From assembly GCA_008933765.1 (NCBI GenBank), contig WBUK01000011.1:1-64000 (forward strand): a stretch of DNA of 64,000 nt. Reading direction: 5' to 3'. The DNA comes from Ignavibacteriaceae bacterium. Lineage in GTDB: Bacteria; Bacteroidota; Ignavibacteria; Ignavibacteriales; Ignavibacteriaceae. The translations under genes were made by a program, and so were the position numbers. Below the pieces are notes generated by a model, which was given only the letters and a program-made list of their open reading frames with translations, did not search any database and had not been told where the DNA came from. Below are positions 1 through 64,000 of the stretch, one piece after another. Each line of letters starts with the position of its first letter. Position 1 is the first letter of the stretch.

Positions 1-111
1 ACAATTCATTTCCGACAGTCATATCTTCATGGGCCGGTCGATACAATCCAAAAATTTAAATCAAAATATTCAATTTATTCAACAATCATTAATTAATTAC
101 AGAGGTATGTA

Positions 112-729
112 ATGCTTAAATTACCCAAATACAATTTTTCCCTCAGTGCATTCTTTGTGCTTTTAGTAGCAGGATTAATTTTCACATCCTGCGGTAAAAA
201 AGAAAACGCCGAAGGTGGCGATGCTGCTAAACCTGAGACTGAAGCAAGTTCAGGTGAGTCCGCTGCGGCAGCTGCAAATATGGGCTTAACTTATGATGCG
301 TTTAAAGCCATCAGTTTGAAAATGTCTTACGATGATGTAAAAAAAGTATTCGGTGAAGAGGGAAAAGAACAATCCAATCTCAACGGTGTTATAATGTACT
401 CATGGAAACCTAAAGACGGAGTTATCATGTGTACTTTTACGAAAAATGAGTTAACAGAAAAAAAGCAAAACTCGTTTGAGAAAGGTATGCCTAATTTAGC
501 CACTATGGATAAATTCAATCAACTTAAAGACGGTATGGCACTGGATGAAGTTGAAAAAATCATGGGTGGCGAAGGACAATTAATTGAGAATGCCGAGTTT
601 TACATGGGAACAGGCCCTGCTCAAGTCAGGGCGGTTTACAAATGGATTGGTGAAAAGGCCTCAAAATATATGGATGTAACTTTCGAAGATGGTAAACTCT
701 CGAGCAAAGAACAAAAAGGTTTGGAATAA
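112..729 (+). CDS. Lipoprotein with two DUF3862/BLIP-like repeats
   Basis: A 205-residue lipoprotein. The N-terminus is basic, then hydrophobic, and ends in a lipobox (FTSC, Cys about residue 27), so it should be lipid-anchored outside the cytoplasm. A low-complexity Ala/Glu/Ser linker follows. Two similar halves of about 65 residues come next, each with the pattern F-x-x-(I/L)-x-x-x-M-(S/A)-x-(D/E)-(D/E)-V-x-x-(V/I)-(F/M)-G, a Y-x-W and a final V-x-F-x-(D/N)-x-(K/L)-L-S-S-K strand. This is the pattern of DUF3862 / SmpA-OmlA / beta-lactamase-inhibitor-like domains, which are binding modules without enzymatic activity. The ATG follows an AGAGGT ribosome site. It is paralogous to the gene at 1121. 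Its ligand cannot be inferred. Confidence 0.8.
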   Translation: MLKLPKYNFSLSAFFVLLVAGLIFTSCGKKENAEGGDAAKPETEASSGESAAAAANMGLTYDAFKAISLKMSYDDVKKVFGEEGKEQSNLNGVIMYSWKPKDGVIMCTFTKNELTEKKQNSFEKGMPNLATMDKFNQLKDGMALDEVEKIMGGEGQLIENAEFYMGTGPAQVRAVYKWIGEKASKYMDVTFEDGKLSSKEQKGLE

Positions 730-830
730 TTTTTTGTTTTTTCCAACCGGGCGAAGAACACGATTTGGTAAAAAAGTAATTTTTTAATCGCAAAGATCGT
801 TTTCTGATCCCGTTCAACATTTTTGATAAA

Positions 831-863
831 GAGGCTTTCTGCTAAAGGGAGCCTCTTTTTTTT
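831..863 (+). terminator. Rho-independent terminator, copy 1
   Basis: The stem is GAGGCT (831-836) with AGCCTC (850-855), followed by eight T (856-863). It lies about 100 bp downstream of the lipoprotein gene ending at 729. Confidence 0.85.
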
Positions 864-916
864 ATACTTAGGTGCATAGCTGCATGGGTTTGATAAACAC
901 AATCTGCTTTGATAAA

Positions 917-949
917 GAGGCTTTCTGCTAAAGGGAGCCTCTTTTTTTT
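917..949 (+). terminator. Rho-independent terminator, copy 2
   Basis: The stem GAGGCT (917-922) / AGCCTC (936-941) and T-run 942-949 are identical to the copy at 831. It forms a second terminator in series. Confidence 0.85.
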
Positions 950-1120
950 GTACTTAGGTGCATAGTTGCATTTTACCCTGTTATTAATCGCTTTGTTAAC
1001 TCATCAATCATAAATTTCCGGCGACAATTCTGAAAAATTGGGTTATTCCTTTGCCGGTGTGTTTCAAAGGGGGTAATTTTTAGAAAATCCAATTTAACCA
1101 ATCGAATTCGGAGGTATAAA

Positions 1121-1750
1121 ATGAAAAGGTATATAAAGAAAGGAAATTTTCGGGGACAGTTGAGTATTTCGGTTATGATGGGGGTTATAGTATTGAGCTT
1201 AGTATTTACTTCTTGTAAAAAGGGAACAGGCTCTTCCGGTAATTATTCGAGTGATGGGATCGACCCAAATATTTCGGTGGAAAATTTTAACAAATTGCAA
1301 GTCGGGATGTCATACGAAGAAGTATGCGATATATTGGGTAAGGAGGGGATTAAATCGTCTTCAGAAACTGCAGAAATGATGGGCGAAGTAGTCGAGCATA
1401 CTTATTATCATTGGAAAAGAACCGAAACAGGGTTAATTAATTGTCTTTTTAGTGATAATAAATTAGTGGCAAAATCGCAATTTGGGCTTGACGATGAAGA
1501 GGTTAACACAAGCGAAGAAAAAGTGGCAACCTTGGACAAATATGAAAGCCTTAGCGAGGGGATGACTTACGAGGAAGTGGTAAATATTATGGGGGACAGA
1601 GGCAGCAGGGTAGTTAGCGGAGAACTCGAGGTTGGCTCAAACACTGTTGAACAAGCTCTTTATGTATGGAAAGGGGAAAATTTTTCGAGTATAACGGTAA
1701 CTTTTGAGGATAACAGATTAACATCAAAAACACAGCAAGGGTTGAGGTGA
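1121..1750 (+). CDS. Lipoprotein with two DUF3862/BLIP-like repeats (paralogue)
   Basis: A 209-residue paralogue of the gene at 112: lipobox FTSC (Cys about residue 32), a short Ser/Gly linker, then two repeats. The repeats carry F-x-x-L-x-x-G-M-S-Y-E-E-V and Y-x-x-L-x-x-G-M-T-Y-E-E-V, each followed by an ILG or IMG turn, a Y-x-W and a closing V-T-F-E-D-N-x-L strand. The ATG has a strong GGAGG site 6 bp upstream. Two adjacent genes with the same architecture, each with its own terminator, indicate tandem duplication followed by divergence. Function is unknown beyond a likely binding role in the periplasm or on the surface. Confidence 0.8.
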   Translation: MKRYIKKGNFRGQLSISVMMGVIVLSLVFTSCKKGTGSSGNYSSDGIDPNISVENFNKLQVGMSYEEVCDILGKEGIKSSSETAEMMGEVVEHTYYHWKRTETGLINCLFSDNKLVAKSQFGLDDEEVNTSEEKVATLDKYESLSEGMTYEEVVNIMGDRGSRVVSGELEVGSNTVEQALYVWKGENFSSITVTFEDNRLTSKTQQGLR

Positions 1751-1855
1751 AAATCCCCCAAAGTAATTTCCGGTTGAAGTTGACCGTCAAAGGTTGAATG
1801 GACAAAGAAGCTTTTTTTGGTAAAAATTTAGCCTTTTTGTTTCGGGGAAAACTGA

Positions 1856-1898
1856 ACTCCCTCACAGATCAGGGGGACTGTGAGGGAGTGTTTTTTTT
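1856..1898 (+). terminator. Strong rho-independent terminator
   Basis: A perfect 12-bp stem, ACTCCCTCACAG (1856-1867) with CTGTGAGGGAGT (1878-1889), a 10-nt loop and an eight-T run. It ends the lipoprotein transcript. Confidence 0.92.
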
Positions 1899-1950
1899 AT
1901 AATCGGTAATAAAACCCACACGGTTGAACCCCGGAGTTTTTCGAATATCC

Positions 1951-2027
1951 GGAAGCACCACAAAGCTCAATCAACAAATACCATAGGTAATTCCATTAAG
2001 GGGAAGCACCACAAAGCCCAATCAACA
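1951..2027. repeat. 26-bp direct repeat, two copies
   Basis: GGAAGCACCACAAAGCTCAA... at 1951-1976 recurs with one mismatch at 2002-2027, giving a 51-bp period. It lies in the non-coding stretch 1899-2100 between convergent genes. Nothing else is recognised there. Confidence 0.75.
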
Positions 2028-2100
2028 GAAAAACCAAGCCTTCCAAACGAAACAAGACAACAAGGCAAATCTCAAAAAAGAAGAAGCAGAAGAAACAGAT

Positions 2101-3288
2101 TTACCTAAGCAGCATAAGCTCTTCCTGGCGTTGGCTTAGCCAGTCGATACCGGTATCGGTAAGCACCACTTCCTCTTCGATGGTTACGATACCATGACCG
2201 GGCACAAACAACCTTGGCTCAATAGTGAAGACCTGATCCTTTTCCAACGGAATAAAAGGTAAGTCACCGTATTTTTCCCAGGCAGGGAAAAGCCCCGGTC
2301 CGGCATCATGCGCCACTCTTCCGACCTGGTGCCCCAACCCGTGCGGATATTCATCGAAGCCATTTGCAGTGATGTGCCCCCTTGCAGCAGCATCAACATA
2401 CACACCCTTGATGCCGGGTTTAAGCGCTTCGGCGGCTTTCGTGATTGAAGTTTTAAGCACCTCAAAACCCCGTTTTACCTCAGCAGGGGCGTCGGTTTCG
2501 TCGTCTTTTAGAATATACCAGGTTCTTTGCAGATCAGAACAATAACCTTTGTAATTAACGCCAAAATCGATATTTATCAGGTGCCCGCCTTCCACCTTAC
2601 GGTCTGTGGGGCCCGCATGAGCGCCCGCAGTATCAGGTCCGGTAAAAACTGCAGGACAGGAATCAGCCTCCCATGCAACAGTAAGCCCCCGTGCTTGGGT
2701 TCTTTCCGTCATGAACTGCGCAATTTCTTTCTCCGTTTTACCTTTAGTAATAAATTTCCCAACCTCGTCAAAAATTTCGAGGGTAATTATCACAGCTTCG
2801 CGCATAATTTTAAGTTCATCCGGTGATTTTCTTCCCCGAAGAGCCGAAACAATGTTTTCGGAAGAGACTAATCTTTCACCGTAAGGTGTGCCGTTAAAAT
2901 GATCGAGCAAGATTTGATAAAGCCCATAGGTCAGCCCGTCGGCTAAGTTCATATTTTTCGAAAAATTGACGGCAATCGTTTTTGGGTCATGTTTTTGAAC
3001 GAACTCTCTTAAAGGTTCTCTTATTGATTGCACATAGCCGGTGATGTCATCGAAGGTTCCGGCATCTTTCAGGTTGGCAATATCAAGGGAACCGAGTATA
3101 GCCTTTCGCTCCCCCGAAGCAGTAAGGATGAAAGCCGATTGCCAAGTAACATTAACGCCCGCTATAGTGTCAAGAACGGGGTCGTGAATAGAAGCACTTT
3201 CTCTGACGAAAGTCAGCCACATATCGATATTTTGCTCTTTTAATATCTCAATTGCTTGTTTTTGTTTTTGAAGAATTATCTCGTTCAT
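2101..3288 (-). CDS. M24 family metallopeptidase (Xaa-Pro aminopeptidase type)
   Basis: A 395-residue two-domain protein: a creatinase-type N-terminal domain (about 1-160) and a pita-bread metallopeptidase domain (about 165-390). The five metal ligands of the family are present: D241 and D252 (IDFGV ... CSDLQRTW), H320 in HGLGH, E357 in TIEPRL and E371 in TIEEEV. Family members remove N-terminal residues before proline or cleave Xaa-Pro dipeptides using two Mn or Co ions. No signal peptide is present, so it is cytoplasmic. It is transcribed alone toward the lipoprotein genes. The exact substrate cannot be told from sequence. Confidence 0.9.
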   Translation of the reverse strand: MNEIILQKQKQAIEILKEQNIDMWLTFVRESASIHDPVLDTIAGVNVTWQSAFILTASGERKAILGSLDIANLKDAGTFDDITGYVQSIREPLREFVQKHDPKTIAVNFSKNMNLADGLTYGLYQILLDHFNGTPYGERLVSSENIVSALRGRKSPDELKIMREAVIITLEIFDEVGKFITKGKTEKEIAQFMTERTQARGLTVAWEADSCPAVFTGPDTAGAHAGPTDRKVEGGHLINIDFGVNYKGYCSDLQRTWYILKDDETDAPAEVKRGFEVLKTSITKAAEALKPGIKGVYVDAAARGHITANGFDEYPHGLGHQVGRVAHDAGPGLFPAWEKYGDLPFIPLEKDQVFTIEPRLFVPGHGIVTIEEEVVLTDTGIDWLSQRQEELMLLR

Positions 3289-3576
3289 CTAAAATTTGCT
3301 CCATGTTTAAGTATCATTTAAATTGTTCATTGCGCTGTTGGCTCAGCTTTCTTCCTCACCGGTTTTGGGAATGTTTGAAGTATCGGTAGTTCCGCAGGAA
3401 GTGTTGGCAAAAATCTTCAAACGCCCCACAAAAAACTACAATCCCCTTAAAATCAAATACTATCCCCAAAACTACAATCCCTACAACCTATTCCTTTAGA
3501 AATTCCTTTAGGAATTATTTCCCTCCCTCAAAAACTCTCTGCCAAAAAATCATCATAACCACCCACATAAACTTAA

Positions 3577-4347
3577 TTAAAACAACAAAATCCACAGCAC
3601 ATAATCAAGAATAAGTATCAGTGCAGCTGAAAGCACAAACGATCTAATCGTAGCATTTCCCACACCTTCGGCACCTCCGCCGGCTCTCAGCCCATTATGA
3701 ACCCCAATCAGAGAAGTAACCGCACCAAAAAAAACAGTTTTAACCAGCCCGGTGAATAAGTCGTACAATTTAAAATATTGCTTTACCGACTGAAAAAAAA
3801 CCGCCGAAGAAACCCCCAAAAAATAATTTGAAACCAAGAAAGCGCCAAACACCGCGATAAACGAAGCGAAAAGCGCCAGAATGGGCAACATCACAATAGA
3901 TGCAAGATACCGCGGCATAGCCAGAAAGCGTACGGGGCTAATCGCCATACTTTCCAGCGCATCTATTTGTTCGGTAACTTTCATGGTGCCAAGCTCCGCC
4001 GCAATCGAAGCGCCAACTCTGCCGGCAATAACAATCCCGGTTAAAACGGGCCCCAATTCAGTAATAATCGCCCTGCTTGTAGCCGCACCCAGAAAGGAAA
4101 CGGGAGCAATTCCTTTAAGTTGATAGGCTGCCTGCCAGGCGGCAACCGCACCGGTAAAAACGGCTATAATCATCACCAACGGAAGTGAGCCGACTCCAAT
4201 GTGCTCCATCTGAAAAAGCACCTGTCGCCTGTTTTTAATCATCTTCGGAAACGCATGAAGAATCCGCAGCTGAAGCAGAAAAATTTCGCCAAGTTCTGCA
4301 ACGAAGTCAATCGTAACTCTGCCGAGTTTTTCGATCATTTTTTTCAT
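3577..4347 (-). CDS. MlaE-family lipid ABC transporter permease
   Basis: A 256-residue membrane protein of the MlaE/YrbE family: an amphipathic N-terminal helix, then five or six hydrophobic segments with the typical GAVAAWQ and ELGPVLTGIVIAGRVGASIAAELGTM-type region (about 95-125). The family forms the membrane part of retrograde or anterograde phospholipid transporters with an MlaF ATPase and an MCE-domain MlaD. Neither partner gene is adjacent here: the next gene upstream is the divergent PEP carboxykinase and the next downstream is the M24 peptidase. The partners must therefore be encoded elsewhere. Confidence 0.9.
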   Translation of the reverse strand: MKKMIEKLGRVTIDFVAELGEIFLLQLRILHAFPKMIKNRRQVLFQMEHIGVGSLPLVMIIAVFTGAVAAWQAAYQLKGIAPVSFLGAATSRAIITELGPVLTGIVIAGRVGASIAAELGTMKVTEQIDALESMAISPVRFLAMPRYLASIVMLPILALFASFIAVFGAFLVSNYFLGVSSAVFFQSVKQYFKLYDLFTGLVKTVFFGAVTSLIGVHNGLRAGGGAEGVGNATIRSFVLSAALILILDYVLWILLF

Positions 4348-4534
4348 CTTTTTTGCGCCAGTGTAAGCCTTTTTAGGTTTGTTACCTTTGAAAACTGACC
4401 TAAAATTTGTAGTTTTGAAAGTTCAAAATCCTGAACTACCATACGAGGAAATCCAACATATTAGCAATACAGCCGTTTATCGTTTGTAAAAATAAACATA
4501 AGCGGCAAAATAATGAAACAATTGAGGCATTAAT

Positions 4535-6331
4535 ATGACAACAAACAAAAAGTTATTACAGTGGGTTGATGAAATGGCTGCCCTGTGTAAACCTGATAAA
4601 GTTTATTGGTGCGACGGATCGCAGGAAGAATACGACCGAATAGCCGCCGAATTGGTTGAAAACGGCACTTTTCAGAGGCTGAATGATGAACTCCGCCCAA
4701 ACAGTTACATCTGCATGTCGGATCCGAGTGATGTTGCAAGGGTTGAAGACAGAACTTTCATCTGCTCGGAAAAAGAAGAGGATGCGGGCCCCACAAACCA
4801 CTGGATGGCGCCGGCTGAAATGAAAAAGATACTTACTGCTGAGGGAACGGGGCTTTTCGATGGCTGTATGAAAGGGCGCACTATGTATGTTATCCCTTAC
4901 AGCATGGGGCCCCTTGGTTCGAACATTGCGCACATTGGCGTGGAACTTACCGACTCAGGTTATGTTGTCTGCAACATGAGAATTATGACAAGGATGGGGC
5001 AAAAGGTACTCGATCAGCTTGGAGACGGTGATTTCGTTCCGTGCCTTCACTCGGTCGGAAAACCGTTAGCTCCGGGCGAAAAAGATGTGCCCTGGCCCTG
5101 CAACTCGACTAAGTACATCGTACACTTCCCTGAAGAAAGATCGATCATGTCTTACGGAAGTGGCTACGGTGGTAACGCACTGCTCGGGAAGAAATGCTTC
5201 GCTCTCAGAATTGCCTCTGTTATGGCGCGCGATGGCGGCTGGCTCGCTGAGCATATGCTGATAGTGGGGATTACAAACCCCAAAGGAGAGAAAAAATATA
5301 TTGCGGCGGCATTCCCAAGTGCCTGCGGAAAAACGAACTTAGCGATGCTTACTCCATCTCTTCCGGGATGGAGAGTTGAAACCGTTGGCGACGATATCGC
5401 CTGGATGAAATTTGGCGCCGATGGCAGGCTTTACGCCGTTAACCCAGAGTATGGTTTCTTTGGCGTGGCACCCGGCACTTCGATGAAAACAAACGAAAAT
5501 GCCCTTCTTTCAGCGAGGGCTAACTCAATTTTTACAAATGTGGCGCTTACGCCCGAGGGCGATGTATGGTGGGAAGGTATGACCGATGAAAAACCGGCAC
5601 ATCTTACCGACTGGAAAAACAGACCCTGGACACCCGACTCGCCCGAGCCTTCTTCTCACCCCAACTCAAGGTTTACGGCTCCGGCAGGGCAATGCCCCGT
5701 GATTGACCCCGCATGGGAAGACCCGAAAGGCGTGCCGATTTCCGCTATTCTGTTCGGCGGAAGAAGAGCTAAAGAAGTGCCGCTTGTTGCTCAGGCTTTT
5801 GACTGGACCCACGGAACCTTCCTCGGGTCTTCAGTTTCTTCCGAAACAACCGCTGCTGCTACCGGTGCTGTCGGGCAAATTAGACGCGATCCTTTCGCTA
5901 TGTTGCCTTTCTGTGGTTATAACATGGGCGACTATTTCAACCACTGGATTCAAACAGGTAAGAAAGCAGACGCTTCAAAACTTCCGGGGATTTTTTATGT
6001 GAACTGGTTCCGTAAGGATGAAAACGGTAAGTTTATTTGGCCCGGCTATGGCGATAATATCCGTGTGCTTGAGTGGATTTTCAACCGGCTTGACGGTGCA
6101 GATAATGCGGTGAAAACACCGAAAGGTTACCTGCCCAAACCCGGTGCGATTAACACCGAAGGGTTGGATATTTCACCCGAGAGAATGAACAGCCTTTTCG
6201 ACCTGAACAAAGAAACCGGCATTGCCGAAATGGAAGATATCAGAAAGTATTACGATAAATTTAACGGCACTGTTCCGAAAGAGCTTTACGACATGCTCGA
6301 TACTATCGAGGAAATGTACGAAAAGCTTTAG
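4535..6331 (+). CDS. pckG: Phosphoenolpyruvate carboxykinase (GTP)
   Basis: A 598-residue GTP-dependent PEP carboxykinase, which interconverts oxaloacetate + GTP and phosphoenolpyruvate + CO2 + GDP in gluconeogenesis or anaplerosis. The active-site P-loop FPSACGKTN carries the hyper-reactive cysteine of the GTP family (Cys264). The substrate-binding RIMTRMG segment and the [12 protein letters not shown] region are present, and length matches the family. The ATG follows GAGGCATTA. It has its own terminator at 6359. Divergent from mlaE, with a 187-bp intergenic region. Confidence 0.97.
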
Positions 6332-6358
6332 GAAGGATAAGTTCGAAATTAATTGTTT

Positions 6359-6398
6359 AAGGCTGCCTGTTAAAATCATCGGGCAGCCTTTGTTTTTT
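6359..6398 (+). terminator. Rho-independent terminator of pckG
   Basis: AAGGCTGCC (6359-6367) pairs with GGCAGCCTT (6382-6390), followed by TGTTTTTT. Confidence 0.85.
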
Positions 6399-6488
6399 AT
6401 TTTCGGCAGCGATAAATGTTGCACTCACCGGCAATTGGGCGCCGGATAATTGTAAATTCTTAAACAACCGCCTAAAAAGGAAATCCTA

Positions 6489-7214
6489 ATGAAACTGATC
6501 AGAACTATTTTACTAACAGCAACAATTCTTGCGGGTTCACTTTCAGCACAGAAAGTAAACTGGGAACACAACGCCACTGAAGGGTTTACTCTCGCAAAAA
6601 AACAGGGAAAATTTGTGCTTTTAGATGCTTACACCGACTGGTGCGGCTGGTGTAAAGTTATGGATACGGCACCCTATGCTAAAAAACCGGTTATCGATGC
6701 CATCGATAAAGATTTTGTGGCAATAAAATATAACCCTGAAAAAGATGGTGATTTTCAAATAAATGGAGAGACAGTTACCCAGTCTGAATTTGGCGAAAAA
6801 TTTCATGTAACCGGCTACCCTTCGACTCTGTTCTTTGATGCCGAGGGCAACTTCATTCAAACCGTGGTAGGCTATTTTGAGGCTGATGAATTTGCGAATC
6901 AGATTCTCCCTTTTATTTTAAGTGACCGGGCAGCCGGAGGTAATTATTCAACCATAAAGTATTTAAACATTCTTGACGGATATGCGAAAGACGGTATAAC
7001 AGCAGAGTTAAATATTGCGTATGCAATAGTATATATCGAAGTTGAAAATAATCTTGAGAAAGCGTTAAACTATTTGGATATTATACCTAAAGATGACCCT
7101 CTGTTTAATATAGCACAAAATTTGAGGAAAATATTTGTTTACCCGGAAGAGAACAATATGGATGAAGAAACAAGCGCTAAAGTGAACGAAATAGTTGATA
7201 AATATTTCCGGTAA
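6489..7214 (+). CDS. Secreted thioredoxin-like protein
   Basis: A 241-residue protein with a Sec signal peptide (cleavage about residue 20, LSA-Q). It has a thioredoxin fold with the redox motif CGWC at 52-55 and the cis-proline motif GYPST (Pro111). The extra C-terminal domain of about 100 residues is helical and TPR-like. The family (DUF255/thioredoxin_7-like) acts in periplasmic thiol-disulfide exchange or cytochrome and envelope maturation. It stands alone between pckG and the sigma-54 regulator. The partner is unknown. Confidence 0.87.
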   Translation: MKLIRTILLTATILAGSLSAQKVNWEHNATEGFTLAKKQGKFVLLDAYTDWCGWCKVMDTAPYAKKPVIDAIDKDFVAIKYNPEKDGDFQINGETVTQSEFGEKFHVTGYPSTLFFDAEGNFIQTVVGYFEADEFANQILPFILSDRAAGGNYSTIKYLNILDGYAKDGITAELNIAYAIVYIEVENNLEKALNYLDIIPKDDPLFNIAQNLRKIFVYPEENNMDEETSAKVNEIVDKYFR

Positions 7215-7224
7215 CGCTTGCGTT

Positions 7225-7342
7225 GTTACCACCACAGTTTGCAAGGGTTCCAGGCAAAGTTGATTTTGATTGCAAGCATGGTTATTGTTGGGTAGAACTA
7301 ATCCCGGTTACAACCACAGTTCGCCAAGATTGCAGGCAAAGT
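7225..7342. repeat. Degenerate 36-bp direct repeat, two copies
   Basis: Positions 7225-7260 and 7307-7342 share a GTTAC(C/A)ACCACAGTT...CAGGCAAAGT core with several mismatches and an 82-bp period. They fill the gap between the thioredoxin and regulator genes, which converge. Confidence 0.6.
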
Positions 7343-7358
7343 AAAGCTTTGAATAGTT

Positions 7359-9092
7359 TCAACTGATCAGTTCATATTTTTTCATTTTCCGCCAGAGGGT
7401 TGAAGGGTCAATCCCGAGGGCTTCGGAGGCTTTTTTTCTGCTGCCACCGTGGTTTTTTAGTGTATTGATTATCATCTCTTTTTCGGCATCTTCCAATGTT
7501 GCAACCTGATCCTGTTGGTTTTTGGTGAATTTGCCTGCACTTCCTGCCCTTAACCGGGCGGGAAGATGCTCTGTTTGAATAATTTCACCGGGGCAGAGCA
7601 CAAAGCTGTGTTCAACTACATTTTCAAGTTCCCGTATGTTGCCGGGCCAGTCATATTCCAACAAAAGTTCAAAGGCAGAAGAAGAAAACTGCCTGATTTT
7701 CTTTTTGAATTTTTCGCCAAATTTTTCCACAAAATGAGTAACAAGCATCGGCAGATCGTCCATTCTCTCTCTAAGCGGGGGCAGATTAATGCTCACCACA
7801 TTGATCCTGTAGTAAAGATCTTCACGGAACCTTCCCTCTGCTATTTCTTTAAGCAGGTCTTTGTTGGTGGCGGCAATAATCCTTGCGTTAAGTGTTTGCG
7901 TTTTGTTGCTGCCAACGCGTTCATACTCTCTTGTTTCCAACACCCGCAGAAGCTTCACCTGCACGGTTGGTGAAAGATCTCCGATTTCATCCAAGAAGAG
8001 AGTACCTTCGCCGGCGATTTCAAACCTGCCGGGTTTGCTTTTAATTGCGCCGGTAAAAGCGCCGGCTTCATGACCAAAAAGCTCGCTTTCTATCAAAGTT
8101 TCCACAAAAGCGCTGCAATTAACCGGTACAAAAGGCTGCAGCCTTCTGTTGCAGTTCAGGTGGATTGCCCGCGCCATCACTTCCTTACCCGTCCCGCTTT
8201 CGCCGGTAACGAGCACTGTGCTGTCGCTCTGCGAAACGCTTTCGAGCATCGAAATGGCGCTTCGTAATTCTTGATTTCTTCCGACGATATTTTGAAAGCT
8301 GAATTTATCGGAAAGGTGATCTTCCAGATTTTTTATTTCAGAAATGTCAAGGAAAGTTTCCACAGCGCCGATGTTTTTCTTTTTGTTATCGCGCAGCACA
8401 GAAGAGTTAACCCTGATCGGTATTCTGCTTCCGTCTTTTCTGATAATCTCCAACTCGTTTCCGATGGTTGCTTTTCCGTTGTTCATTGTCTGTTCCATGT
8501 GGCACCCGTTGTGGCACTTAACAGAGCTGAATATACTCCAGCACTTCATACCGAGGGCTTCATTTTCGGTATATCCCGTAATCTTGCTTGCGGACTGGTT
8601 GAAAGAAGTTATCTCCCAGTCGCTGTTAATCGTAAAAGTACCTTCGATGTTGGAATTGAAGATGGCGTCTAACCTGTTTTTTTGTTTTATCAGTTCGTCA
8701 GTTTTTGCGCTTAAAGCATCGTTCATTTTCAGGACTTCTTTAGTGTCCCTGAAGACAAAAACAACAGAAGAGACAAGCCCGTCGGAAACCACCGGGGTGA
8801 ATGAAGAGAGAATGCCTTTACAAATGAACGATTTGGTGTTTATATCAATGGCAAGATTGGTTAAAGGGATACCTTCCAGAAAAGAAGTTTCTAAATATTT
8901 TATTCCCTCGGGGCAGTCTTTGAAAAGCATCTCAACACTTTTATTAATCACATCCCGTTCACCGAAACCTGTAATTCTTTGTGCGGCTTCGTTAAACACA
9001 ATAATGGTGCCCCCTTTTTCAATCACGGCTATCCCATCGGGGTTAACAACGGCTTCTTTGTTCTTTTTAATTATTTGCTGAACATCTTTCAT
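7359..9092 (-). CDS. PAS-domain sigma-54-dependent transcriptional activator
   Basis: A 577-residue bacterial enhancer-binding protein. Two PAS domains (about 10-115 and 130-250) precede an AAA+ domain (about 270-490) with Walker A GESGTGKE, the sigma-54-contacting GAFTGA loop and Walker B LFLDEIGDL. A Fis-type helix-turn-helix (KKASEALGIDPSTLWRKMKKY-like, about 545-570) ends it. No receiver domain is present, so it senses through PAS; the Cys/His-bearing second PAS (CHNGCH) could hold a metal, haem or redox centre (inference). It is divergent from a radical SAM gene with a matching -24/-12 promoter, and RpoN is encoded at 37502. It probably controls the 9.4-13.5 kb genes. Confidence 0.92.
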   Translation of the reverse strand: MKDVQQIIKKNKEAVVNPDGIAVIEKGGTIIVFNEAAQRITGFGERDVINKSVEMLFKDCPEGIKYLETSFLEGIPLTNLAIDINTKSFICKGILSSFTPVVSDGLVSSVVFVFRDTKEVLKMNDALSAKTDELIKQKNRLDAIFNSNIEGTFTINSDWEITSFNQSASKITGYTENEALGMKCWSIFSSVKCHNGCHMEQTMNNGKATIGNELEIIRKDGSRIPIRVNSSVLRDNKKKNIGAVETFLDISEIKNLEDHLSDKFSFQNIVGRNQELRSAISMLESVSQSDSTVLVTGESGTGKEVMARAIHLNCNRRLQPFVPVNCSAFVETLIESELFGHEAGAFTGAIKSKPGRFEIAGEGTLFLDEIGDLSPTVQVKLLRVLETREYERVGSNKTQTLNARIIAATNKDLLKEIAEGRFREDLYYRINVVSINLPPLRERMDDLPMLVTHFVEKFGEKFKKKIRQFSSSAFELLLEYDWPGNIRELENVVEHSFVLCPGEIIQTEHLPARLRAGSAGKFTKNQQDQVATLEDAEKEMIINTLKNHGGSRKKASEALGIDPSTLWRKMKKYELIS

Positions 9093-9133
9093 TACAAATA
9101 CTTTTTTTTATTATTAGTTAATATAAGGAATTG

Positions 9134-9200
9134 ATTGCAAGTGTGCAACAAATTGCAAAGTGTTCTTGCAATTCTGCAATACCCAAACGATTTGCGCAAT
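9134..9200. promoter_or_regulatory. Cluster of TTGCAA-type motifs, candidate activator binding sites
   Basis: Within 67 bp the core TGCAA or TTGCA occurs at 9134-9140, 9144-9148, 9152-9158, 9165-9173 and 9174-9180, with a related TTTGCGCAAT at 9191-9200. This region lies between the divergent activator and radical SAM genes, about 200-270 bp upstream of the -24 element, a normal distance for a sigma-54 upstream activating sequence. Confidence 0.55.
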
Positions 9201-9401
9201 TTTGGCATAGAACAGAATTAAGTCAGAAATTCCTTCGGCTCGTTTTGATTCAGCCTTGAAATCGATTTGAAAACACCGATAAGTTTCCATAAACTCACCA
9301 CTGAGCTGCAATATAACCGTCACTTAGTTGCCTTGGTATCACCATAGAATTATTTCAGGGAAGTATCTTCCCCCGGCACACTGTAAGTATATTCTCAGCG
9401 C

Positions 9402-9418
9402 TCGGCACGCTTATTGCA
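9402..9418 (+). promoter_or_regulatory. Sigma-54 promoter (-24/-12)
   Basis: The sequence CGGCACG-CTTA-TTGCA has GG at 9404-9405 and GC at 9416-9417 separated by exactly 10 bp, matching the YTGGCACG-N4-TTGCW consensus except one position before the GG. Transcription would start near 9429, about 20 bp before the preferred start codon of the radical SAM gene. Confidence 0.75.
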
Positions 9419-9448
9419 TTGCAATTAGTGAAAGAAGGATGGAATGTT

Positions 9449-10327
9449 ATGAAAGAAGAGAAACTGCGCCCCTGCTGCAGAGTTAAAGAATATATAAAAA
9501 ACAAACTCCGTGCCCTCAGCGATAAGTTACAGCGGAATATTGAAGAAGATTTATGCAAAGAGGGAAAGGTTATTTTCGGGCCCTTCCACTCACCGGGGCT
9601 TGGGATGGCGCTTGGAATAAACAATGTGAAATCAAAAGCGTGTACATACAACTGTATCTATTGTAAAAGCGGCGCCACTTCCTGCTGCTCTGTATGCTGC
9701 AACACTTGCCTGAACCCGTGGAACCTTTACTCGTGCGTGCAGAAAAAGATTGATGAATTTGCGGCAAAAGGAACGAAAATTGAGGCGATTGCTTTTATCC
9801 CTGATGGCGAATCGACACTGGACTCTAACCTCGGTGCTAAGATCAGGCTGTTGAGAAGATTAGGAATTAAAGTTGCGGTTTTCAGCAATTCTTCACTGTT
9901 GTGGAACTATAATGTTAAACAAAATCTGTTGTTTGCCGACTATGTTTCACTGAAAATTGATACAGTTGATACACAAACCTGGATGAAAATTAACCGCCCG
10001 CACATCAGATTAGATCATGTGAAAATCCTCGATGCAATCAGGGAGTTTGCACGGGATTTCCCGGGTGAGTTAGTAACCGAAACTATGCTGATTTCAGGCT
10101 ATAACGATACGGTTGAAGAGATGACCGAACTCGGTAAGTTCATCACCGAACTGAAACCGGCTCACGCATATTTTTCGGTTGCAGCAAAATTTTTGAAAAA
10201 CGGAACGCTGCTGAACAGCGACCCGCTGCAGTTTTTGAACCTGACAGATTATATAACGCGCTCTATCCCGGGTTCGGAAATTACTGCATGTGAAAACACA
10301 AACTATCTTATCGCCGCAAGGGCTTAA
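9449..10327 (+). CDS. Radical SAM protein with extra cysteine cluster
   Basis: A radical SAM enzyme of 292 residues. The [4Fe-4S]/SAM motif is CTYNCIYC (C-x3-C-x2-C). About a dozen residues later comes an unusual run CCSVCCNTC, and the N-terminus has CCR, so further iron-sulfur or metal ligation is likely. Later segments (GESTLDSNLG, FSNSSLLW, KIDTVD, ETMLISGYNDT) match the COG0731-like radical SAM group with a wyosine-type barrel. The ATG at 9449 is preferred over a TTG at 9419 because AAGGATGG lies 6 bp upstream and because the TTG would fall before the sigma-54 transcription start. The reaction is unknown. Confidence 0.82.
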   Translation: MKEEKLRPCCRVKEYIKNKLRALSDKLQRNIEEDLCKEGKVIFGPFHSPGLGMALGINNVKSKACTYNCIYCKSGATSCCSVCCNTCLNPWNLYSCVQKKIDEFAAKGTKIEAIAFIPDGESTLDSNLGAKIRLLRRLGIKVAVFSNSSLLWNYNVKQNLLFADYVSLKIDTVDTQTWMKINRPHIRLDHVKILDAIREFARDFPGELVTETMLISGYNDTVEEMTELGKFITELKPAHAYFSVAAKFLKNGTLLNSDPLQFLNLTDYITRSIPGSEITACENTNYLIAARA

Positions 10328-10381
10328 AAACTGTTTGCGGAGAATTAGAAAGAATCAGAAAAAATTATAAAGAATTATAAA

Positions 10382-10490
10382 ATTGCAGAAGATTGCATTT
10401 ATGCAATAGTATTGCAACAGACAAATGCAATATTGCAATACAACCCGTTTATTCGATGCAACAGTAATCAAATATTACATAAATTGCAAC
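10382..10490. promoter_or_regulatory. Second cluster of TGCAA/TTGCA motifs, candidate activator binding sites
   Basis: Eight TTGCA/TGCAA cores lie in about 110 bp. They include the inverted repeat TTGCAT-N2-ATGCAA at 10393-10406 and the perfect palindrome TGCAATATTGCA at 10426-10437. The same core clusters upstream of the radical SAM gene, so the PAS/sigma-54 activator probably binds both regions. Confidence 0.55.
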
Positions 10491-10506
10491 GGCACGGTTT
10501 TTGAAA
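10489..10506 (+). promoter_or_regulatory. Weak candidate sigma-54 promoter
   Basis: ACGGCACGGTTTTTGAAA has GG at 10491-10492 and TTGA where TTGC is expected, with the correct 10-bp spacing. The -24 half is very good; the -12 half has A for C at a conserved base. The motif cluster just upstream is what makes it worth listing. Confidence 0.35.
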
Positions 10507-10534
10507 AAATTACAACTGTCGGGAAATCGTATGC

Positions 10535-10653
10535 CTTAGTATTTGAGTGCCACTAAGAAAAGAAGAAACCCTGACTGCGTTGACGGGGGAGGTCAGCAAG
10601 AAAAGAAACTCCTTACGATTGGCGAAGATCGAATGAAAAAGTATGACCTCCCC
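10535..10653 (+). promoter_or_regulatory. Structured 5' leader with mutually exclusive stems
   Basis: A hairpin CTTAGT/ACTAAG occupies 10535-10557. Then GGGGAGGTCA (10586-10595) is a perfect 10-bp inverted match to TGACCTCCCC (10644-10653). The same GTCAG (10592-10596) can instead pair with CTGAC at 10571-10575. The two pairings compete, as in riboswitches and attenuators. The far arm ends 11 bp before the GAAAGG ribosome site of the next gene. It matches no leader class that I recognise. Confidence 0.4.
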
Positions 10654-10678
10654 ATTATTATGAAGAAAGGAATAAATA

Positions 10679-11107
10679 ATGAACAGACGAATTGCATTAG
10701 CCATTGAAGAAGTCGGTGAAATCAACAAGATAGCATCCCATTTCTCAAGATGTTCAAAATTTTTAGTAGTAGAACTGAACGAAAACAACGAAGAGGTAAA
10801 ATCGGAAAGCTTCTTTAACCCCTTAGCGGGTCAGCACAGCGGCACCTGCCAGATCCCCCGATATGTACGGCAATTTAACATCAATACGATCATAGCCGGT
10901 GGTATGGGACAAAAAGCGGTCAACAGTTTCCACCGTTTTGGTATCGAAGTGGTAACTGCGTTCGACCTGAACGAAAAAGAAGCCCTTGAAAAATACCTGA
11001 AAGGTGAAATTTCGGGGTATGAAGTGTGCGCAGACAGCCACCACCATCACGGCGAAGGGCATCATCACGACCACCATCACCACCACCATCATGAACATCA
11101 GTTTTAA
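10679..11107 (+). CDS. NifX/NifB-like (dinitrogenase Fe-Mo cofactor family) protein with His-rich tail
   Basis: A 142-residue protein of the Fe-Mo-co biosynthesis fold (NifX/NifY/VnfX/NifB C-terminal family): N-terminal MNRRIALAIEEVGEINKIASHFSRC, central PRYVRQFNINTIIAGGMGQ and IEVVTAF. The C-terminus has 15 histidines in 26 residues, a probable Ni, Zn or Co/Fe-binding tail. No nitrogenase genes are visible, so nitrogen fixation is not implied; stand-alone members of this family are common in anaerobes and are often near radical SAM genes, as here. Preceded by a structured leader and followed 27 bp later by cydA. Confidence 0.8.
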   Translation: MNRRIALAIEEVGEINKIASHFSRCSKFLVVELNENNEEVKSESFFNPLAGQHSGTCQIPRYVRQFNINTIIAGGMGQKAVNSFHRFGIEVVTAFDLNEKEALEKYLKGEISGYEVCADSHHHHGEGHHHDHHHHHHHEHQF

Positions 11108-11134
11108 CGCCACCACAGCCGAAACGGATAACCT

Positions 11135-12496
11135 GTGACAACTGAACTTTGGGCAAGGCTGCAGTTCGCCTTCACTGTCTCGTTTCACTACATTTTCCCG
11201 CCACTTAGCATAGGGCTTGGTTTAATCTTAGTGATTATGGAGGGGCTTTTTATAAAAACCGGCAAAAAGATGTACGAAGTGATGACGAAGTTTTGGGTGA
11301 AAATCTTCGCACTCACTTTTGCAATGGGAGTTGCAACCGGCATCGTGATGGAATTTGAATTCGGCACGAACTGGGCTGTTTACTCCCGTTTTGTCGGGGA
11401 TATTTTCGGCAGTGCATTAGCTGCCGAAGGCATTTTCGCTTTCTTCTTAGAGTCCGGCTTTTTAGCAATACTTCTGTTTGGATGGAACAAAGTAAGCCCC
11501 AGGATGCACTTTTTCTCGACGATAATGGTCTCGTTTGGTTCGATGTTAAGTGCTGTCTGGATCGTAGTTGCCAACTCGTGGCAGCAAACACCGGCGGGTT
11601 ACCACCTTGTTACAAGCGACGGAGTTACGCGTGCAGAAATAACTGATTTCCGGGAGATGGTTTTTAACCCATCGAGCGTTGAACGGATAAGCCATGTGCT
11701 CGGCGGGGCGTTCCTTGCGGGCGCTTTTCTGGTTATCTCAGTCAGTGCTTACTATTTGGTGAAAAACAGGCACAAAGAAATAGCTGGTTCCGGGCTTAAA
11801 ATCGGCTTGGTAATGGCACTTTTTGCCTCACTTTTCCAGCTTTTCACGGGTCATTCGAGCGCAACAGGAGTTGCAGAAAACCAACCGACAAAACTTGCAG
11901 CGATGGAAGCGGTTTACGATTCTTCCGCAGCAGCGGATTTATACGCCTTCGGCTGGGTGGATGAAGAGAACAAAACGGTGCACGGGCTCCCAATACCCGG
12001 CTTGTTAAGTTTTTTAGTACATGGCGACTCAAAAGCGCCGATCAAAGGCTTAGACGCCTTCCCAAAAGATGTTCACCCACCCGTGCAATTGACTTTCCAA
12101 ACTTATCACCTAATGGTTGCTATAGGCTTTGCTCTAATTGCAATAGCGCTCGTCTCGCTGTTTTTATTCAGAGGAGGCAGAGTTTACAACGCAAAGGGGT
12201 GGTTAAAACTGCTCGTAGTTGCCGTTCTACTGCCGCAGATCAGCAACCAGGTTGGGTGGTACACAGCAGAAATAGGAAGACAGCCCTGGATAGTTTACGG
12301 TATGCTTAAAACTTCAGAAGCATTTTCTAAAACAGTTACTTCCGGGCATATTGTTTTCTCATTGGTATTGTTCGCAATAATTTACGCTTCTCTGTTTTTG
12401 GTGTTTATCTATCTGCTTGATAAAAAAATAAAGAACGGACCTGAAGATGAAACCCCGCCCGCAGATGTTTACAGCGAGCAAAGGTTAACGGTGTAA
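11135..12496 (+). CDS. cydA: Cytochrome bd ubiquinol oxidase subunit I
   Basis: A 453-residue polytopic membrane protein with the CydA hallmarks: N-terminal [21 protein letters not shown] (haem-ligand His), [48 protein letters not shown] and the GRQPW motif near 390. It carries the haems and quinol site of a high-affinity terminal oxidase that reduces O2 to water. The start codon is GTG. cydB begins 2 bp after the stop. Placement behind the NifX-like gene and the sigma-54 activator suggests low-oxygen or redox control (inference). Confidence 0.96.
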
Positions 12497-12498
12497 TA

Positions 12499-13527
12499 AT
12501 GGAATTTAGTTTCGACCTCAACACAATCTGGTTTATTCTTATCGGCGTACTTCTTGCAGTTTATGGCGTGCTCGATGGGTTCGATCTCGGTGTGGGTGCA
12601 CTGCATTTACTCACAAAATCTGACGAGCACCGCAGGCTTCAGATTAATTCAATAGGCCCCGTCTGGGACGGCAACGAAGTGTGGTTAGTAACGGGCGGCG
12701 GTGCACTTTTCGCAGCATTTCCGGATGTGTATGCAACAGCATTTTCGGGGTTTTACATCCCGTTCATGCTGCTTCTTTTTATGTTGATTTTCCGGGCTGT
12801 TTCAATTGAAGTACGAAGCAAACATGAGAGCACCCGCTGGCGAAATAATTGGGACAGAGCCTTTTCCATCTCGTCAATTCTTATAGCCATATTGATAGGT
12901 GTCGCAATAGGAAATGTAACCCTTGGCGTTCCGATCGATCAGAATAAGCAGTTTTTTGGTAATTTACTTTCTATGCTCAACCCCTACTCACTTTTAATAG
13001 GGGTTACAGCGCTTGCAATCTTTATGATGCACGGTGCAATTTACTTAGTAATGAAAACCGAAGGCGTGCTGCAAAAAATTGCGAAAAGTTGGGTGAACAA
13101 CACGATAATTTTCTTTGTGGTTTCGTATGTATCGGCAACTATGGCAACGCTTATATACATCCCGCACATGGTTGAGCCTTTCCGGGCACACCCCGAATTT
13201 TTCGCGCTTGCACTATTAAATATGCTTGCAATTGCAAACATCCCAAGGGAAATAAGCCACGGCAGGGAGTTCCGGGCGTTTTTGTCGTCATCGGCGGCAA
13301 TTCTAAGTTTAATGGCGCTTTTTGCAATCGGTTTGTTTCCCAATTTTTTAATTTCGTCAATCAATCCGGCGTACAGCCTGAATATTTACAACGCTGCCTC
13401 ATCGGAGAGAACGCTCGGGATAATGTTGACTATGGCAGCGGTTGGTATTCCGTTTGTTTTGGCTTACACATTTGGAATTTACCGGGTGTTCAGAGGGAAA
13501 GTAAGATTAGATAAGATGAGTTACTAA
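12499..13527 (+). CDS. cydB: Cytochrome bd ubiquinol oxidase subunit II
   Basis: A 342-residue CydB with eight or nine membrane segments. Family features seen: YGVLDGFDLGVGALH near residue 22, GPVWDGNEVWLVTGGGALFAAFP near 50-72, and AIFMMHGAIYLVMKTEG. It forms the heterodimeric oxidase with CydA. A terminator follows at 13625. Confidence 0.96.
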   Translation: MEFSFDLNTIWFILIGVLLAVYGVLDGFDLGVGALHLLTKSDEHRRLQINSIGPVWDGNEVWLVTGGGALFAAFPDVYATAFSGFYIPFMLLLFMLIFRAVSIEVRSKHESTRWRNNWDRAFSISSILIAILIGVAIGNVTLGVPIDQNKQFFGNLLSMLNPYSLLIGVTALAIFMMHGAIYLVMKTEGVLQKIAKSWVNNTIIFFVVSYVSATMATLIYIPHMVEPFRAHPEFFALALLNMLAIANIPREISHGREFRAFLSSSAAILSLMALFAIGLFPNFLISSINPAYSLNIYNAASSERTLGIMLTMAAVGIPFVLAYTFGIYRVFRGKVRLDKMSY

Positions 13528-13624
13528 AAGGCTGCATCTGCGATGCTTTTTGACTTGATGTAAGTAGCTAATAATCAAAGACCTTAATCGCCATTAATCG
13601 CAAAAATAAACTATTAATTATAAG

Positions 13625-13656
13625 CCGGGTAGAATAATCTGCCCGGTGTATTTTTT
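13625..13656 (+). terminator. Rho-independent terminator of cydAB
   Basis: CCGGGTAGA (13625-13633) pairs with TCTGCCCGG (13638-13646) with one mismatch, followed by a T-rich run at 13651-13656. Confidence 0.75.
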
Positions 13657-13769
13657 AACTGTTTTTACCCCGTAAATAATTGTTCTCTTAAAATTTTTGG
13701 AACAAAATAATTATTGCGTCTAAGTAATTTTCCGGTAATTTTCAGGCTGTTATCTTGAAAAAAAACTTT

Positions 13770-14720
13770 TTATTCAAAATATTTTTCGTAGGCGTCTATA
13801 ATTTCCCTCACAAGCCGGTGCCGCACCACATCATTTTTTTCGAAGAAAGCGAAACCGACGCCTTCAATACCGTTAAGGATCTCCTGTGCTTTAACCAACC
13901 CGCTGACAGTTTTTGTGGGAAGGTCGATCTGAGTAATATCTCCGGTAATAATCGCTTTTGATTCGGTACCGAGGCGGGTTAAGAACATCTTCATCTGCAC
14001 ATCGGTTGTGTTTTGCGCTTCATCTAAGATAACAAAAGCCCTGTTCAGCGTTCTGCCGCGCATATACGCCAGCGGAATAATCTCGATTACGCCCTTCTCT
14101 AAATACGATTTAACCCTTTCAGTAGGCAGCATATCCTCAAGAGCGTCGTAAAGAGGTCGGAGATATGGGTCTATTTTCTCCCGTAAATCACCGGGCAGGT
14201 AGCCCAATTTCTCACCGGCTTCAACTGCGGGTCGGGTTAAGATAATTTTTTTCACAACATTTTTTTTCAAAGCGGCAACTGCAAGAGCAACAGCGATATA
14301 GGTTTTACCCGTTCCCGCCGGTCCGATCGCAAAGCAGATATCGTTAACTAAGGCTGTTTTAAGGTATGCTAACTGCCCCGGTGTTCTTGCTTTAATGGCA
14401 TCGTCTTTAGTATAAAGTATCACCTTATCGTAGTCGTCAGTTGATTTACTCTGTTTACCGTTCCCGGTAAGTTCAAGGATCAGTTTCACATCCTGTTCCT
14501 TCAACCTACCGGAGGTATTCAGGGAATAGATCATTTCTTTGATAATCTTCTCAATTCTGTCAACTTCCGATACGGTACCTTTGAGAATAAGTTGGTCGCC
14601 GCGGATAACAATAGCGGCTTCAAAATACTCTTCGATAATGCTCAGATGGATATCGTTGGGCCCCAGCAGTTTCTGAAGGTCAACATCCGTAAGAGAAATT
14701 TTCTTCTCAAATTCAGCCAT
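13770..14720 (-). CDS. PhoH family ATPase
   Basis: A 316-residue PhoH-type protein: a KH-like N-terminal domain (about 12-70) and a P-loop ATPase domain with Walker A GPAGTGKT (133-140), the GYLPGD segment and Walker B FVILDEAQN (about 230). PhoH/YbeZ proteins are RNA-associated ATPases, often linked to YbeY-dependent RNA maturation. YbeY is not adjacent here. It heads a leftward unit of its own, with a hairpin upstream that ends the LysM gene. Confidence 0.92.
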   Translation of the reverse strand: MAEFEKKISLTDVDLQKLLGPNDIHLSIIEEYFEAAIVIRGDQLILKGTVSEVDRIEKIIKEMIYSLNTSGRLKEQDVKLILELTGNGKQSKSTDDYDKVILYTKDDAIKARTPGQLAYLKTALVNDICFAIGPAGTGKTYIAVALAVAALKKNVVKKIILTRPAVEAGEKLGYLPGDLREKIDPYLRPLYDALEDMLPTERVKSYLEKGVIEIIPLAYMRGRTLNRAFVILDEAQNTTDVQMKMFLTRLGTESKAIITGDITQIDLPTKTVSGLVKAQEILNGIEGVGFAFFEKNDVVRHRLVREIIDAYEKYFE

Positions 14721-14744
14721 AAATTCCGTTTGATTACGATTTTA

Positions 14745-14783
14745 AAATATAAAAAGCCCCCGACGCTCAAGCGTCAAGGGCTT
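14745..14783 (-). terminator. Rho-independent terminator for the LysM gene
   Basis: On the minus strand AAGCCC pairs with GGGCTT around an inner GACGCTtgaGCGTC hairpin (14754-14783), followed by TTTTTATATTTTA. It separates the LysM gene from phoH. Confidence 0.8.
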
Positions 14784-14830
14784 AAAGAAAACCATCCTGA
14801 AAGGATTATAAAAAAGGAACAAAACAGCGA

Positions 14831-15523
14831 CTACGGAGCCGGTTTGTAGTTCCTTCCCATTTTGGATACTTGATTGATCTCATCAGCAGTCAAGTCAGGG
14901 ATAGTATAAACCTGGTTGGGGAAGATAAGGTCAGGGTTGTTCCCGATAACTTCCTGGTTAGCTCTCCAGATTGCGGGCCAAGCGGCACCTTTGCCATACC
15001 ATTCGTCTCTGGCGGCGATGCACCACAGGCAGTCACCCTTAACAACTGTATATTCTTTGTCGTTTTTAGGAGGGGCAACATTCATATCAGCACGCCATTT
15101 GTTCATCAGGTCAGGCAGATAAACATGAAGAGTGTTGTAAAATTCAGGCAGAGCAGAAAGCTTGTTTCTCTGCAGTTCAGCTAATTCAGCTTCTCTGGCG
15201 GAAAAGGGTTCTTCTCTTCTTTCAATTTTACCTTTAAGCTCATTAACTTTCATAGCGAAAACTGAAACATCGCTCGCATTAGCGTCTAAAGATTTGTAGA
15301 GGTCATCCAAACAATCTTCATAGCTTTGAATTCCGTCGGCTTGTTTTTGCAAGTTAGCAACATCTTTATTGAGTTGGTCAACTTGTGAACTAAGATTCAT
15401 CTCGACGGCTCTTAATGAATCCATTTTTGTTTTATATTCATCACAGCTAAGGTTTCTTTGAGCAAACATAGAAGCGGAGAGCACTACGATAGCCAAAGCG
15501 ACCATTTTCATTGAAAACTTCAT
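14831..15523 (-). CDS. Secreted coiled-coil protein with C-terminal LysM domain
   Basis: A 230-residue protein with a Sec signal peptide (MKFSMKMVALAIVVLSASMFAQ). A coiled coil covers about 40-125 (heptads rich in L, V, K and E). A C-terminal LysM-type domain (about 160-215) has YTVVKGDCLWCIA and a central W-x-x-I-W-x-A-N, ending PNQVYTIP. LysM binds glycan such as peptidoglycan; the coiled coil may trimerise or bind the lipoprotein encoded next to it. It lies 14 bp downstream of that lipoprotein gene and is probably co-transcribed. Confidence 0.85.
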   Translation of the reverse strand: MKFSMKMVALAIVVLSASMFAQRNLSCDEYKTKMDSLRAVEMNLSSQVDQLNKDVANLQKQADGIQSYEDCLDDLYKSLDANASDVSVFAMKVNELKGKIERREEPFSAREAELAELQRNKLSALPEFYNTLHVYLPDLMNKWRADMNVAPPKNDKEYTVVKGDCLWCIAARDEWYGKGAAWPAIWRANQEVIGNNPDLIFPNQVYTIPDLTADEINQVSKMGRNYKPAP

Positions 15524-15537
15524 CTTTGTGCCTCCTG

Positions 15538-15798
15538 TTACTTCTTGTTGATTTTAGCTAAATTTGCGTTAACTGTGTTCTTCAGCTGATTGCATTCTTC
15601 AAGTTTTTTTTGCTTATCTGCAATCTGTTTGTTAATGTCTGCTTTCTTTCCGTTAAGTTGGGATACGGTTGTCTGCTTTTGATTAACAGAGTTCTGAAGA
15701 GCGTCTAAAGCGGCGTATTCTTCGTTACTGACACTGCAGCAACCCGCAAAGAATAATGTCGACAGACCGATAATAGCCAGCACTTTACCCGGCTTCAT
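15538..15798 (-). CDS. Small coiled-coil lipoprotein
   Basis: An 86-residue lipoprotein. A longer reading to 15888 exists, but the ATG at 15798 has a GGAGAG site just upstream and starts a proper lipoprotein signal (LSTLFFAGC, Cys about residue 20). The mature part is one coiled coil (QNSVNQKQTTVSQLNGKKAD...) of the Lpp/Braun-lipoprotein style, although not clearly homologous. It is followed by the LysM coiled-coil gene, so the two probably form an envelope-spacing or tethering pair (inference). Confidence 0.72.
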   Translation of the reverse strand: MKPGKVLAIIGLSTLFFAGCCSVSNEEYAALDALQNSVNQKQTTVSQLNGKKADINKQIADKQKKLEECNQLKNTVNANLAKINKK

Positions 15799-15894
15799 AG
15801 GCTTCTCTCCTTTTGTTATTAGTTGATTCAAAATTATTAGAAAATTAAGCATATTAAGATAATAAAAAAAAGTGAATATATTAAACAAAAACTT

Positions 15895-16587
15895 TCATTT
15901 ATCGGAATTTAATAACCCTAATTCAGAAAAACTGACATGTTTCTTTCCGGCAACAACAATATGATCGAGCAGAACAATATTAAAAAGGTTACATGCGTCT
16001 CTCACCTTTTTCGTAATCTTTTTATCTTCGGTGCTTATTTCCGGGCTCCCACTTGGATGATTATGACACAGCACAATCGACTTTGCGTTATGATCCAAGC
16101 AACTTTTAATAAGTTCTCTTACATGTACCAAACTATAATCAATTGTACCGCTAAAAAGTTCATCAATTCGTATAATTTTATTGTTTGAGGTGAAAAAAGC
16201 CACCATAAATTTCTCAACGGACTCGTTTTTCAGGTACCTGACGAAATAGTCGGCAATAGCCACAGCAGAAGATAATCTGTTGCTCAGGTACTCCCGGTCG
16301 GAAGTTTGTACTCTTTTTGCAATTTCAAAAAGAGCTGCGATGGTAATGGCTTTATCCCTTCCTATTCCGTTGAACTCGTTTTTAAAATAACCGTGAGATT
16401 TAGAAGCAAGTTCATTTAAGCCCCCGGCTTTTTCAATCATCTCCTTCGAGAGTTCAATCACCCCCTTGCCTTTAGTTCCGGTGCGCAAAATAATGGCGAG
16501 CAGTTCGGAGTCTGTAAGAGCGCCAATTCCTAACCTTTGCGCCTTCTCTCTGGGCATTTCATCTTTTAAAAGGTCTTTAGCGGGCAT
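15895..16587 (-). CDS. radC: RadC family JAB-domain protein
   Basis: A 230-residue RadC/YicR-like protein. The N-terminal part has the UPF0758 motif (MPREKAQRLGIGALTDSELLAIILRTGTKGKGV) and a helix-hairpin-helix (GIGRDKAITI). The JAMM metal motif is HNHPSGSPEIS with the following D in LLDHIVV. The family's role in DNA repair is unproven. It starts 8 bp after the stop of the binding-protein gene, so it belongs to the long leftward unit. Confidence 0.9.
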   Translation of the reverse strand: MPAKDLLKDEMPREKAQRLGIGALTDSELLAIILRTGTKGKGVIELSKEMIEKAGGLNELASKSHGYFKNEFNGIGRDKAITIAALFEIAKRVQTSDREYLSNRLSSAVAIADYFVRYLKNESVEKFMVAFFTSNNKIIRIDELFSGTIDYSLVHVRELIKSCLDHNAKSIVLCHNHPSGSPEISTEDKKITKKVRDACNLFNIVLLDHIVVAGKKHVSFSELGLLNSDK

Positions 16588-16595
16588 TTAATTTG

Positions 16596-17747
16596 TTAAA
16601 TTTTAAATTTAAGAATTAGCCCAAAAACATTATTGATGTTCTGCAGAACACTCAGTGAGAGATTTGTCCTTCTTTCATCCAGCACGATTTTACTTTTTAC
16701 GCCTTCAAACTCGAAGCCGGTTTCGGCTGCTTGAACGGCAGCGGTGGGGTCGAAGTCGGCTTTTTCCAAAAGTGCAATCAGCATGTTTGTTGCGTCGAAT
16801 CCATACATAGCCGTTCTGTCGAAAAGGTATCCGGAAAAAGAATAGAACTCTTTGTTCTTTTGCAGAAAAACCGGGTCGTTAAAGTCAACATAATAATCGG
16901 TGGTTACAAACAAACCCTCAAGAAAAGGTGCAGGGTCTCTGAACGCATCACTCAGCAACCAATCCTGGTTACCGTAAACATATTTTGAATATTTAAAAGT
17001 TTTCAGTTGTTCGCTCAAAAATGTTGCCTGCATTAAATTACTGACAGGAAGATAAAGCCCTTCAAATTTTTCAGCCGCCTGCTCCAGCCCCTTTATCATT
17101 GTTTTTAATTGTTCATTTCTAAGCGAAGCGTTTGTATATGAGGTATAATAAGTAACTTTTCCGCCAAGATTTTCAAATTCCTTTTTGAAGCTTTCCGCCA
17201 GGGTTGCCGAGTAGCCGTCGCTGCAGTACAGTATTCCAACGGATGAAATGCCGTGGAAATTTTTGGCAAAACCGGCGGCTAACCTTCCGCGGGTCGAGAA
17301 TGTAGGATTAGCCTGTATAACAACCGGCGAAAGTTGAGAAAGTAACTCATCGGTTGCCGTAGGCGATACTATCGGCAATCCCATATCTGAGAAAACCTTA
17401 ATCAGGTCTTTCGTATCTTTACTTAAGGTAGAGCCAATAATACCTTTCAGGTTTTTAAGCGTCATCAGTTCATCTTTAATTACATTGAGGAACGCCTCAT
17501 CACCTCGTGTATCACGGATGAAAAGCCCGATTTTTTCTCCGCCGTTCTTATTGTGCAGATGAACCGCGTATTTAATCCCTTCGAGTACCTGGAATGATCT
17601 TCTATCCGGGGTCGGCTGCCCTTTATCTGTAAGAGGGAGCAAAACGGCAATATTATAAGAGTCGTCAGAAAGGTCGAAAAGCTCCTGTGACCTTACAGGT
17701 AAAGAGAACAAAAGGGATAAAAACAAAAAATTAAAGATTTTTAACAA
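16596..17747 (-). CDS. Periplasmic binding-protein-like (ABC substrate-binding / LpoA type)
   Basis: A 383-residue secreted protein with a signal peptide ([21 protein letters not shown]). It has the Peripla_BP_6 fold: IAVLLPLTDKG, then GIKYAVHLHNKNGG, the ligand-loop GSTLSKDT, and PIVSPTATDELLS. Such proteins bind amino acids or, in the LpoA branch, activate peptidoglycan synthases. No permease genes are near. Its start overlaps the end of the TPR gene by 17 bp, so the two are translationally coupled and may act together at the envelope. Confidence 0.82.
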   Translation of the reverse strand: MLKIFNFLFLSLLFSLPVRSQELFDLSDDSYNIAVLLPLTDKGQPTPDRRSFQVLEGIKYAVHLHNKNGGEKIGLFIRDTRGDEAFLNVIKDELMTLKNLKGIIGSTLSKDTKDLIKVFSDMGLPIVSPTATDELLSQLSPVVIQANPTFSTRGRLAAGFAKNFHGISSVGILYCSDGYSATLAESFKKEFENLGGKVTYYTSYTNASLRNEQLKTMIKGLEQAAEKFEGLYLPVSNLMQATFLSEQLKTFKYSKYVYGNQDWLLSDAFRDPAPFLEGLFVTTDYYVDFNDPVFLQKNKEFYSFSGYLFDRTAMYGFDATNMLIALLEKADFDPTAAVQAAETGFEFEGVKSKIVLDERRTNLSLSVLQNINNVFGLILKFKI

Positions 17748-18648
17748 GATCGTTGTCCCTTCTTTCAGTAAGTTCTTTCAGCAGTTTTTGTGCCCCCAGG
17801 TTTAGGGGGTCTAATTTTATTGCAGTCTGAAGGTAACCTTCAGATTCTTTGTACAAATTTTTTTTAAGTAAAATTTGAGCCAACCCGGTGTAAATTTTGG
17901 ATGAAGGCTCCCGCTCAGCGATGTAACTTCTGCAGAGTTTCTCAGCTTTCGCCTCGGCACCTGCAGCAAGAAAAATCTCGAGCGCCAGTTCAAATGCTTC
18001 TTTGCTGTCAGCTCCCATTTTCAGAGCCGTTTCAATGTTTTCAGCAGCATGCGCATACATTTTGACTTTATAGTAATAAACCGCAAGATATTGATAAATA
18101 TCGGGATTTGTCGGCATTAAAACCGCACCGCGGGTCAGATACGAAACGGCTAAGTTCAATTCCCCGAGTGCCAGCCGGCTTCTACCGATATAAAGATGCG
18201 CTTCGCCTATGAAAGCCGAATCCGGCTCGTTATCGATGAATTTACGCAGATTTTCAGCTGCTTCAGCATACTCGCCGATGTTGAAAAAAGCAATTCCGCA
18301 AATAAAAAGGGCAATATTATCAAACGACATATCAAAACCTTTGAGGGTACGCAGCGAATCTTCCCACATTTGGTGTTTGAAGTAAAAATGCCCGGTAAAA
18401 AGCCGCACTTCATTCTCATTCGTAAAGGCTTCATTCATCTCTTCCAGAAGGGTGATTGCCGAGTCTCTCCTTCCCATTTTATCGTAGATGTCAATCAGTT
18501 TATACCACGCCGTAGGGTCGTCTGTAAAATCGTTAATAATAGCCTGATACATCTGAATAGCGTGGAGGGTTTTCCCTCCGCCGTTAAACTCTTCAGCCCG
18601 TTTTAGCCTGTGAGCAAGTTCAAAGCTTTTGTCGTTTTTCATTCCCAT
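17731..18648 (-). CDS. Tetratricopeptide repeat protein
   Basis: A 305-residue, mostly helical protein made of about eight TPR units with the W-LG-Y-A-F-A-P pattern (for example [22 protein letters not shown] and [21 protein letters not shown]). No signal peptide is visible. TPRs are protein-binding scaffolds. It overlaps guaA by 10 bp upstream and the binding-protein gene by 17 bp downstream. Confidence 0.85.
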
Positions 18649-20180
18649 TCAATTGTAGCCGGTGGTTTTGAGCTGATATCGTAAACCACCCGGTTGATGC
18701 CTTCCAAATTGTTGATAATTGTGTTGGAAACCTCTGCCAGGAAATTGTCGGGAAACCGGAACCAATCGGCAGTCATCCCGTCAACAGAAGTAACCGCCCT
18801 TAGCGCCAGCACATTCTCATAAGTTCTTTTATCCCCCATCACGCCTACTGTCTGCACGGGCAACAGAACGGTGAAAGCCTGCCAGACTTTATCGTATAAA
18901 TTGTGCTTTTTAACCAGCGTGATGAAGATATCGTCGGCTTCCCTGAGTAACTCCAATCGTTCAGCCGTTACTTCCCCAAGCACACGAACTGCCAACCCGG
19001 GACCGGGGAAGGGGTGCCTGTTCACAATTTCCGGGGGGATGCCAAGTGCAAGCCCTATTTCCCGAACCTCGTCTTTAAAAAGTTCACGGAACGGTTCAAT
19101 CAGTTTAAAATTCATTTTTTCAGGCAGCCCGCCCACATTGTGGTGCGTTTTTATCGTTACGGATACTCCGTTAACAGGCACCGATTCAATCACATCGGGA
19201 TAGAGAGTGCCCTGAACCAAAAACGAAACTCCTTCAATTTTGCGGGCTTCTTCTTCAAAAACCTTAATAAACGAAGAGCCGATAATTTTTCTTTTTTCTT
19301 CAGGGTCTGTAACACCTTCCAACTCTTTCAGAAAGGTTTCCGAAGCGTCAACGGCGGTAATTTTCAGCCCGGTTTTTTCACGAAGTCTTTTGACCACTGT
19401 TTCCGACTCGTTTTTTCTCATCAGCCCGTTATCGATGTGCACACATACGAGGTTATCACCCAGGGCTTCTCGTACGAGCACAGCGGCTACAGTGGAGTCA
19501 ACCCCGCCGCTTAAAGCACAAATAGCGACAGAATCACCTGCTTGTTCTTTAATTGAGCGGATACTCCCTTCGATAAAAGCACCCGGGTTCCAGCCGGCTA
19601 CACATCCGCATATCCGGAAAAGGAAATTTGAGATCATCTCCACCCCGTATTCGCTGTGATACACTTCGGGATGAAACTGCAGCCCGTAAATTGGTTTTTC
19701 ATCCGATTGTGCGGCGCAGTTTAGCGTACTTGGCGAGGAACCAAGCGCCCGAAAACCGTACGGCAGAGTTTTAACAACATCACCATGGCTCATCCAAACG
19801 GTTATTTCTTCAGGTATTCCGGCGAAAAGCGGGTTTTCCCGTTCGGTTATTCTGAAAGAGGTTTTGCCGTATTCTCTTTGTTGTGCAGGTTCAACAATGC
19901 CACCGAGCGAGTAAGAAATCAACTGTAAACCGTAGCAAATCCCCAAAATTGGGATATCAGTCGAAAATAATCCGTCCGCTGCGGCAGGGGCGCCGTCGTC
20001 TTTAACAGACATTGGGCCTCCGGAGAGAATAATCCCTTTCGGAGCGATTTCTTTAATCTGCTCTACGGTTATAGTGTGCGGATAAATCACTGAAAAGACA
20101 GAAAGCTCGCGTACTTTCCGGGCGATCAGTTGAGTGTACTGGGAACCAAAATCAATGATCAGAACTGTAGATCCCGTCAT
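18639..20180 (-). CDS. guaA: GMP synthase (glutamine-hydrolysing)
   Basis: A 513-residue GuaA that converts XMP, ATP and glutamine to GMP. The class I glutamine amidotransferase domain (about 1-190) has the nucleophile Cys in GICYGLQL and the His/Glu of FHPEVYHS. The ATP pyrophosphatase domain has the SGGVDST P-loop. The C-terminal dimerisation domain ends in KPPATIEWE, the usual terminus. It is insulated from gcvH by a hairpin terminator at 20213-20249. Confidence 0.98.
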
Positions 20181-20211
20181 CGTTTACAAAGCCTTACAGG
20201 TAAATTAATAT

Positions 20212-20249
20212 GAAAAAAGAGGCTGTTTCTAACCGGAGTGAAACAGCCT
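20212..20249 (-). terminator. Rho-independent terminator after gcvH
   Basis: On the minus strand AGGCTGTTTC pairs with GAAACAGCCT (20220-20229 with 20240-20249), followed by CTTTTTTCA. It ends the efp-accB-accC-gcvH transcript ahead of guaA. Confidence 0.85.
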
Positions 20250-20272
20250 TCTGAAATTTTAACCTTGTTTTA

Positions 20273-20656
20273 TCAGGCACCAACCATATCGCCGTATGCG
20301 GCAGCATCAAGCAGGCTGTCTAATTCCGCAGGGTTAGTCAGTTCAACTTTTACCATCCATCCCTTGCCGTATGGGTCTTGGTTAATGAACTCGGGTGAGT
20401 CGGCGAGGTCGCTGCTTATTTCGATAATTTTGCAGCTGCACGGTGCATACAGTTCGCTGACGGTTTTCACGGCTTCAATGGTGCCGAAATTTTCACCTGC
20501 CTGAAGTGAATCGCCGACGCTTTTGGTAATATCGACATAAACCACATCACCAAGTTCGCCCTGGGCATAGTCAGTAATGCCAAAAAAAGCGAAGTTGCCT
20601 TCGGTGCGCACCCACTCGTGGTCTTTTGAATATTTAAGTTCTGCCGGTATGTTCAT
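20273..20656 (-). CDS. gcvH: Glycine cleavage system H protein
   Basis: A 127-residue lipoyl-carrier protein. The lipoyl lysine is K64 in [15 protein letters not shown]. The N-terminal YSKDHEWV and [14 protein letters not shown] segments are typical. It shuttles the aminomethyl intermediate between P, T and L proteins. It sits 14 bp downstream of accC; the other glycine cleavage genes are not in the window. Confidence 0.97.
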
Positions 20657-20670
20657 ATTTTCTCCGAAAA

Positions 20671-22017
20671 TTATTTTGTTTCTTTTGGTTTGAAATTATC
20701 TAAGAATGAAGTGTCGAAATCCCCTGAAATGAACTGCTCGTCTTCCAGAACACTAAGGTGGAAGGGAATGGTTGTTTTTATTCCTTCAATAATAAACTCG
20801 CCGAGCGCTCTTTTCGCCTTAGCTATGGCTGAGGGGCGGTCTTTATCCCACACTATTAATTTAGCCACCATCGAATCGTAGTACGGTGGTATCATATACG
20901 ACTCGTAGATGTGGGAATCGATCCTGACACCCAGCCCGCCGGGGAAATTCAGCGATTCGATCCTTCCGGGCGAGGGTCTGAAGTTATTATCAGGGTCTTC
21001 AGCGTTAATTCTAAACTCGAAAGCATGCCCTTTAGGTCTGTTATTAGGCGGTTGAATCACTTCCCCCATTGCTGCTTTAATCTGCTCTTTTATAAGATCG
21101 GTTTCATAAACCATTTCAGTAACCGGATGTTCCACCTGAATACGGGTGTTCATCTCCATGAAATAGAAATTTTTATCCTTATCGAGCAAGAACTCAATCG
21201 TTCCGACACTTTCGTAGTTGATTGCCTTTGCAGCAAGAACTGCCGCTGCCCCCATTTTATCACGAAGTTCCTGATCCAGTGCCGGAGAAGGTGATTCTTC
21301 AATCAATTTTTGGTGTCGCCTCTGCACCGAGCAGTCCCTCTCACCAAAATGATAATGATTGCCGTGTTGGTCGCCAATCACCTGAATTTCAACATGCCGC
21401 GGGTTCAGCACTAATTTTTCGATGTAAACATCGCCGTTGCCGAAAGCAGCGTCTGCCTCAGCTCTTGCGGTTTTGAATGCAAGTTCAAACTCCTGCTCAC
21501 TCTTAACCACGCGCATACCTTTGCCGCCACCACCGGCGGAGGCTTTAATTATAACAGGGAACCCCATTGCAACGGCTAATTCTTTTGCTTCGTTTACATC
21601 GTCTATAATTCCGTCGCTTCCGGGTATCACGGGCACATTGTTCCGTTTCATCGTATCTTTAGCCATTGCTTTATCGCCCATAGTGCGAATCATTTCAGCA
21701 GAGGGCCCGATAAATTTAATGCCCGATTCTTCACATATTTCCGAAAAGTTAGCGTTTTCTGCCAGGAAACCGTATCCGGGGTGAATTGCGTCCGCACCCG
21801 TAACAGCTGCCGCCGACATTATCACGGGCACTTTCAGGTAGCTGTTCCGGCTTTCTGCGGGCCCTATGCAGACGGCTTCGTCGGCAAAAGTTACATGAAG
21901 CGAGTTTCTGTCAGCTTCCGAGTAAACCGCAACCGTCGGGATGCCCATTTCTTTACATGCTCTTATTATTCTAAGCGCAATCTCGCCGCGGTTGGCAATC
22001 AATATTTTTTTAAACAA
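20671..22017 (-). CDS. accC: Acetyl-CoA carboxylase biotin carboxylase subunit
   Basis: A 448-residue biotin carboxylase of the ATP-grasp family: N-terminal [23 protein letters not shown], the Gly-rich ATP loop [12 protein letters not shown], and catalytic [14 protein letters not shown]. It carboxylates the biotin on AccB with bicarbonate and ATP, the first step of malonyl-CoA formation. It lies 14 bp downstream of accB. Confidence 0.97.
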
Positions 22018-22031
22018 GCTAACCCCGCAGC

Positions 22032-22517
22032 TTAATCAGGTTTTACAAGGAAAAGAACCTGCCCGTATTCAACAGGCTTAGCATTATCTGCCAGTATCTT
22101 CTCGATCGTCCCGGATATGTCGCTCTCTATTTCGTTCATAAGTTTCATTGCTTCAACGATGCAGAGAACGGAGCCCACATTCACCCGGTCGCCAACTTTA
22201 ACATAGGCATCAGCGTCCGGAGCCGGTGAACGATAAAAAGTACCGACAATTGGCGATTTGATCTCATGCAGTTTAGTGCCTGTATCACTCGGTGACGGCG
22301 GTGTCGGAGCTGCAGTGGTTGCCGGTGCCGAAGCAGCCGTTACCGGTGCGGCGGCAGCCTGCTGAGGTGCAGGGGTTGCTGTGTATGTTACCTGCCCGGG
22401 GGCAGCACTTCCGTATTTGGAGATATAGATGCGGCTTTCTTTTTCGTCGATCTCTAATTCAGAGATACCGCTCGTTTCAACCAATTTTACAAGACGACGG
22501 ATGAGATTGATATCCAT
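22032..22517 (-). CDS. accB: Biotin carboxyl carrier protein of acetyl-CoA carboxylase
   Basis: A 161-residue BCCP: N-terminal helix ([16 protein letters not shown]), a long Ala/Pro/Thr-rich linker, and the C-terminal biotinyl domain with the biotin lysine in EAMKLMNE (about residue 125). The ATG at 22517 is preferred over one at 22571 because it has an AGGA site, gives the canonical N-terminus and does not overlap efp. The order efp-accB-accC is widely conserved. Confidence 0.95.
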
Positions 22518-22542
22518 TTTAATCCTGTTTTGATGTGATAAA

Positions 22543-23106
22543 TTACGATTTAACTCTTTCCATATAGTCACCCGATCGGGTGTCTATTTTCAGGAGGTCA
22601 CCCTCGTTGATGAAAAGCGGAACCATAACAGTGGCTCCCGTTTCCAGCTTCGCAGGTTTCACGGCGTTGGTTGCGGTATCCCCCTTGAACCCGGGTTCTG
22701 TCTCTAAAACTTTTAGAACAGCGTGAACCGGTGTTTCAACGCTTACGATCTTTTCGCCATCCATCAGCATATCAACATCGGTGCCTTCTTTCAGGAACTT
22801 AACACTATCGCCGAATGCAGTAAGGGGCACATTAATTTGATCGTATGTTTCATTATCCATGCAGACGAGGCTTTCGCCATCGGCATAGAGGTATTGAAAT
22901 TTTCTTCTTTCCACTTTCACCACATCCAAGCTTTCGCCCGATCTGAAAGTGTTTTCAAGCACCCTGCCGGTGGTGAGGCTTTTCAATGTAGTGCGCACAA
23001 AAGCGCCGCCTTTGCCGGGTTTAACATGAAGAAAATCGGTTACTGAGTAAAGATCGTGCTTGAATCTAATGATCAAACCATTACGGAGGTCTGAGGTATC
23101 TGCCAT
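22543..23106 (-). CDS. efp: Translation elongation factor P
   Basis: A 187-residue EF-P with three beta-barrel domains. The tip-loop lysine (K32 in KPGKGGAF) is present. It relieves ribosome stalling at polyproline stretches. It is the first gene of the leftward efp-accB-accC-gcvH unit. Confidence 0.97.
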
Positions 23107-23229
23107 ATATCTGTAAATTTTTGTTAAAAAATATTAAGAACTAAACCTGCAAAATATCATTTTACGAGCAGAGTACAAAAGAGGAGGTATTTTTTCCTCT
23201 CTCCCTCCGTGTGTGGTTTACGGAAAAAT

Positions 23230-23934
23230 TTATGCGTTTGGGCAAAGGTTTTCCAACTTCGTTATCCAGTCATTGAAGTGCCGGCAGTTTTTTCTGAGTG
23301 CCTCAATTCCAATCTTTTGGGTTATCAATGGAGCTATATCTGCTTTTTTATATTGATACTTTGGGTAAAGGGCGATTATTCTTTTTGAAGGCGCTGTAGT
23401 GCGACCTTCATCAATAAGTTCGGGATTATCTTGGTTGTTTTTCAGAATAAGTTTGAACTTATCGGTTTTGTTTTTTTCTTCAAAAAAGGTATCCGCTAAT
23501 AGCTCAGGTTGAACAAATAAGAAAGTTTCAAACTCGTGTAATTGGATATATGGAATAAACCTTCGATCATTAGTTTCAAGATAAATATTATCATAAAAAT
23601 TTTGTTCCAAAAATTCAACTTTTTTATAGGGGTCTTTAAATTTAATTACTTTATTTTTCTCTGGGAAGTTATTAGGCAGCGCATAAAGATCGAACATTGT
23701 CGTGAAATAAGCATCGGGATTTGGATCACTTTTTAGCCATTTGATGATATCTTTTTTGGCTCTTTCGTAGTTGACCAATCCGCCTTTATTGATTCGGGAA
23801 CCGGTAGCTTTAGTTGAAACCATGCTGACTTTTACCTCAATTTGTTTAGTTACAAGATGAGGATGTAATATATTTTTTACAAATTTTTCTTCTGTTGCCC
23901 CCTCTACAATGAAATATAGTCTAATCCATTCCAT
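23230..23934 (-). CDS. DUF4276 (TOPRIM-like) protein, partner of AAA ATPase
   Basis: A 234-residue DUF4276 protein. The N-terminal YFIVEGATEEKFV and the TMFDLYALP motif (Asp about 82) fit the TOPRIM-like fold, with Glu11 and Asp82 as candidate metal ligands. Its ATG overlaps the stop of the upstream ATPase gene (TAATG), so the two are translationally coupled. ATPase plus TOPRIM-like nuclease is the architecture of OLD/PARIS-type anti-phage systems; this pair is analogous but uses DUF4276 instead of DUF4435. Base composition is more AT-rich than the neighbouring housekeeping genes, consistent with acquisition. Confidence 0.78.
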   Translation of the reverse strand: MEWIRLYFIVEGATEEKFVKNILHPHLVTKQIEVKVSMVSTKATGSRINKGGLVNYERAKKDIIKWLKSDPNPDAYFTTMFDLYALPNNFPEKNKVIKFKDPYKKVEFLEQNFYDNIYLETNDRRFIPYIQLHEFETFLFVQPELLADTFFEEKNKTDKFKLILKNNQDNPELIDEGRTTAPSKRIIALYPKYQYKKADIAPLITQKIGIEALRKNCRHFNDWITKLENLCPNA

Positions 23935-25079
23935 TACGGTCTTCCACCCAGAACATTTTTCAACCAGAGTTCACCAACGCTATATTCATCTAACCATTCC
24001 TTTAGAGAATTTATATCAGGTTTTTTGAATTCAGTTGAATTAGTTTTAGCATTCTTTTCAACAACAACTACATCTGAAATTTCAATTTCATCCAACAAAT
24101 TAACTGATTGTGTAGCAATTATAAGCTGAGTATCGCTTTTCAATGAATTCACCATTCCCGCCAGAACTGAAATCGCACGAGGGTGTAAACCAAGTTCCGG
24201 TTCATCCAAAATAATCACAGCAGGGTGGAGATCTTTCGGTAGAAGTAATAATGTAGTTAATGCTATAAATCTGAGTGAGCCATCAGACAACTGATGAGGT
24301 CCTAAAACATACTCACTGTTTTTGCTAATCCATCTTAAAGCAATGGAATTTTCTGCAATTTTTTCCGGTACTAAAACAAAATCTTGAAATTCAGGAAAAA
24401 CAAACTGAATATGTTCAACAATACGGTCGTAATATGCTCTATACAATTTTGAATTTGCAAGACCGTATAATATGGCTGCAAGATTCCCGCCATCGTTTCT
24501 TAGAAAAAGTGTGTCATCAATTCGGTTAAGTCCTCTAATTCTTGCTTCAAGGCTTGTATCATGGAATTGATATATTTGGATATTTTTGAGTAAATCCCGA
24601 AGAACTGATACAGTTTTACTTATATATTTGTTCTTGTGAAATATGTTTTCATTTGAGTTTAAATATGTCTCCTTTTTTCCTCGGTCGGAGTTTAATTCAA
24701 ATTCTTCCCTTGTAAAGTTACCTTGCCAACTAAGTTTTTCGTTCTCAAAAAACAAAATATCAGTAGGAGCGTAGGATAATACAAATGAATACTTATCAAC
24801 AGAACTTTCAATACTGAAAACTAATTCACATTCGATTTGATTAGTTTTTTTTGAACCAAAATGCAGAATGCTTTCCGCACCTCCATTTCGTTGGATGTAG
24901 TATTGCAAACGATTTGCTAACATGAATGAAATCATTTTTATTAGAGAAATAAAATTAGATTTCCCGGAGCCGTTAGCTCCGATCATAACGGTTAAGTCTT
25001 CTAAAAAGATTTTTTGACCAACCGAATCGAAGGATTTAAATCCTTTTATCTCAATACTTATTAATTTGCTCTTAGACAT
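23934..25079 (-). CDS. AAA family ATPase (RecF/OLD-like) of a DUF4276 pair
   Basis: A 381-residue ABC/SMC-type ATPase: Walker A GANGSGKS (34-41), a signature region around HQLSDGSLRF, Walker B VIILDEPELGLHP and the switch His-type segment QLIIATQSVNLLDEI. It belongs to the AAA_15/AAA_21 group common in defence islands. It starts the two-gene unit with DUF4276, 473 bp from any upstream gene other than repeats. Likely role is sensing or clamping DNA and controlling the nuclease (inference). Confidence 0.85.
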   Translation of the reverse strand: MSKSKLISIEIKGFKSFDSVGQKIFLEDLTVMIGANGSGKSNFISLIKMISFMLANRLQYYIQRNGGAESILHFGSKKTNQIECELVFSIESSVDKYSFVLSYAPTDILFFENEKLSWQGNFTREEFELNSDRGKKETYLNSNENIFHKNKYISKTVSVLRDLLKNIQIYQFHDTSLEARIRGLNRIDDTLFLRNDGGNLAAILYGLANSKLYRAYYDRIVEHIQFVFPEFQDFVLVPEKIAENSIALRWISKNSEYVLGPHQLSDGSLRFIALTTLLLLPKDLHPAVIILDEPELGLHPRAISVLAGMVNSLKSDTQLIIATQSVNLLDEIEISDVVVVEKNAKTNSTEFKKPDINSLKEWLDEYSVGELWLKNVLGGRP

Positions 25080-25387
25080 ATCTTAATCTTTCAAAGCCAA
25101 TCCAGGAATAATTATTCCGAAAAATAGCTAAAACCTTCAATGATTTGAACTTATTTTTCTAATTCAAGTGAAAGGAAGTCATTAAATTCAAAAAACGGGT
25201 TAAAAAGCTCATAACCGAACGAAGATCACCAATAGATCCGTTTACTTTCTTTGCTGCAACGCCCGCTTAAAAAGCCAATATTCGAACAAACTCCCTCTTT
25301 TTTCTTTAAACCGGGAGAAATTACTTCACCAAATAAACTGATTCAAAAAAAAGAGAGAAACATAATCTTAATTTAGAGAAAACAAAT

Positions 25388-25570
25388 CAAAGTACATCGA
25401 ATTTCTGTTGCAAAACGGGTTTCTCTAAAGTTTCAACCGCAGAATATTCAGGGAAATAAATGCGAAGTATATTGAATTTCTGTAGCGACACAAACATCAC
25501 AGAAGCCTTAACCACAGAATTTTCAGGGAAATAAACCAAAGTATATCGTGTTACAACTGAGAAACGGGTT
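25388..25570. repeat. Degenerate tandem repeats in a 557-bp non-coding stretch
   Basis: An AACC(G/A)CAGAAT(A/T)TTCAGGGAAATAAA unit occurs at 25435 and 25510 (75-bp period). A second sub-motif, AAGTA(C/T)AT(C/T)GAATTTCTGT, recurs at about 25390 and 25464, with a further diverged form at 25538. The rest of 25080-25637 holds no gene that I can see. Confidence 0.65.
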
Positions 25571-25637
25571 TTATGCCGGTTTCTTCAGCAGCAAATTTAG
25601 ATAAGGCAAAACAAATTCAGAAAACTCTGATATTTTG

Positions 25638-26564
25638 CTACTGCGAGGTGATCTTCTTAGTAGTTTTCGATCTGCCGATGAACATTCCGATACCGTTGCC
25701 CTGAATATTCCACTTAACAGAGGTTGAGGGCTGCCCGAACACAGCGTCGGAGAGTTTGCCCGAGCCTTTGGTCTTGTAGTAATCGTAAAATGTGGGGTCG
25801 TAGCAATAAATACCGGCACCAAGAACATTGGGATTTGTGGTGTAAGAGGGAGCAATTTCGTTTGAAAACAAGATCAAAGAAGATGTGTTGCTGTTCGGAA
25901 GCACCCGGGCAACGGTGTTATACTTATCGTCTTCTGTATAAATTTGTCCTGTTTGGGTAAATGACAGCCAGGTGACCGCATAAGTTTCCGTTCCTCTCGG
26001 AAACACTTCAACACTTATAACTTTGATGGTTTTACCCGTATCATTAACGGAATTAATCATATACACAGCGCCGATTTCACCCGGTTCAGGGATCGTTGTA
26101 ACTGCACCTGCAGTCAGGTTCTCCCAGGAAACAGTTAACTCATAAGTTTTACCTGCTTTAGCCTTAACCGTTGCCGGTGCGCTGTAAAGCCCGTCTTTTG
26201 TATGCCGCAAAATATAGCGAAGCGAATCAACTTTAATTGAAACAACGGCATCGGGTAAATTCGAAAAATCAGGACGAAACGGCACGGCAACCGGCAGCGT
26301 TCTTCCGACATAAATATCTTTAATTTGCGAACCGTCTTCCAACAGCCCCCTGATAACCAACTTCATTTCATAAGGGAACTGTTCTTCGTCAACCACCTGC
26401 TCGCAACCCGGGAAAGTGAACAAAACAACAGTCAATAAAACAGCGGCAATTCCTAACCGTGGAAGCAACCGGGAAGAGGTTCTGTAAGCTTCTTTTAACC
26501 CAACCCGATATATCGTCGAGGGGAAGAATTCGATAAAATAAGCGACAAATACTCTAAAAATCAT
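25638..26564 (-). CDS. DUF4249 family lipoprotein
   Basis: A 308-residue lipoprotein: hydrophobic segment then lipobox FTFPGC (about residue 53). DUF4249 features follow: LVIRGLLEDGSQIKDIYVGRTLPV, a central YELTVSWENLTAG and a C-terminal GIGMFIGRSKTTK. This family is nearly always encoded next to a CarboxypepD_reg-like TonB receptor, as here; the start lies 1 bp after the receptor stop. It probably works with the receptor at the outer membrane on an unknown ligand. Confidence 0.85.
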   Translation of the reverse strand: MIFRVFVAYFIEFFPSTIYRVGLKEAYRTSSRLLPRLGIAAVLLTVVLFTFPGCEQVVDEEQFPYEMKLVIRGLLEDGSQIKDIYVGRTLPVAVPFRPDFSNLPDAVVSIKVDSLRYILRHTKDGLYSAPATVKAKAGKTYELTVSWENLTAGAVTTIPEPGEIGAVYMINSVNDTGKTIKVISVEVFPRGTETYAVTWLSFTQTGQIYTEDDKYNTVARVLPNSNTSSLILFSNEIAPSYTTNPNVLGAGIYCYDPTFYDYYKTKGSGKLSDAVFGQPSTSVKWNIQGNGIGMFIGRSKTTKKITSQ

Positions 26565-26565
26565 C

Positions 26566-28896
26566 TTAAAACCTCACCTTCAAGCCAACAGAAGGCAGAA
26601 ACGGATACAGAGTAAACTGTTTAAGCACGGGTATGCGCTCGCCTGTTTCTTCATCAACTTTATAGCCCACATATTTGGAAAATGCGTTGTACCTGTTATA
26701 TACATTATATATATTAAGCGAAAGTTCCGCCCTGTTGCTTCCCCAGTCGAAAGCCCAGGTAACCCCCAAATCAAGTTTATGAAATGCAGGCATTCTGAAA
26801 GCGTCTCTCGGCGAGTACTCATAGAAAACTTCCTGAGAGTTCACCCGCGGGTTACTTAAGTTTTGAAAAGAATATTGCATAATAGGGAGCGGAAAAGCCT
26901 TGCCCGTTGAATAGTTCCAGGTTGCAGAAAACTCAAGCGCTTCGGAAGGTTTCCATCCGATAACAATAGAAATATCGTGCCTTCTGTCAAATTGCGGATA
27001 GAAAGGTTCCCCTTTGTTAAGTTCGTCAAAATATCTTTTAGTCCATGAAAGTGTATAACCAAACCACCCGGTAATATTTCCGATTCGCTTATTAAAGAAC
27101 ATTTCAAGCCCGTAAGCTTCACCTCTGCCCACGGTCAGTTGTTTTTCATAATCGCTTGTGTATGCAAAATTTGCGTCGGTTCTGTACTCATAAAGGTCCG
27201 TCAGGTCTTTATAATATACCTCTGCGGTAAAAAGGAAAGTTTTATCGGCACTTGTTCCTTCAAACCCAACGGCACCCTGCATCGATTTTGAAGGTTTAAT
27301 AACCGGTGTTGCCGGGAACCAGACATCTGTCGGCAGATAAATATCATTCCTTGAAAGGAGGTGAATCGGCTGATTAGCCATCGAAAAAGCGCTTCTGAAG
27401 ATCAACCGGTCGAAAATATACCATGTGAGCGAAACCCTTGGCTCCCAACCGAGCATTTTACCCTCGTTGAAATAATAGAATCGAAAGCCGATATTGGTTT
27501 TCAGGGCGTCGAACCATGTTATTTCATCCTGTGCAAACAGAGCTGCTTCAAGTGCCTTGTATGTTCTGCCCGGATTAACCGAGTATTTAAGTTCTTTGCT
27601 GTAAAAATCGCTTGTAAGCAGGTCAAAATTGTGATATGTAGCCTCTGCACCCAACTGCAGAAGATTCGCCTGATTTAAAAACACCTGAACATCGGTTCTG
27701 AGCTGAAAATCGTTCACCTGCGAGGAGGTAAAAAAATCGAGCGCATCGGATTTTATCGGGTTCTTATCCTGAATTGCAGTTTTAAAACTGTAATAAGTGT
27801 AAACCAACGAAGTGCTGGTAAAAATCTGCGATGAATAAATTTTCGCCCAGGTCAGGTTAAGTGTCGAGTTCTTCCACCCGATATCAAAGCCAATATCCTT
27901 GCTTGCGGGCGGCTCGGTAAGTTCGTCGCTGCTGAAAAACCCGGAAAGTATCAGTTTATCGGTTTCAGAAACCTTAAAATGGATTTTGCCGTTGGCGTCG
28001 TAAAAACCATATTTGGGGAATTTATCAGCCTGTGGCAACAGATCGAGCACCTTATCTAAGTACATCATTCGTGCTGAAAGAATGTATGTTGCTTTTTCGG
28101 AAAGGGGGCCCTCAACCGTGAACCTGCTGCTAAGATTGGAGAGGTTAACGGTTCCGATGAATTTTTCCGAAGACCCATCCCTGGTTGTTACATCTAATAC
28201 GCTTGAAAGGCGCCCGCCATACTGCGCCGGAAATGCACCTTTAATAAGTTTGATATTTTGTATCGCGTCGGAGTTAAAAGTGCTTGCAAACCCGCCTAAG
28301 TGCGAAGGGTTATAAACCTGCACCCCATCGATAAGTGTCAGCGTTTCGTCGGCTGAAGAGCCGCGCACATAAATGCCCGACGATAATTCGTTTGCATTTG
28401 ATACCCCGGGCAGAAGTTGCAGCGCACGGAAAATATCGGTTTCACCACCGAACGAGGGAAGTGTCTGGATTAACTCGGGGTCAAGCTCAACAGTTCCGGA
28501 TGTGTTGCTGAAATCTTCATATTTGTTGGCATAAACTTTCACTTCATCCAACTGTATTGAGGATTTTACGAGATCGATATCAAGTTTTATGTTTGTGTTC
28601 GTCCCCGAAAGTTTTATCTCTGTCCTAAAAGTTTCGTAGCCCAGAGACCCTGAGAAGATAAAATAATCGCCTTCGGGAAGCGAGGGAAGTGAGTAAAAAC
28701 CAAATTTGTTGGATGTTATCGAGCGGATTGGGTTCCCCTTCTTAAGTGAGTCTTTATAGACTACAACATAAGCGCTGATAAGCGCTTCACGGCTCCCCGC
28801 ATCGGAAATAACGCCTGAAACAACATAGCTGCGACCTTGAGAGAAGAGTGCCGAAGTGAACAATAACAGGAAATAAAGCGTAAAAATTGTTCGCAT
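26566..28896 (-). CDS. TonB-dependent receptor with CarboxypepD_reg-like domain
   Basis: A 776-residue outer membrane receptor: signal peptide (MRTIFTLYFLLLFTSALFSQ), a carboxypeptidase-regulatory-like beta domain (about 25-105), a plug domain (about 120-225, with IYVRGSSADETLTLIDGVQVYNPSHLGGF), and a beta-barrel ending in an aromatic residue (SVGLKVRF). It imports an energy-coupled substrate that cannot be named. It is paired with the DUF4249 lipoprotein in one operon and divergent from a small barrel protein at 29003. Confidence 0.93.
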   Translation of the reverse strand: MRTIFTLYFLLLFTSALFSQGRSYVVSGVISDAGSREALISAYVVVYKDSLKKGNPIRSITSNKFGFYSLPSLPEGDYFIFSGSLGYETFRTEIKLSGTNTNIKLDIDLVKSSIQLDEVKVYANKYEDFSNTSGTVELDPELIQTLPSFGGETDIFRALQLLPGVSNANELSSGIYVRGSSADETLTLIDGVQVYNPSHLGGFASTFNSDAIQNIKLIKGAFPAQYGGRLSSVLDVTTRDGSSEKFIGTVNLSNLSSRFTVEGPLSEKATYILSARMMYLDKVLDLLPQADKFPKYGFYDANGKIHFKVSETDKLILSGFFSSDELTEPPASKDIGFDIGWKNSTLNLTWAKIYSSQIFTSTSLVYTYYSFKTAIQDKNPIKSDALDFFTSSQVNDFQLRTDVQVFLNQANLLQLGAEATYHNFDLLTSDFYSKELKYSVNPGRTYKALEAALFAQDEITWFDALKTNIGFRFYYFNEGKMLGWEPRVSLTWYIFDRLIFRSAFSMANQPIHLLSRNDIYLPTDVWFPATPVIKPSKSMQGAVGFEGTSADKTFLFTAEVYYKDLTDLYEYRTDANFAYTSDYEKQLTVGRGEAYGLEMFFNKRIGNITGWFGYTLSWTKRYFDELNKGEPFYPQFDRRHDISIVIGWKPSEALEFSATWNYSTGKAFPLPIMQYSFQNLSNPRVNSQEVFYEYSPRDAFRMPAFHKLDLGVTWAFDWGSNRAELSLNIYNVYNRYNAFSKYVGYKVDEETGERIPVLKQFTLYPFLPSVGLKVRF

Positions 28897-29002
28897 TTAA
28901 AGTAGATTGACTTAAATTGTGGTCATAAAATAAAAAAAATTCGCTTTGCCGGCGGGGCAATTTACAAATTATGCTAAAAATCTACTGTAAAAATATAAAG
29001 TT

Positions 29003-29566
29003 TTGAAAACATTGCTCAAATTATTTGTATCCCTTTTAATTTTAATTTCATTCAGCGCCTCCCCACAGTTAGGCATTCGGCTTCAGGGATCGGCTGCAAT
29101 TCCCGCCGGGCAGCTTGAAAACCATGTTGATGCCGGCTTAGGCGGCAACATAAGTTTTAATTACCCGATCCTTATCCCCGGGTTGGAAGTCTCGTTAACC
29201 ACAGGATATTATTATTGCGGTTTGAAAGATAACCTGCCGGGTTATGAGTTCAATTTCAAATCGATCCCGCTGACGATGGGTTTGCGTTATGTTTTCGGCG
29301 AGGGGAACGAAATCACCCCTTACATCGGTGTTGAAGGAGGGGCATTTTTCACCGAATATTTTCTTGAGGTTGACTACGGACTTAACGGCAAACCGGTTGA
29401 AATAACCAAGGAAGTAACCCCCGGAATTTCACCCGAAGCGGGGTTTCGCATCTACATTGCCCCCGGACTGGATGTTGATGTTAACGCCAGATACAACCGG
29501 ATTCGCACTAAATATGTTTCACGAGCCTATATCGCCCTTCAATCGGGTTTCAGATTGAAATTCTGA
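29003..29566 (+). CDS. Outer membrane beta-barrel protein
   Basis: A 187-residue secreted protein with signal peptide ending near SASPQ, followed by alternating strands of an OmpA/OmpW-like eight-stranded barrel (for example GLRYVFGEGNEITPYIGVEGGAFF) and a terminal Phe (GFRLKF). The start codon is TTG. It sits 3 bp upstream of the T9SS-exported protein at 29570, so the two are co-transcribed. Confidence 0.8.
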   Translation: MKTLLKLFVSLLILISFSASPQLGIRLQGSAAIPAGQLENHVDAGLGGNISFNYPILIPGLEVSLTTGYYYCGLKDNLPGYEFNFKSIPLTMGLRYVFGEGNEITPYIGVEGGAFFTEYFLEVDYGLNGKPVEITKEVTPGISPEAGFRIYIAPGLDVDVNARYNRIRTKYVSRAYIALQSGFRLKF

Positions 29567-29569
29567 CAA

Positions 29570-31678
29570 ATGCTGCAACGGATACTTTTCTTCAACACTA
29601 TCTTCTGCCTCTCTTTAGTTGCACAAAGCAACTGGATTTGGCAAAATCCTATGCCCGTCGGCAAAAACCTTAATGCTTCTGTCGCTTTCGATTCACTTAC
29701 CTGTTACGCCGCAGGAGATGCAGGGGCTTTCATTAAAACCACTGACGGAGGCAAAAACTGGGTGCTGCTTAACGCACCTGACCAATATGACATTCTTTCA
29801 CTTTCTTTTATAAATACACAGACCGGAATTGCAGGCTGCGCTCGTGGTGTGGTGCTAAGAACAACAGACGGTGGGGCTACTTTCACCGCTGCAATTACCG
29901 ATTCGATCAGAGATGTGAAATCTGTTTTGCTAACCTCTGACGGAAAAGTATACGGCGCAGGCGATAAGGGGCTTTTTATCAAATCGGATGACGGAGGTAT
30001 CAGCTGGAGCAGAACCGCTTTCGACACCCTCTCTTTCGCTGCTTTGGAGCTGATTCAGGGTGGGGCTATAGTTGTGGTCGGCGAGTCCGGGGTGATTTAT
30101 CGCTCGAATAACGGTGGCGCGAACTGGAACTTAGTCAGACGAGACGACTCGCAAACTCTTTCCGCTGTAAAATTTAAAGACAACCAAAACGGGTGGGCGC
30201 TCGGAAGAAATGGGCTCGGGTTAAAATCTACTGACGGCGGAACAAGCTGGCAGCAAATTAACACCGAAACAACTAAATGGATTAAAACAGTTTCTGTTCT
30301 GCCTTCAGGAAGGCTGTTTGCCGCTGGTGCACCCGGTCTGCTGATTAAAAGCGATGACGACGGCAACTCGTGGGTGAGATCGGGCGACAGTTCAAAATTC
30401 AGCATCAATACTTCCGCTTTTGCGGATGGTCGCGGCTGGGTTTTCGGTAACAACGGGCTGACTATTGCCACTTCCGACGCCGGAAATTCGTGGGAGTTTC
30501 AATCGCAAGGCTCCGAAAATACTATTAATTCCGTCAGGTTTTTGGATGAATATATCGGAACTGCGGTTGGCGACAGCGGAATTATCCTGAGAACAGAAGA
30601 CGGCGGCGATACCTGGGTTAGACAATACACAGGCTACAACTATAATCTTAACGACCTCTTCTTTTTGAATCAATATCAAGGGTGGATCGTGGGGGACCAC
30701 GGCACCATTTTCCAAACTCTTGACAAAGGTGAACACTGGGAAAAACAAAACCTTTCCATGGTTACATCCGAAGATATTTATTCAATTGAAGGAACTGCAT
30801 TCGCCAATAAAGCCGTCGGTGCAGGGGGTACTTATTTGGTTTCTTCAAACTCACCTTCCGGTGCAGTATGGGGGAGGGGTTCAGCCCCTCTTAAATCTTA
30901 CCGCGGTATTTACACTCTCTCCTCAAAATCTGCCACGCTGATTGGTGATGGGGGTACTATAATTCAGATGACCTCTGTACCGGGCGGTTCGGGGATTAAA
31001 GACCTTTCAATCGACAGCAAATTTGATCTTAGAGATATATACTTTACGCCTGAAAAAAAGGGATGGATCGTCGGTAAATATGGAATTGTTTTATATTCCT
31101 CGAATCAAGGCGGAAAATGGACAATTTTGGATACTCTCCCCGTTACCTGGCTTAACACCGTTTATTTCTACGATACCCTGAACGGTTATACTGCAGGCTC
31201 TTATGGTTCCCTATTTAAAAGTAATGACGGCGGGCATAACTGGAGTAAAATCCACACGGGTGTTACAAACACATTCAAAAAATCATTCTTCTTCAATAAA
31301 GATGAAGGGTGGTTGGTGGGTACCTACGGGTTGCTGATGAAAACCGTTAACGGAGGCGGTTCTTCTTCCCCGACGGGGGTTAAAGACGCTGAAGATGTGG
31401 CGGCGAATATTCCAAAAGAGTTTGAACTCCATCAAAATTATCCGAATCCTTTCAACCCGGTTACTGTAATTTCGTTTGATCTTCCCGCCGCCGGAAGATA
31501 CAAACTTTCCATATTTGATATTCTGGGAAAAGAAGCGGAAGTGTTGTTGGATGACGAGCTGCAACCCGGGCACCACTTCGTTTCCTTCGATGCGCATGGG
31601 TTGCCCTCAGGGGTTTATTTCTATAAATTATCAGGAAATGGCAGCCAAAATATTAAAAAAATGATACTTTTAAAATAA
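29570..31678 (+). CDS. T9SS-exported YCF48/BNR-repeat beta-propeller protein
   Basis: A 702-residue secreted protein. It has about ten repeats with T-x-D-G-G-x-(T/N)-W (for example TTDGGKNW, SDDGGISW and STDGGTSW), the YCF48/HCF136-like or BNR beta-propeller signature. A C-terminal sorting domain of about 80 residues starts HQNYPNPFNPVT and ends GVYFYKLSG...KKMILLK. This directs export through the type IX secretion system and surface attachment. The binding partner is unknown. The start lies 3 bp after the barrel gene. Confidence 0.9.
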   Translation: MLQRILFFNTIFCLSLVAQSNWIWQNPMPVGKNLNASVAFDSLTCYAAGDAGAFIKTTDGGKNWVLLNAPDQYDILSLSFINTQTGIAGCARGVVLRTTDGGATFTAAITDSIRDVKSVLLTSDGKVYGAGDKGLFIKSDDGGISWSRTAFDTLSFAALELIQGGAIVVVGESGVIYRSNNGGANWNLVRRDDSQTLSAVKFKDNQNGWALGRNGLGLKSTDGGTSWQQINTETTKWIKTVSVLPSGRLFAAGAPGLLIKSDDDGNSWVRSGDSSKFSINTSAFADGRGWVFGNNGLTIATSDAGNSWEFQSQGSENTINSVRFLDEYIGTAVGDSGIILRTEDGGDTWVRQYTGYNYNLNDLFFLNQYQGWIVGDHGTIFQTLDKGEHWEKQNLSMVTSEDIYSIEGTAFANKAVGAGGTYLVSSNSPSGAVWGRGSAPLKSYRGIYTLSSKSATLIGDGGTIIQMTSVPGGSGIKDLSIDSKFDLRDIYFTPEKKGWIVGKYGIVLYSSNQGGKWTILDTLPVTWLNTVYFYDTLNGYTAGSYGSLFKSNDGGHNWSKIHTGVTNTFKKSFFFNKDEGWLVGTYGLLMKTVNGGGSSSPTGVKDAEDVAANIPKEFELHQNYPNPFNPVTVISFDLPAAGRYKLSIFDILGKEAEVLLDDELQPGHHFVSFDAHGLPSGVYFYKLSGNGSQNIKKMILLK

Positions 31679-31865
31679 TTTTTTGCCAAACCGGATGAAT
31701 TTTGAACGATAAGTTTTTTTTAATCATTATATTTGAACAGGTGAGTTTCTTACAACTTTGAAGCATTTCAGACCGCAACAACTCACTGTTTTCTTTTTTT
31801 TCAATATTTGAAAATTTATTAACTTTGTTTTTGAATATATTTCTATTGTACGAAAGTAATCGCAA

Positions 31866-32240
31866 ATGCCTGAAATTTTATTAGTTGAAGATAATAAAGA
31901 GAACAGAGATGTGATGGCGCATTTTCTGCGCAAAGTCGGAAATGTGCAAACCGCAGAAGATGGGCCTTCATCCGTGCAGAAATGCAATGAAAATAAATTT
32001 GATATTATTCTTATGGATATTAACCTTGGGCTGGGTATGAACGGAATTGAAGCTACTAAAAGAATAAGGCAACTGCCCGGCTATAACTCAGTTCCTATTG
32101 TGGCAGTTACCGCTTATGCTATGGCGGGGGACAGGGAAACCTTTATGAAAAACGGCTGCTCGCATTATATATCAAAACCCTTCACTAAAAAAGAGTTTCT
32201 TTCATTGGTGGAAGAAGCGCTTGGTTCGGGAATAAATTAG
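31866..32240 (+). CDS. Stand-alone response regulator receiver protein
   Basis: A 124-residue CheY-like receiver domain without an output domain. Phosphoacceptor is D51 (ILMDINLG), with acidic E8/D9, the conserved Thr in VAVTAYAM and Lys in ISKPFTK. It resembles the DivK/PleD group of single-domain regulators. The gene ends 4 bp inside the convergent glycosyltransferase gene. The cognate kinase is not nearby. Confidence 0.9.
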   Translation: MPEILLVEDNKENRDVMAHFLRKVGNVQTAEDGPSSVQKCNENKFDIILMDINLGLGMNGIEATKRIRQLPGYNSVPIVAVTAYAMAGDRETFMKNGCSHYISKPFTKKEFLSLVEEALGSGIN

Positions 32241-33310
32241 TTCGCAGCCAAATTAAGTTGCCGTTGCGCAGTTTTATACACCATTTCCACACTTAACTCC
32301 TTTATACATTTATATTTAACATCTGTTCGTGTGCATGTTAACGGCTTTGGCGAATAGAAAAAGCAGGGTGAACAGTCTAAGTATAATGATGCAATTTCAT
32401 ACTCGGTCATCCACGGATGAATGTAATTTATGTTTGTGGGGCCTATTATTGCAAGCACCTTTACCCCCATTGCAGAGGAAACATGCATCAGGCTGGAATC
32501 GTTTGTGATGAACAAATCGCATTTCTTAATCAGCGCAGCCGACTGGCTTAAAGAGCGCGTTTTCGGCTCTTTGAATACACCTTCACCGGCTAATTCCATT
32601 ATATTGGCTCTGAGTTCTTTTTCTTCCGGTCCCCCGAAAAGCAACACTTCGCAGCCGTGCTTTTCTTTCAGCAACTTCCCCAAAGCGGCAAATTTTTCGG
32701 GTTCCCACCTGCGGTGTATGTGGTTTTTGAAAGTAGCGCAGCCGGGGTGAAATCCGACTAATTTTGCCCCTTCTTTAACTTCATTTTTTAGGTATTCTTC
32801 TGCGAATTGTGTATCATCCTCGTTTAGAGGGAATTGCAGCGGGTATAATGCAACTTCTTCAAAACCGAACATTTTCTTCACAAGGTTAACATTTTCTTCT
32901 ACATTATGAAGCGAATCATCTTCGGTTATCCGCACATTGTTCAGCCAACCGAAACAGCTCCCGTCCATTCTTAAATATTTTACCTGCCCCCTCTTTTTTG
33001 CGCCAATTAACCACTGAATGCCGTTATACTCGCGCCGGTTTGAGGGATAAACACTGATTGAATGTGTATATTTACCCCTGAGTGAGAGAACAAACTTCAA
33101 CGAACGAAAAGCGCCTTCAGCCAAAAAGTCAAAAAGTATTACTTTATCAAAAAATCCCGTTCGATCGTATATGTTTTTAGTACCGGGGAACATAACGAGT
33201 GCATCAATAACCGCATCAGGAAACTTTTCCCTCAGCAGTTTTGCAGCAGGTGTGAACATAAGAGCATCACCTATGCCGGAGAGAGCGAGAATAAGAATTT
33301 TCTTTTTCAC
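32237..33310 (-). CDS. Glycosyltransferase family 9 (heptosyltransferase-like)
   Basis: A 357-residue GT9 protein: N-terminal ILALSGIGDALMFTPAAKLLREKFP, the mid segment VGFHPGCATFKN, VLLFGGPEEKE and the acceptor/donor site CDLFITNDSSLMHVSSAMG. Family members add heptose or similar sugars to lipopolysaccharide core. A Cys-rich C-terminus (CSPCFFY...CTRTDVKYKC) is typical. It is transcribed alone. Confidence 0.9.
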   Translation of the reverse strand: MKKKILILALSGIGDALMFTPAAKLLREKFPDAVIDALVMFPGTKNIYDRTGFFDKVILFDFLAEGAFRSLKFVLSLRGKYTHSISVYPSNRREYNGIQWLIGAKKRGQVKYLRMDGSCFGWLNNVRITEDDSLHNVEENVNLVKKMFGFEEVALYPLQFPLNEDDTQFAEEYLKNEVKEGAKLVGFHPGCATFKNHIHRRWEPEKFAALGKLLKEKHGCEVLLFGGPEEKELRANIMELAGEGVFKEPKTRSLSQSAALIKKCDLFITNDSSLMHVSSAMGVKVLAIIGPTNINYIHPWMTEYEIASLYLDCSPCFFYSPKPLTCTRTDVKYKCIKELSVEMVYKTAQRQLNLAAN

Positions 33311-33487
33311 TTACTGTTTAGTCGTTTTTGCTGTTAATTTGTTTCCGTCTGTTCTGCTGAACGCTCATCGCTTTCAAAGGTTCAGTCAGTTCCAACGGTT
33401 TGGTTTTCCGGTTAACTTGCCTTCGTTTGTTTTAAGTTAATTTTCCGTACCGCCTTTCTGTACCGCCGGTGTTTTTAAAAAGCGGGG

Positions 33488-33521
33488 CGGAAAAAACAAA
33501 GGGAGCGGCGAGGCTCCCTTT
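33488..33521 (-). terminator. Rho-independent terminator of the DUF2723 gene
   Basis: On the minus strand AAAGGGAGC (33521-33513) pairs with GCTCCCTTT (33506-33498), followed by GTTTTTTCC. It lies 10 bp after the stop codon. Confidence 0.85.
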
Positions 33522-33531
33522 GGCTTAAATA

Positions 33532-36500
33532 CTACTGTTTCAACTGCTCGCCCTGCTGCTGTTTGGTTGTATCACCGGAAGTGTCGGGCGCTGAGGGGTC
33601 TTTACCGTGCATAATAGCGTTGAATTTATCGCGCAGTGTTTTAGTAAACGGCTGATTCGGATAATATTGATCGAAGATATCGATTAACTTCAGCCCTTTT
33701 GCCACTTGTTTTGTGGCTTCATAGTAATCCAGCAAAATAGAGGGTGTAGATTGATCCGTAAGAACAGACTGCGGGTTATCGTTTATCAATTTCCACGCAA
33801 CAGGTTCAACATCTTTCATTATTTCTTCATACTTGCTTTCGTTGCCTACTTTACGAAACATGTTTGCATAATCGGCACGGTATCTGAAATCATCAATTGT
33901 GCGCTTCATCGGCAACAACTCTTCCAATTTGTTGAGCACCTGAATCGCTTTCGCAGTGTCTTTTTTCACCGTCTGGTAATAAACAATAAGCCTGTAAAAC
34001 GAATTTCTGTAGTTAAGGGTCATTCTTTTTTGATTTTCATCTAAGAAGACATTGGGGTCAGCAATGCTTCTGAATTTAAGCCCGCGCTTATATTCTTTGC
34101 TGTAAAAATCGGGCTTAACATCGGTCATTAACTGTTCAGAAAGAATCTTTTCATTAACGGCGGAATTGTCATCTCTTACTTCGAAGGGCATCAATCTGTA
34201 AGCCATACCCTCGAGAACTAAGAACCTGCCCAAACCGATTTTAGTATCTTCGCTGCATGTGGTTGAGTAGTAAACCGGTCTGCCCCACCCTGCATTTTTA
34301 ATCAGGTCGATCACCACTCTATCCTGCACTCTTGCATAAGTTCTGCCATCCTGAATCTTTGGCAAGTCGGTCTCCCAGACGATTTGCGGCTTGTATGTAA
34401 CCGAATCGGGGTACTCTTTAGTCAGTCTTTCAAACTCTTCTTTGGATACATTCAAAGTAATAGTTTGACTATCAAACAGTTCGGGTCGCAAATTTTTAAT
34501 TTCAATATCGCTCATCGAGAGTTTGATTTTAGGTGTTCCGTAAGGCGCAAGGTTCTTCATTTGCCTTATATACCACTCTGTGTTAGCCAGCGAAAGGTTC
34601 ACCACCCTGATATCTCTTCTGACACCTTCAACATCCTGCAGATACCAGAGCGGGAAGGTATCGTTATCGCCGTTAGTGAACAGTATCGCATTCGGAGCAC
34701 AGCTTTGCAGAAGGTTATAGGCATAGTCCCACGGTATCCAGTTAGCAGACCTGTCGTGAGTGTAAACATTAGCCGAATACATTCTGACGGGTACAAAGAA
34801 AATCCCCAGAAGCAAGACGGCATATCCGAGGGCAACGCCGGCACTTTCTTTTTTCAGTTTTTCATAGAGCCACATTGCAACTTCTTTAATTGCAATGCCT
34901 ATCCAAAGTGAAAAGACAAAGAACGCCCCGACATAGAAATAGTCTCTCTCCCTCGGTTGCGGCTGCTGTTGGTTCTGGTAGTATGCCGTAAGGTACCCCA
35001 TAAAGATGAAAAGCACTAACCAGGCCATAGCCATTTTTCTGTCTTTTCTGAAGTGGAAAATTACGCCGATAATACCGAGAAGAAAGGGGATGCCGAAGAG
35101 TGAATCTTTTGTATCTCCGCTAAATTCCAGGTTAAAAGGTTTACCGAGCGTATTCCCAATTTGGTTAAAAGGTGCGATATTGCTTCCGGCATCCTGATTC
35201 CACGACTCGCGCCCGGCGTAGTTCCAAAGCAGATAGCGGGTCATCATGTGGTTCATCTGATAAGAGTAAAGGAAGTGCAGGTCCGACGAATAATTTAAGT
35301 ACACACCCTGCTGATGCTCTTCCTGCGTAAATCTCCTTTTAAAAGTGGGGAAATCACCATATTGTTCACGGTTGAGATATTTAACCAATTCAGGAAAATC
35401 ATCCGGTTCATTTTCGTTCATTGGCGGGTTAGCGTTGGATCTTATTATTACCTGAGTGTAGGTGGCAAACCCCAGCAAAATGAAAATTGCAGAAAGTGCT
35501 ACTAAATGAAGTGTAGCCCGCTTGTATTTATGTGCTAAGTAAGCTATCAAACTCAACACTCCCAGAAAAACGGTGATGAATGTTAACTCGCCACTTAATG
35601 TCCGCCCGCCAATGAGCGACATGAGCTTGGGCAGATATTTTACAACGCCCGGGTAGGTAAGAAAAAGTGCTGCCCCGCCAATAAAGAAAGGGAAGTAAAT
35701 CGAGTTTCGCGTGAACACCTTTTTGTAGAAAACAATCACTACAATCAGAGAAATGATAAAGAGCCATATTTTGAAATTTTTATCAAAACTTGAATATTCG
35801 TCAGCAGTAGGAGGCACCGCCTGAGTTGCACGGCCCCACATGAATGCTGCAAAACCTAAAATAATCAGAGAATGCAGAAGGAATACCCTCACGGAAGCGT
35901 CGTATTCTTCCTGATTATTTAAATATTTTCTGAAAGTAATTATCATAACCACGGGCACCATTGCAAGCACGCTCATTAAGTGAACACCGATGGAAAGACC
36001 AATGAGATAGGCGAGGAATACTAAATATCTTTCACTTCCGGGCTCATCAGCTTTTTCATTCCATAACATTATCAGATACATAATTGCAGCATAGAGCACA
36101 GTGCTGGCAGCATAAACTTCAGCCTCTACTGCGTTGAACCAGAAGGTATCGCTGAAAGAGAATGAAAGCGCACCACACGCAGCGGCAACTATGGTTGTGA
36201 CAGCTTCGAAGGTGTTGTTGGCTACCTTTCCGCGGTAATTCTCAATTATTTTAACGATTATCAGGTATAAAAAGAAGATCGAGAGTGCACTTGAAAGCAC
36301 CGATACCATGTTTACGCGCAAACCAAGGTTATCAACAAACGGTATCATGGAGAAAACCCTGCCTACCAGCAGGAAGAAGGGTGCACCCGGCGGGTGAGGC
36401 ACCTGCAAAGAGTAGGAAGCGGCTATGAACTCACCACAGTCCCAAAATGAAACGGACGGCTGGACGGTTGACCATAACACAAAAAATGAGATAAAAAATA

Positions 36501-36540
36501 CTATTGCCGCAGCAATGCGGTTCATTAGCTTGAAATCCAT
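33532..36540 (-). CDS. DUF2723 membrane protein (protein O-mannosyltransferase-like)
   Basis: A 1002-residue protein. The N-terminal half has 12 or more membrane segments and the DUF2723 signature SFWDCGEFIAASYSLQVPHPPG near residue 30-55, similar in layout to GT-C glycosyltransferases that use a polyprenyl-linked donor (acidic D/E pair in the first periplasmic loop). The second half is a large soluble periplasmic part (FTNGDNDTFPLWYLQDVEG, about 600-980) with TPR-like helices. Its target is unknown; in Bacteroidota such enzymes are linked to secreted-protein glycosylation. It may be co-transcribed with the small gene at 36562. Confidence 0.88.
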   Translation of the reverse strand: MDFKLMNRIAAAIVFFISFFVLWSTVQPSVSFWDCGEFIAASYSLQVPHPPGAPFFLLVGRVFSMIPFVDNLGLRVNMVSVLSSALSIFFLYLIIVKIIENYRGKVANNTFEAVTTIVAAACGALSFSFSDTFWFNAVEAEVYAASTVLYAAIMYLIMLWNEKADEPGSERYLVFLAYLIGLSIGVHLMSVLAMVPVVMIITFRKYLNNQEEYDASVRVFLLHSLIILGFAAFMWGRATQAVPPTADEYSSFDKNFKIWLFIISLIVVIVFYKKVFTRNSIYFPFFIGGAALFLTYPGVVKYLPKLMSLIGGRTLSGELTFITVFLGVLSLIAYLAHKYKRATLHLVALSAIFILLGFATYTQVIIRSNANPPMNENEPDDFPELVKYLNREQYGDFPTFKRRFTQEEHQQGVYLNYSSDLHFLYSYQMNHMMTRYLLWNYAGRESWNQDAGSNIAPFNQIGNTLGKPFNLEFSGDTKDSLFGIPFLLGIIGVIFHFRKDRKMAMAWLVLFIFMGYLTAYYQNQQQPQPRERDYFYVGAFFVFSLWIGIAIKEVAMWLYEKLKKESAGVALGYAVLLLGIFFVPVRMYSANVYTHDRSANWIPWDYAYNLLQSCAPNAILFTNGDNDTFPLWYLQDVEGVRRDIRVVNLSLANTEWYIRQMKNLAPYGTPKIKLSMSDIEIKNLRPELFDSQTITLNVSKEEFERLTKEYPDSVTYKPQIVWETDLPKIQDGRTYARVQDRVVIDLIKNAGWGRPVYYSTTCSEDTKIGLGRFLVLEGMAYRLMPFEVRDDNSAVNEKILSEQLMTDVKPDFYSKEYKRGLKFRSIADPNVFLDENQKRMTLNYRNSFYRLIVYYQTVKKDTAKAIQVLNKLEELLPMKRTIDDFRYRADYANMFRKVGNESKYEEIMKDVEPVAWKLINDNPQSVLTDQSTPSILLDYYEATKQVAKGLKLIDIFDQYYPNQPFTKTLRDKFNAIMHGKDPSAPDTSGDTTKQQQGEQLKQ

Positions 36541-36561
36541 TAATTCCTCAATTGATTCATT

Positions 36562-36798
36562 TTAATTTGTTTCATCTTGCTTTGGTTTAAACAGCGCATC
36601 GAAGGCGCTTTTATCCCGCTTAACTTCATATTTTGCAACAAGTTCTCTGAGGCGCTTCATCGAGAGTGAATCGAACTCCTCTTCATCCTTGTGCCTTTTT
36701 TCAAACATTTTAAGTTCTTCCAACTCACGGGGGTCAAGTTTCCTTCTCTGTTTGCCGAGTTGTTCTAAGAGTTTCCTTTGTTCACGAAGCAGCGACAT
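36562..36798 (-). CDS. Small charged helical protein, unknown
   Basis: A 78-residue, strongly charged protein (many K, R and E) predicted as two helices, including LREQRKLLEQLGKQRRKL. It has no signal peptide and I recognise no family. It lies 21 bp upstream of the DUF2723 gene in the same direction, with a plausible ATG, so it may be co-transcribed with it. Confidence 0.6.
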   Translation of the reverse strand: MSLLREQRKLLEQLGKQRRKLDPRELEELKMFEKRHKDEEEFDSLSMKRLRELVAKYEVKRDKSAFDALFKPKQDETN

Positions 36799-36947
36799 AA
36801 GCAGTTAAAAATTGTTCAAACTGCAAATATAATGAAAACAATAAAGTATAAGGGGGTTAATTTTATTCCAATCTGCTGTTTTTTGTTTTGGTACGAATTT
36901 TGTTATATTTTTGCTGAAAGTCTTGTGAAAGTTTCTGTTAATGTTCT

Positions 36948-37502
36948 ATGTTCTATCAAATTGATAATGTACTGATTAATAAAGAGATCACTTCGGTGAA
37001 TTTTGCCTGCGACCTCGAAAAATGCAAAGGAGCATGCTGCACTTTTGAGGGGGATTTCGGAGCGCCGCTGCGCCACTCGGAAATTCCGGTTATGAAAGAG
37101 ATACTCCCTCTGATTTTGGATATAATCCCGCCGGAACACCGAAAAGTGATTGAGTCCGAGGGGTTTTACGACGAGTTTCAGGAAGAACTGTTTACCAAAA
37201 GTTATGACCGTAAAGCGTGCGTGTTCGTCTATTACGACGGCGATATCGCTAAGTGCTCGCTTGAAAAAGTTTATTATGAAGGGAAGACAAATTGGAAAAA
37301 GCCGATCTCTTGCCACCTCTTCCCAATTCGAATTTCCCCGTTCGGCGGGGATATTTTGAGATACGAACGCTTTCCGTTCTGCGAACCCGCAATTGAAAAA
37401 GGGAATAAAGAAAAAACCAGAATGATTACTTTTTTGCGCGAACCTCTTACCCGTAACTACGGGGAGGAATGGTACAGCGCTTTGGAAGGATTAGAAGACT
37501 GA
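36948..37502 (+). CDS. DUF3109 family Cys-rich protein
   Basis: A 184-residue DUF3109 protein. The conserved Cys pattern is visible: C-x4-C-x3-CC (NFACDLEKCKGACC), then a Cys in RKACVF, in IAKCSL and in ISCHLFPIRI, plus a C-terminal FCEPA. This resembles the YkgJ type of zinc or iron-sulfur binding. Function is unknown. Its stop overlaps the rpoN start (TGATG), so the two are translationally coupled. Confidence 0.88.
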   Translation: MFYQIDNVLINKEITSVNFACDLEKCKGACCTFEGDFGAPLRHSEIPVMKEILPLILDIIPPEHRKVIESEGFYDEFQEELFTKSYDRKACVFVYYDGDIAKCSLEKVYYEGKTNWKKPISCHLFPIRISPFGGDILRYERFPFCEPAIEKGNKEKTRMITFLREPLTRNYGEEWYSALEGLED

Positions 37503-38929
37503 TGCTTTCGATTCAACAAAAACTATCGCAAACCCAAAAGCTTACGCCGCAACAGATTCAATATCAAAAACTGCTGCAGCTTAACAATTTAGCCCTCGAA
37601 CAAAGGATTAAGGAAGAACTGGAACTTAACCCGATGCTCGAAGAAGAACTCGACCTGAAAACTGAGCAGGATGATGACGAAAGGTTCGATGAAGACGAGA
37701 ACTTCAACGAGGATAATGAGTTCACCGTTGAAGATTATATGAATGATGAGGACTACTACAACGACCCCTCGAGTATGGACCAAAGGGAGGAGACCTTCCG
37801 CCCGATTGCCCGCTCACGAGAGTCGTTCTCCGAAAAATTGTTGCAGCAACTTTATATGCTCGATATCTCCGAAGATTTAACCACGCTTGGTGAGGAGATT
37901 ATTGGCAATCTTGATGACGACGGCTACCTTGCCCGCAGTTTGGAAGATTTAGTAGTTGACCTTGCTACATTTCAAAACATTGTGATTAACCATGCGGATG
38001 CTGAAGAACTGCTGAGAACTATTCAAGCGTTCGACCCGCCCGGAATAGCAACTCGTGACCTGCGCGAGTGCCTGCTGGTTCAACTTCAGACCCTTTCTTA
38101 CGACCCATATTACTCGTTTCTGGCTGAAAAACTGCTGAACGAACATTACGACGCTTTCCTGAAAAAACACTATAATAAAATCAGGGAAGAGATGGCGCTT
38201 AGCGAGGAAACTTTTGCATCGGTTATCAGGCTGATTACTAAACTGAACCCGAAACCCGGCGCCGGGGACATTGATAATTATGAACTTAACCAAATTACCC
38301 CTGATTTTATAATTGATGAGGTTGACGGCGAGTTCAAGATTGAACCTAACGACAGATCGATCCCGTCGGTTACTTTGAGCAAAACTTATTTGGAGATGGT
38401 TGCTGCAAATAAAGCAACAAAAAACCAGTCAGAAAGGGAGAAACAGACATATAAATTTCTGCGCGAAAAGTTTGAATCTGCTAAGTGGTTCATTGCCTGC
38501 ATAGAGCAACGGCGGGATACAATGATGAAGGTTATGCAGTCTATCGTTGAGTTTCAGCAGGAGTTTTTTATGAAGGGGGTGCTCAAACCGCTTCGCTACA
38601 AAGATGTTGCCGGGAACATCAACATGGATATTTCAACCATCAGCCGTGTGGTAAACGGAAAATTTGTTCAAAGCAGGCAGGGCATCCACGAATTGAAATA
38701 TTTCTTCTCCGAGGGTTTAATGACCGACGAAGGGGAAGAGGTTTCAAACAAAGAAATTAAAGAAAGAATTAAACTTCTTATAGAGGCTGAGAATAAATCT
38801 GCACCACTTAGCGACGACAAAATTGCTGATACCCTGAAAGCCGAAGGAGTACAGATTGCCAGGAGAACGGTTACCAAATATCGTGAATCGATGAGGATTC
38901 CCGTTGCCCGCTATCGGAAAGAAGTGTAG
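37502..38929 (+). CDS. rpoN: RNA polymerase sigma-54 factor
   Basis: A 475-residue RpoN. Region I (activator-interacting, Gln/Leu-rich: QTQKLTPQQIQYQKLLQL) and an acidic region II come first, then the core-binding and HTH domains (STISRVVNGKFVQ), and the RpoN box ARRTVTKYRE (about 453-462) that reads the -24 element. The ATG at 37502 overlaps the DUF3109 stop and gives the canonical N-terminus; an upstream in-frame start at 37469 would lie inside DUF3109. It serves promoters like the one at 9402. Confidence 0.97.
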   Translation: MLSIQQKLSQTQKLTPQQIQYQKLLQLNNLALEQRIKEELELNPMLEEELDLKTEQDDDERFDEDENFNEDNEFTVEDYMNDEDYYNDPSSMDQREETFRPIARSRESFSEKLLQQLYMLDISEDLTTLGEEIIGNLDDDGYLARSLEDLVVDLATFQNIVINHADAEELLRTIQAFDPPGIATRDLRECLLVQLQTLSYDPYYSFLAEKLLNEHYDAFLKKHYNKIREEMALSEETFASVIRLITKLNPKPGAGDIDNYELNQITPDFIIDEVDGEFKIEPNDRSIPSVTLSKTYLEMVAANKATKNQSEREKQTYKFLREKFESAKWFIACIEQRRDTMMKVMQSIVEFQQEFFMKGVLKPLRYKDVAGNINMDISTISRVVNGKFVQSRQGIHELKYFFSEGLMTDEGEEVSNKEIKERIKLLIEAENKSAPLSDDKIADTLKAEGVQIARRTVTKYRESMRIPVARYRKEV

Positions 38930-39052
38930 CCGGTTTAGTTTGCTTTACCGGTTAAATGGGGTTGGTTTTGTGTTTGAGTGGTGTTTTATGAACTTAGCGG
39001 GTTTTACCGATGGCGGGAATCTAATGTACGATATAAAATATGATGAGAAAAG

Positions 39053-39685
39053 ATGAATATAGTTTATGATTTTCTGATTATGGGGCTTCTTTTTGCCGGG
39101 TTTGCGGTTCTTCACACTTTCACGGCTTCAACGGGGGTTAAGAGGTGGGTTGCACTTCGCTTTCCGAAAGTTATGCCGTGGTACAGACTGATTTTTAATT
39201 TCCTCTCTTTTGTAACACTTTATATAGTTTACGAGCTTTCGCCCAAAAACGGCACCCCAATTTACGATCTGCCTACCCCTGTTGATCTGATTTTTGCGGG
39301 GGTGCAGTTTCTTGCTTTTCTCGGGATGCTTTGGGTGTTTAAGTATATTTCCGGGAAAGAATTTATCGGCATTGCTCAACCGTTGCGCGCCCGAAAAGGA
39401 AATTACGACGCACTTAAAGACCTCGACGAGGTTATTCCTCTCCGGTTGGATGGACCCTATAAATTCAGCCGCCATCCGATCTACCTGTTTGCTATTATCT
39501 TTCTTGTTTTCCGCCCGCAGATGCAGTTGGATTATCTTTTCATGGTGATTTTTTTTACTGCTTATTTTTTCATCGGATCAATTTATGAAGAGCGAAAACT
39601 CACCGAAAAATTTGGCGCTCTTTACACTGAATATCAAAAAAGAACCGGCAGAATTTTCCCGGGTGTCTGTAAAAAGAAATCGTAA
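39053..39685 (+). CDS. Membrane methyltransferase-like protein (ICMT/NnrU family)
   Basis: A 210-residue protein with about six membrane segments. The C-terminal part has LDGPYKFSRHPIYL and YEERKLTEKFGALYTEYQKRTGRIFPG, the SAM-binding signature of isoprenylcysteine carboxyl methyltransferase and phospholipid methyltransferase-like proteins. The substrate (lipid or isoprenoid) is unknown. It has its own transcription unit. Confidence 0.82.
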   Translation: MNIVYDFLIMGLLFAGFAVLHTFTASTGVKRWVALRFPKVMPWYRLIFNFLSFVTLYIVYELSPKNGTPIYDLPTPVDLIFAGVQFLAFLGMLWVFKYISGKEFIGIAQPLRARKGNYDALKDLDEVIPLRLDGPYKFSRHPIYLFAIIFLVFRPQMQLDYLFMVIFFTAYFFIGSIYEERKLTEKFGALYTEYQKRTGRIFPGVCKKKS

Positions 39686-39806
39686 CCAGGTTATCTGTGG
39701 TTAAATTTAACGAAGTTACAGGGTAAGGGGGAAAGAGAGTAGCTTAAAATATCCCGCCATACCCTTATATTTAAGGTTACCTTTTATAATTTAACAAGAC
39801 ACTCAA

Positions 39807-41462
39807 TTGAAAAGACTTATCACTACCGCATTTGTTTTTGTTTTTACTGCCTCGCTTAGTTTCGCACAACTTCGCTTTTCAGAAATGGAGCTTTCTTTTC
39901 CGATGACGGTTCGGAATATTACCGCAACGGGATCGATCTATCTGAAAAATAATTTTGACCGCGATAAAACATTGAAAGTAACTTCACTTTCCGATGTATT
40001 TAAACCAACGGACAGTTTAGTTACAGTGGGCGCGCACGATAGTCTTCTTATTACGGTTAATTATAAACCCGTGCAGAATATTACCGACCGCTCCTTCATC
40101 GTTTTTTATTCTGTTGACAGCACTGCGTCGGTTACTCTTTTGGTTTCGGGGATGGGTTCAACGGGTGATTCTTACCAAACTTCAACTTTCGATAAGTTCG
40201 ACGCTGACCTGAAAAATGCTCTGAACAGCTTGGTGATTAACCACACTTCACTTGGGTATAACACTGCGCGCGACAGAATGTTTGAAGTGATTGATAAGCA
40301 GCCCGGCGACACGATTGAGTGTGTTTACACCGGTACGAAAATTAAAGCCGCAACGCGTACTGCTGCGCAAAATCAAGGATTCGATACCGAACATACCTGG
40401 CCACAAGGCACTTTCAGCCAAAATGAACCGATGAGGTCGGATATCTATCACCTCTACCCAACAAGCAGCACAGCAAACAATAAAAGAAGCAACTACCCTT
40501 TCGGCGCCGTTACCGGAACACCAACCTGGACCTCGGGCGGCAGTAAACTTGGACCGGGTTCTACAGGCGCAACGGTGTTTGAACCAAGAGATGTGCACAA
40601 AGGAAATGTTGCCCGCTCAATGCTTTATTTTATTACAAGATACCCCTCGAACTATGGCTCGTTTTTTAGTGCCGCACAGGAGTCCGCGTTTAGAATTTGG
40701 AATAAATTTGACCCCGTGGATTCGCGTGAGTTGCAAAGAAATGCCGGAATTGCTTTGTATCAGAATAAAAGGAACCCTTTTATCGACCACCTCGAGTTTG
40801 TTGACAGAATTTACAGTTTCCTGAACAACACTTCACCACTTCCTACGGCTAATCTGAATGTATTTCCGCCGGGGCTTTCGTTCGATACCGTATTAGTGAA
40901 CGGAACCGGCTATGCCTCGCTATGGCTGATTAATACGGGCGATAAAGTTTTAACCATTTCGAACAAATCGATTAGTAACCCCGTGTTCAGTTTTGAAAAT
41001 ATACCCGTGCAGATCGCCGGCGGCTCGATGGTGGAAGTGATCCTTTCTTTCAAACCGACTACGACAGGCTCTTTTCAGGGGATGATAGAAATTAACAGCG
41101 ACGGCGGAACTTTTAACGGCGTGGTGAAAGGCGTAAGCGATATTAGCACCGGAATAAATGTTGAAGAGACCCCCGCTGTGCTTAACAACAGCTTTGCGCT
41201 GAAACAAAATTACCCTAACCCGTTCAACCCTGAAACAAAAATTGGTTTCAGCGTGCCGAACAGAAACGGGAACTCATCCTTTGTGAAACTTGCGGTTTAT
41301 GATGTGATTGGAAACGAAATTGCCGTGCTGGTTAACGACGAACGCGCTCCGGGCGAACATGTTGTTTCGTTCGACGCCACCAATCTGCCCGGGGGTATTT
41401 ATTTCTGCAGAATGGAAGCCGATGGATTTAATGCAACCACTAAATTGGTGCTTTTGAAGTAG
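39807..41462 (+). CDS. T9SS-exported endonuclease I
   Basis: A 551-residue secreted nuclease. TTG start, signal peptide ending SLSFA-Q, an N-terminal choice-of-anchor/Ig-like domain (about 25-115), then an endonuclease I domain (about 130-340) with the DTEHTWPQG metal-finger motif (His196) and DIYHLYPTSSTANNKRSNYPFG-like region. A second Ig-like domain follows, then the C-terminal sorting domain (QNYPNPFNPETKI ... GGIYFCRME). The family degrades DNA extracellularly, so a nutritional or biofilm-DNA role is likely. Confidence 0.9.
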   Translation: MKRLITTAFVFVFTASLSFAQLRFSEMELSFPMTVRNITATGSIYLKNNFDRDKTLKVTSLSDVFKPTDSLVTVGAHDSLLITVNYKPVQNITDRSFIVFYSVDSTASVTLLVSGMGSTGDSYQTSTFDKFDADLKNALNSLVINHTSLGYNTARDRMFEVIDKQPGDTIECVYTGTKIKAATRTAAQNQGFDTEHTWPQGTFSQNEPMRSDIYHLYPTSSTANNKRSNYPFGAVTGTPTWTSGGSKLGPGSTGATVFEPRDVHKGNVARSMLYFITRYPSNYGSFFSAAQESAFRIWNKFDPVDSRELQRNAGIALYQNKRNPFIDHLEFVDRIYSFLNNTSPLPTANLNVFPPGLSFDTVLVNGTGYASLWLINTGDKVLTISNKSISNPVFSFENIPVQIAGGSMVEVILSFKPTTTGSFQGMIEINSDGGTFNGVVKGVSDISTGINVEETPAVLNNSFALKQNYPNPFNPETKIGFSVPNRNGNSSFVKLAVYDVIGNEIAVLVNDERAPGEHVVSFDATNLPGGIYFCRMEADGFNATTKLVLLK

Positions 41463-41550
41463 AAGTTTGCAGTACGGCAACCGGTGAACTTCACCAAACC
41501 GGGCAGTGTTAAGCCAAAATCTAACCAAGAAACGTAATTAACCCGGGAAC

Positions 41551-42318
41551 TCAGGAATACCTGAACTCCAAAATTTCGCCAAGGAAATATTCGTGCTTTC
41601 CTTCGGGCAGAAGCCACTCTGCATTCATGTAACCGGGTATTCTGTAGCCGTTTTTCTCAAAATAATTCCCGAGTGTTGCCGCCCATGGGTGGTTTTCATC
41701 TCCCTTTGGGGTTGACAAATACCGGTCATTTGATTCAAAACGAACATATTCTCCCCGCTCATTAAAGCAAAAAACACCACCGACTTCAATTCCGTTCCGG
41801 GTTATTGTAGCCGCAGCGGAGAACTCATCAAATTCACCCCAGCTAATATACGGTTGGAACAGATATGCCGGCAGCACAAAAGCTTCAGCCAGAATTGTAA
41901 CTAACCCTGACCTGTCCATTGCCTCACCTTTTGCTTCCTGAAGCGTCAGCAGTTTTCCGATCTTAATCAGCATGTTTCCATGGTCATCCTGATACTTATC
42001 GCGTCCTTCGAACGGGATAATTCCGGCTAAACGGGTGGTCATAAGAACAATTCTGCATGGCTCAGCGGCAAAATTTTGCTGCACACATTTAAGTTTTAAC
42101 GGTGGGGTTTTGGGAGCTCTTAAAAAATCTACATTTCCCCAGATCATTTCAGCGTGGTTAAAGAGGGGTTTGCCGGGATAACCGCAAACTCTCAAGTGTC
42201 TCTGCACCGGTTTGGGCAGGCTGTTTAGCATTTTTTCAGTCAGAATTGGTGGTTCCGACCGGGTTTGACGGGAAAACTCCCGCTCCACTTCTTCTGCATA
42301 TTGTTTTCGAAGCGACAT
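41551..42318 (-). CDS. DUF6544-like protein
   Basis: A 255-residue cytoplasmic protein without signal peptide. Segments LPKPVQRHLRVCGYPGKPLFNHAEMIWGN, MTTRLAGIIPFEGRDKY and ETKGEAMDRSGLVTILAEAFVLPAYLF-like match the DUF6544 family of predicted lipid- or ligand-binding beta-barrels. Function is unknown. It converges on the endonuclease gene. Confidence 0.65.
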   Translation of the reverse strand: MSLRKQYAEEVEREFSRQTRSEPPILTEKMLNSLPKPVQRHLRVCGYPGKPLFNHAEMIWGNVDFLRAPKTPPLKLKCVQQNFAAEPCRIVLMTTRLAGIIPFEGRDKYQDDHGNMLIKIGKLLTLQEAKGEAMDRSGLVTILAEAFVLPAYLFQPYISWGEFDEFSAAATITRNGIEVGGVFCFNERGEYVRFESNDRYLSTPKGDENHPWAATLGNYFEKNGYRIPGYMNAEWLLPEGKHEYFLGEILEFRYS

Positions 42319-42462
42319 TTTTTGCTCAGTTTTTAGTTTTTGTTCACTTTTTAGAGAGTGGTTTTACAATTTTTTCCCCATTTTTCAAAAAGCGGTTATC
42401 AGTTGTTAATAGTTCGCCGAAGTTTTGCCGCTTCAATAAAAATCAAGGAGCGTGATGCAAAA

Positions 42463-43791
42463 TTAAACTCTTTCCCGCCTTACTAACACTCCCGGCTGAA
42501 CGGGTCTCTCGAACTTAAAGAAAATATCCCCCGCACCGCCGTGTGCAGCATCAAGAATTTCGCCATCCGTGTTTTTCATTAAACCGATTCGCTGAGTGAA
42601 ATCATCCCGGAAATCAGGGAAGAAAACCTCCACTTCCTGCCCCACATCTATGCGGTTTCTTACTTCTAAGCGAGCTAAGCCATCGGGCATTATTTCACGC
42701 ACGACACCCGAAAACTCATGTGTTTGCAACTGTACATTTTTCTCGTACCATTGCGCTTTTTCTTTCGGATTTGCAACCAAAAAGCCCGGAATAAAACCGC
42801 GATTTGCAGTTTTTGCAAGCTCAGTTACATAATCAAATGTAGGTTTTATGCCCAGCTCCATTTCGTCGATCGCTTTGCGGTATGTACGCGCCACCGATGC
42901 GGCATAATAAATAGATTTCGAGCGCCCCTCAACCTTGAAACTTACAACGCCGGCATCTTTTAACTCCTGAAGATATTCGATTGCACACAGGTCGCGTGAG
43001 TTCATAATGTAGGTTCCGAATTCATCTTCGTCAGTTTCAAGAAATTCGCCGGGGCGCTGCTGTTCTTCCAAGTAAAAATTCCCTTCCAAGGGCCTGTAAA
43101 CGGGGTCGTAAACGCCGTCTTCGGTCATTTCATCTTCGGTTGCCGCCACTTCATACCCTGGATTCTCTTCGTAGCCTTTGTAAACTTTGTACTGCCAGCG
43201 GCAACTGTGCGAGCATGTGCCCTGATTTGCGTCGCGGTACGACATGTAGTTCGAAAGGAGGCAGCGCCCCGAGTATGCCATGCAAATTGAGCCGTGAACG
43301 AAAAATTCAAGCTCGATATCGGGCACTTTCTCGTGAATTGTTCTTACCTCTTTCAGTGAAAGCTCGCGTGAAAGGATGATTCGCGTAACGCCAAGGTCGC
43401 GCCAAAACATTGCCGAAGCCCAGTTGATGTTGTTTGCCTGTGTGGAAAGATGAATTGGTATTTGTGGCGCAATTTTTCGTGCGAAATAGATAACGCCGGG
43501 GTCAGCCATAATGAAAGCGTCAGGTTTAAGTTCCGCCATTTGTTCAATAGCGTTAATCATCGGGTCAAGTTTGCTGTTATGCGGAAAGATATTCACGGTG
43601 AGGTATATCTTTTTTCCCAGCGAGTGGGTATAATCTATTGCCTCCTTAATCCCGTGTGTTTTAAAGCGGTTCTCCCTTGCTCTTAGCGAGAACATCGGCA
43701 CTCCCGCATACACGGCATCAGCGCCGTATGCAAAAGCAAATTTCAATTTCTCCAAATCGCCCGCAGGCATTAACAGTTCAGGTGTTTGCAT
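42463..43791 (-). CDS. Peptidase U32 family protein (tRNA/rRNA hydroxylation or collagenase-like)
   Basis: A U32 protein of 442 residues: N-terminal PELLMPAGDLEKLKFAFAYGADAVYAG, core ELEFFVHGSICMAYSGRCLLSNYMSYRDANQGTC-type region and VEGRSKSIYYAASV, with the Cys set (CMAYSGRC, CSHSC) that may bind a cluster. Homologues (TrhP/YegQ, RlhA) take part in 5-hydroxyuridine formation in tRNA or 23S rRNA hydroxylation. The ATG at 43791 is preferred over a TTG at 43821 because AAGGA lies 10 bp upstream. Confidence 0.9.
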   Translation of the reverse strand: MQTPELLMPAGDLEKLKFAFAYGADAVYAGVPMFSLRARENRFKTHGIKEAIDYTHSLGKKIYLTVNIFPHNSKLDPMINAIEQMAELKPDAFIMADPGVIYFARKIAPQIPIHLSTQANNINWASAMFWRDLGVTRIILSRELSLKEVRTIHEKVPDIELEFFVHGSICMAYSGRCLLSNYMSYRDANQGTCSHSCRWQYKVYKGYEENPGYEVAATEDEMTEDGVYDPVYRPLEGNFYLEEQQRPGEFLETDEDEFGTYIMNSRDLCAIEYLQELKDAGVVSFKVEGRSKSIYYAASVARTYRKAIDEMELGIKPTFDYVTELAKTANRGFIPGFLVANPKEKAQWYEKNVQLQTHEFSGVVREIMPDGLARLEVRNRIDVGQEVEVFFPDFRDDFTQRIGLMKNTDGEILDAAHGGAGDIFFKFERPVQPGVLVRRERV

Positions 43792-43941
43792 CGGTTTCGT
43801 TTCCTTACAATTCGTGTTCAAAATTAAAATTCAAATTTTTCGTTAGTTTGTTTTTAAGAGAAGATCCTATCTCTTCTTTGAAATTTTTCATAACATTTGG
43901 TATAGAGCAATCCTACAGATTATTTAACTCAATAATTGATG

Positions 43942-44595
43942 TTAAAAAAGTTCGTTAAGTGGAATTTTCTTTATTATTGATTTTTTTTTAATATGCTTAA
44001 GCACAACTTTACAAAGTCTTGCTTTCTCGTTTTGTCTGGCATTCTCGTCAGGTAACAACTGAAAACGAAGATGCATCAAAAATTGGTATCCGTTATTAAT
44101 TCCACCTCCGATTCGAAAATTATGGGGGAAACCTTCAATATCATCACAGTGTTGATGAACTTCAGGATGGAAAATTAAATCATCCAATACTTTCTCAACC
44201 TCTTTGTCCGTACACTCAGAAATCACCGGCTTTAAATTTTGCGGAATGAAAAGATGAGAAAAGAGTGTTCTGTAATTTTTATCCACATGATGCCTCCACT
44301 TTATATTGCTCTTAATATAAAGAGTAGCATCAAATTCGGAATCGGTGTTTTTAAAAGTAAGGTCAAAATCGAAACCTAGTGGAACCGAGCAAAATTTAAC
44401 CATTTTTTCTTTTTCGAAAACTGAACAGAATGTTAAACCGCCGGTTTGCAAAAATTTGTCAATAGTATTAGAGTAATTCCTGAGCCAGGAATCTGAATCT
44501 TTACCCTGAGGTGCAAATATTGATTTAAGAATTATGAATCTAAGAATAGAGATTTTTTCTTCAACTGAAATAGGGTTTTTGAAGTTTTTCTTCAT
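43942..44595 (-). CDS. Unknown protein of the SIR2-HerA locus
   Basis: A 217-residue, mostly alpha-beta protein without membrane segment, signal peptide or recognisable motif; His-rich patch EVHQHCDD in the middle. It is the last gene of the leftward unit SIR2-HerA-ATPase, 5 bp after the ATPase stop, and shares its AT-rich composition, so it is probably an accessory of the same system. Confidence 0.6.
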   Translation of the reverse strand: MKKNFKNPISVEEKISILRFIILKSIFAPQGKDSDSWLRNYSNTIDKFLQTGGLTFCSVFEKEKMVKFCSVPLGFDFDLTFKNTDSEFDATLYIKSNIKWRHHVDKNYRTLFSHLFIPQNLKPVISECTDKEVEKVLDDLIFHPEVHQHCDDIEGFPHNFRIGGGINNGYQFLMHLRFQLLPDENARQNEKARLCKVVLKHIKKKSIIKKIPLNELF

Positions 44596-44600
44596 TTGAC

Positions 44601-46409
44601 TTAAGATTCTTGAAGTTTTTCTTTAAGTAACTCTAAAGATTTTTTAACTGAATTCTTTGTACTTCTAACTTTGGTAAGTAATTCCAAGTCTCGTTCAATT
44701 TCTTCAATATTAATTAAATTACGGATATTTGTTTCTAACTCAATGATTGAAAAAAGTTGCCTTAAATGGGTCCACCTTTGCAAATATTTTGTAATATATT
44801 TTGCTTCAATCCACCACACCATTTTAAATGGAATCAGCGCATCTCTAAATTTATCTATTTTTACCAAATCATTCTCGGAAATCTCATTTAGATATTCAAA
44901 TAAGAACAATTTCTGCCGGGGATTATTTGAAGCTATAACCGCACTTAATTGGCGGTAATGTGATTTCTTAAATTGCTTAAATTTAATAACAAAATCAAAA
45001 TTCAGTTCAAATTTCGATTTAATAGCGTTTACAGTTATATCTTTTAAAATCGGATCGTTGAAAATAATAATTGTTTTATCTTCAGGCCGCTCTGAAATTA
45101 TAGATTTTAAGAAATGCCCCCAAATTCGGTTGAAATTTAGTTTTTTAAATGGCCGTGGTTTCGGAAGCTCAGAGAATTCATTTCCACTTTTAAAATGAAG
45201 TTCTGATTCATTTGGAAAATCCTCCTCTGATTCTATATCCTGGCGGATTTCTGTATGCGATTCAATAACTGGTATAACTGAAAGTTTATAAAAATGATCC
45301 ACTAACGGATTCATTAGCACTTCCCAGTAAATTCCAATTTGCTTTCCAGTAAGAAAAATCCAATTTTCAAATAACGCAGGTATTGTTCCTATCATATCAT
45401 TGATTGGATTCAATGAGCTGGCTCTAATTTTTTTGTGTTTTTGAATATACCGAATAAGACCCGGGTCAGGTGTTTCAGCAAATGCGAAATAATCATTTAG
45501 TGTCTGTAAGGCGGCATTTTTAATTATTTCTGAGTGTGAAGATTTAGTTTTGTAAAGCCTGATAAAATTGTCAAGCAGATGTAATGCTTGTCGTGGATTC
45601 CCACCGGAATACTTTGTAAAATCATGGATTTTCGGCTCTAACCAGTTTGAATAAACCCCTAATCGTTTTAATAAAATCCTTTGTATAAATTCATCTGAAA
45701 AAGACCCAATAAATAGTTTTTCCCATGTATTCCATCTATTATCAAAAAAATGGGCTGCATTTAACTCGATCAGTAATTTAAAATTCTGAAAAGCTTCTAT
45801 CAATCTTTTCAGATTGTAATATTCTGAAGATAAAATATCATATTTATCAATTCCGAAGAAGATTAATATTAATTTGTTTTTCTGATGAAGATTCAAATCG
45901 TTAAGAATTATTTGAATATTTTTCACAATATAAAACTCTTTTTCTTGAAAAAGGTTAATAAAATATTCAAATTGATTATTATAACTTAGCGTTTGAAATT
46001 TTAAATTATCTATTTCTATTAGCTTCTCCCAAGAAAAATCGGTTATTTCCTCTAAGTCATTTAAAAATATATAAGAACTCAGTGGAAAAGACTTTTCCAT
46101 AGCATAGGATGCAATTTTTTTCAAAATGTACCATAAAAACCCACCGGTAGATTTATCAGTAACTTCATAGTCTAAATGAAATTGAATTATACCCAAATCC
46201 TGATTTTCAATAACTGCTTTATTAATCAGTGTCGTTTTTCCGGAACCTATTTGTCCGGAAACTAAAATAGGTTTAACTCCATTTTGAAACCATTCCTGTA
46301 GCTTGTCCGAAAGAACCGGATGTGCCGGAACAAAAAATTTTTCAAATTCATCTTTTGTCGAAAATGGTATGCCTTGATCGGTATTTATTCCAAAACTGTT
46401 AACTATCAT
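44601..46409 (-). CDS. P-loop NTPase of the SIR2-HerA locus (STAND/ORC-like)
   Basis: A 602-residue P-loop protein. Walker A is GQIGSGKT (52-59), followed by a Walker B-like LILIFFGIDKYD near 195, a sensor-like region GGNPRQALHLLDNF (AAA/ORC lid, about 285) and a C-terminal part of about 270 residues without known motif. The lid motif places it among ORC/Cdc6- or STAND-type AAA proteins. Its ATG overlaps the HerA stop by one base, so the two are translated together. It may relay or gate HerA (inference). Confidence 0.72.
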   Translation of the reverse strand: MIVNSFGINTDQGIPFSTKDEFEKFFVPAHPVLSDKLQEWFQNGVKPILVSGQIGSGKTTLINKAVIENQDLGIIQFHLDYEVTDKSTGGFLWYILKKIASYAMEKSFPLSSYIFLNDLEEITDFSWEKLIEIDNLKFQTLSYNNQFEYFINLFQEKEFYIVKNIQIILNDLNLHQKNKLILIFFGIDKYDILSSEYYNLKRLIEAFQNFKLLIELNAAHFFDNRWNTWEKLFIGSFSDEFIQRILLKRLGVYSNWLEPKIHDFTKYSGGNPRQALHLLDNFIRLYKTKSSHSEIIKNAALQTLNDYFAFAETPDPGLIRYIQKHKKIRASSLNPINDMIGTIPALFENWIFLTGKQIGIYWEVLMNPLVDHFYKLSVIPVIESHTEIRQDIESEEDFPNESELHFKSGNEFSELPKPRPFKKLNFNRIWGHFLKSIISERPEDKTIIIFNDPILKDITVNAIKSKFELNFDFVIKFKQFKKSHYRQLSAVIASNNPRQKLFLFEYLNEISENDLVKIDKFRDALIPFKMVWWIEAKYITKYLQRWTHLRQLFSIIELETNIRNLINIEEIERDLELLTKVRSTKNSVKKSLELLKEKLQES

Positions 46410-48130
46410 TATTTTCTACTTTGCTTTCTTAGGTTTTCAACAATTTTTTGATAATCCGGTCTACTCTGATCTTTTGACCACTCTGTCCAAATATCAATTG
46501 TAGAACTTAGTGGTTCCTGAGTGGGTTTATCGATTCTTATTTTGCTTGGTAAAAGAATAGAATCGCCAACCACAATTGCTTCGCCAATATCAAGAATTGG
46601 GAGACTGTCCATTAATCCTTCTAAACTTTCAGGCATAAATCTTTTAACCGCTAATTGGTCTGTATTATTTGCTAATCGTAAAGAGATTATATTATTACAT
46701 TGGCTCAAGATTGATTCCGAAACATCTGAGGGTCGTTGACTGATAATAAAGAGTGCTACCCCATATTTCCTGCCTTCTTTGGCAATTTTTTCGAAAATTT
46801 CAACTGCCCGTTTCTCAATGGGGTTTAACCCTTCTTTTTTTGAAATATACAAATGAGCTTCGTCGCAAACAAATACAATAGGATGTCTTTCATCTGCTGA
46901 AGTCCAAAACTGAATTTGATAAATAATTCTTGCGACAAGACCGACAATTATGGGGAGAATATCCTCAGGCACCTCTGAAAAATCAATTATTTTTATTTGA
47001 GAATGCTCATCGGTAAAATCCATTAATTTTTGAACTATTTTACCCATATATGTGTATTTTTTTGATTCAGCAGGAGCTTGAAACAGGAACCCATATCTTC
47101 TGTCACTGATCTTGCTTCTCATTCTTACCAATAATCTGCTGAATTGCCCGAAAAAGGTACCCTGCTTTAGTCCTCGGCTACCCTCAATCATTTCTTCGTT
47201 TAAGTCTCTAAGTAGATCCATTACATCCGTTAAATTAAATGGAATCGGACTATCAATCGTAAAATTATCAAGAATTTCTGTTTTCTTAAGCTTCTCTAAC
47301 AACTCCCTCTTTTTTAAGATTACGGCATCCTGAAAAGCCATCACTTGGTTGTGAGCAGTAAACTCGCTACGATCTATAAACATAGTCTGCAATTCTTCAG
47401 CATTCATCACCCAATAAGGCAGGAACAATAAATGCGGATCATTTTTTTCTAACTCATCTGGCCCCGGTATTCGAATATGCTTCGCATAACTTAAACTTTG
47501 ATATTCACCGTGTAAATCAAAGACTATAAGATTTGAAGACTTTAATTTATCCGCTTTTTCAAGTATTGAAGCAACAGTCCACGATTTACCGGTTCCTGTG
47601 CTACCGACCAGCGCAGCATGTCGTTGAAAGAATTTATTGCCCTCAATACTTGCAGTGGCGGTCGGGCTAAGTGAAAACTTACCTATTTCGAAACTAACAT
47701 TTGAGTCTGTTTGATCAACTAATAAACTCATAAATTTAGTCAGGGTATTATCAACTATAACATAACAGCGAGAATCAATTTCCGGAATAGTGGATAATGA
47801 TCGAGTAAATGATTTGGTTTTTTCCGGAATTGTAAGTTCACCCACAAGAACCGCTTTAACACTATTAATATCCGGTTCACCACCTTCTTCACTCTCTTCG
47901 GAGTTTGTTCCTGAATTTGACTTTGTAGCTTTACGGATACTTTCAATAATCGCAATTGAGTATTTCGCAATTGTGCTTGAAAGTTTGATAGATATTAAAT
48001 GCCCGATTTTAGCTTTTAATAAATCCTCATTAGAGTTAACAAAAATGGACACTGTTCGTGTGTCAACTTGGTTTACAGTACCGAGAAAATTTTGTTTTAA
48101 CTCGAAAAGTCTCTTTTCGTTTGTTGTCAT
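46409..48130 (-). CDS. HerA-type DNA translocase/ATPase
   Basis: A 573-residue HerA/FtsK-superfamily ATPase: N-terminal HAS-barrel (about 10-160), Walker A GSTGTGKS (176-183), FDLHGEY (arginine/DLHGEY motif typical of HerA) near 204-210, and Walker B VFVCDEAHLY (DEAH 423-426) followed by the sensor ISQRPSDVSESILSQC. HerA forms hexamers. It is 8 bp downstream of a broken SIR2 gene, and SIR2 plus HerA is a known two-gene anti-phage NADase system. Confidence 0.9.
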   Translation of the reverse strand: MTTNEKRLFELKQNFLGTVNQVDTRTVSIFVNSNEDLLKAKIGHLISIKLSSTIAKYSIAIIESIRKATKSNSGTNSEESEEGGEPDINSVKAVLVGELTIPEKTKSFTRSLSTIPEIDSRCYVIVDNTLTKFMSLLVDQTDSNVSFEIGKFSLSPTATASIEGNKFFQRHAALVGSTGTGKSWTVASILEKADKLKSSNLIVFDLHGEYQSLSYAKHIRIPGPDELEKNDPHLLFLPYWVMNAEELQTMFIDRSEFTAHNQVMAFQDAVILKKRELLEKLKKTEILDNFTIDSPIPFNLTDVMDLLRDLNEEMIEGSRGLKQGTFFGQFSRLLVRMRSKISDRRYGFLFQAPAESKKYTYMGKIVQKLMDFTDEHSQIKIIDFSEVPEDILPIIVGLVARIIYQIQFWTSADERHPIVFVCDEAHLYISKKEGLNPIEKRAVEIFEKIAKEGRKYGVALFIISQRPSDVSESILSQCNNIISLRLANNTDQLAVKRFMPESLEGLMDSLPILDIGEAIVVGDSILLPSKIRIDKPTQEPLSSTIDIWTEWSKDQSRPDYQKIVENLRKQSRK

Positions 48131-48138
48131 TTTATTAT

Positions 48139-49252
48139 TTATAAAAATTGTTCAGTAAATTTATCTATTTTTGTTAGATTTATATCTTTAATAATTTGAG
48201 GTGGAAAATGCCTCCTTTGTTCATCTTTACCTCCCTTTATAATCTTAGTTCCGGTATATTGGGGGTCATTTTTTTCGCAAATCAAAATTAGATTCTCAGA
48301 TTGTTCTAATAAATTTTCAACACTGGAATTGTAACCTTTGGTAATAATCAGCCCTTTAGCACCGTTCATAAGTTTATCTTTAATTTTTTTATCAAAATGC
48401 TGATCATTGAAACCATAACCGAGGAAAATAAAATTTCCCTCATGATTATCAAAGTCGCCTGTCTAATTCAGCTAAAAGTGAATCCCGATAATTCAGAATC
48501 TTCTGATACTTACTAATCCCGGGAGTTATCATTATTCGCTCAAATTTGGGATTAATATCCCATCTTAAGGCATCAATATTTACTATTTGGTTGTTAAAAG
48601 AAAACAGATTAATTGAACCATGGACCTTAATAATCGAAAAAAAGGGTTACCTTTCGGTTGTTTAGTGATTAACTTTTTCACTTCTTTGATTAATATTATC
48701 TGATGGCTTCTCTATATGTTGCCATTTTATAGTTCTTATCAAGCCTTCACTAAGGCCTAAGGTGTATGGAATACTAACAGAATCCAAAGCGTATTCAATA
48801 ATATTATCATAGTTTGTTGTAACAATGGTAATTGGAACATTTCTGTCGCTTTTGCCTTCCCATATTTTTTGCAAAAGAGAAAGTGCCCCCCATTTTTGTT
48901 CAGCAGTTATGATCGGATAAAAATATTCTTTATCTAACTTGGCAATAAATTGTCCGGTTAATTTTACAATTTGAGATGTAATTCTTTCGGAGGTAACTGA
49001 ATTTAACGCAGACTCAAGACCTTTCTCTTTATTTAATTCGGATTTAAATTTCCCCACTTCTTCTTTTTATGAAAAATTATTTTTGGAAATATTTTCAATT
49101 TGATCAGAAAGAAAATCAGCCAAAGCGTTCATTCCAAAATGTTTATCAATCGTGCATGACATTCCGGAACCAATCACAATCAATGGCAGTACAATATCTC
49201 TGTCAAATATTTTGATAATATCTTCTTTGAAAATATTATTAAGTTGATCCAA
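48139..49252 (-). pseudogene. SIR2-like NADase effector, disrupted
   Basis: Reading leftward, SIR2_2-type motifs are all present but not in one open frame: LPLIVIGSGMSCTIDKHFG near the start, ITIVTTNYDNIIEYALD, then KVHGSIN, ITPGISKYQKIL and LGYGFNDQHFD near the end. Breaks seen: an in-frame TAA at 49067-49069; two further TAA codons (about 48662-48664 and 48647-48649), which a compensating pair of frameshifts around a T7 run would bypass; and a +1 shift near 48462. An intact protein would be about 370 residues. This is either a decayed toxin gene or an assembly with several indels. It would deplete NAD+ if restored. Confidence 0.8.
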
Positions 49253-49840
49253 ATTTTTCTTTGAATTTTTGCTTTTAGCAATGTTTCTTTTGACATTGAT
49301 TCTAAATAATAAATATACAAAAGAAAACGCTAAAAACAGCGTACTCTCTAAAAAATTAAGGGGATTTTCGTCTTAAAACCGGTTTTAATTTCGTGATCCA
49401 ACGGGGTCAAGTCAAATCTTCTCATTTTAGATTAATCCGTGGATTTTTATTGAACAATTCATAAAGAAATTTATAAAATTTCCGATTTTTTATACATATC
49501 TACGACGATATGTATAGATTTTTCAAAATTTTATACATATCAGCAGTAAAAAGTATAGTTTTTTATTTTTTTTATTCATATCAGACTTAATATTTATATC
49601 CTTTTGCTTTTTATAAGCCTCCGGCAGCAAGGGTGAAAATCAACTACACCGGTTTTCAATTCTGACTCTGCCGGCACAGCTTATATAGTCCCTTTTGGCT
49701 AATATCGTTCTTTTTTATAAAAGGTTAGAGGTTAGGGATACAAACATTTCAGAAATTTGCACTATGGTTTTCGGCGTATTTAGTCGGGGGGTGGTTTCAA
49801 TAAGGGAAAGGCTAATATGCCGGAAACTAAAGAAACCTCT
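49253..49840. other. AT-rich non-coding region upstream of SIR2 with two inverted repeats
   Basis: ATACATATC (49492-49500) and GATATGTAT (49507-49515) form a perfect 9-bp inverted repeat with a 6-bp gap, and a TATACATATC half recurs at about 49531. A longer nested structure has CCGGCAG (49621-49627) pairing with CTGCCGG (49678-49684), enclosing TGAAAA with TTTTCA. The first could be an operator of the SIR2-HerA unit. No gene is seen. Confidence 0.5.
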
Positions 49841-50071
49841 TAAAGTGATTCCGTCCTGTGGATGGTTTTTTTGAGTGAAGAGGGTTTTTGGGGTTCAGAG
49901 ATATTCTGTAAGCGCATTAAAGTGATTCCGTCCTGTGGATGGTTTTTTTGAGTGAAGAGGGTCTTTGGGGTTCAGAGATATTCTGTAAGCGCATTAAAGT
50001 GATTCCGTCCTGTGGATGGTATTTCTGAGTAAATAGCGTTTTTTGATCTGAACTATTCAGGAAACGCTTTA
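49841..50071. repeat. 77-bp tandem repeats adjoining the cupin gene
   Basis: Copies start at 49841, 49918 and 49995 (period 77 bp). The first two are almost identical and the third is diverged. Each begins TAAAGTGATTCCGTCCTGTGG. The 3' end of the cupin gene (50070 onward) has the related TTAAGTTACCCCTGCCTGTGGACGG, so the array looks like serial duplication of that gene's tail; read on the minus strand the units encode KKTIHRTESL where the gene ends PETVHRQG. Confidence 0.8.
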
Positions 50072-50073
50072 AG

Positions 50074-50787
50074 TTACCCCTGCCTGTGGACGGTTTCGGG
50101 AGAGAAGGCGGGGAGGCAGACGGCAATGTATTCAGCTCCTTCTGTTTCGGAGGTGCTGTAACGAACCCACTCACCTTTGGGGATTAGAATTGCCTCGCCT
50201 GCTTTAATTTCTTGTGTGTAGGTGCCGGTTTTGCCGGTTCTGAAGTGGCTCTGCGTGGAATCATCTTGATAGGGAAAGGCTTCTGTACTTTTTGCGGTTG
50301 AAGTATTGTCAGGAATTGAATTTTCAGTTAAAGCTGAATTGAGCCTGTTTAATTTATCACCTCCCATATTTTCAAACACCTGTTTAGAAGCTGTTATCCT
50401 TTCATGCGTTAACTCCTCCTCCGGCAAAAATTTGTGCTTCAGTTGAGCTTCATTTTCAAACACCTGTTTAGAAGCCGTAATCCTTTCATGCGTTAACTCA
50501 TCCTCCGGAAGAAGTTGGGATTCCGGTTCATTTTCTGAGGTGAATTTGTTTCTTTTGTCTTGAAGGGAGCCAATTTTGCTTTCAACAAACAGTACACCAT
50601 TTAGCACCAAAGTGTATTCATTAAATTCCGGTATCTGGGGTGGTTCTTTCCAGCCGGGGGGTGCCTGCATTCTTGCAATGCTGACCTCCGAAGTGCCGCT
50701 GTTAACCAAGCCGAAATATTCATCTATTATTTTGGGTGCACCATGCTCAACAATAATTCTGTTTGGTTTTCCAATCTTAATTGGCAC
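50074..50787 (-). CDS. Cupin-domain protein with repeat-bearing insert
   Basis: A 237-residue single-cupin protein. Residues 1-73 (PPGWKEPPQIPEFNEYTLVLNG) and 189-237 (AGEAILIPKGEWVRYST ... GAEYIAVCLPAFSP) together form a normal cupin of about 120 residues. Between them sits an insert of about 115 residues that does not look like cupin. It holds two 20-residue repeats, LP(E)(D/E)ELTHERITASKQVFEN, at 93-112 and 121-140. The insert falls in a beta-hairpin loop, so the barrel could still fold. Metal ligands are not clear because the first His-x-His is replaced by EFNEY. Substrate is unknown. Confidence 0.78.
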   Translation of the reverse strand: MPIKIGKPNRIIVEHGAPKIIDEYFGLVNSGTSEVSIARMQAPPGWKEPPQIPEFNEYTLVLNGVLFVESKIGSLQDKRNKFTSENEPESQLLPEDELTHERITASKQVFENEAQLKHKFLPEEELTHERITASKQVFENMGGDKLNRLNSALTENSIPDNTSTAKSTEAFPYQDDSTQSHFRTGKTGTYTQEIKAGEAILIPKGEWVRYSTSETEGAEYIAVCLPAFSPETVHRQG

Positions 50788-50949
50788 TGCAATTCTTTCT
50801 TTTTTTTTGTATTCTCAAAACTAATATTAGCAATAATTTTTCCGGTGAGTTTTTTAGCAATACTTCCTCGAGAGCACTGATTCCAGGCATAACCACCAAA
50901 ACTAAGAAAAAAACTTTACCGGCAAACCCATTCCTTTCCCAAAAAACGC

Positions 50950-52335
50950 TCATCCCTCGTGCTTAACTTTGAAGCCTTTCATCATCCAGTTTTTAGCAAG
51001 AACCAAACCAATAGGGCTAATAATTGCAATAAGCCCATAAATCAGCCACATTGTTTCGGTGTTCATATTTTCCGGCGCAACTCCTTCGGGGGCATAGGTC
51101 ATCAGGAACCAGCCCGAATATAAAGAGGTAACCACCTTAGTCAAAAACCAGGGGAACTGCCCAATTCCCATATAAATCCCGGTCATTCCTTTCGGTGCAA
51201 TTTCTGCAACCCACTGCAGAAACCTCGGTTGCCACATCGCTTCGCCGATTGTCATTATGATCAAAAAGCCGAAAAGTGTGTAGATATTCGGTCCCAAGGC
51301 AAGAAGAAATGTCGGCGCAGCCATCACAAAAGTGCCGAGTATCATCATCTTGTAAGCGTCCCTGTGCGTAGTAAGAGCCGCCACCATTGGGGTCAGAATA
51401 AATATCAGAATCGGGTTAAAATTGGTGAAAAACTCAAAATTTTCGCTTACCACACCGGTGAAGGCTCTTTCACAATAAACGGGAAGAGTAAGCCAATTGT
51501 GCGCAAACAGTGTCTGAACAGGAATCAGAATAAAGATAAAATAAAGGAACCGCCCATCTTTCAGGGGGAAATTTTTCATGTAATAGCGCATTTTCTCGCC
51601 GAGCGGCATATCTTTTTCCGCCGCTACTTCCTCTTTTTTCTCCTGACTTAGGTTTGCTTCCGCCATTTTCACCGTTTTCTTTGTCAGTATAAAAGCGACG
51701 GACAAAATCCCCGCCACGGTTAGCGCAACATAAACCCAAAAAACGCCCGTAATACCAAAACTTTTGCGAACCGGCGGAGAAATCAGCCCCGGCAGGAACC
51801 CGCCAAGATTCATTATCGCATAAAGCATGGCATAACCCATCGCAGCGGTTTTTTCGTCAGTAAAGCGCTTCACGCCGGCATAAGCAGCGGGCTGATACAC
51901 ACCATATCCCAGGATAATCCCCAAAATTCCCAACATTGCGGTGATGTGTGCGCCGCCGCCAAACCCTCCTCCGGGGATCAGGGTCGGACTTAAAGCCAGC
52001 AAAACCCTTCCGACTAACATAGCCGTAAGCGAAATGAGCAAAGCCTTGCGAACGCCAATAATATCGACCGTTGCCCCCAGAAAAAGCATGCTAAGCGTAA
52101 TTCCGGCGGTAAGAACACCCACCATCTGCCCCGACTCGATGTCATTCAGCCCAATATTCCGGCTAAAAAATATCGTCAGCAAGCCCACAACCCCAAAATA
52201 AGTAATCCCTTCAAGCAGATATGATACATTTATCCCCCACAAAGCCCGCGGAGCGTGCATAAGATCGATAAAAGGTTGCGTGATTTCCTTCAAAGTTTGC
52301 GAAAAAAGATTGGTTTTTGGTTTCTGTTCAGTCAT
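50950..52335 (-). CDS. MFS transporter, POT/PTR2-like
   Basis: A 461-residue protein with 12 or more membrane segments. Segment 1-2 contains YLLEGITYFGVVGLLTIFFSRNIGL, and the loop after helix 2 has GATVDIIGVRKALL, the MFS motif. Overall layout is like the proton-dependent oligopeptide transporter group, although the ExxERFxYY motif is degenerate (LLEGITYFG). The substrate is not certain. Confidence 0.82.
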   Translation of the reverse strand: MTEQKPKTNLFSQTLKEITQPFIDLMHAPRALWGINVSYLLEGITYFGVVGLLTIFFSRNIGLNDIESGQMVGVLTAGITLSMLFLGATVDIIGVRKALLISLTAMLVGRVLLALSPTLIPGGGFGGGAHITAMLGILGIILGYGVYQPAAYAGVKRFTDEKTAAMGYAMLYAIMNLGGFLPGLISPPVRKSFGITGVFWVYVALTVAGILSVAFILTKKTVKMAEANLSQEKKEEVAAEKDMPLGEKMRYYMKNFPLKDGRFLYFIFILIPVQTLFAHNWLTLPVYCERAFTGVVSENFEFFTNFNPILIFILTPMVAALTTHRDAYKMMILGTFVMAAPTFLLALGPNIYTLFGFLIIMTIGEAMWQPRFLQWVAEIAPKGMTGIYMGIGQFPWFLTKVVTSLYSGWFLMTYAPEGVAPENMNTETMWLIYGLIAIISPIGLVLAKNWMMKGFKVKHEG

Positions 52336-52396
52336 TGTGAAAAGTCATCCCATTGGTAAAAAATGAACAATAACCCTGCAAAATAAAAAACTGTAG

Positions 52397-53746
52397 CTAA
52401 CGAAGCAGTACCATTTTGATGGTTGCGGCGTTTTTCCCTGACACTAATCTGAGAAAATATACTCCGGAAGTGCAGCCGGATATATTGCGGGAAGTGCTGC
52501 CCGGATCAAAAACCAATTTATGCCTGCCGGCGCTTAATTCTTCATCCAATAAATCCGCCACTTTCTGCCCGATTAAGTTGAAAACAGTTAACACAACCCT
52601 TCCCGTTTCAGGAATCGAAAAACTGATTGTAGTTTGCGGATTAAATGGGTTAGGATAGTTTTGGTCGAGTGAAAAATCAGAAGGACTACCGTTGCTGTTT
52701 TGGTTGCCGTTACCGTTGCCGGCTCCATTACCACCCGAAAAACCACTGCCGGAATTGCCACTGTTGCCTCCGGTTGACCCGTCGCCGCCACTTCCGCCGT
52801 TGTTGTTCAGCCCCTTATCATCCTTAATCCCTGTGGAAGTTTCAAAAAATTCCGTCATAACGGTACCCGAAACCACCGGAGTGGGGAAGTTCATCAGTGC
52901 ACCGATTGTGGGAACAATATCCGGGATGTTTCTGACTACCGAAGTGTGCACCCCTTTCTTCAGTCCGGCGCCAATTCCGAACATCATAATGTGCCTGCAG
53001 CCCTCGCAGCCGTCGCCGTGCCCGACGAACCCGGTTGAAACGCCGTCTGTGTGGCGCCCGTGGTCGTTTGTTACAAAAATTGTGGTTTTATCTCTGAAAA
53101 CGGGGTCGTTGCTCACCAGTTCCCAAAGCATTCCCATGATACTGTCGGCAACGGAGATGGCGTTTGTGTAGCCTGCCCAGTCGCCGTTGTGTGCGTAACT
53201 ATCCACATCGGCAAAGTAGATAACCGAAAGACGCGGGTGCCATGTTAAAAGCTGTGCCCGGGCATTGTTCCAAACCTGAAGGTCGCTGCTGCCGCCGAGG
53301 CGATACCAGGGCCAGTAGGCAGGCCCGTAGTCAGGACGGTAACTCTGCAACCAGGGGGAAGAAAGGTATTTCATTATGTAAAGCGCCTGTGTGGAATCCT
53401 GTGCGTGCTCTTTCCTGAAATATTCCCAAAGTGTGGGAACTGTTGCGTATTGAGTGGAAACACCGTTAATTATCGTATCCTGCGGTGTTGACCAGCTACC
53501 CGACCAAATCGCCGGCACACCTCTGTTTGTAACCGTGCGCCCGTTGTTGTAGAAATAATCGGCAACCACTCCTTCTGCTGAAAGCCTTTTGAAGTTTGGG
53601 GTGTATATTCCGGATGTGTCGCCGAGGGTTTCCGTGTAGCGTGCGCCGTCAATTATTACTAAGATCACATAACGGTCGGGCATTTGCGCCCTCAGGCTGA
53701 GGGGTACAAAAAGTAAAAAAATAAGGATGCGTAAAGTTCTGCTCAT
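52397..53746 (-). CDS. T9SS-exported alkaline phosphatase-superfamily protein
   Basis: A secreted protein of 449 residues from the ATG at 53746, chosen for its AGGAGTAAGGA site and good signal peptide (MSRTLRILIFLLFVPLSLRAQ). The catalytic domain has VILVIIDGARYTETLGDTSG (metal-binding Asp) and TNDHGRHTDGVSTGFVGHGDG, typical of type I phosphodiesterase/nucleotide pyrophosphatase or sulfatase-like enzymes. A Gly/Asn-rich linker (GGSGGDGSTGGN-type, about 40 residues) leads to the C-terminal sorting domain (QNYPNPFNPQT ... GVYFLRLVSG). It acts outside the cell; substrate unknown. Confidence 0.9.
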   Translation of the reverse strand: MSRTLRILIFLLFVPLSLRAQMPDRYVILVIIDGARYTETLGDTSGIYTPNFKRLSAEGVVADYFYNNGRTVTNRGVPAIWSGSWSTPQDTIINGVSTQYATVPTLWEYFRKEHAQDSTQALYIMKYLSSPWLQSYRPDYGPAYWPWYRLGGSSDLQVWNNARAQLLTWHPRLSVIYFADVDSYAHNGDWAGYTNAISVADSIMGMLWELVSNDPVFRDKTTIFVTNDHGRHTDGVSTGFVGHGDGCEGCRHIMMFGIGAGLKKGVHTSVVRNIPDIVPTIGALMNFPTPVVSGTVMTEFFETSTGIKDDKGLNNNGGSGGDGSTGGNSGNSGSGFSGGNGAGNGNGNQNSNGSPSDFSLDQNYPNPFNPQTTISFSIPETGRVVLTVFNLIGQKVADLLDEELSAGRHKLVFDPGSTSRNISGCTSGVYFLRLVSGKNAATIKMVLLR

Positions 53747-53926
53747 TTCCTTACTCCTGTTTTCGCTTTCATAATGATTTGAAGGAAATATGAAATCCTG
53801 CTTCACAAATTTATACACAAATAACGATAACCCCGCCCCATTTGTCAGGTAGCATTAAAAATTTTTCAAAACTCTCTTGACTCTTATTTTTGTTATTCGT
53901 ATATTTGAAGTTCGTTTTTAAATCAT

Positions 53927-54001
53927 TCCGCGATAGCTCAATGGTGGAGCATCCGGCTGTTAACCGGAGGGTTGCAGGTTCGAGTCCTGCTCGCGGAGCC
54001 A
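53927..54001 (+). tRNA. tRNA-Asn (GTT)
   Basis: Acceptor stem TCCGCGA (53927-53933) pairs with TCGCGGA (53991-53997), with discriminator G and encoded CCA (53999-54001). Anticodon loop CTGTTAA gives anticodon GTT at 53959-53961. The T-loop GGTTCGAGTCC is canonical. Confidence 0.97.
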
Positions 54002-54003
54002 AC

Positions 54004-54032
54004 AAAAAAAACCGTCGATCGACGGTTTTTTT
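54004..54032 (+). terminator. Palindromic terminator after tRNA-Asn
   Basis: A perfect palindrome, AAAAACCGTCGATCGACGGTTTTT-like, with T-runs on both strands directly behind the tRNA, so it can act in both directions. Confidence 0.9.
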
Positions 54033-54075
54033 GTTTTAAATATTCATAACTTTGGTTAGGCTCCTCTGAAGGGAT

Positions 54076-54253
54076 TCCATTTACAAGGATGGGGCAAATA
54101 CGGTTTGTTACCCCTCATATCTTTTTTAACATACATCCACTCAAGTCATAAGTGTCCATTTACAAGGATGGGGTAAATACGGTTTGTTACCCCTAATATC
54201 TTTTTTAATATACATCCACTCAAGTCATAAGTGTCCATTTTTTAAGTGTGGGG
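54076..54253. repeat. 79-bp tandem repeat with internal hairpin, two full copies
   Basis: Copies at 54076-54154 and 54155-54233 (period 79 bp), with a partial third at 54234. Each copy contains GGGG(C/T)AAATACGG...GTTACCCC, a potential stem-loop (GGGGTAA/TTACCCC in copy 2). The repeats lie between tRNA-Asn and a barrel gene and hold no reading frame of interest. Confidence 0.85.
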
Positions 54254-54346
54254 TGAGCACAAATAGTATCTTCTCATAATTTCAAATTTATACTCACCCA
54301 AAGGTTGATTCGCGCAATTTCAACAAAGAATTAACCTGCAAAATTA

Positions 54347-55054
54347 TCAGTTCAAACAAGTGGCGCCAATGAGGATGCCGGCATTAATCTGGAAGCCGCC
54401 GAAGCCGCCCTTTGTCTCGTCTGAAAGTAAGTTATAGTTGGTGCTTGTTTTGTCATAAAGCCGGTAAAAGTCAGTTTCCATAAAAGTAAAGTTGTAAATA
54501 GGGTTCACATACACGCCAACCACATTGGAAAGAGGAATCATAAGTGTGGCGCCAACTCCTACGGTAAAAGCGGAGAAATCGTCTTCTGCTTCTTTTGTGT
54601 TAGTGCCTTTCACCTTTGTTTTGAAGTCGGTGAAATATCCGCCAAAATAGACAGAGGGAATAATTACACCCGGTCCTGATTGAAAGGCTAAACCTACGCC
54701 CATGTTCAGCGCATTCATCGAGAGGTTAATATCCCGCCCTGTTCCTCCGCCGGCGGTTTTTGTGGGGTCCAATTCCGCAGACATAATCCCGGTGTATTTG
54801 GAGTATGTAAGGTCTATAAAAGGTCCCAACAGCCCGAAAGCACCCGTGATTGAGAAGCCGGGCGTCATGCTCGGGCCTTCCATTTTCTTTGTAAGAATTG
54901 TCGCCCGTTGAGCGTTGTAAGCCTCCGCAAATTTATTCAACCCCGTGGAAGAAGGTGAAAAATAACTTACCCCTGCTCCTATGTAAGGAGCAACAAAAGT
55001 CAGCTGTGCATAAATTGGCATGGCAAGAAAAAGAAAAAGAAACAATTTTTTCAT
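54347..55054 (-). CDS. Outer membrane beta-barrel protein
   Basis: A 235-residue secreted protein: signal peptide MKKLFLFLFLAMPIYAQ, then alternating amphipathic strands (GVGLAFQSGPGVIIPSVYFGGYF; FTVGVGATLMIPLSNVVGVYVNPIYNF) with an OmpA/OmpW-like or PorT-like layout. It shares the start TFVAPYIGAGVSYFSPSS with the protein at 55373 in style (both begin with GVSYF/GYDYLYPASS and an L-x-K-F-A-x-x-Y-N-x-Q-x-A stretch), so the two are paralogues. Function unknown. Confidence 0.8.
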   Translation of the reverse strand: MKKLFLFLFLAMPIYAQLTFVAPYIGAGVSYFSPSSTGLNKFAEAYNAQRATILTKKMEGPSMTPGFSITGAFGLLGPFIDLTYSKYTGIMSAELDPTKTAGGGTGRDINLSMNALNMGVGLAFQSGPGVIIPSVYFGGYFTDFKTKVKGTNTKEAEDDFSAFTVGVGATLMIPLSNVVGVYVNPIYNFTFMETDFYRLYDKTSTNYNLLSDETKGGFGGFQINAGILIGATCLN

Positions 55055-55372
55055 AAGAGATACTCCGGTAATTTGGCAAAAAAAGAAAAAAATATTTTCC
55101 TAAGGTAATTTAAGTCATTAATTTAAAAACAAACTAATTTTATTCATAAAATTGGCAAAAATAACCTAAGTTGGGTGTTGTTCCCGGCGTCAGTTACACT
55201 AAGAATGGGTAAAACACATCCCTCAGGTGGAAAATTCCCGAGATACAGCACTTCCCGTAGTACCTCCGGCGCCACTTCCGCTGCACAAGCCCGCACTGCA
55301 CCACTTCGGCAACGCACACTTTCGCATCCAAAACCACCACTTCCCCCGTCAATAGTTAAATAAAAGTCCCCG
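55055..55372. other. Non-coding stretch with a 24-bp tandem duplication
   Basis: CCCCGTCAATAGTTAAA occurs at 55344-55360 and again at 55368-55384. The second copy holds the stop codon and last codons of the gene ending at 55373, so the first is a duplicated gene tail. A long minus-strand open stretch here has no plausible start site or family and is not called a gene. Confidence 0.6.
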
Positions 55373-56128
55373 TCAATAGTTAAAAAAGAGGAGTGCCACA
55401 CCCACCTGAACGCTCACATTTGAGAAGAAACCGTTGAGATACTCCCCGCTGTAATACCAATGGTTGTACTCATAATAATATTCGCCGACCTTCACATCGG
55501 TCTGGTTGTAAATCGTTTTTATCCCCTCGGTGAGGTAGTAGCCGGTGTAAACTGCCTTGCCATAGATATAGAGGGGTCCAAAAGCCCTCACATACAGCTC
55601 AAGCCCGCCGGAAAAAGAGTACATCGAGCCGGAATAATCCTCAAATTTTTTGTTTCTTCCCTTAAGCCGCACTTCGGAATCTATCCAGCCGTAAGCCATT
55701 TCAACTGTTGGTCGCACTACAAACGAAGCATCTTCACCAAACGGAAGCGTGAGCGCAGAACCCGAATAAAAAGAATTCAGGTAAAGGTCAATATCGTGCC
55801 CCGAGCTGCCGTCGGAGGAAGTGGCGGGGTTCAAAGCGCTTACCATCCTGCCGGTATTTCGTTTATACCCGAACGAATACCCGAGAAAAGAATAATCGTC
55901 GTAGTGAACATTAATAGAATACCCGCCGAAACTTGTGGGGTTGTTCATTGGCGTGATAACAGAAGAAGCGTGCTGAAAGTTGTATTCAAGTGCAAACTTT
56001 TCAAACGGTGAGGAAGCCGGGTACAAATAATCATATCCGCCCGAAATCCCGAAAGCTCCCTGCGGCATAACCGCCGAAAAAGGAAGCGAACACACGGCAA
56101 GAAAGAAAATAAATCGTAAAAATTTCAT
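55373..56128 (-). CDS. Outer membrane beta-barrel protein
   Basis: A 251-residue secreted protein: signal peptide MKFLRFIFFLAVCSLPFSAVMPQ, then barrel strands such as FLGYSFGYKRNTGRMVSALNP and FVVRPTVEMAYGWIDSEVRLKGR, ending in aromatic LLFFNY. Paralogous to the protein at 54347 by layout and the shared FEKFALEYNFQHA/LNKFAEAYNAQRA segment. It is divergent from the four-gene cassette at 56502. Confidence 0.8.
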   Translation of the reverse strand: MKFLRFIFFLAVCSLPFSAVMPQGAFGISGGYDYLYPASSPFEKFALEYNFQHASSVITPMNNPTSFGGYSINVHYDDYSFLGYSFGYKRNTGRMVSALNPATSSDGSSGHDIDLYLNSFYSGSALTLPFGEDASFVVRPTVEMAYGWIDSEVRLKGRNKKFEDYSGSMYSFSGGLELYVRAFGPLYIYGKAVYTGYYLTEGIKTIYNQTDVKVGEYYYEYNHWYYSGEYLNGFFSNVSVQVGVALLFFNY

Positions 56129-56187
56129 TTTTGGTATTAAAACTCCTCGGTATTCTGTTTTTATCTTTTCATTTTTTAAATGTTATG

Positions 56188-56274
56188 GTTCCTGGCAGAA
56201 CGATATTTTTTTCAATTTTTAATGAACCAAGTATATCTTTTACAACATTTACGGTATATAGTTCCTCACCGAAC
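56188..56274. promoter_or_regulatory. Two copies of GTTCCTNNCNGAAC upstream of the cassette
   Basis: GTTCCTGGCAGAAC (56188-56201) and GTTCCTCACCGAAC (56261-56274) share 11 of 14 bases and both are GTTC...GAAC inverted repeats. Their start positions are 73 bp apart, close to seven helical turns. They lie in the 373-bp divergent intergenic region (56129-56501) that also has a TAAAAGGG/CCCTTTTT hairpin at 56351-56380. They are candidate operators, or -35-like sites of the sigma factor encoded next door (GAAC occurs in many ECF -35 boxes). Confidence 0.35.
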
Positions 56275-56501
56275 CGCCAATTTGCGCAAAAGCACAAATT
56301 ATAAAATTAAAAATGAGGTAATTAACCGTAAATTTAGTAATTTGCACTAATAAAAGGGGGGTTTTATTTTACCCTTTTTTATACTTCACAGCGGTTTTCG
56401 CCAATGGCTTTGGCAATAACTATTGTAACTGTGGGTAATATTTGGGACCCGGAGAGTAATATCATCATCACAGGAATTTAATAAAAACATACGGCGGAAA
56501 T

Positions 56502-56951
56502 ATGGAGCAAACAGAACGACAACGGCAACTCCTGAGCATTATGGGGGTTGTTACGCCCTGCACGGTTGCAAAAGTTCATTACACAATCTTATCTTTCGGC
56601 AATGAAAAGAAACCATATCACTTTGCCGTTAACCAAACAGTGTTTTCTGACTCACTCGATATAGTTGAGTTTATTCCTTTATCCACAAACCCCAAAAATA
56701 AAAGATATACGGTCGAATTGAATCTCGCCAAACACTCAGACTGCAAAGAGGCAGAGAATGAAAGGCTTGATCGCGTCTCTTATGCTATTTTGAGAAATCT
56801 CAGGGGGGTTAAACTCGCTCACCTTTTCAATCAGCCGGCAACTCATTTCCGGGGGAAATTAACCCCGGAGAAGTGCCGGGAGATTAAAGCCGCCAGAAGA
56901 AATTATATTCTGTGGCACCGCGGAAATAAAAAAAGTCAGGTGGGAAAATGA
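56502..56951 (+). CDS. Unknown 149-residue protein, first gene of sigma/protease cassette
   Basis: No family is recognised. The N-terminal two thirds has beta-strand pattern (TVAKVHYTILSFGNEKKPYHFAV and KRYTVELNLAKHS), with two Cys (C17, C75-region). The C-terminal part is basic and helical (LTPEKCREIKAARRN), a possible nucleic-acid or RNA polymerase contact. It has no membrane segment or signal peptide. It overlaps the sigma-like gene by an ATGA junction, so the proteins are probably made in fixed ratio and work together. Confidence 0.7.
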   Translation: MEQTERQRQLLSIMGVVTPCTVAKVHYTILSFGNEKKPYHFAVNQTVFSDSLDIVEFIPLSTNPKNKRYTVELNLAKHSDCKEAENERLDRVSYAILRNLRGVKLAHLFNQPATHFRGKLTPEKCREIKAARRNYILWHRGNKKSQVGK

Positions 56952-58141
56952 GCAGAGAAACCGGAAAAACCAATAATAAGCCTTTGTATCAATCCTTCGC
57001 TGACTATTATAATATCGGCACAATTGACGAAGCAATGTTTTATGCCATCGAAAACGCAATTTCGGACTATTTTGGCAGAGTTAATGCTAACTATCCTACT
57101 TATTTCACAAAATGTGGGTTCACCGACGAAGAGGCATTCCTGATGCATTTCAGTGAAGAGTTTTGGAAACAAAAATTAGAAACCGGTGGTGGTTTTATGT
57201 TTCTTAGCCAACTTGATAATGATGAGGCGGTAAAATCTAATCTGCGCCGGTTTGTAAAACAATTTTACAATTCCCGCTGCACTGAACAGGATGTAAAAAG
57301 TGCGAAGGAAGTTTTGGACACAATCATCGCTAAATTGCATTCGCTCAAATTGATAGATGTTTATAAAGTTGGAGAAAGAAAAAAAGACCGGAGATTTTCT
57401 AAGAAAGTGGATTTGGTATTTGAAGATATAGTTAAGCAAATGACCTCTCAGTTTCAAAATGATGAAAAAAAATACTCTTCCCTTTATAAAGTTATTGAAT
57501 ATCTTAATGACTACGGCACTGTACCTTATTACGATTTAGTAAACGAGATCAGAAGTTTTTTTATTGCATACACAACAGGAAGAATTGAAGAACAACAAGC
57601 CGAAAGGCAACACATCACACCGGAAGGGGATGAAGAGACGCCCGAAGCATCAGGAATTGATGATATAGAATATTACAACCCTGAATATCAGGAAGATTTT
57701 GAAGACTCTCCGGAAAATCCTGAAATTACCCGCTCTTATCTCAGTGAGATCGTTTCGCGTGATTTGCGTTCGACTGTCACTTTGTTTTCAGACAAAAATG
57801 AATTATTAAACGAATTGCAATATAACCGGATAGAATGCCTCCCTCGAACAAGAAAATTGGTTGAATTGATCCTTAAAAAAGTGGAAATAACCGATTTGAA
57901 TATCTTCATGCTCTGTTGGCTGATTAAAGGGAAATTGGAAGGTCCTATCCCTAATAATGTGCTGGAAACACTTTGCCGGATTACGGGGAAGGGCAAATCC
58001 ACTGTTTACGAAAGGTATAAAAAATTTCAATTGAATTTATCCGAATTGAAATCGGACGATAATTTAAGTTTTAATGAAGATGACTTCATATCTGCAATAC
58101 TACAGATACATCAGGTTTACGAAAGGAAATACGCACTATGA
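56948..58141 (+). CDS. Sigma-70-like (ECF-type) transcription factor
   Basis: A 397-residue protein. Residues about 28-112 resemble sigma region 2 of ECF factors: a helical stretch AIENAISDYF, then GFTDEEAFLMHFSEEFWKQKL, the acidic helix where ECF factors have the DAEDLVQEVF motif, and NLRRFVKQFYNSR. The middle (about 113-260) is an extended helical linker ending in an acidic stretch. Residues 298-362 (LPRTRKLVELIL ... LCRITGKGKSTVYERYKKF) form a region-4-like helix-turn-helix. This is longer than ordinary ECF factors (about 180-200 residues). It overlaps both neighbours by ATGA. It should be the transcriptional output of the cassette (inference). Confidence 0.55.
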   Translation: MSRETGKTNNKPLYQSFADYYNIGTIDEAMFYAIENAISDYFGRVNANYPTYFTKCGFTDEEAFLMHFSEEFWKQKLETGGGFMFLSQLDNDEAVKSNLRRFVKQFYNSRCTEQDVKSAKEVLDTIIAKLHSLKLIDVYKVGERKKDRRFSKKVDLVFEDIVKQMTSQFQNDEKKYSSLYKVIEYLNDYGTVPYYDLVNEIRSFFIAYTTGRIEEQQAERQHITPEGDEETPEASGIDDIEYYNPEYQEDFEDSPENPEITRSYLSEIVSRDLRSTVTLFSDKNELLNELQYNRIECLPRTRKLVELILKKVEITDLNIFMLCWLIKGKLEGPIPNNVLETLCRITGKGKSTVYERYKKFQLNLSELKSDDNLSFNEDDFISAILQIHQVYERKYAL

Positions 58142-59544
58142 ATCCGTTTTTTAACGAAACAGATTTAAGAACTCTGCCCGCTGAATTGATTCAAAAATAT
58201 AACCGGGGAGAGTGCAGCGTCAGCGAAAAAGAATTGGTGGAAGCGCTGAAAGATCTGCCGCAAAATTTTGTGCAGTTCTTAACTGCTCCGGTTGATATCC
58301 CCGAGGCTTCCGACACTTCCGACACTTCCGGATACTCCGATACCCGTAACACTTCCGACACTTCCCCATCTTCCGATGCCCATAACACCTCCGAGGCTTC
58401 TGACAAACCGGAGAGTGAAGAGAAATCAAAAGCAAGAACTGAACTCTTCAGGAAACTTGCTGAACAGGCGGTAAAAGAAGGCAAAACCGGAAGTGTACCC
58501 CCTGAGGATGAGTTCACGGAACCCACCATGGGGCAGATTTGGTCGGTCAGAACCGATTTGGGGAAAGATGCCAATATAGGCGTCGATGTGCTGCCACTGG
58601 TTAGCTCCCCTTATATTTTTCTGCTGACTAACCCTGTAAGCCTTTCGGATACTTCCGGTGAAACCGGTTTGCGGCTTCACAAAGAAGATCGCTTTGTTGA
58701 ATTTTTACCCGTTTCCCTGAGCACCGAATACTCCGACCGCCATGATTTTATCGTACCGGCAAACAACGATATTCTTGGTGTTGAGTTCATGGTGGAAACC
58801 CAGCTTTTGGGCAGTTGCTTAGTTTCCGACCTGGCTGAGTGCTTCGGAGAACTCCCGGAAGAGGAAGAGGAAAAAGTGCTGAACCTGCACTTCTTCACTC
58901 ACGGAATGGAGTATGACGAAGAACTGCTGGCTAAAACAAAAACCGGGCGCGAAAATGAGGAGAAAAACTTCTTCATCCGCGATTTTAAAGAGATCGAATT
59001 CCGGAACCTCAGGATGATAGAAGAACCGGTAAGAGCGCTTGAAAATATCATCGAATTTTCGGAAGTAGTTACAATTCCCCGTGAAGGTTACGCGCTTGCG
59101 GCTGCAGACCGTAATACTAATATTGGCGGGTTAGTGCCGAAAACCACGCGAATCCTGTTTGAAAATGATAACCTTTCCGTTAAAATTAACTCGTACGAAA
59201 ATTTGGGTTACTATTTCAACATAAACATAGCATCTGAGTTGCTGGCAACTAAATCTTCGGCTGATAAATCGACGGCAACTGAATCGTTAACTTCAAAGCC
59301 GCCGGTGTCCGAATCGTTGCCGTCTGAACAGCTGCCGCCTGAACCCCACAGCGGGAAATTTTCTTTTATCTCCGAAAAAATCGACGATTCATCCGTGAAA
59401 TTGGAGCATAAAGACCTCACCCCCGACGAGTATTTCTTCCCGTTCTATTCAGAATTTACCGACGGGTTTTACCGGCTCAGCATCGTCGCCGACGGAAAAA
59501 CCCTCTGGCACGACGAATTTAAAATTTTAACGGAGAAGGAATGA
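58138..59544 (+). CDS. Putative anti-sigma with PemK/MazF-like region (CalpT-like)
   Basis: A 468-residue protein in parts. Residues 1-52 (LPAELIQKYNRGECSVSEKELVEAL) resemble the N-terminal anti-sigma motif of FecR/HC2-like proteins, but lack the HC2 zinc-binding Cys/His set. Residues 56-96 are a disordered Ser/Asp/Thr linker (about ten DTS- or ASD-type units), easily cut by a protease. Residues 128-245 (MGQIWSVRTDLG, PYIFLLTNPVSL, RFVEFLPVSL, GVEFMVETQLLGSCLVSDLAECFGEL) have the strand order of PemK/MazF-like SH3 barrels. A second disordered stretch lies at 370-405 and a C-terminal beta domain follows. The described CalpT is a MazF-like anti-sigma cut by a CRISPR protease, which fits. Confidence 0.5.
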   Translation: MNPFFNETDLRTLPAELIQKYNRGECSVSEKELVEALKDLPQNFVQFLTAPVDIPEASDTSDTSGYSDTRNTSDTSPSSDAHNTSEASDKPESEEKSKARTELFRKLAEQAVKEGKTGSVPPEDEFTEPTMGQIWSVRTDLGKDANIGVDVLPLVSSPYIFLLTNPVSLSDTSGETGLRLHKEDRFVEFLPVSLSTEYSDRHDFIVPANNDILGVEFMVETQLLGSCLVSDLAECFGELPEEEEEKVLNLHFFTHGMEYDEELLAKTKTGRENEEKNFFIRDFKEIEFRNLRMIEEPVRALENIIEFSEVVTIPREGYALAAADRNTNIGGLVPKTTRILFENDNLSVKINSYENLGYYFNINIASELLATKSSADKSTATESLTSKPPVSESLPSEQLPPEPHSGKFSFISEKIDDSSVKLEHKDLTPDEYFFPFYSEFTDGFYRLSIVADGKTLWHDEFKILTEKE

Positions 59545-60875
59545 GTACGGCGTTCGATGAAGTTCCTGATGATCTTCAGCTTGCATTAAATCAGGGCAGA
59601 GTGCTCTCTGCTGTTAAAATTGCCGTTGAACTTTTCAACGAAGCTGCAGGTATAAATAAAAACAGAATACGCACCCTGATCCGTTCTTTGGCTGAAAACC
59701 CGGAAATTAACGCCGTTTGGGATGAAGTTACCGCTGCGGAGGTAGCGAAAACTATCGACAATCAGGTTAACATGCGTGATGAAAATCATTTTATCGGCAA
59801 AGCATTTTTCCCCGTTTTTAGTGATCAGGAGAGCCGTTTGGTTCTTTTAGAAGCCCTTGATGTATTGTCACCCGAAATTGTACAGTTTAAAATTCAGGAG
59901 GAATCGAAGGGGGCTTTTTTAACACAGATAATGGGGCTTTGGCAATTCCTCAATAAACGCATAACTAAACCGGAGACCGGAAGTGCAAATGATGTAACAG
60001 TGCTTAACTGGGGGATTTCTTACCGTACTCATTCTAATCCGTTTTCAGAGGGTATTTTTGCCGGGGATAAAATGCCGGAACTTACCGGACGGTCGCTTCA
60101 CTTTGCTTCAATAGTTGCGACGGTTTCTTTAATTACGGGGCGATACATTAACCCTGAATTTGTTTTCACGGGTACCCTGAATGTTAACGGTAAAAGTGAG
60201 AAAATTGGGCACCTGATTGAAAAATCTGAATTGGTCAAGGCGGAAAGGGGAACCTCGGTGAAAATAGTGATTCCCGATATTAACTCATTTCCGAAACCTG
60301 AAAGAGATTATATCGAAAACAACCGTAATATTTTCAAGCCGGTTAAAAATCTTGAAGAGCTGATTGAAGCTGCATTTGAAATACCCGCGGATGAGGTCCT
60401 TACAATTCAGGATGAAAAGCGATATGAGATCGGGAGTACACGGCTTATCGCGGAAAATCTCGGTGTAAGGCAATTAACACTGTACCATAGGTTCGATGAT
60501 TACAAATTCAGTCATGCAGTGCACAATTTTAATGTTGTAAGGTGTAAGGTTTTTGAGCCAATAGGGTTGGAAAATAAATCGGTTTACAATGTTTATCCTT
60601 TGCAGCAAATCAATTTTCTTCCTAACCCGCGAAACGGGCTTGAAACATTGGTGGTTATTAATTTCCGGACATCTATATCGCTGACTGCAAACCTTGTCTC
60701 CAATAACCCGCAATCGCGTGATATATATGCCATAAGAATGGGGCCCAAATCTGACGAATATCAAATTTTTGCACACCCGCAGGGTAAAAGCAGAGAATAT
60801 GTCGGGAAATATTTTAACCAAGCCGATCTTGAATTAAGCGGCAACTACGGAAGTCAAAGCAATCAGGGTTATTAA
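59541..60875 (+). CDS. Lon-like (S16) Ser-Lys protease, CalpL-like
   Basis: A 444-residue protein without membrane segment. Residues about 155-280 match the Lon proteolytic domain: GRSLHFASIVATVSLITG aligns column by column with Lon GPSAG...LVS-LTG, TGTL with TGEI, and IGHLIEK with IGGLKEK. The catalytic Ser is S185 and Lys is K228, exactly 43 apart as S679/K722 in E. coli Lon. The AAA+ unfoldase is absent, so it is not a housekeeping Lon. Residues 1-150 are helical. Residues 285-444 form a beta-rich domain I cannot assign; in CalpL this place holds a SAVED sensor. It probably cleaves the neighbouring protein at 58138. Confidence 0.72.
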   Translation: MSTAFDEVPDDLQLALNQGRVLSAVKIAVELFNEAAGINKNRIRTLIRSLAENPEINAVWDEVTAAEVAKTIDNQVNMRDENHFIGKAFFPVFSDQESRLVLLEALDVLSPEIVQFKIQEESKGAFLTQIMGLWQFLNKRITKPETGSANDVTVLNWGISYRTHSNPFSEGIFAGDKMPELTGRSLHFASIVATVSLITGRYINPEFVFTGTLNVNGKSEKIGHLIEKSELVKAERGTSVKIVIPDINSFPKPERDYIENNRNIFKPVKNLEELIEAAFEIPADEVLTIQDEKRYEIGSTRLIAENLGVRQLTLYHRFDDYKFSHAVHNFNVVRCKVFEPIGLENKSVYNVYPLQQINFLPNPRNGLETLVVINFRTSISLTANLVSNNPQSRDIYAIRMGPKSDEYQIFAHPQGKSREYVGKYFNQADLELSGNYGSQSNQGY

Positions 60876-60928
60876 TAAAATCAATCTAAATTCAAAACAA
60901 ACAATACCTAAAGTCAAAGAGGTAAAAA

Positions 60929-61357
60929 ATGGATAAGAGTAATAATACAAAACCGGTGAAGTCTCTTTTCGCGGTGATTTTTGCTTTGTTTATTGCAGCC
61001 GGCACGGTTGAAACTTCATACGCACAGGCTCGGATAGGGTCCACTTCCTATGATATCATCTCAGAGTTTCGTTCTGAAGGAATAACCTGGCAAACCGCAA
61101 ATGATGGTGAAAAATACCTTGCCTGCAATTTGACCCGCGCATTTGTCTGTTATTTTTTCGATGATGATGACCGTTGCTCGCTCACTTTAGTTTTTCCCAA
61201 AAGGCAGGGTGATCTTAATTTTTATTGCCAAAAGTATAACGATGAAGCCGTAATTATTTCCGATACAAAGTGGAAACTCTATCTGAAAGAGGGAATTTTA
61301 AATATCGAGCTGATTTACACCGATGAAGGAAGTTATTTTTTCAGAATTTGGGAATAA
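60929..61357 (+). CDS. Small secreted protein, unknown
   Basis: A 142-residue protein with signal peptide (AVIFALFIAAGTVETSYA-Q, cleavage about 33) and a mature beta-rich part with three Cys (ACNL, FVCYFF, FYCQKY). The RBS is AAAGAGG 6 bp from the ATG. It lies between the protease gene and the CARF gene, codirectional, but separated from both by 50 bp or more. Its envelope location argues against a direct part in cytoplasmic CRISPR signalling. Confidence 0.7.
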   Translation: MDKSNNTKPVKSLFAVIFALFIAAGTVETSYAQARIGSTSYDIISEFRSEGITWQTANDGEKYLACNLTRAFVCYFFDDDDRCSLTLVFPKRQGDLNFYCQKYNDEAVIISDTKWKLYLKEGILNIELIYTDEGSYFFRIWE

Positions 61358-61469
61358 AACAGAGCCGTTTTTAACAGTGTGCCGCACGAAAAATCGTTGA
61401 AAATTTTTTTCTCTTCAACGGATGGGTGAAGTGTGTACATCTGTAAAATTTTTAAAACTGAGGTATCCA

Positions 61470-62894
61470 ATGCTTAGAATTGTAACAACAGTGGGCACAA
61501 GCCTACTGATGAATTATAAAAAATTCCTGGAAGAGACAAACAGTCCCGCTTTCAGCAGTTTCGCTGATTTTTTTAACAAAATCTCTTCCGGGCCCCACTC
61601 TGAATATGCAAACCACGAAGATGAGATAAATTCTCACATACCCGCACTTCTTGACTATATTAAAAATGCCGGAAGTGCCGCCTCGGCTGAAGTTAAGAGC
61701 TGCAACTTGATACTGATAAAATATCCGGATGAAGCAACCATCTGCCTTATAGCAACAGATACTGTTACATCTGCTTTTGCAGCAGAAGTGTTGCGCCAAT
61801 ATTTTAACGAAAAAGAGAACAATACCGACAGAATTAAATGTTTCTTCTCGCCCGATGATTCAAACCATGTCATCCCCGGTCTTCAGGTGGCGGATACTGA
61901 AACTTTCACTTCCGAAGGGTTGCGGAATCTGCTTAAGGCACTTTACCATCACCTTGTTGAAGGTATTGATCCGCGCTCCGGCGGCACTCGTCTGGTTAAC
62001 ATTACCGGTGGATTCAAGGGGGTTATTCCATATTTAACCATGTTTTCGCTGATAAAGGGGTTCCCGATAACTTATGTTTTTGAAAATACAAATCAGTTGA
62101 TTGAAATTCCGCCTCTCCCGTTTGGTTTCGAAGGTGCGTATGTGGAAAAATATGCTTATATGCTTTTCAACCGGAGGAAATTAGATTATGAGTCAAAGCA
62201 GGAGTTAAGATCCCTCGGCTTGATGGACGAAAAGAATGAACTTACAGCGCTCGGTTCGCTCCTTTTTGAATACGAGGTTGAATACCGCCCCACTTCCGTT
62301 AATGTTATCGGGTTGGTTATTGAATATAAATTAATGGAGTACTACACACAAAATCCTTTTCCGGATTATACATACCTCGAACGCGGCAATCTTTTTCTTG
62401 CAGGCGAGAAAATTAAAGCGCCTCCAAAGGGTGCGGAGATCGATCTTGTACTCAAAGAATCAGAAGAGGAAATCAACAATACAAACTACATAGCCGTTGA
62501 GTGTAAATCTGCAAGAATTTTCCTTTCCAAATTTGAGAAGATCAAAGAACAGTTCAAAAAGAAATTAAAATTAATGCTTAGTAATGCAACCGTGCCCGAC
62601 GAGTTTCACTTCTTTTTCTATACTTTTCCTCCTAAAAAGGGAGATATTTCCCGGGAGATTGAAATTTTCAAACACCGGGCGTACCGTACTGATGGCGGCA
62701 CAAACACAAAAACATCTCACTTTGAAGAACTTAGCCGACTGCTTACCGATTTTTTCCCCGGGAAAAAAATCCGTTTCTTCTTTGCCACATTCGAGCTTAA
62801 CCGTGTTTACGACTATGATAACCCCTACCAAAGTTTTGTTAACGAAAAATTAGTCCGGGGTGTTAATTTTGCGGAGATAGAGATTGAAAAATAA
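61470..62894 (+). CDS. CARF-domain PD-(D/E)XK nuclease (type III CRISPR ancillary effector)
   Basis: A 474-residue protein from the ATG at 61470, chosen for the CTGAGGT site and because it begins directly with MLRIVTTVGTSLL. The N-terminal CARF domain has VGTS (8-11) and NITGGFK (177-183), the ligand-binding loops of Csm6/Csx1/APE2256-type sensors of cyclic oligoadenylate. A winged-helix-like segment follows (ELRSLGLMDEKNELTALGSLL). The C-terminal PD-(D/E)XK motif is EID-x18-ECK with D325, E344 and K346, as in Card1/Can2 nucleases. It should become a DNase or RNase when cyclic oligoadenylate binds. It is followed by cas2. Confidence 0.82.
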   Translation: MLRIVTTVGTSLLMNYKKFLEETNSPAFSSFADFFNKISSGPHSEYANHEDEINSHIPALLDYIKNAGSAASAEVKSCNLILIKYPDEATICLIATDTVTSAFAAEVLRQYFNEKENNTDRIKCFFSPDDSNHVIPGLQVADTETFTSEGLRNLLKALYHHLVEGIDPRSGGTRLVNITGGFKGVIPYLTMFSLIKGFPITYVFENTNQLIEIPPLPFGFEGAYVEKYAYMLFNRRKLDYESKQELRSLGLMDEKNELTALGSLLFEYEVEYRPTSVNVIGLVIEYKLMEYYTQNPFPDYTYLERGNLFLAGEKIKAPPKGAEIDLVLKESEEEINNTNYIAVECKSARIFLSKFEKIKEQFKKKLKLMLSNATVPDEFHFFFYTFPPKKGDISREIEIFKHRAYRTDGGTNTKTSHFEELSRLLTDFFPGKKIRFFFATFELNRVYDYDNPYQSFVNEKLVRGVNFAEIEIEK

Positions 62895-62964
62895 AGCGCT
62901 TTAACAACCGGGTTCCGGTGGTTATTCATCCGGTAAAATAATTGTTTCATAAGCAAGGCGTAAA

Positions 62965-63249
62965 ATGTTCTACCTTGTTACTTACGATGTAGTAAAAGAT
63001 AAAAATCGTAAAAAAGTTTCTGATTTACTTGTTGAGTATGGTGTCAGAGTACAGTACAGTGTTTTCGAGTGTGACTTAACCGAAAAAGATCTGAAAACTA
63101 TAATCAAAAAAGCAGAACCCCTTATTGACGAGAGCACCGATTCAATTTTTTTCTATCCGTTTTGTAAAAATTGTTCAGGTAAAAGGGTTTCATTAGGTAC
63201 AACTTATTCTTTGGTCAAAATAAAAAGAGAATTTCTCGATGTAATGTAA
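62965..63249 (+). CDS. cas2: CRISPR-associated protein Cas2
   Basis: A 94-residue Cas2 with ferredoxin-like fold: MFYLVTYDVVKDKNRKKVSDLLVEYGVRVQYSVFECDLT has the first strand with the DV metal-site Asp, the GxRVQ(Y/K)S motif and C-terminal YPFCKNCSGK. It forms the spacer-acquisition complex with Cas1. The reverse transcriptase start is 5 bp after its stop, so the two are co-transcribed. Confidence 0.95.
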   Translation: MFYLVTYDVVKDKNRKKVSDLLVEYGVRVQYSVFECDLTEKDLKTIIKKAEPLIDESTDSIFFYPFCKNCSGKRVSLGTTYSLVKIKREFLDVM

Positions 63250-63253
63250 CAGT

Positions 63254-64000
63254 ATGGAAAATCTGCACGCTCTTTTCTCTGATGCTGCATTGCAGGAAGC
63301 GTGGCAAAAGGTAAGAAGTAAAGGTAAAAGCGGTGGTATCGATAATATATCCATCACTGAATTTGAAAGTGACCTCGCTAAAAATCTGAAATCTCTTCGT
63401 GCCGAGGTGATAGCGGGGAATTATGTGCCCGAACCGTACAAATTATTCTTTATTGAGAAAGAAAATAAACCGAAAAAAGAACTCCGGCCTCTCGCCTTGA
63501 TGACAATCCGCGATAAAATAACCCAGCATGTAATCGCACTTCATTATTCTCCTTTATTTGAAAAAAAGTTCATTGATACCAGTTACGCCTACCGTTCCGG
63601 TAAAGGGCATCCAAAAGCCATTGCCCGAGTTGCCGACTTCCTCAACCGTAAATTCACCTTTGTTGCAAACCTTGATATAGATAATTTTTTTGATACAATT
63701 AACCGAAAAACTCTTTTCAATGCCTGCAGCGAATGGTTCAGCCAACCGGAAATATTAAAACTTTTGGAAATGTGGGTGCTGACCGGGTTCGTCCATCACG
63801 GAAAATATATCAAATCCGAAACAGGGATTGCTCAAGGCGGCGTGCTCTCTCCTCTGCTTTCAAACATTTATCTCCACCCTTTGGATCAGATTCTGTTTGA
63901 CAATGCGATTTCAAATGTAAGATATGCCGATAACATTATCCTGTTCGGGAAATCGAAGCAAGAAGTTCTGGCGCGTAAAAAATTTGTCGCCGATTTTATC
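63254..64000 (+). CDS. CRISPR-associated reverse transcriptase, probably RT-Cas1 fusion (partial)
   Basis: An open frame of 249 codons that runs off the window, so the end is not seen. It is a group II intron-like reverse transcriptase: N-terminal GKSGGIDNISITEFE, RPLALMTIRDKITQHVIA, motif A LDIDNFFDTI (D141), the QGGVLSPLLSNIYLHPLDQ motif and the catalytic box YADN at 224-227. The usual second Asp of YADD is Asn here. Position after cas2 indicates an RT-cas1 acquisition module that could take spacers from RNA. Whether Cas1 is fused at the C-terminus cannot be seen. Confidence 0.88.
   Translation, partial: MENLHALFSDAALQEAWQKVRSKGKSGGIDNISITEFESDLAKNLKSLRAEVIAGNYVPEPYKLFFIEKENKPKKELRPLALMTIRDKITQHVIALHYSPLFEKKFIDTSYAYRSGKGHPKAIARVADFLNRKFTFVANLDIDNFFDTINRKTLFNACSEWFSQPEILKLLEMWVLTGFVHHGKYIKSETGIAQGGVLSPLLSNIYLHPLDQILFDNAISNVRYADNIILFGKSKQEVLARKKFVADFI

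Follow-up and report, generated by a model that had tools for sequence, protein, structure and literature searches.

On balance, we think it probable that a four-gene cassette at positions 56502–60875 (forward strand) of the DNA analysed here, a 64,000-nt stretch from an Ignavibacteriaceae bacterium (the window), encodes a signal-activated proteolytic switch, wherein a Lon protease fused to a Csx3-derived receptor cuts a MazF-like partner and thereby frees a sigma-like factor. How might such a switch operate? Once Cas10 reports an infection, a cyclic oligoadenylate (cA4 or another) would reach the receptor at the C-terminus of the Lon protein. This receptor, likely derived from Csx3 and presumably kept in the window's divergent tail, would activate the protease, which would then cut the product of gene 3, the putative substrate and MazF-like inhibitor of gene 2. 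The sigma-like gene 2 protein, thus freed, could bind RNA polymerase and reprogram transcription, and gene 1 may provide a second MazF-like arm, either as an RNase or as a partner of gene 3.

The four genes encode products of 149, 397, 468 and 444 aa and are joined by three ATGA overlaps (at 56948, 58138 and 59541), precisely as the first-pass annotation had reported. Also in agreement with it, a CARF effector gene (61422–62894; Cas_APE2256 CARF, Pfam E 3.3e-22; best PADLOC model CARF_RelE), cas2 (62965–63249; E 8.4e-25) and a reverse transcriptase gene follow on the same strand, the latter being the start (63254–64000) of an RT-Cas1 fusion of 797 aa (reverse transcriptase E 4.4e-23, Cas1 E 2.4e-60), whose gene ends 1647 bases past the window. 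The cassette's locus is a type III-A CRISPR locus, with RT-Cas1, an array of 31 repeats of 37 nt (≤3 mismatches), csm2–csm5 (by reading) and a Cas10 (E 7.2e-35 at C36:74864) that carries the GGDD cyclase motif. The interval between the cassette and the CARF gene is occupied by a gene for a 142-aa predicted secreted protein (60929–61357, +; by reading), of which G458 has a 136-aa counterpart, placed between lon and cas10 (likewise by reading).

A predicted Lon protease and its C-terminal domain

Gene 4 (59541–60875, +) encodes a predicted Lon-type protease of 444 aa with a likely nucleotide-sensing tail. Its earlier assignment as Lon-like is borne out by a Pfam match of the window protein to Lon_C (E 1.3e-4), by a Lon fold in the predicted structure and by the Ser-Lys dyad (Ser185, codon at 60093–60095; Lys228, codon at 60222–60224), which is conserved in all 17 aligned sequences, the window's included. 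An AAA+ family was absent from Pfam scans of the window protein and its relatives. A PADLOC match to BrxL (E 0.014) reflects the common Lon fold only.

What might the tail sense? Csx3/Crn3 is a cA4 ring nuclease, and both sequence profiles and the predicted fold of the family's C-terminal domain match it, supporting a Csx3-like rather than a SAVED identity. The Csx3 set used 8 of the 12 matched loci (omitting L064, a duplicate; L067, without a clean frame; L057, cut off; and L068, the Lon of G216 itself), and the window's Lon group was deliberately left out of alignment A6. The fold match came from a second look, with VIA-align, at the tail model of the G395 relative; Foldseek gave none for the tail model at E 0.001, and the absence of CalpL and other SAVED chains from the VIA-align list for it excludes nothing. 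The first-pass annotation was correct in recognising no SAVED domain: Pfam, NCBIfam and PADLOC found none outside the Lon part, in the window or its relatives. The profile of the Lon family also finds CalpL (7qda; E 3e-6), in a match that stops where the Lon part stops, leaving SAVED as the sensor without profile support.

When 15 family tails were aligned with Csx3 proteins of the phylum, the H57 place was never a His (0/15), three tails (G414, G001 and G011) carried a His at the H60 place or next to it, and six an Asp at the D69 place; G001 retains a His as well as an Asp close to these places. No tail combined H57, H60 and D69, the window tail has none of them, and the histidine pair formed by H57 and H60 was conserved in 0/15. 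Excerpts of the Csx3 literature call H57, H60 and H80 “absolutely conserved” in this protein (PMC7371418). With the histidine pair gone, the Csx3-like domain resembles a ring nuclease repurposed as a receptor, and is predicted to lack Csx3-type degradation of its ligand.

In the window itself, the C-terminal domain (60387–60872, +) is likely a divergent relative of the family's Csx3-like domain, the link being modest. The tail of the window group scored 23.15 against the profile of the family tails (null maximum 21.1; 0/300 permutations), and it was linked in register to the other tails at E 0.004; with a different alignment this link was lost (0.64). A profile of the remaining tails does not find the window tail, nor did hhalign match it to Csx3 directly (E 0.13). 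With both G216 and the window group removed, Csx3 was still the top PDB match, but its E value of 0.41 barely differed from that of unrelated chains (0.49). With low confidence, the predicted strands of the window tail follow the same order as those modelled for the G395 tail; since AF2 modelled the tail of the window Lon poorly (block means 29–60 from residue 291 onward), we make no claim about its fold.

Recurrence and the link to CRISPR

Among the Lon matches listed, at least 15 cassettes, the window's included, occur in at least 14 genomes. All four gene types are found together in at least 12 genomes besides the window's, and a thirteenth, G066, has genes 3 and 4 plus a gene 2 fragment at a contig end. 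G148 (a 979-aa frame) and weaker Lon matches were judged from the length of their frames to be ordinary Lon proteases, and P0009 and P0010, near copies of G373 and G184, were excluded from several profiles. Viral and genome contigs scanned with the window Lon protein or alignment A1 yielded no matches. Protein-database searches returned three matches for gene 4 (one its own fragment), one for gene 2 (itself) and five for alignment A2 (among them near copies of its rows and, again, the protein's own fragment).

Does the switch answer to CRISPR? The first-pass annotation had placed the cassette in a type III context, and a neighbourhood survey of its homologues agrees: 7 of the 15 cassettes found adjoin or are near CRISPR/type III genes, and one further cassette has a type III locus ~11 kb away. 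A Csx20-type gene adjoins or is near the cassette in G216 and G498, and Csx20 is a cA4 ring nuclease. Alternatively, the same protease/MazF/sigma switch might have a native trigger other than a CRISPR cyclic oligoadenylate, being a general module for stress or conflict, with a Csx3/STAS-like receptor for another ligand, that was repeatedly captured by type III loci. In keeping with this, the remaining 7 of the 15 cassettes showed no CRISPR gene in the stretch fetched around them (by reading), two of them in genomes, G184 and G373 (completeness listed as 100%), where neither Cas10 nor SMODS was matched, the cA4-contact residues of AfCsx3 are only partly conserved in the tails, and the Csx3 fold has itself been termed STAS-like, according to excerpts of PMC7159879. 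Against it stand the linkage of family members from five genera to III-A, III-B, cas1-cas2 or csx20 and the enrichment of Cas10 in cassette genomes (p 8.9e-5), although 4 of the 10 Cas10-positive genomes were counted via a cassette adjoining cas10 itself. We thus consider a non-CRISPR native trigger unlikely, if a serious contender. The presence of the cassette in genomes listed as complete but without a Cas10 match nevertheless implies that part of the copies either answer to a different signal or lie idle. A CBASS-type signal was rejected for G184 and G373 given the lack of a SMODS match, which leaves room for other cyclases.

The sigma-like and MazF-like partners

Gene 2 (56948–58141, +) encodes a protein of 397 aa that is probably sigma-70-like and twice the usual ECF size, an assignment supported at the family level and weakly for the window protein alone. 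The proteins of the family, 330–397 aa in length, likewise have a long middle part. The first-pass annotation had called the window product a sigma-70-like factor. By itself this product has no sigma match in Pfam, NCBIfam or the PDB, and Pfam thus finds no sigma region in it; tests of the family point the opposite way. The gene 2 family profile, with the window pair omitted, matched nine genuine sigma factors of the window's own genome at E 4.9e-5 (0/60 permutations). The pair from the window and G458 matched the same nine at E 0.011, in the region 4 part, where profile alignment places a region-4-like helix-turn-helix at residues 338–371 (57959–58060, +). Against the family profile, the window protein scored E 5.3 in one search and 0.81 in another. 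Sigma70_r4_2 is the Pfam family with the most matching gene 2 members (4/12), and one relative, L049, shows a Sigma70_r2 match at its N-terminus and then a region 4 match, both sub-threshold (0.0046 and 5.9e-4). A weak match to Csm2 in PADLOC and NCBIfam scans, which covered window gene 2 only (E 0.0045–0.017), was put down to chance; Csm2 is not among the Pfam families listed for the relatives.

Might gene 2 be another kind of helix-turn-helix regulator, leaving the cassette a protease-controlled regulator all the same? The missing sigma match of the window protein would fit, as would the PDB matches of the family profile, a mixture of helix-turn-helix and unrelated proteins topped by an unrelated one at E 0.0081. 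Given the family's match to genuine sigma factors and its region 4 and region 2 signatures, we hold this to be improbable.

Genes 1 (56502–56951, +; 149 aa) and 3 (58138–59544, +; 468 aa) are, by their sequence profiles, both MazF-like at the family level. For gene 3, a PemK/MazF barrel had been proposed from the outset; Pfam has no PemK match for either window protein, whereas window gene 3 joins the gene 3 family profile at E 4.6e-7 and the first six PDB matches of a joint gene 1/gene 3 profile are MazF6/MazF9 chains. PemK_toxin matches 5 of 24 members (best 2.9e-4); the matches of gene 1 relatives fall below the cut-off (E 3.8e-4 in G497). That gene 1 is MazF/PemK-like as well is an addition to the earlier description, resting on a profile match of the window and G458 pair to the gene 1 family (E 1.2e-5; equalled in 0/60 permutations). 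The window's PhoH and RadC proteins, which surfaced at 0.0018 and 0.017 when profiles were searched without filters, were dismissed on reading.

The role of gene 3 as inhibitor (anti-sigma) and substrate is predicted by analogy. An anti-sigma-like N-terminus, claimed in the first-pass annotation, could not be confirmed: the 131 aa preceding the barrel (58138–58530, +) contain a low-complexity linker and what may be anti-sigma helices, yet the profile match of the gene 3 N-terminus to zf-HC2 anti-sigma proteins (17 of 20 loci used) was weak and nearly equalled by the gene 1 control (E 0.044 vs 0.08), and 5 of 13 gene 3 proteins have <55 aa ahead of the barrel. Could the protease instead arrest growth by freeing a MazF-like RNase, be it the gene 1 product or part of gene 3, with the sigma-like protein as a mere inhibitor or autoregulator? 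Each cassette has two MazF-like genes, and the 23-kDa CalpT fragment was first described as MazF-like in the excerpts of PMC9704534 considered here; the region 4 signatures and the one region 2 match in the gene 2 family would, however, be superfluous in a pure inhibitor, and we rate this outcome as quite improbable. That the four genes are chance neighbours without joint function, as the poor sequence conservation of window genes 1 and 2 might suggest, is hardly credible and already refuted by the recurrence of the cassette, since the four gene types occur in at least 13 genomes, in one order except in G216 and with short overlaps or gaps.

Relation to known systems and significance

Known CRISPR systems that respond to infection via a change in transcription are few. 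The cassette resembles the Calp system of Sulfurihydrogenibium (CalpL, a Lon-SAVED protein, with CalpT and CalpS beside type III CRISPR; excerpts of PMC11417357 and PMC9704534) in its Lon domain with a likely C-terminal sensor, its MazF-like and probable sigma partners and its type III neighbourhood. The proposal that this is a variant of Calp whose sensor differs is sustained by the Lon fold and dyad, by the MazF-like and sigma-like partners and by recurrence next to III-A, III-B and other CRISPR genes. Unlike Calp, the predicted sensor is Csx3-like in the family and not SAVED, there are four genes instead of three (with a second MazF-like gene and the order small protein–sigma–MazF–Lon), the sigma-like protein is long, copies exist that stand alone, and Csx3-type ligand degradation is predicted to be missing from the receptor, in contrast to the SAVED domain of CalpL. 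From Csx3/Crn3, which it matches in fold and sequence profile, the family's domain differs in being fused to a protease and in the loss of the residues listed above. CARF-Lon effectors have been predicted (PMC9704534, excerpts) and are likewise sensor-Lon fusions, the PADLOC CARF-Lon model matching the Lon part of G184 at 6e-11, but the sensor here is Csx3-like and C-terminal, and likely partners are identified. Craspase/CASP (Csx29, Csx30 and CASP-sigma) shares the logic of a CRISPR-activated protease, a sigma inhibitor and a sigma factor; Csx29, however, is a protease of the TPR-CHAT type that binds Cas7-11 and is switched on by target RNA, and the excerpts of PMC10028731 mention neither a sensor for cyclic nucleotides nor a Lon domain or MazF-like part in that system. 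Altogether, this supports the cassette as a variant of Calp-type signalling for which we found no published description; fusions of Lon, or another protease, with Csx3 as sensor were likewise not found in a literature sample largely without subscription papers and preprints.

More tentatively, and with rather less confidence than we place in the switch itself, we envisage a ring nuclease of the Csx3 family, which ordinarily shuts CRISPR signalling down, converted by losing its histidine pair and being fused to Lon into a receptor that activates a sigma programme, and that would respond to a further nucleotide-like signal where Cas10 is missing, making this a defence-signalling module that extends beyond CRISPR. 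The family would represent a third sensor class on Lon proteases, after SAVED and the predicted CARF fusions, and would illustrate how a fold that destroys a signal may come to perceive it. The copies that stand alone, in genomes where Cas10 was not matched, raise the question of which other signals may drive the same switch, and the compact four-gene unit would offer a means to ask which genes such sigma factors switch on.

The window cassette and its type III-A surroundings

The four genes of the cassette lie on the forward strand and are joined by ATGA overlaps: gene 1 (56502–56951) overlaps gene 2 (56948–58141), which overlaps gene 3 (58138–59544), itself overlapping the last of the four, the lon gene 4 (59541–60875). 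They are followed by a gene for a 142-aa secreted-type protein (60929–61357), a CARF protein gene, cas2, and an RT-Cas1 fusion running out of the window. A small secreted-type protein (136 aa; L048 3852–4262) likewise separates cassette and CRISPR genes in genome G458. Beyond the window edge, this locus (L002) carries a CRISPR array in which a 37-nt repeat occurs 31 times (≤3 mismatches), and further holds a UvrD-like helicase, a 474-aa protein, Cas10 (E 7.2e-35) and then csm2, csm3, csm4 and csm5 (csm genes by reading). With this array and csm gene set, and with GGDD in the Cas10, the locus is type III-A and its cyclase motif is kept. The 474-aa protein between helicase and cas10 (L002 11637–13061) returned a single Pfam row (E 0.096).

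The N-terminal HD-like motif of this Cas10 (L002 13265–15673) reads SDIGK and is devoid of the usual histidine, as is that of a second GGDD-bearing Cas10 (KDIGR; L035 5912–8362); the G458 Cas10 retains the histidine (HDIGK). Since the histidine is missing while GGDD is kept, the type III systems at L002 and L035 may, judging from these motifs, rely on signalling alone.

Recurrence with and without CRISPR neighbours

The window Lon protein is rare, with three matches in 5.8 billion clustered proteins, one being its own fragment. Genome searches covered 395 genomes of the phylum, 164 of the order, and the 395 again with a wider profile; reading the neighbourhoods of the matches listed revealed 15 cassettes, spread over 14 genomes. 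All 15 contain genes 3 and 4, and 14 contain genes 1 and 2, the G066 copy, at a contig end, comprising only a gene-2 fragment plus genes 3 and 4. Gene order is that of the window in all but G216, where lon comes first.

CRISPR or type III genes lie beside or near seven of the 15 cassettes (window, G458, G009, G497, G001, G498, G216). In G458, contig C524 holds genes 1–3 and the start of lon, and C339 the presumed remainder of the same lon, the 136-aa secreted protein, cas10, csm2 and csm3. The four genes precede cas10 and csm2–csm5 (csm by reading) in G009, and a Cmr-type set (by reading) in G497, with Cas10 and a CARF gene found by profile. In G001, from a different family of the phylum, an array of >30 repeats and cas1 and cas2 (by reading) precede them. 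The G498 contig carries a 4-repeat array, csx20 ~2.8 kb upstream (PADLOC 3.6e-35), and a Card1-like protein below cut-off (E 6.6e-4), the four genes reaching the contig end. In G216, csx20 (PADLOC 8.1e-33) adjoins lon, and genes 1, 2 and 3 lie on a second contig that repeats the end of the first. On the G414 contig, a type III locus ends ~11 kb away from the cassette, and the cas10 of that locus is 25 kb away.

The remaining seven are the second G458 copy and those of G184, G373, G395, G424, G011 and G066; the cassettes of G184 and G373 occupy the same chromosomal site, with a merR-type gene on one side and priA on the other. G458 thus harbours two diverged cassettes, one CRISPR-linked (C524/C339; L077, L048) and one stand-alone (C183; L049). 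In G414, G424, G216 and G011, genes for a vWA-type lipoprotein and a membrane coiled-coil protein adjoin the cassette (by reading; L050 4432–6217, L055 1735–3859, L069 3259–5359, L117 3680–6091; VWA_2 in L050 below cut-off, E 0.0012), and on the contig that carries cas10 in G498 a similar membrane protein begins at L073 7684. This pair may be an additional component or target of the cassette.

Cas10 (PF22335), present in 48/164 genomes of the order, was detected in 10 of the 12 cassette genomes tested versus 38 of the 152 in which no cassette was detected (Fisher p 8.9e-5), a comparison among related genomes that leaves out G001 and G011 and counts the adjacent cases themselves as four of its ten positives. 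Among those 12, G184 and G373, both listed as 100% complete, gave neither a Cas10 nor a SMODS match. Of all the evidence, the stand-alone copies argue most strongly against Cas10 being the trigger in every case.

Identity of the gene products

When 12 gene-1 and 12 gene-3 proteins were combined in one profile, its first six PDB matches were MazF6/MazF9 chains (E 0.0056 to 0.013), and five of the 24 members match PemK_toxin (best 2.9e-4). Window gene 3 was recovered by its family (E 4.6e-7); window gene 1 was not recovered by the gene-1 profile (E 0.58; 0.19 in a second search). Together with its G458 counterpart (48% identity), it matched the gene-1 family profile to profile (E 1.2e-5, 0/60 permutations as good).

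For gene 2, the Pfam family with most matches is Sigma70_r4_2 (4/12 members), and in the second G458 copy Sigma70_r2 is followed by Sigma70_r4_2, both below threshold but ordered as expected. Compared with nine bona fide sigma factors from the genome of the window, the family (window pair excluded) scored 40.8, with E 4.9e-5, versus 14.1 for the best of 60 permutations; the window pair alone matched them at E 0.011 (25.0 versus 18.2 permuted) over the region-4 part, and matched the gene-2 family at E 0.017 (24.8 versus 18.9 permuted). Controls in which genes 1, 3, 4 and Csx3 were compared with the sigma factors gave E 0.19 to 0.64. The plain family profile did not recover the window protein (E 5.3; 0.81 in a second search). 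With moderate confidence, these comparisons suggest that gene 2 is sigma-70-like.

A likely Csx3-like tail and the proposed switch

The C-terminal tail of the window Lon protein groups with three close relatives (database proteins P0002 and P0003, and G458). It was neither recovered by a profile of the other tails nor matched directly to Csx3 (E 0.13). Profile to profile, 120 columns align in register with the other tails (score 23.15 versus at best 21.1 in 300 permutations; E 0.64 when the other-tails alignment was changed). The window tail is thus likely, though not proven, to be a diverged copy of the family's Csx3-like domain. Elsewhere in the phylum, a Csx3 domain occurs fused to a P-loop ATPase-like part (L058, L063, L064; by reading).

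Is the tail a receptor or a ring nuclease? AfCsx3 requires H60 and D69; H57, H60 and H80 are invariant in Csx3, and the cA4-contacting residues of AfCsx3 include S44, G45, R46, I49 and R71 (PMC7371418). Mapped onto the 15 tails via stand-alone Csx3 of the phylum, the H57 place holds His in none, the H60 place has His at or beside it in three (G414, G001, G011), and the D69 place holds Asp in six (G458 second copy, G424, G395, G066, G216, G001); the window tail has none of these. With these His and Asp residues mostly lost, cA4 cleavage by the Csx3 mechanism is improbable for most tail domains; G001 is the least clear case. Csx20, encoded beside or near two cassettes, is according to PMC12409355 a ring nuclease that acts mainly on cA4.

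In Calp, SAVED binds cA4 and thereby switches on the Lon domain; cleavage of CalpT follows, and the sigma factor CalpS is released (PMC11417357, PMC12751052). By analogy, our best reading of the cassette is a switch in which Cas10 would make a cyclic oligoadenylate, the Csx3-like tail would bind it, the Lon domain would cut the gene 3 product, and the gene 2 product would be set free, all binding and cleavage steps being those we infer; gene 1 could form a second MazF-like arm. Read from its genes, and by this analogy in mechanism, the cassette would work like Calp, yet, as no SAVED was found in it, we do not place it in the Lon-SAVED family: it is a new variant, a probable Lon-Csx3 signalling cassette.
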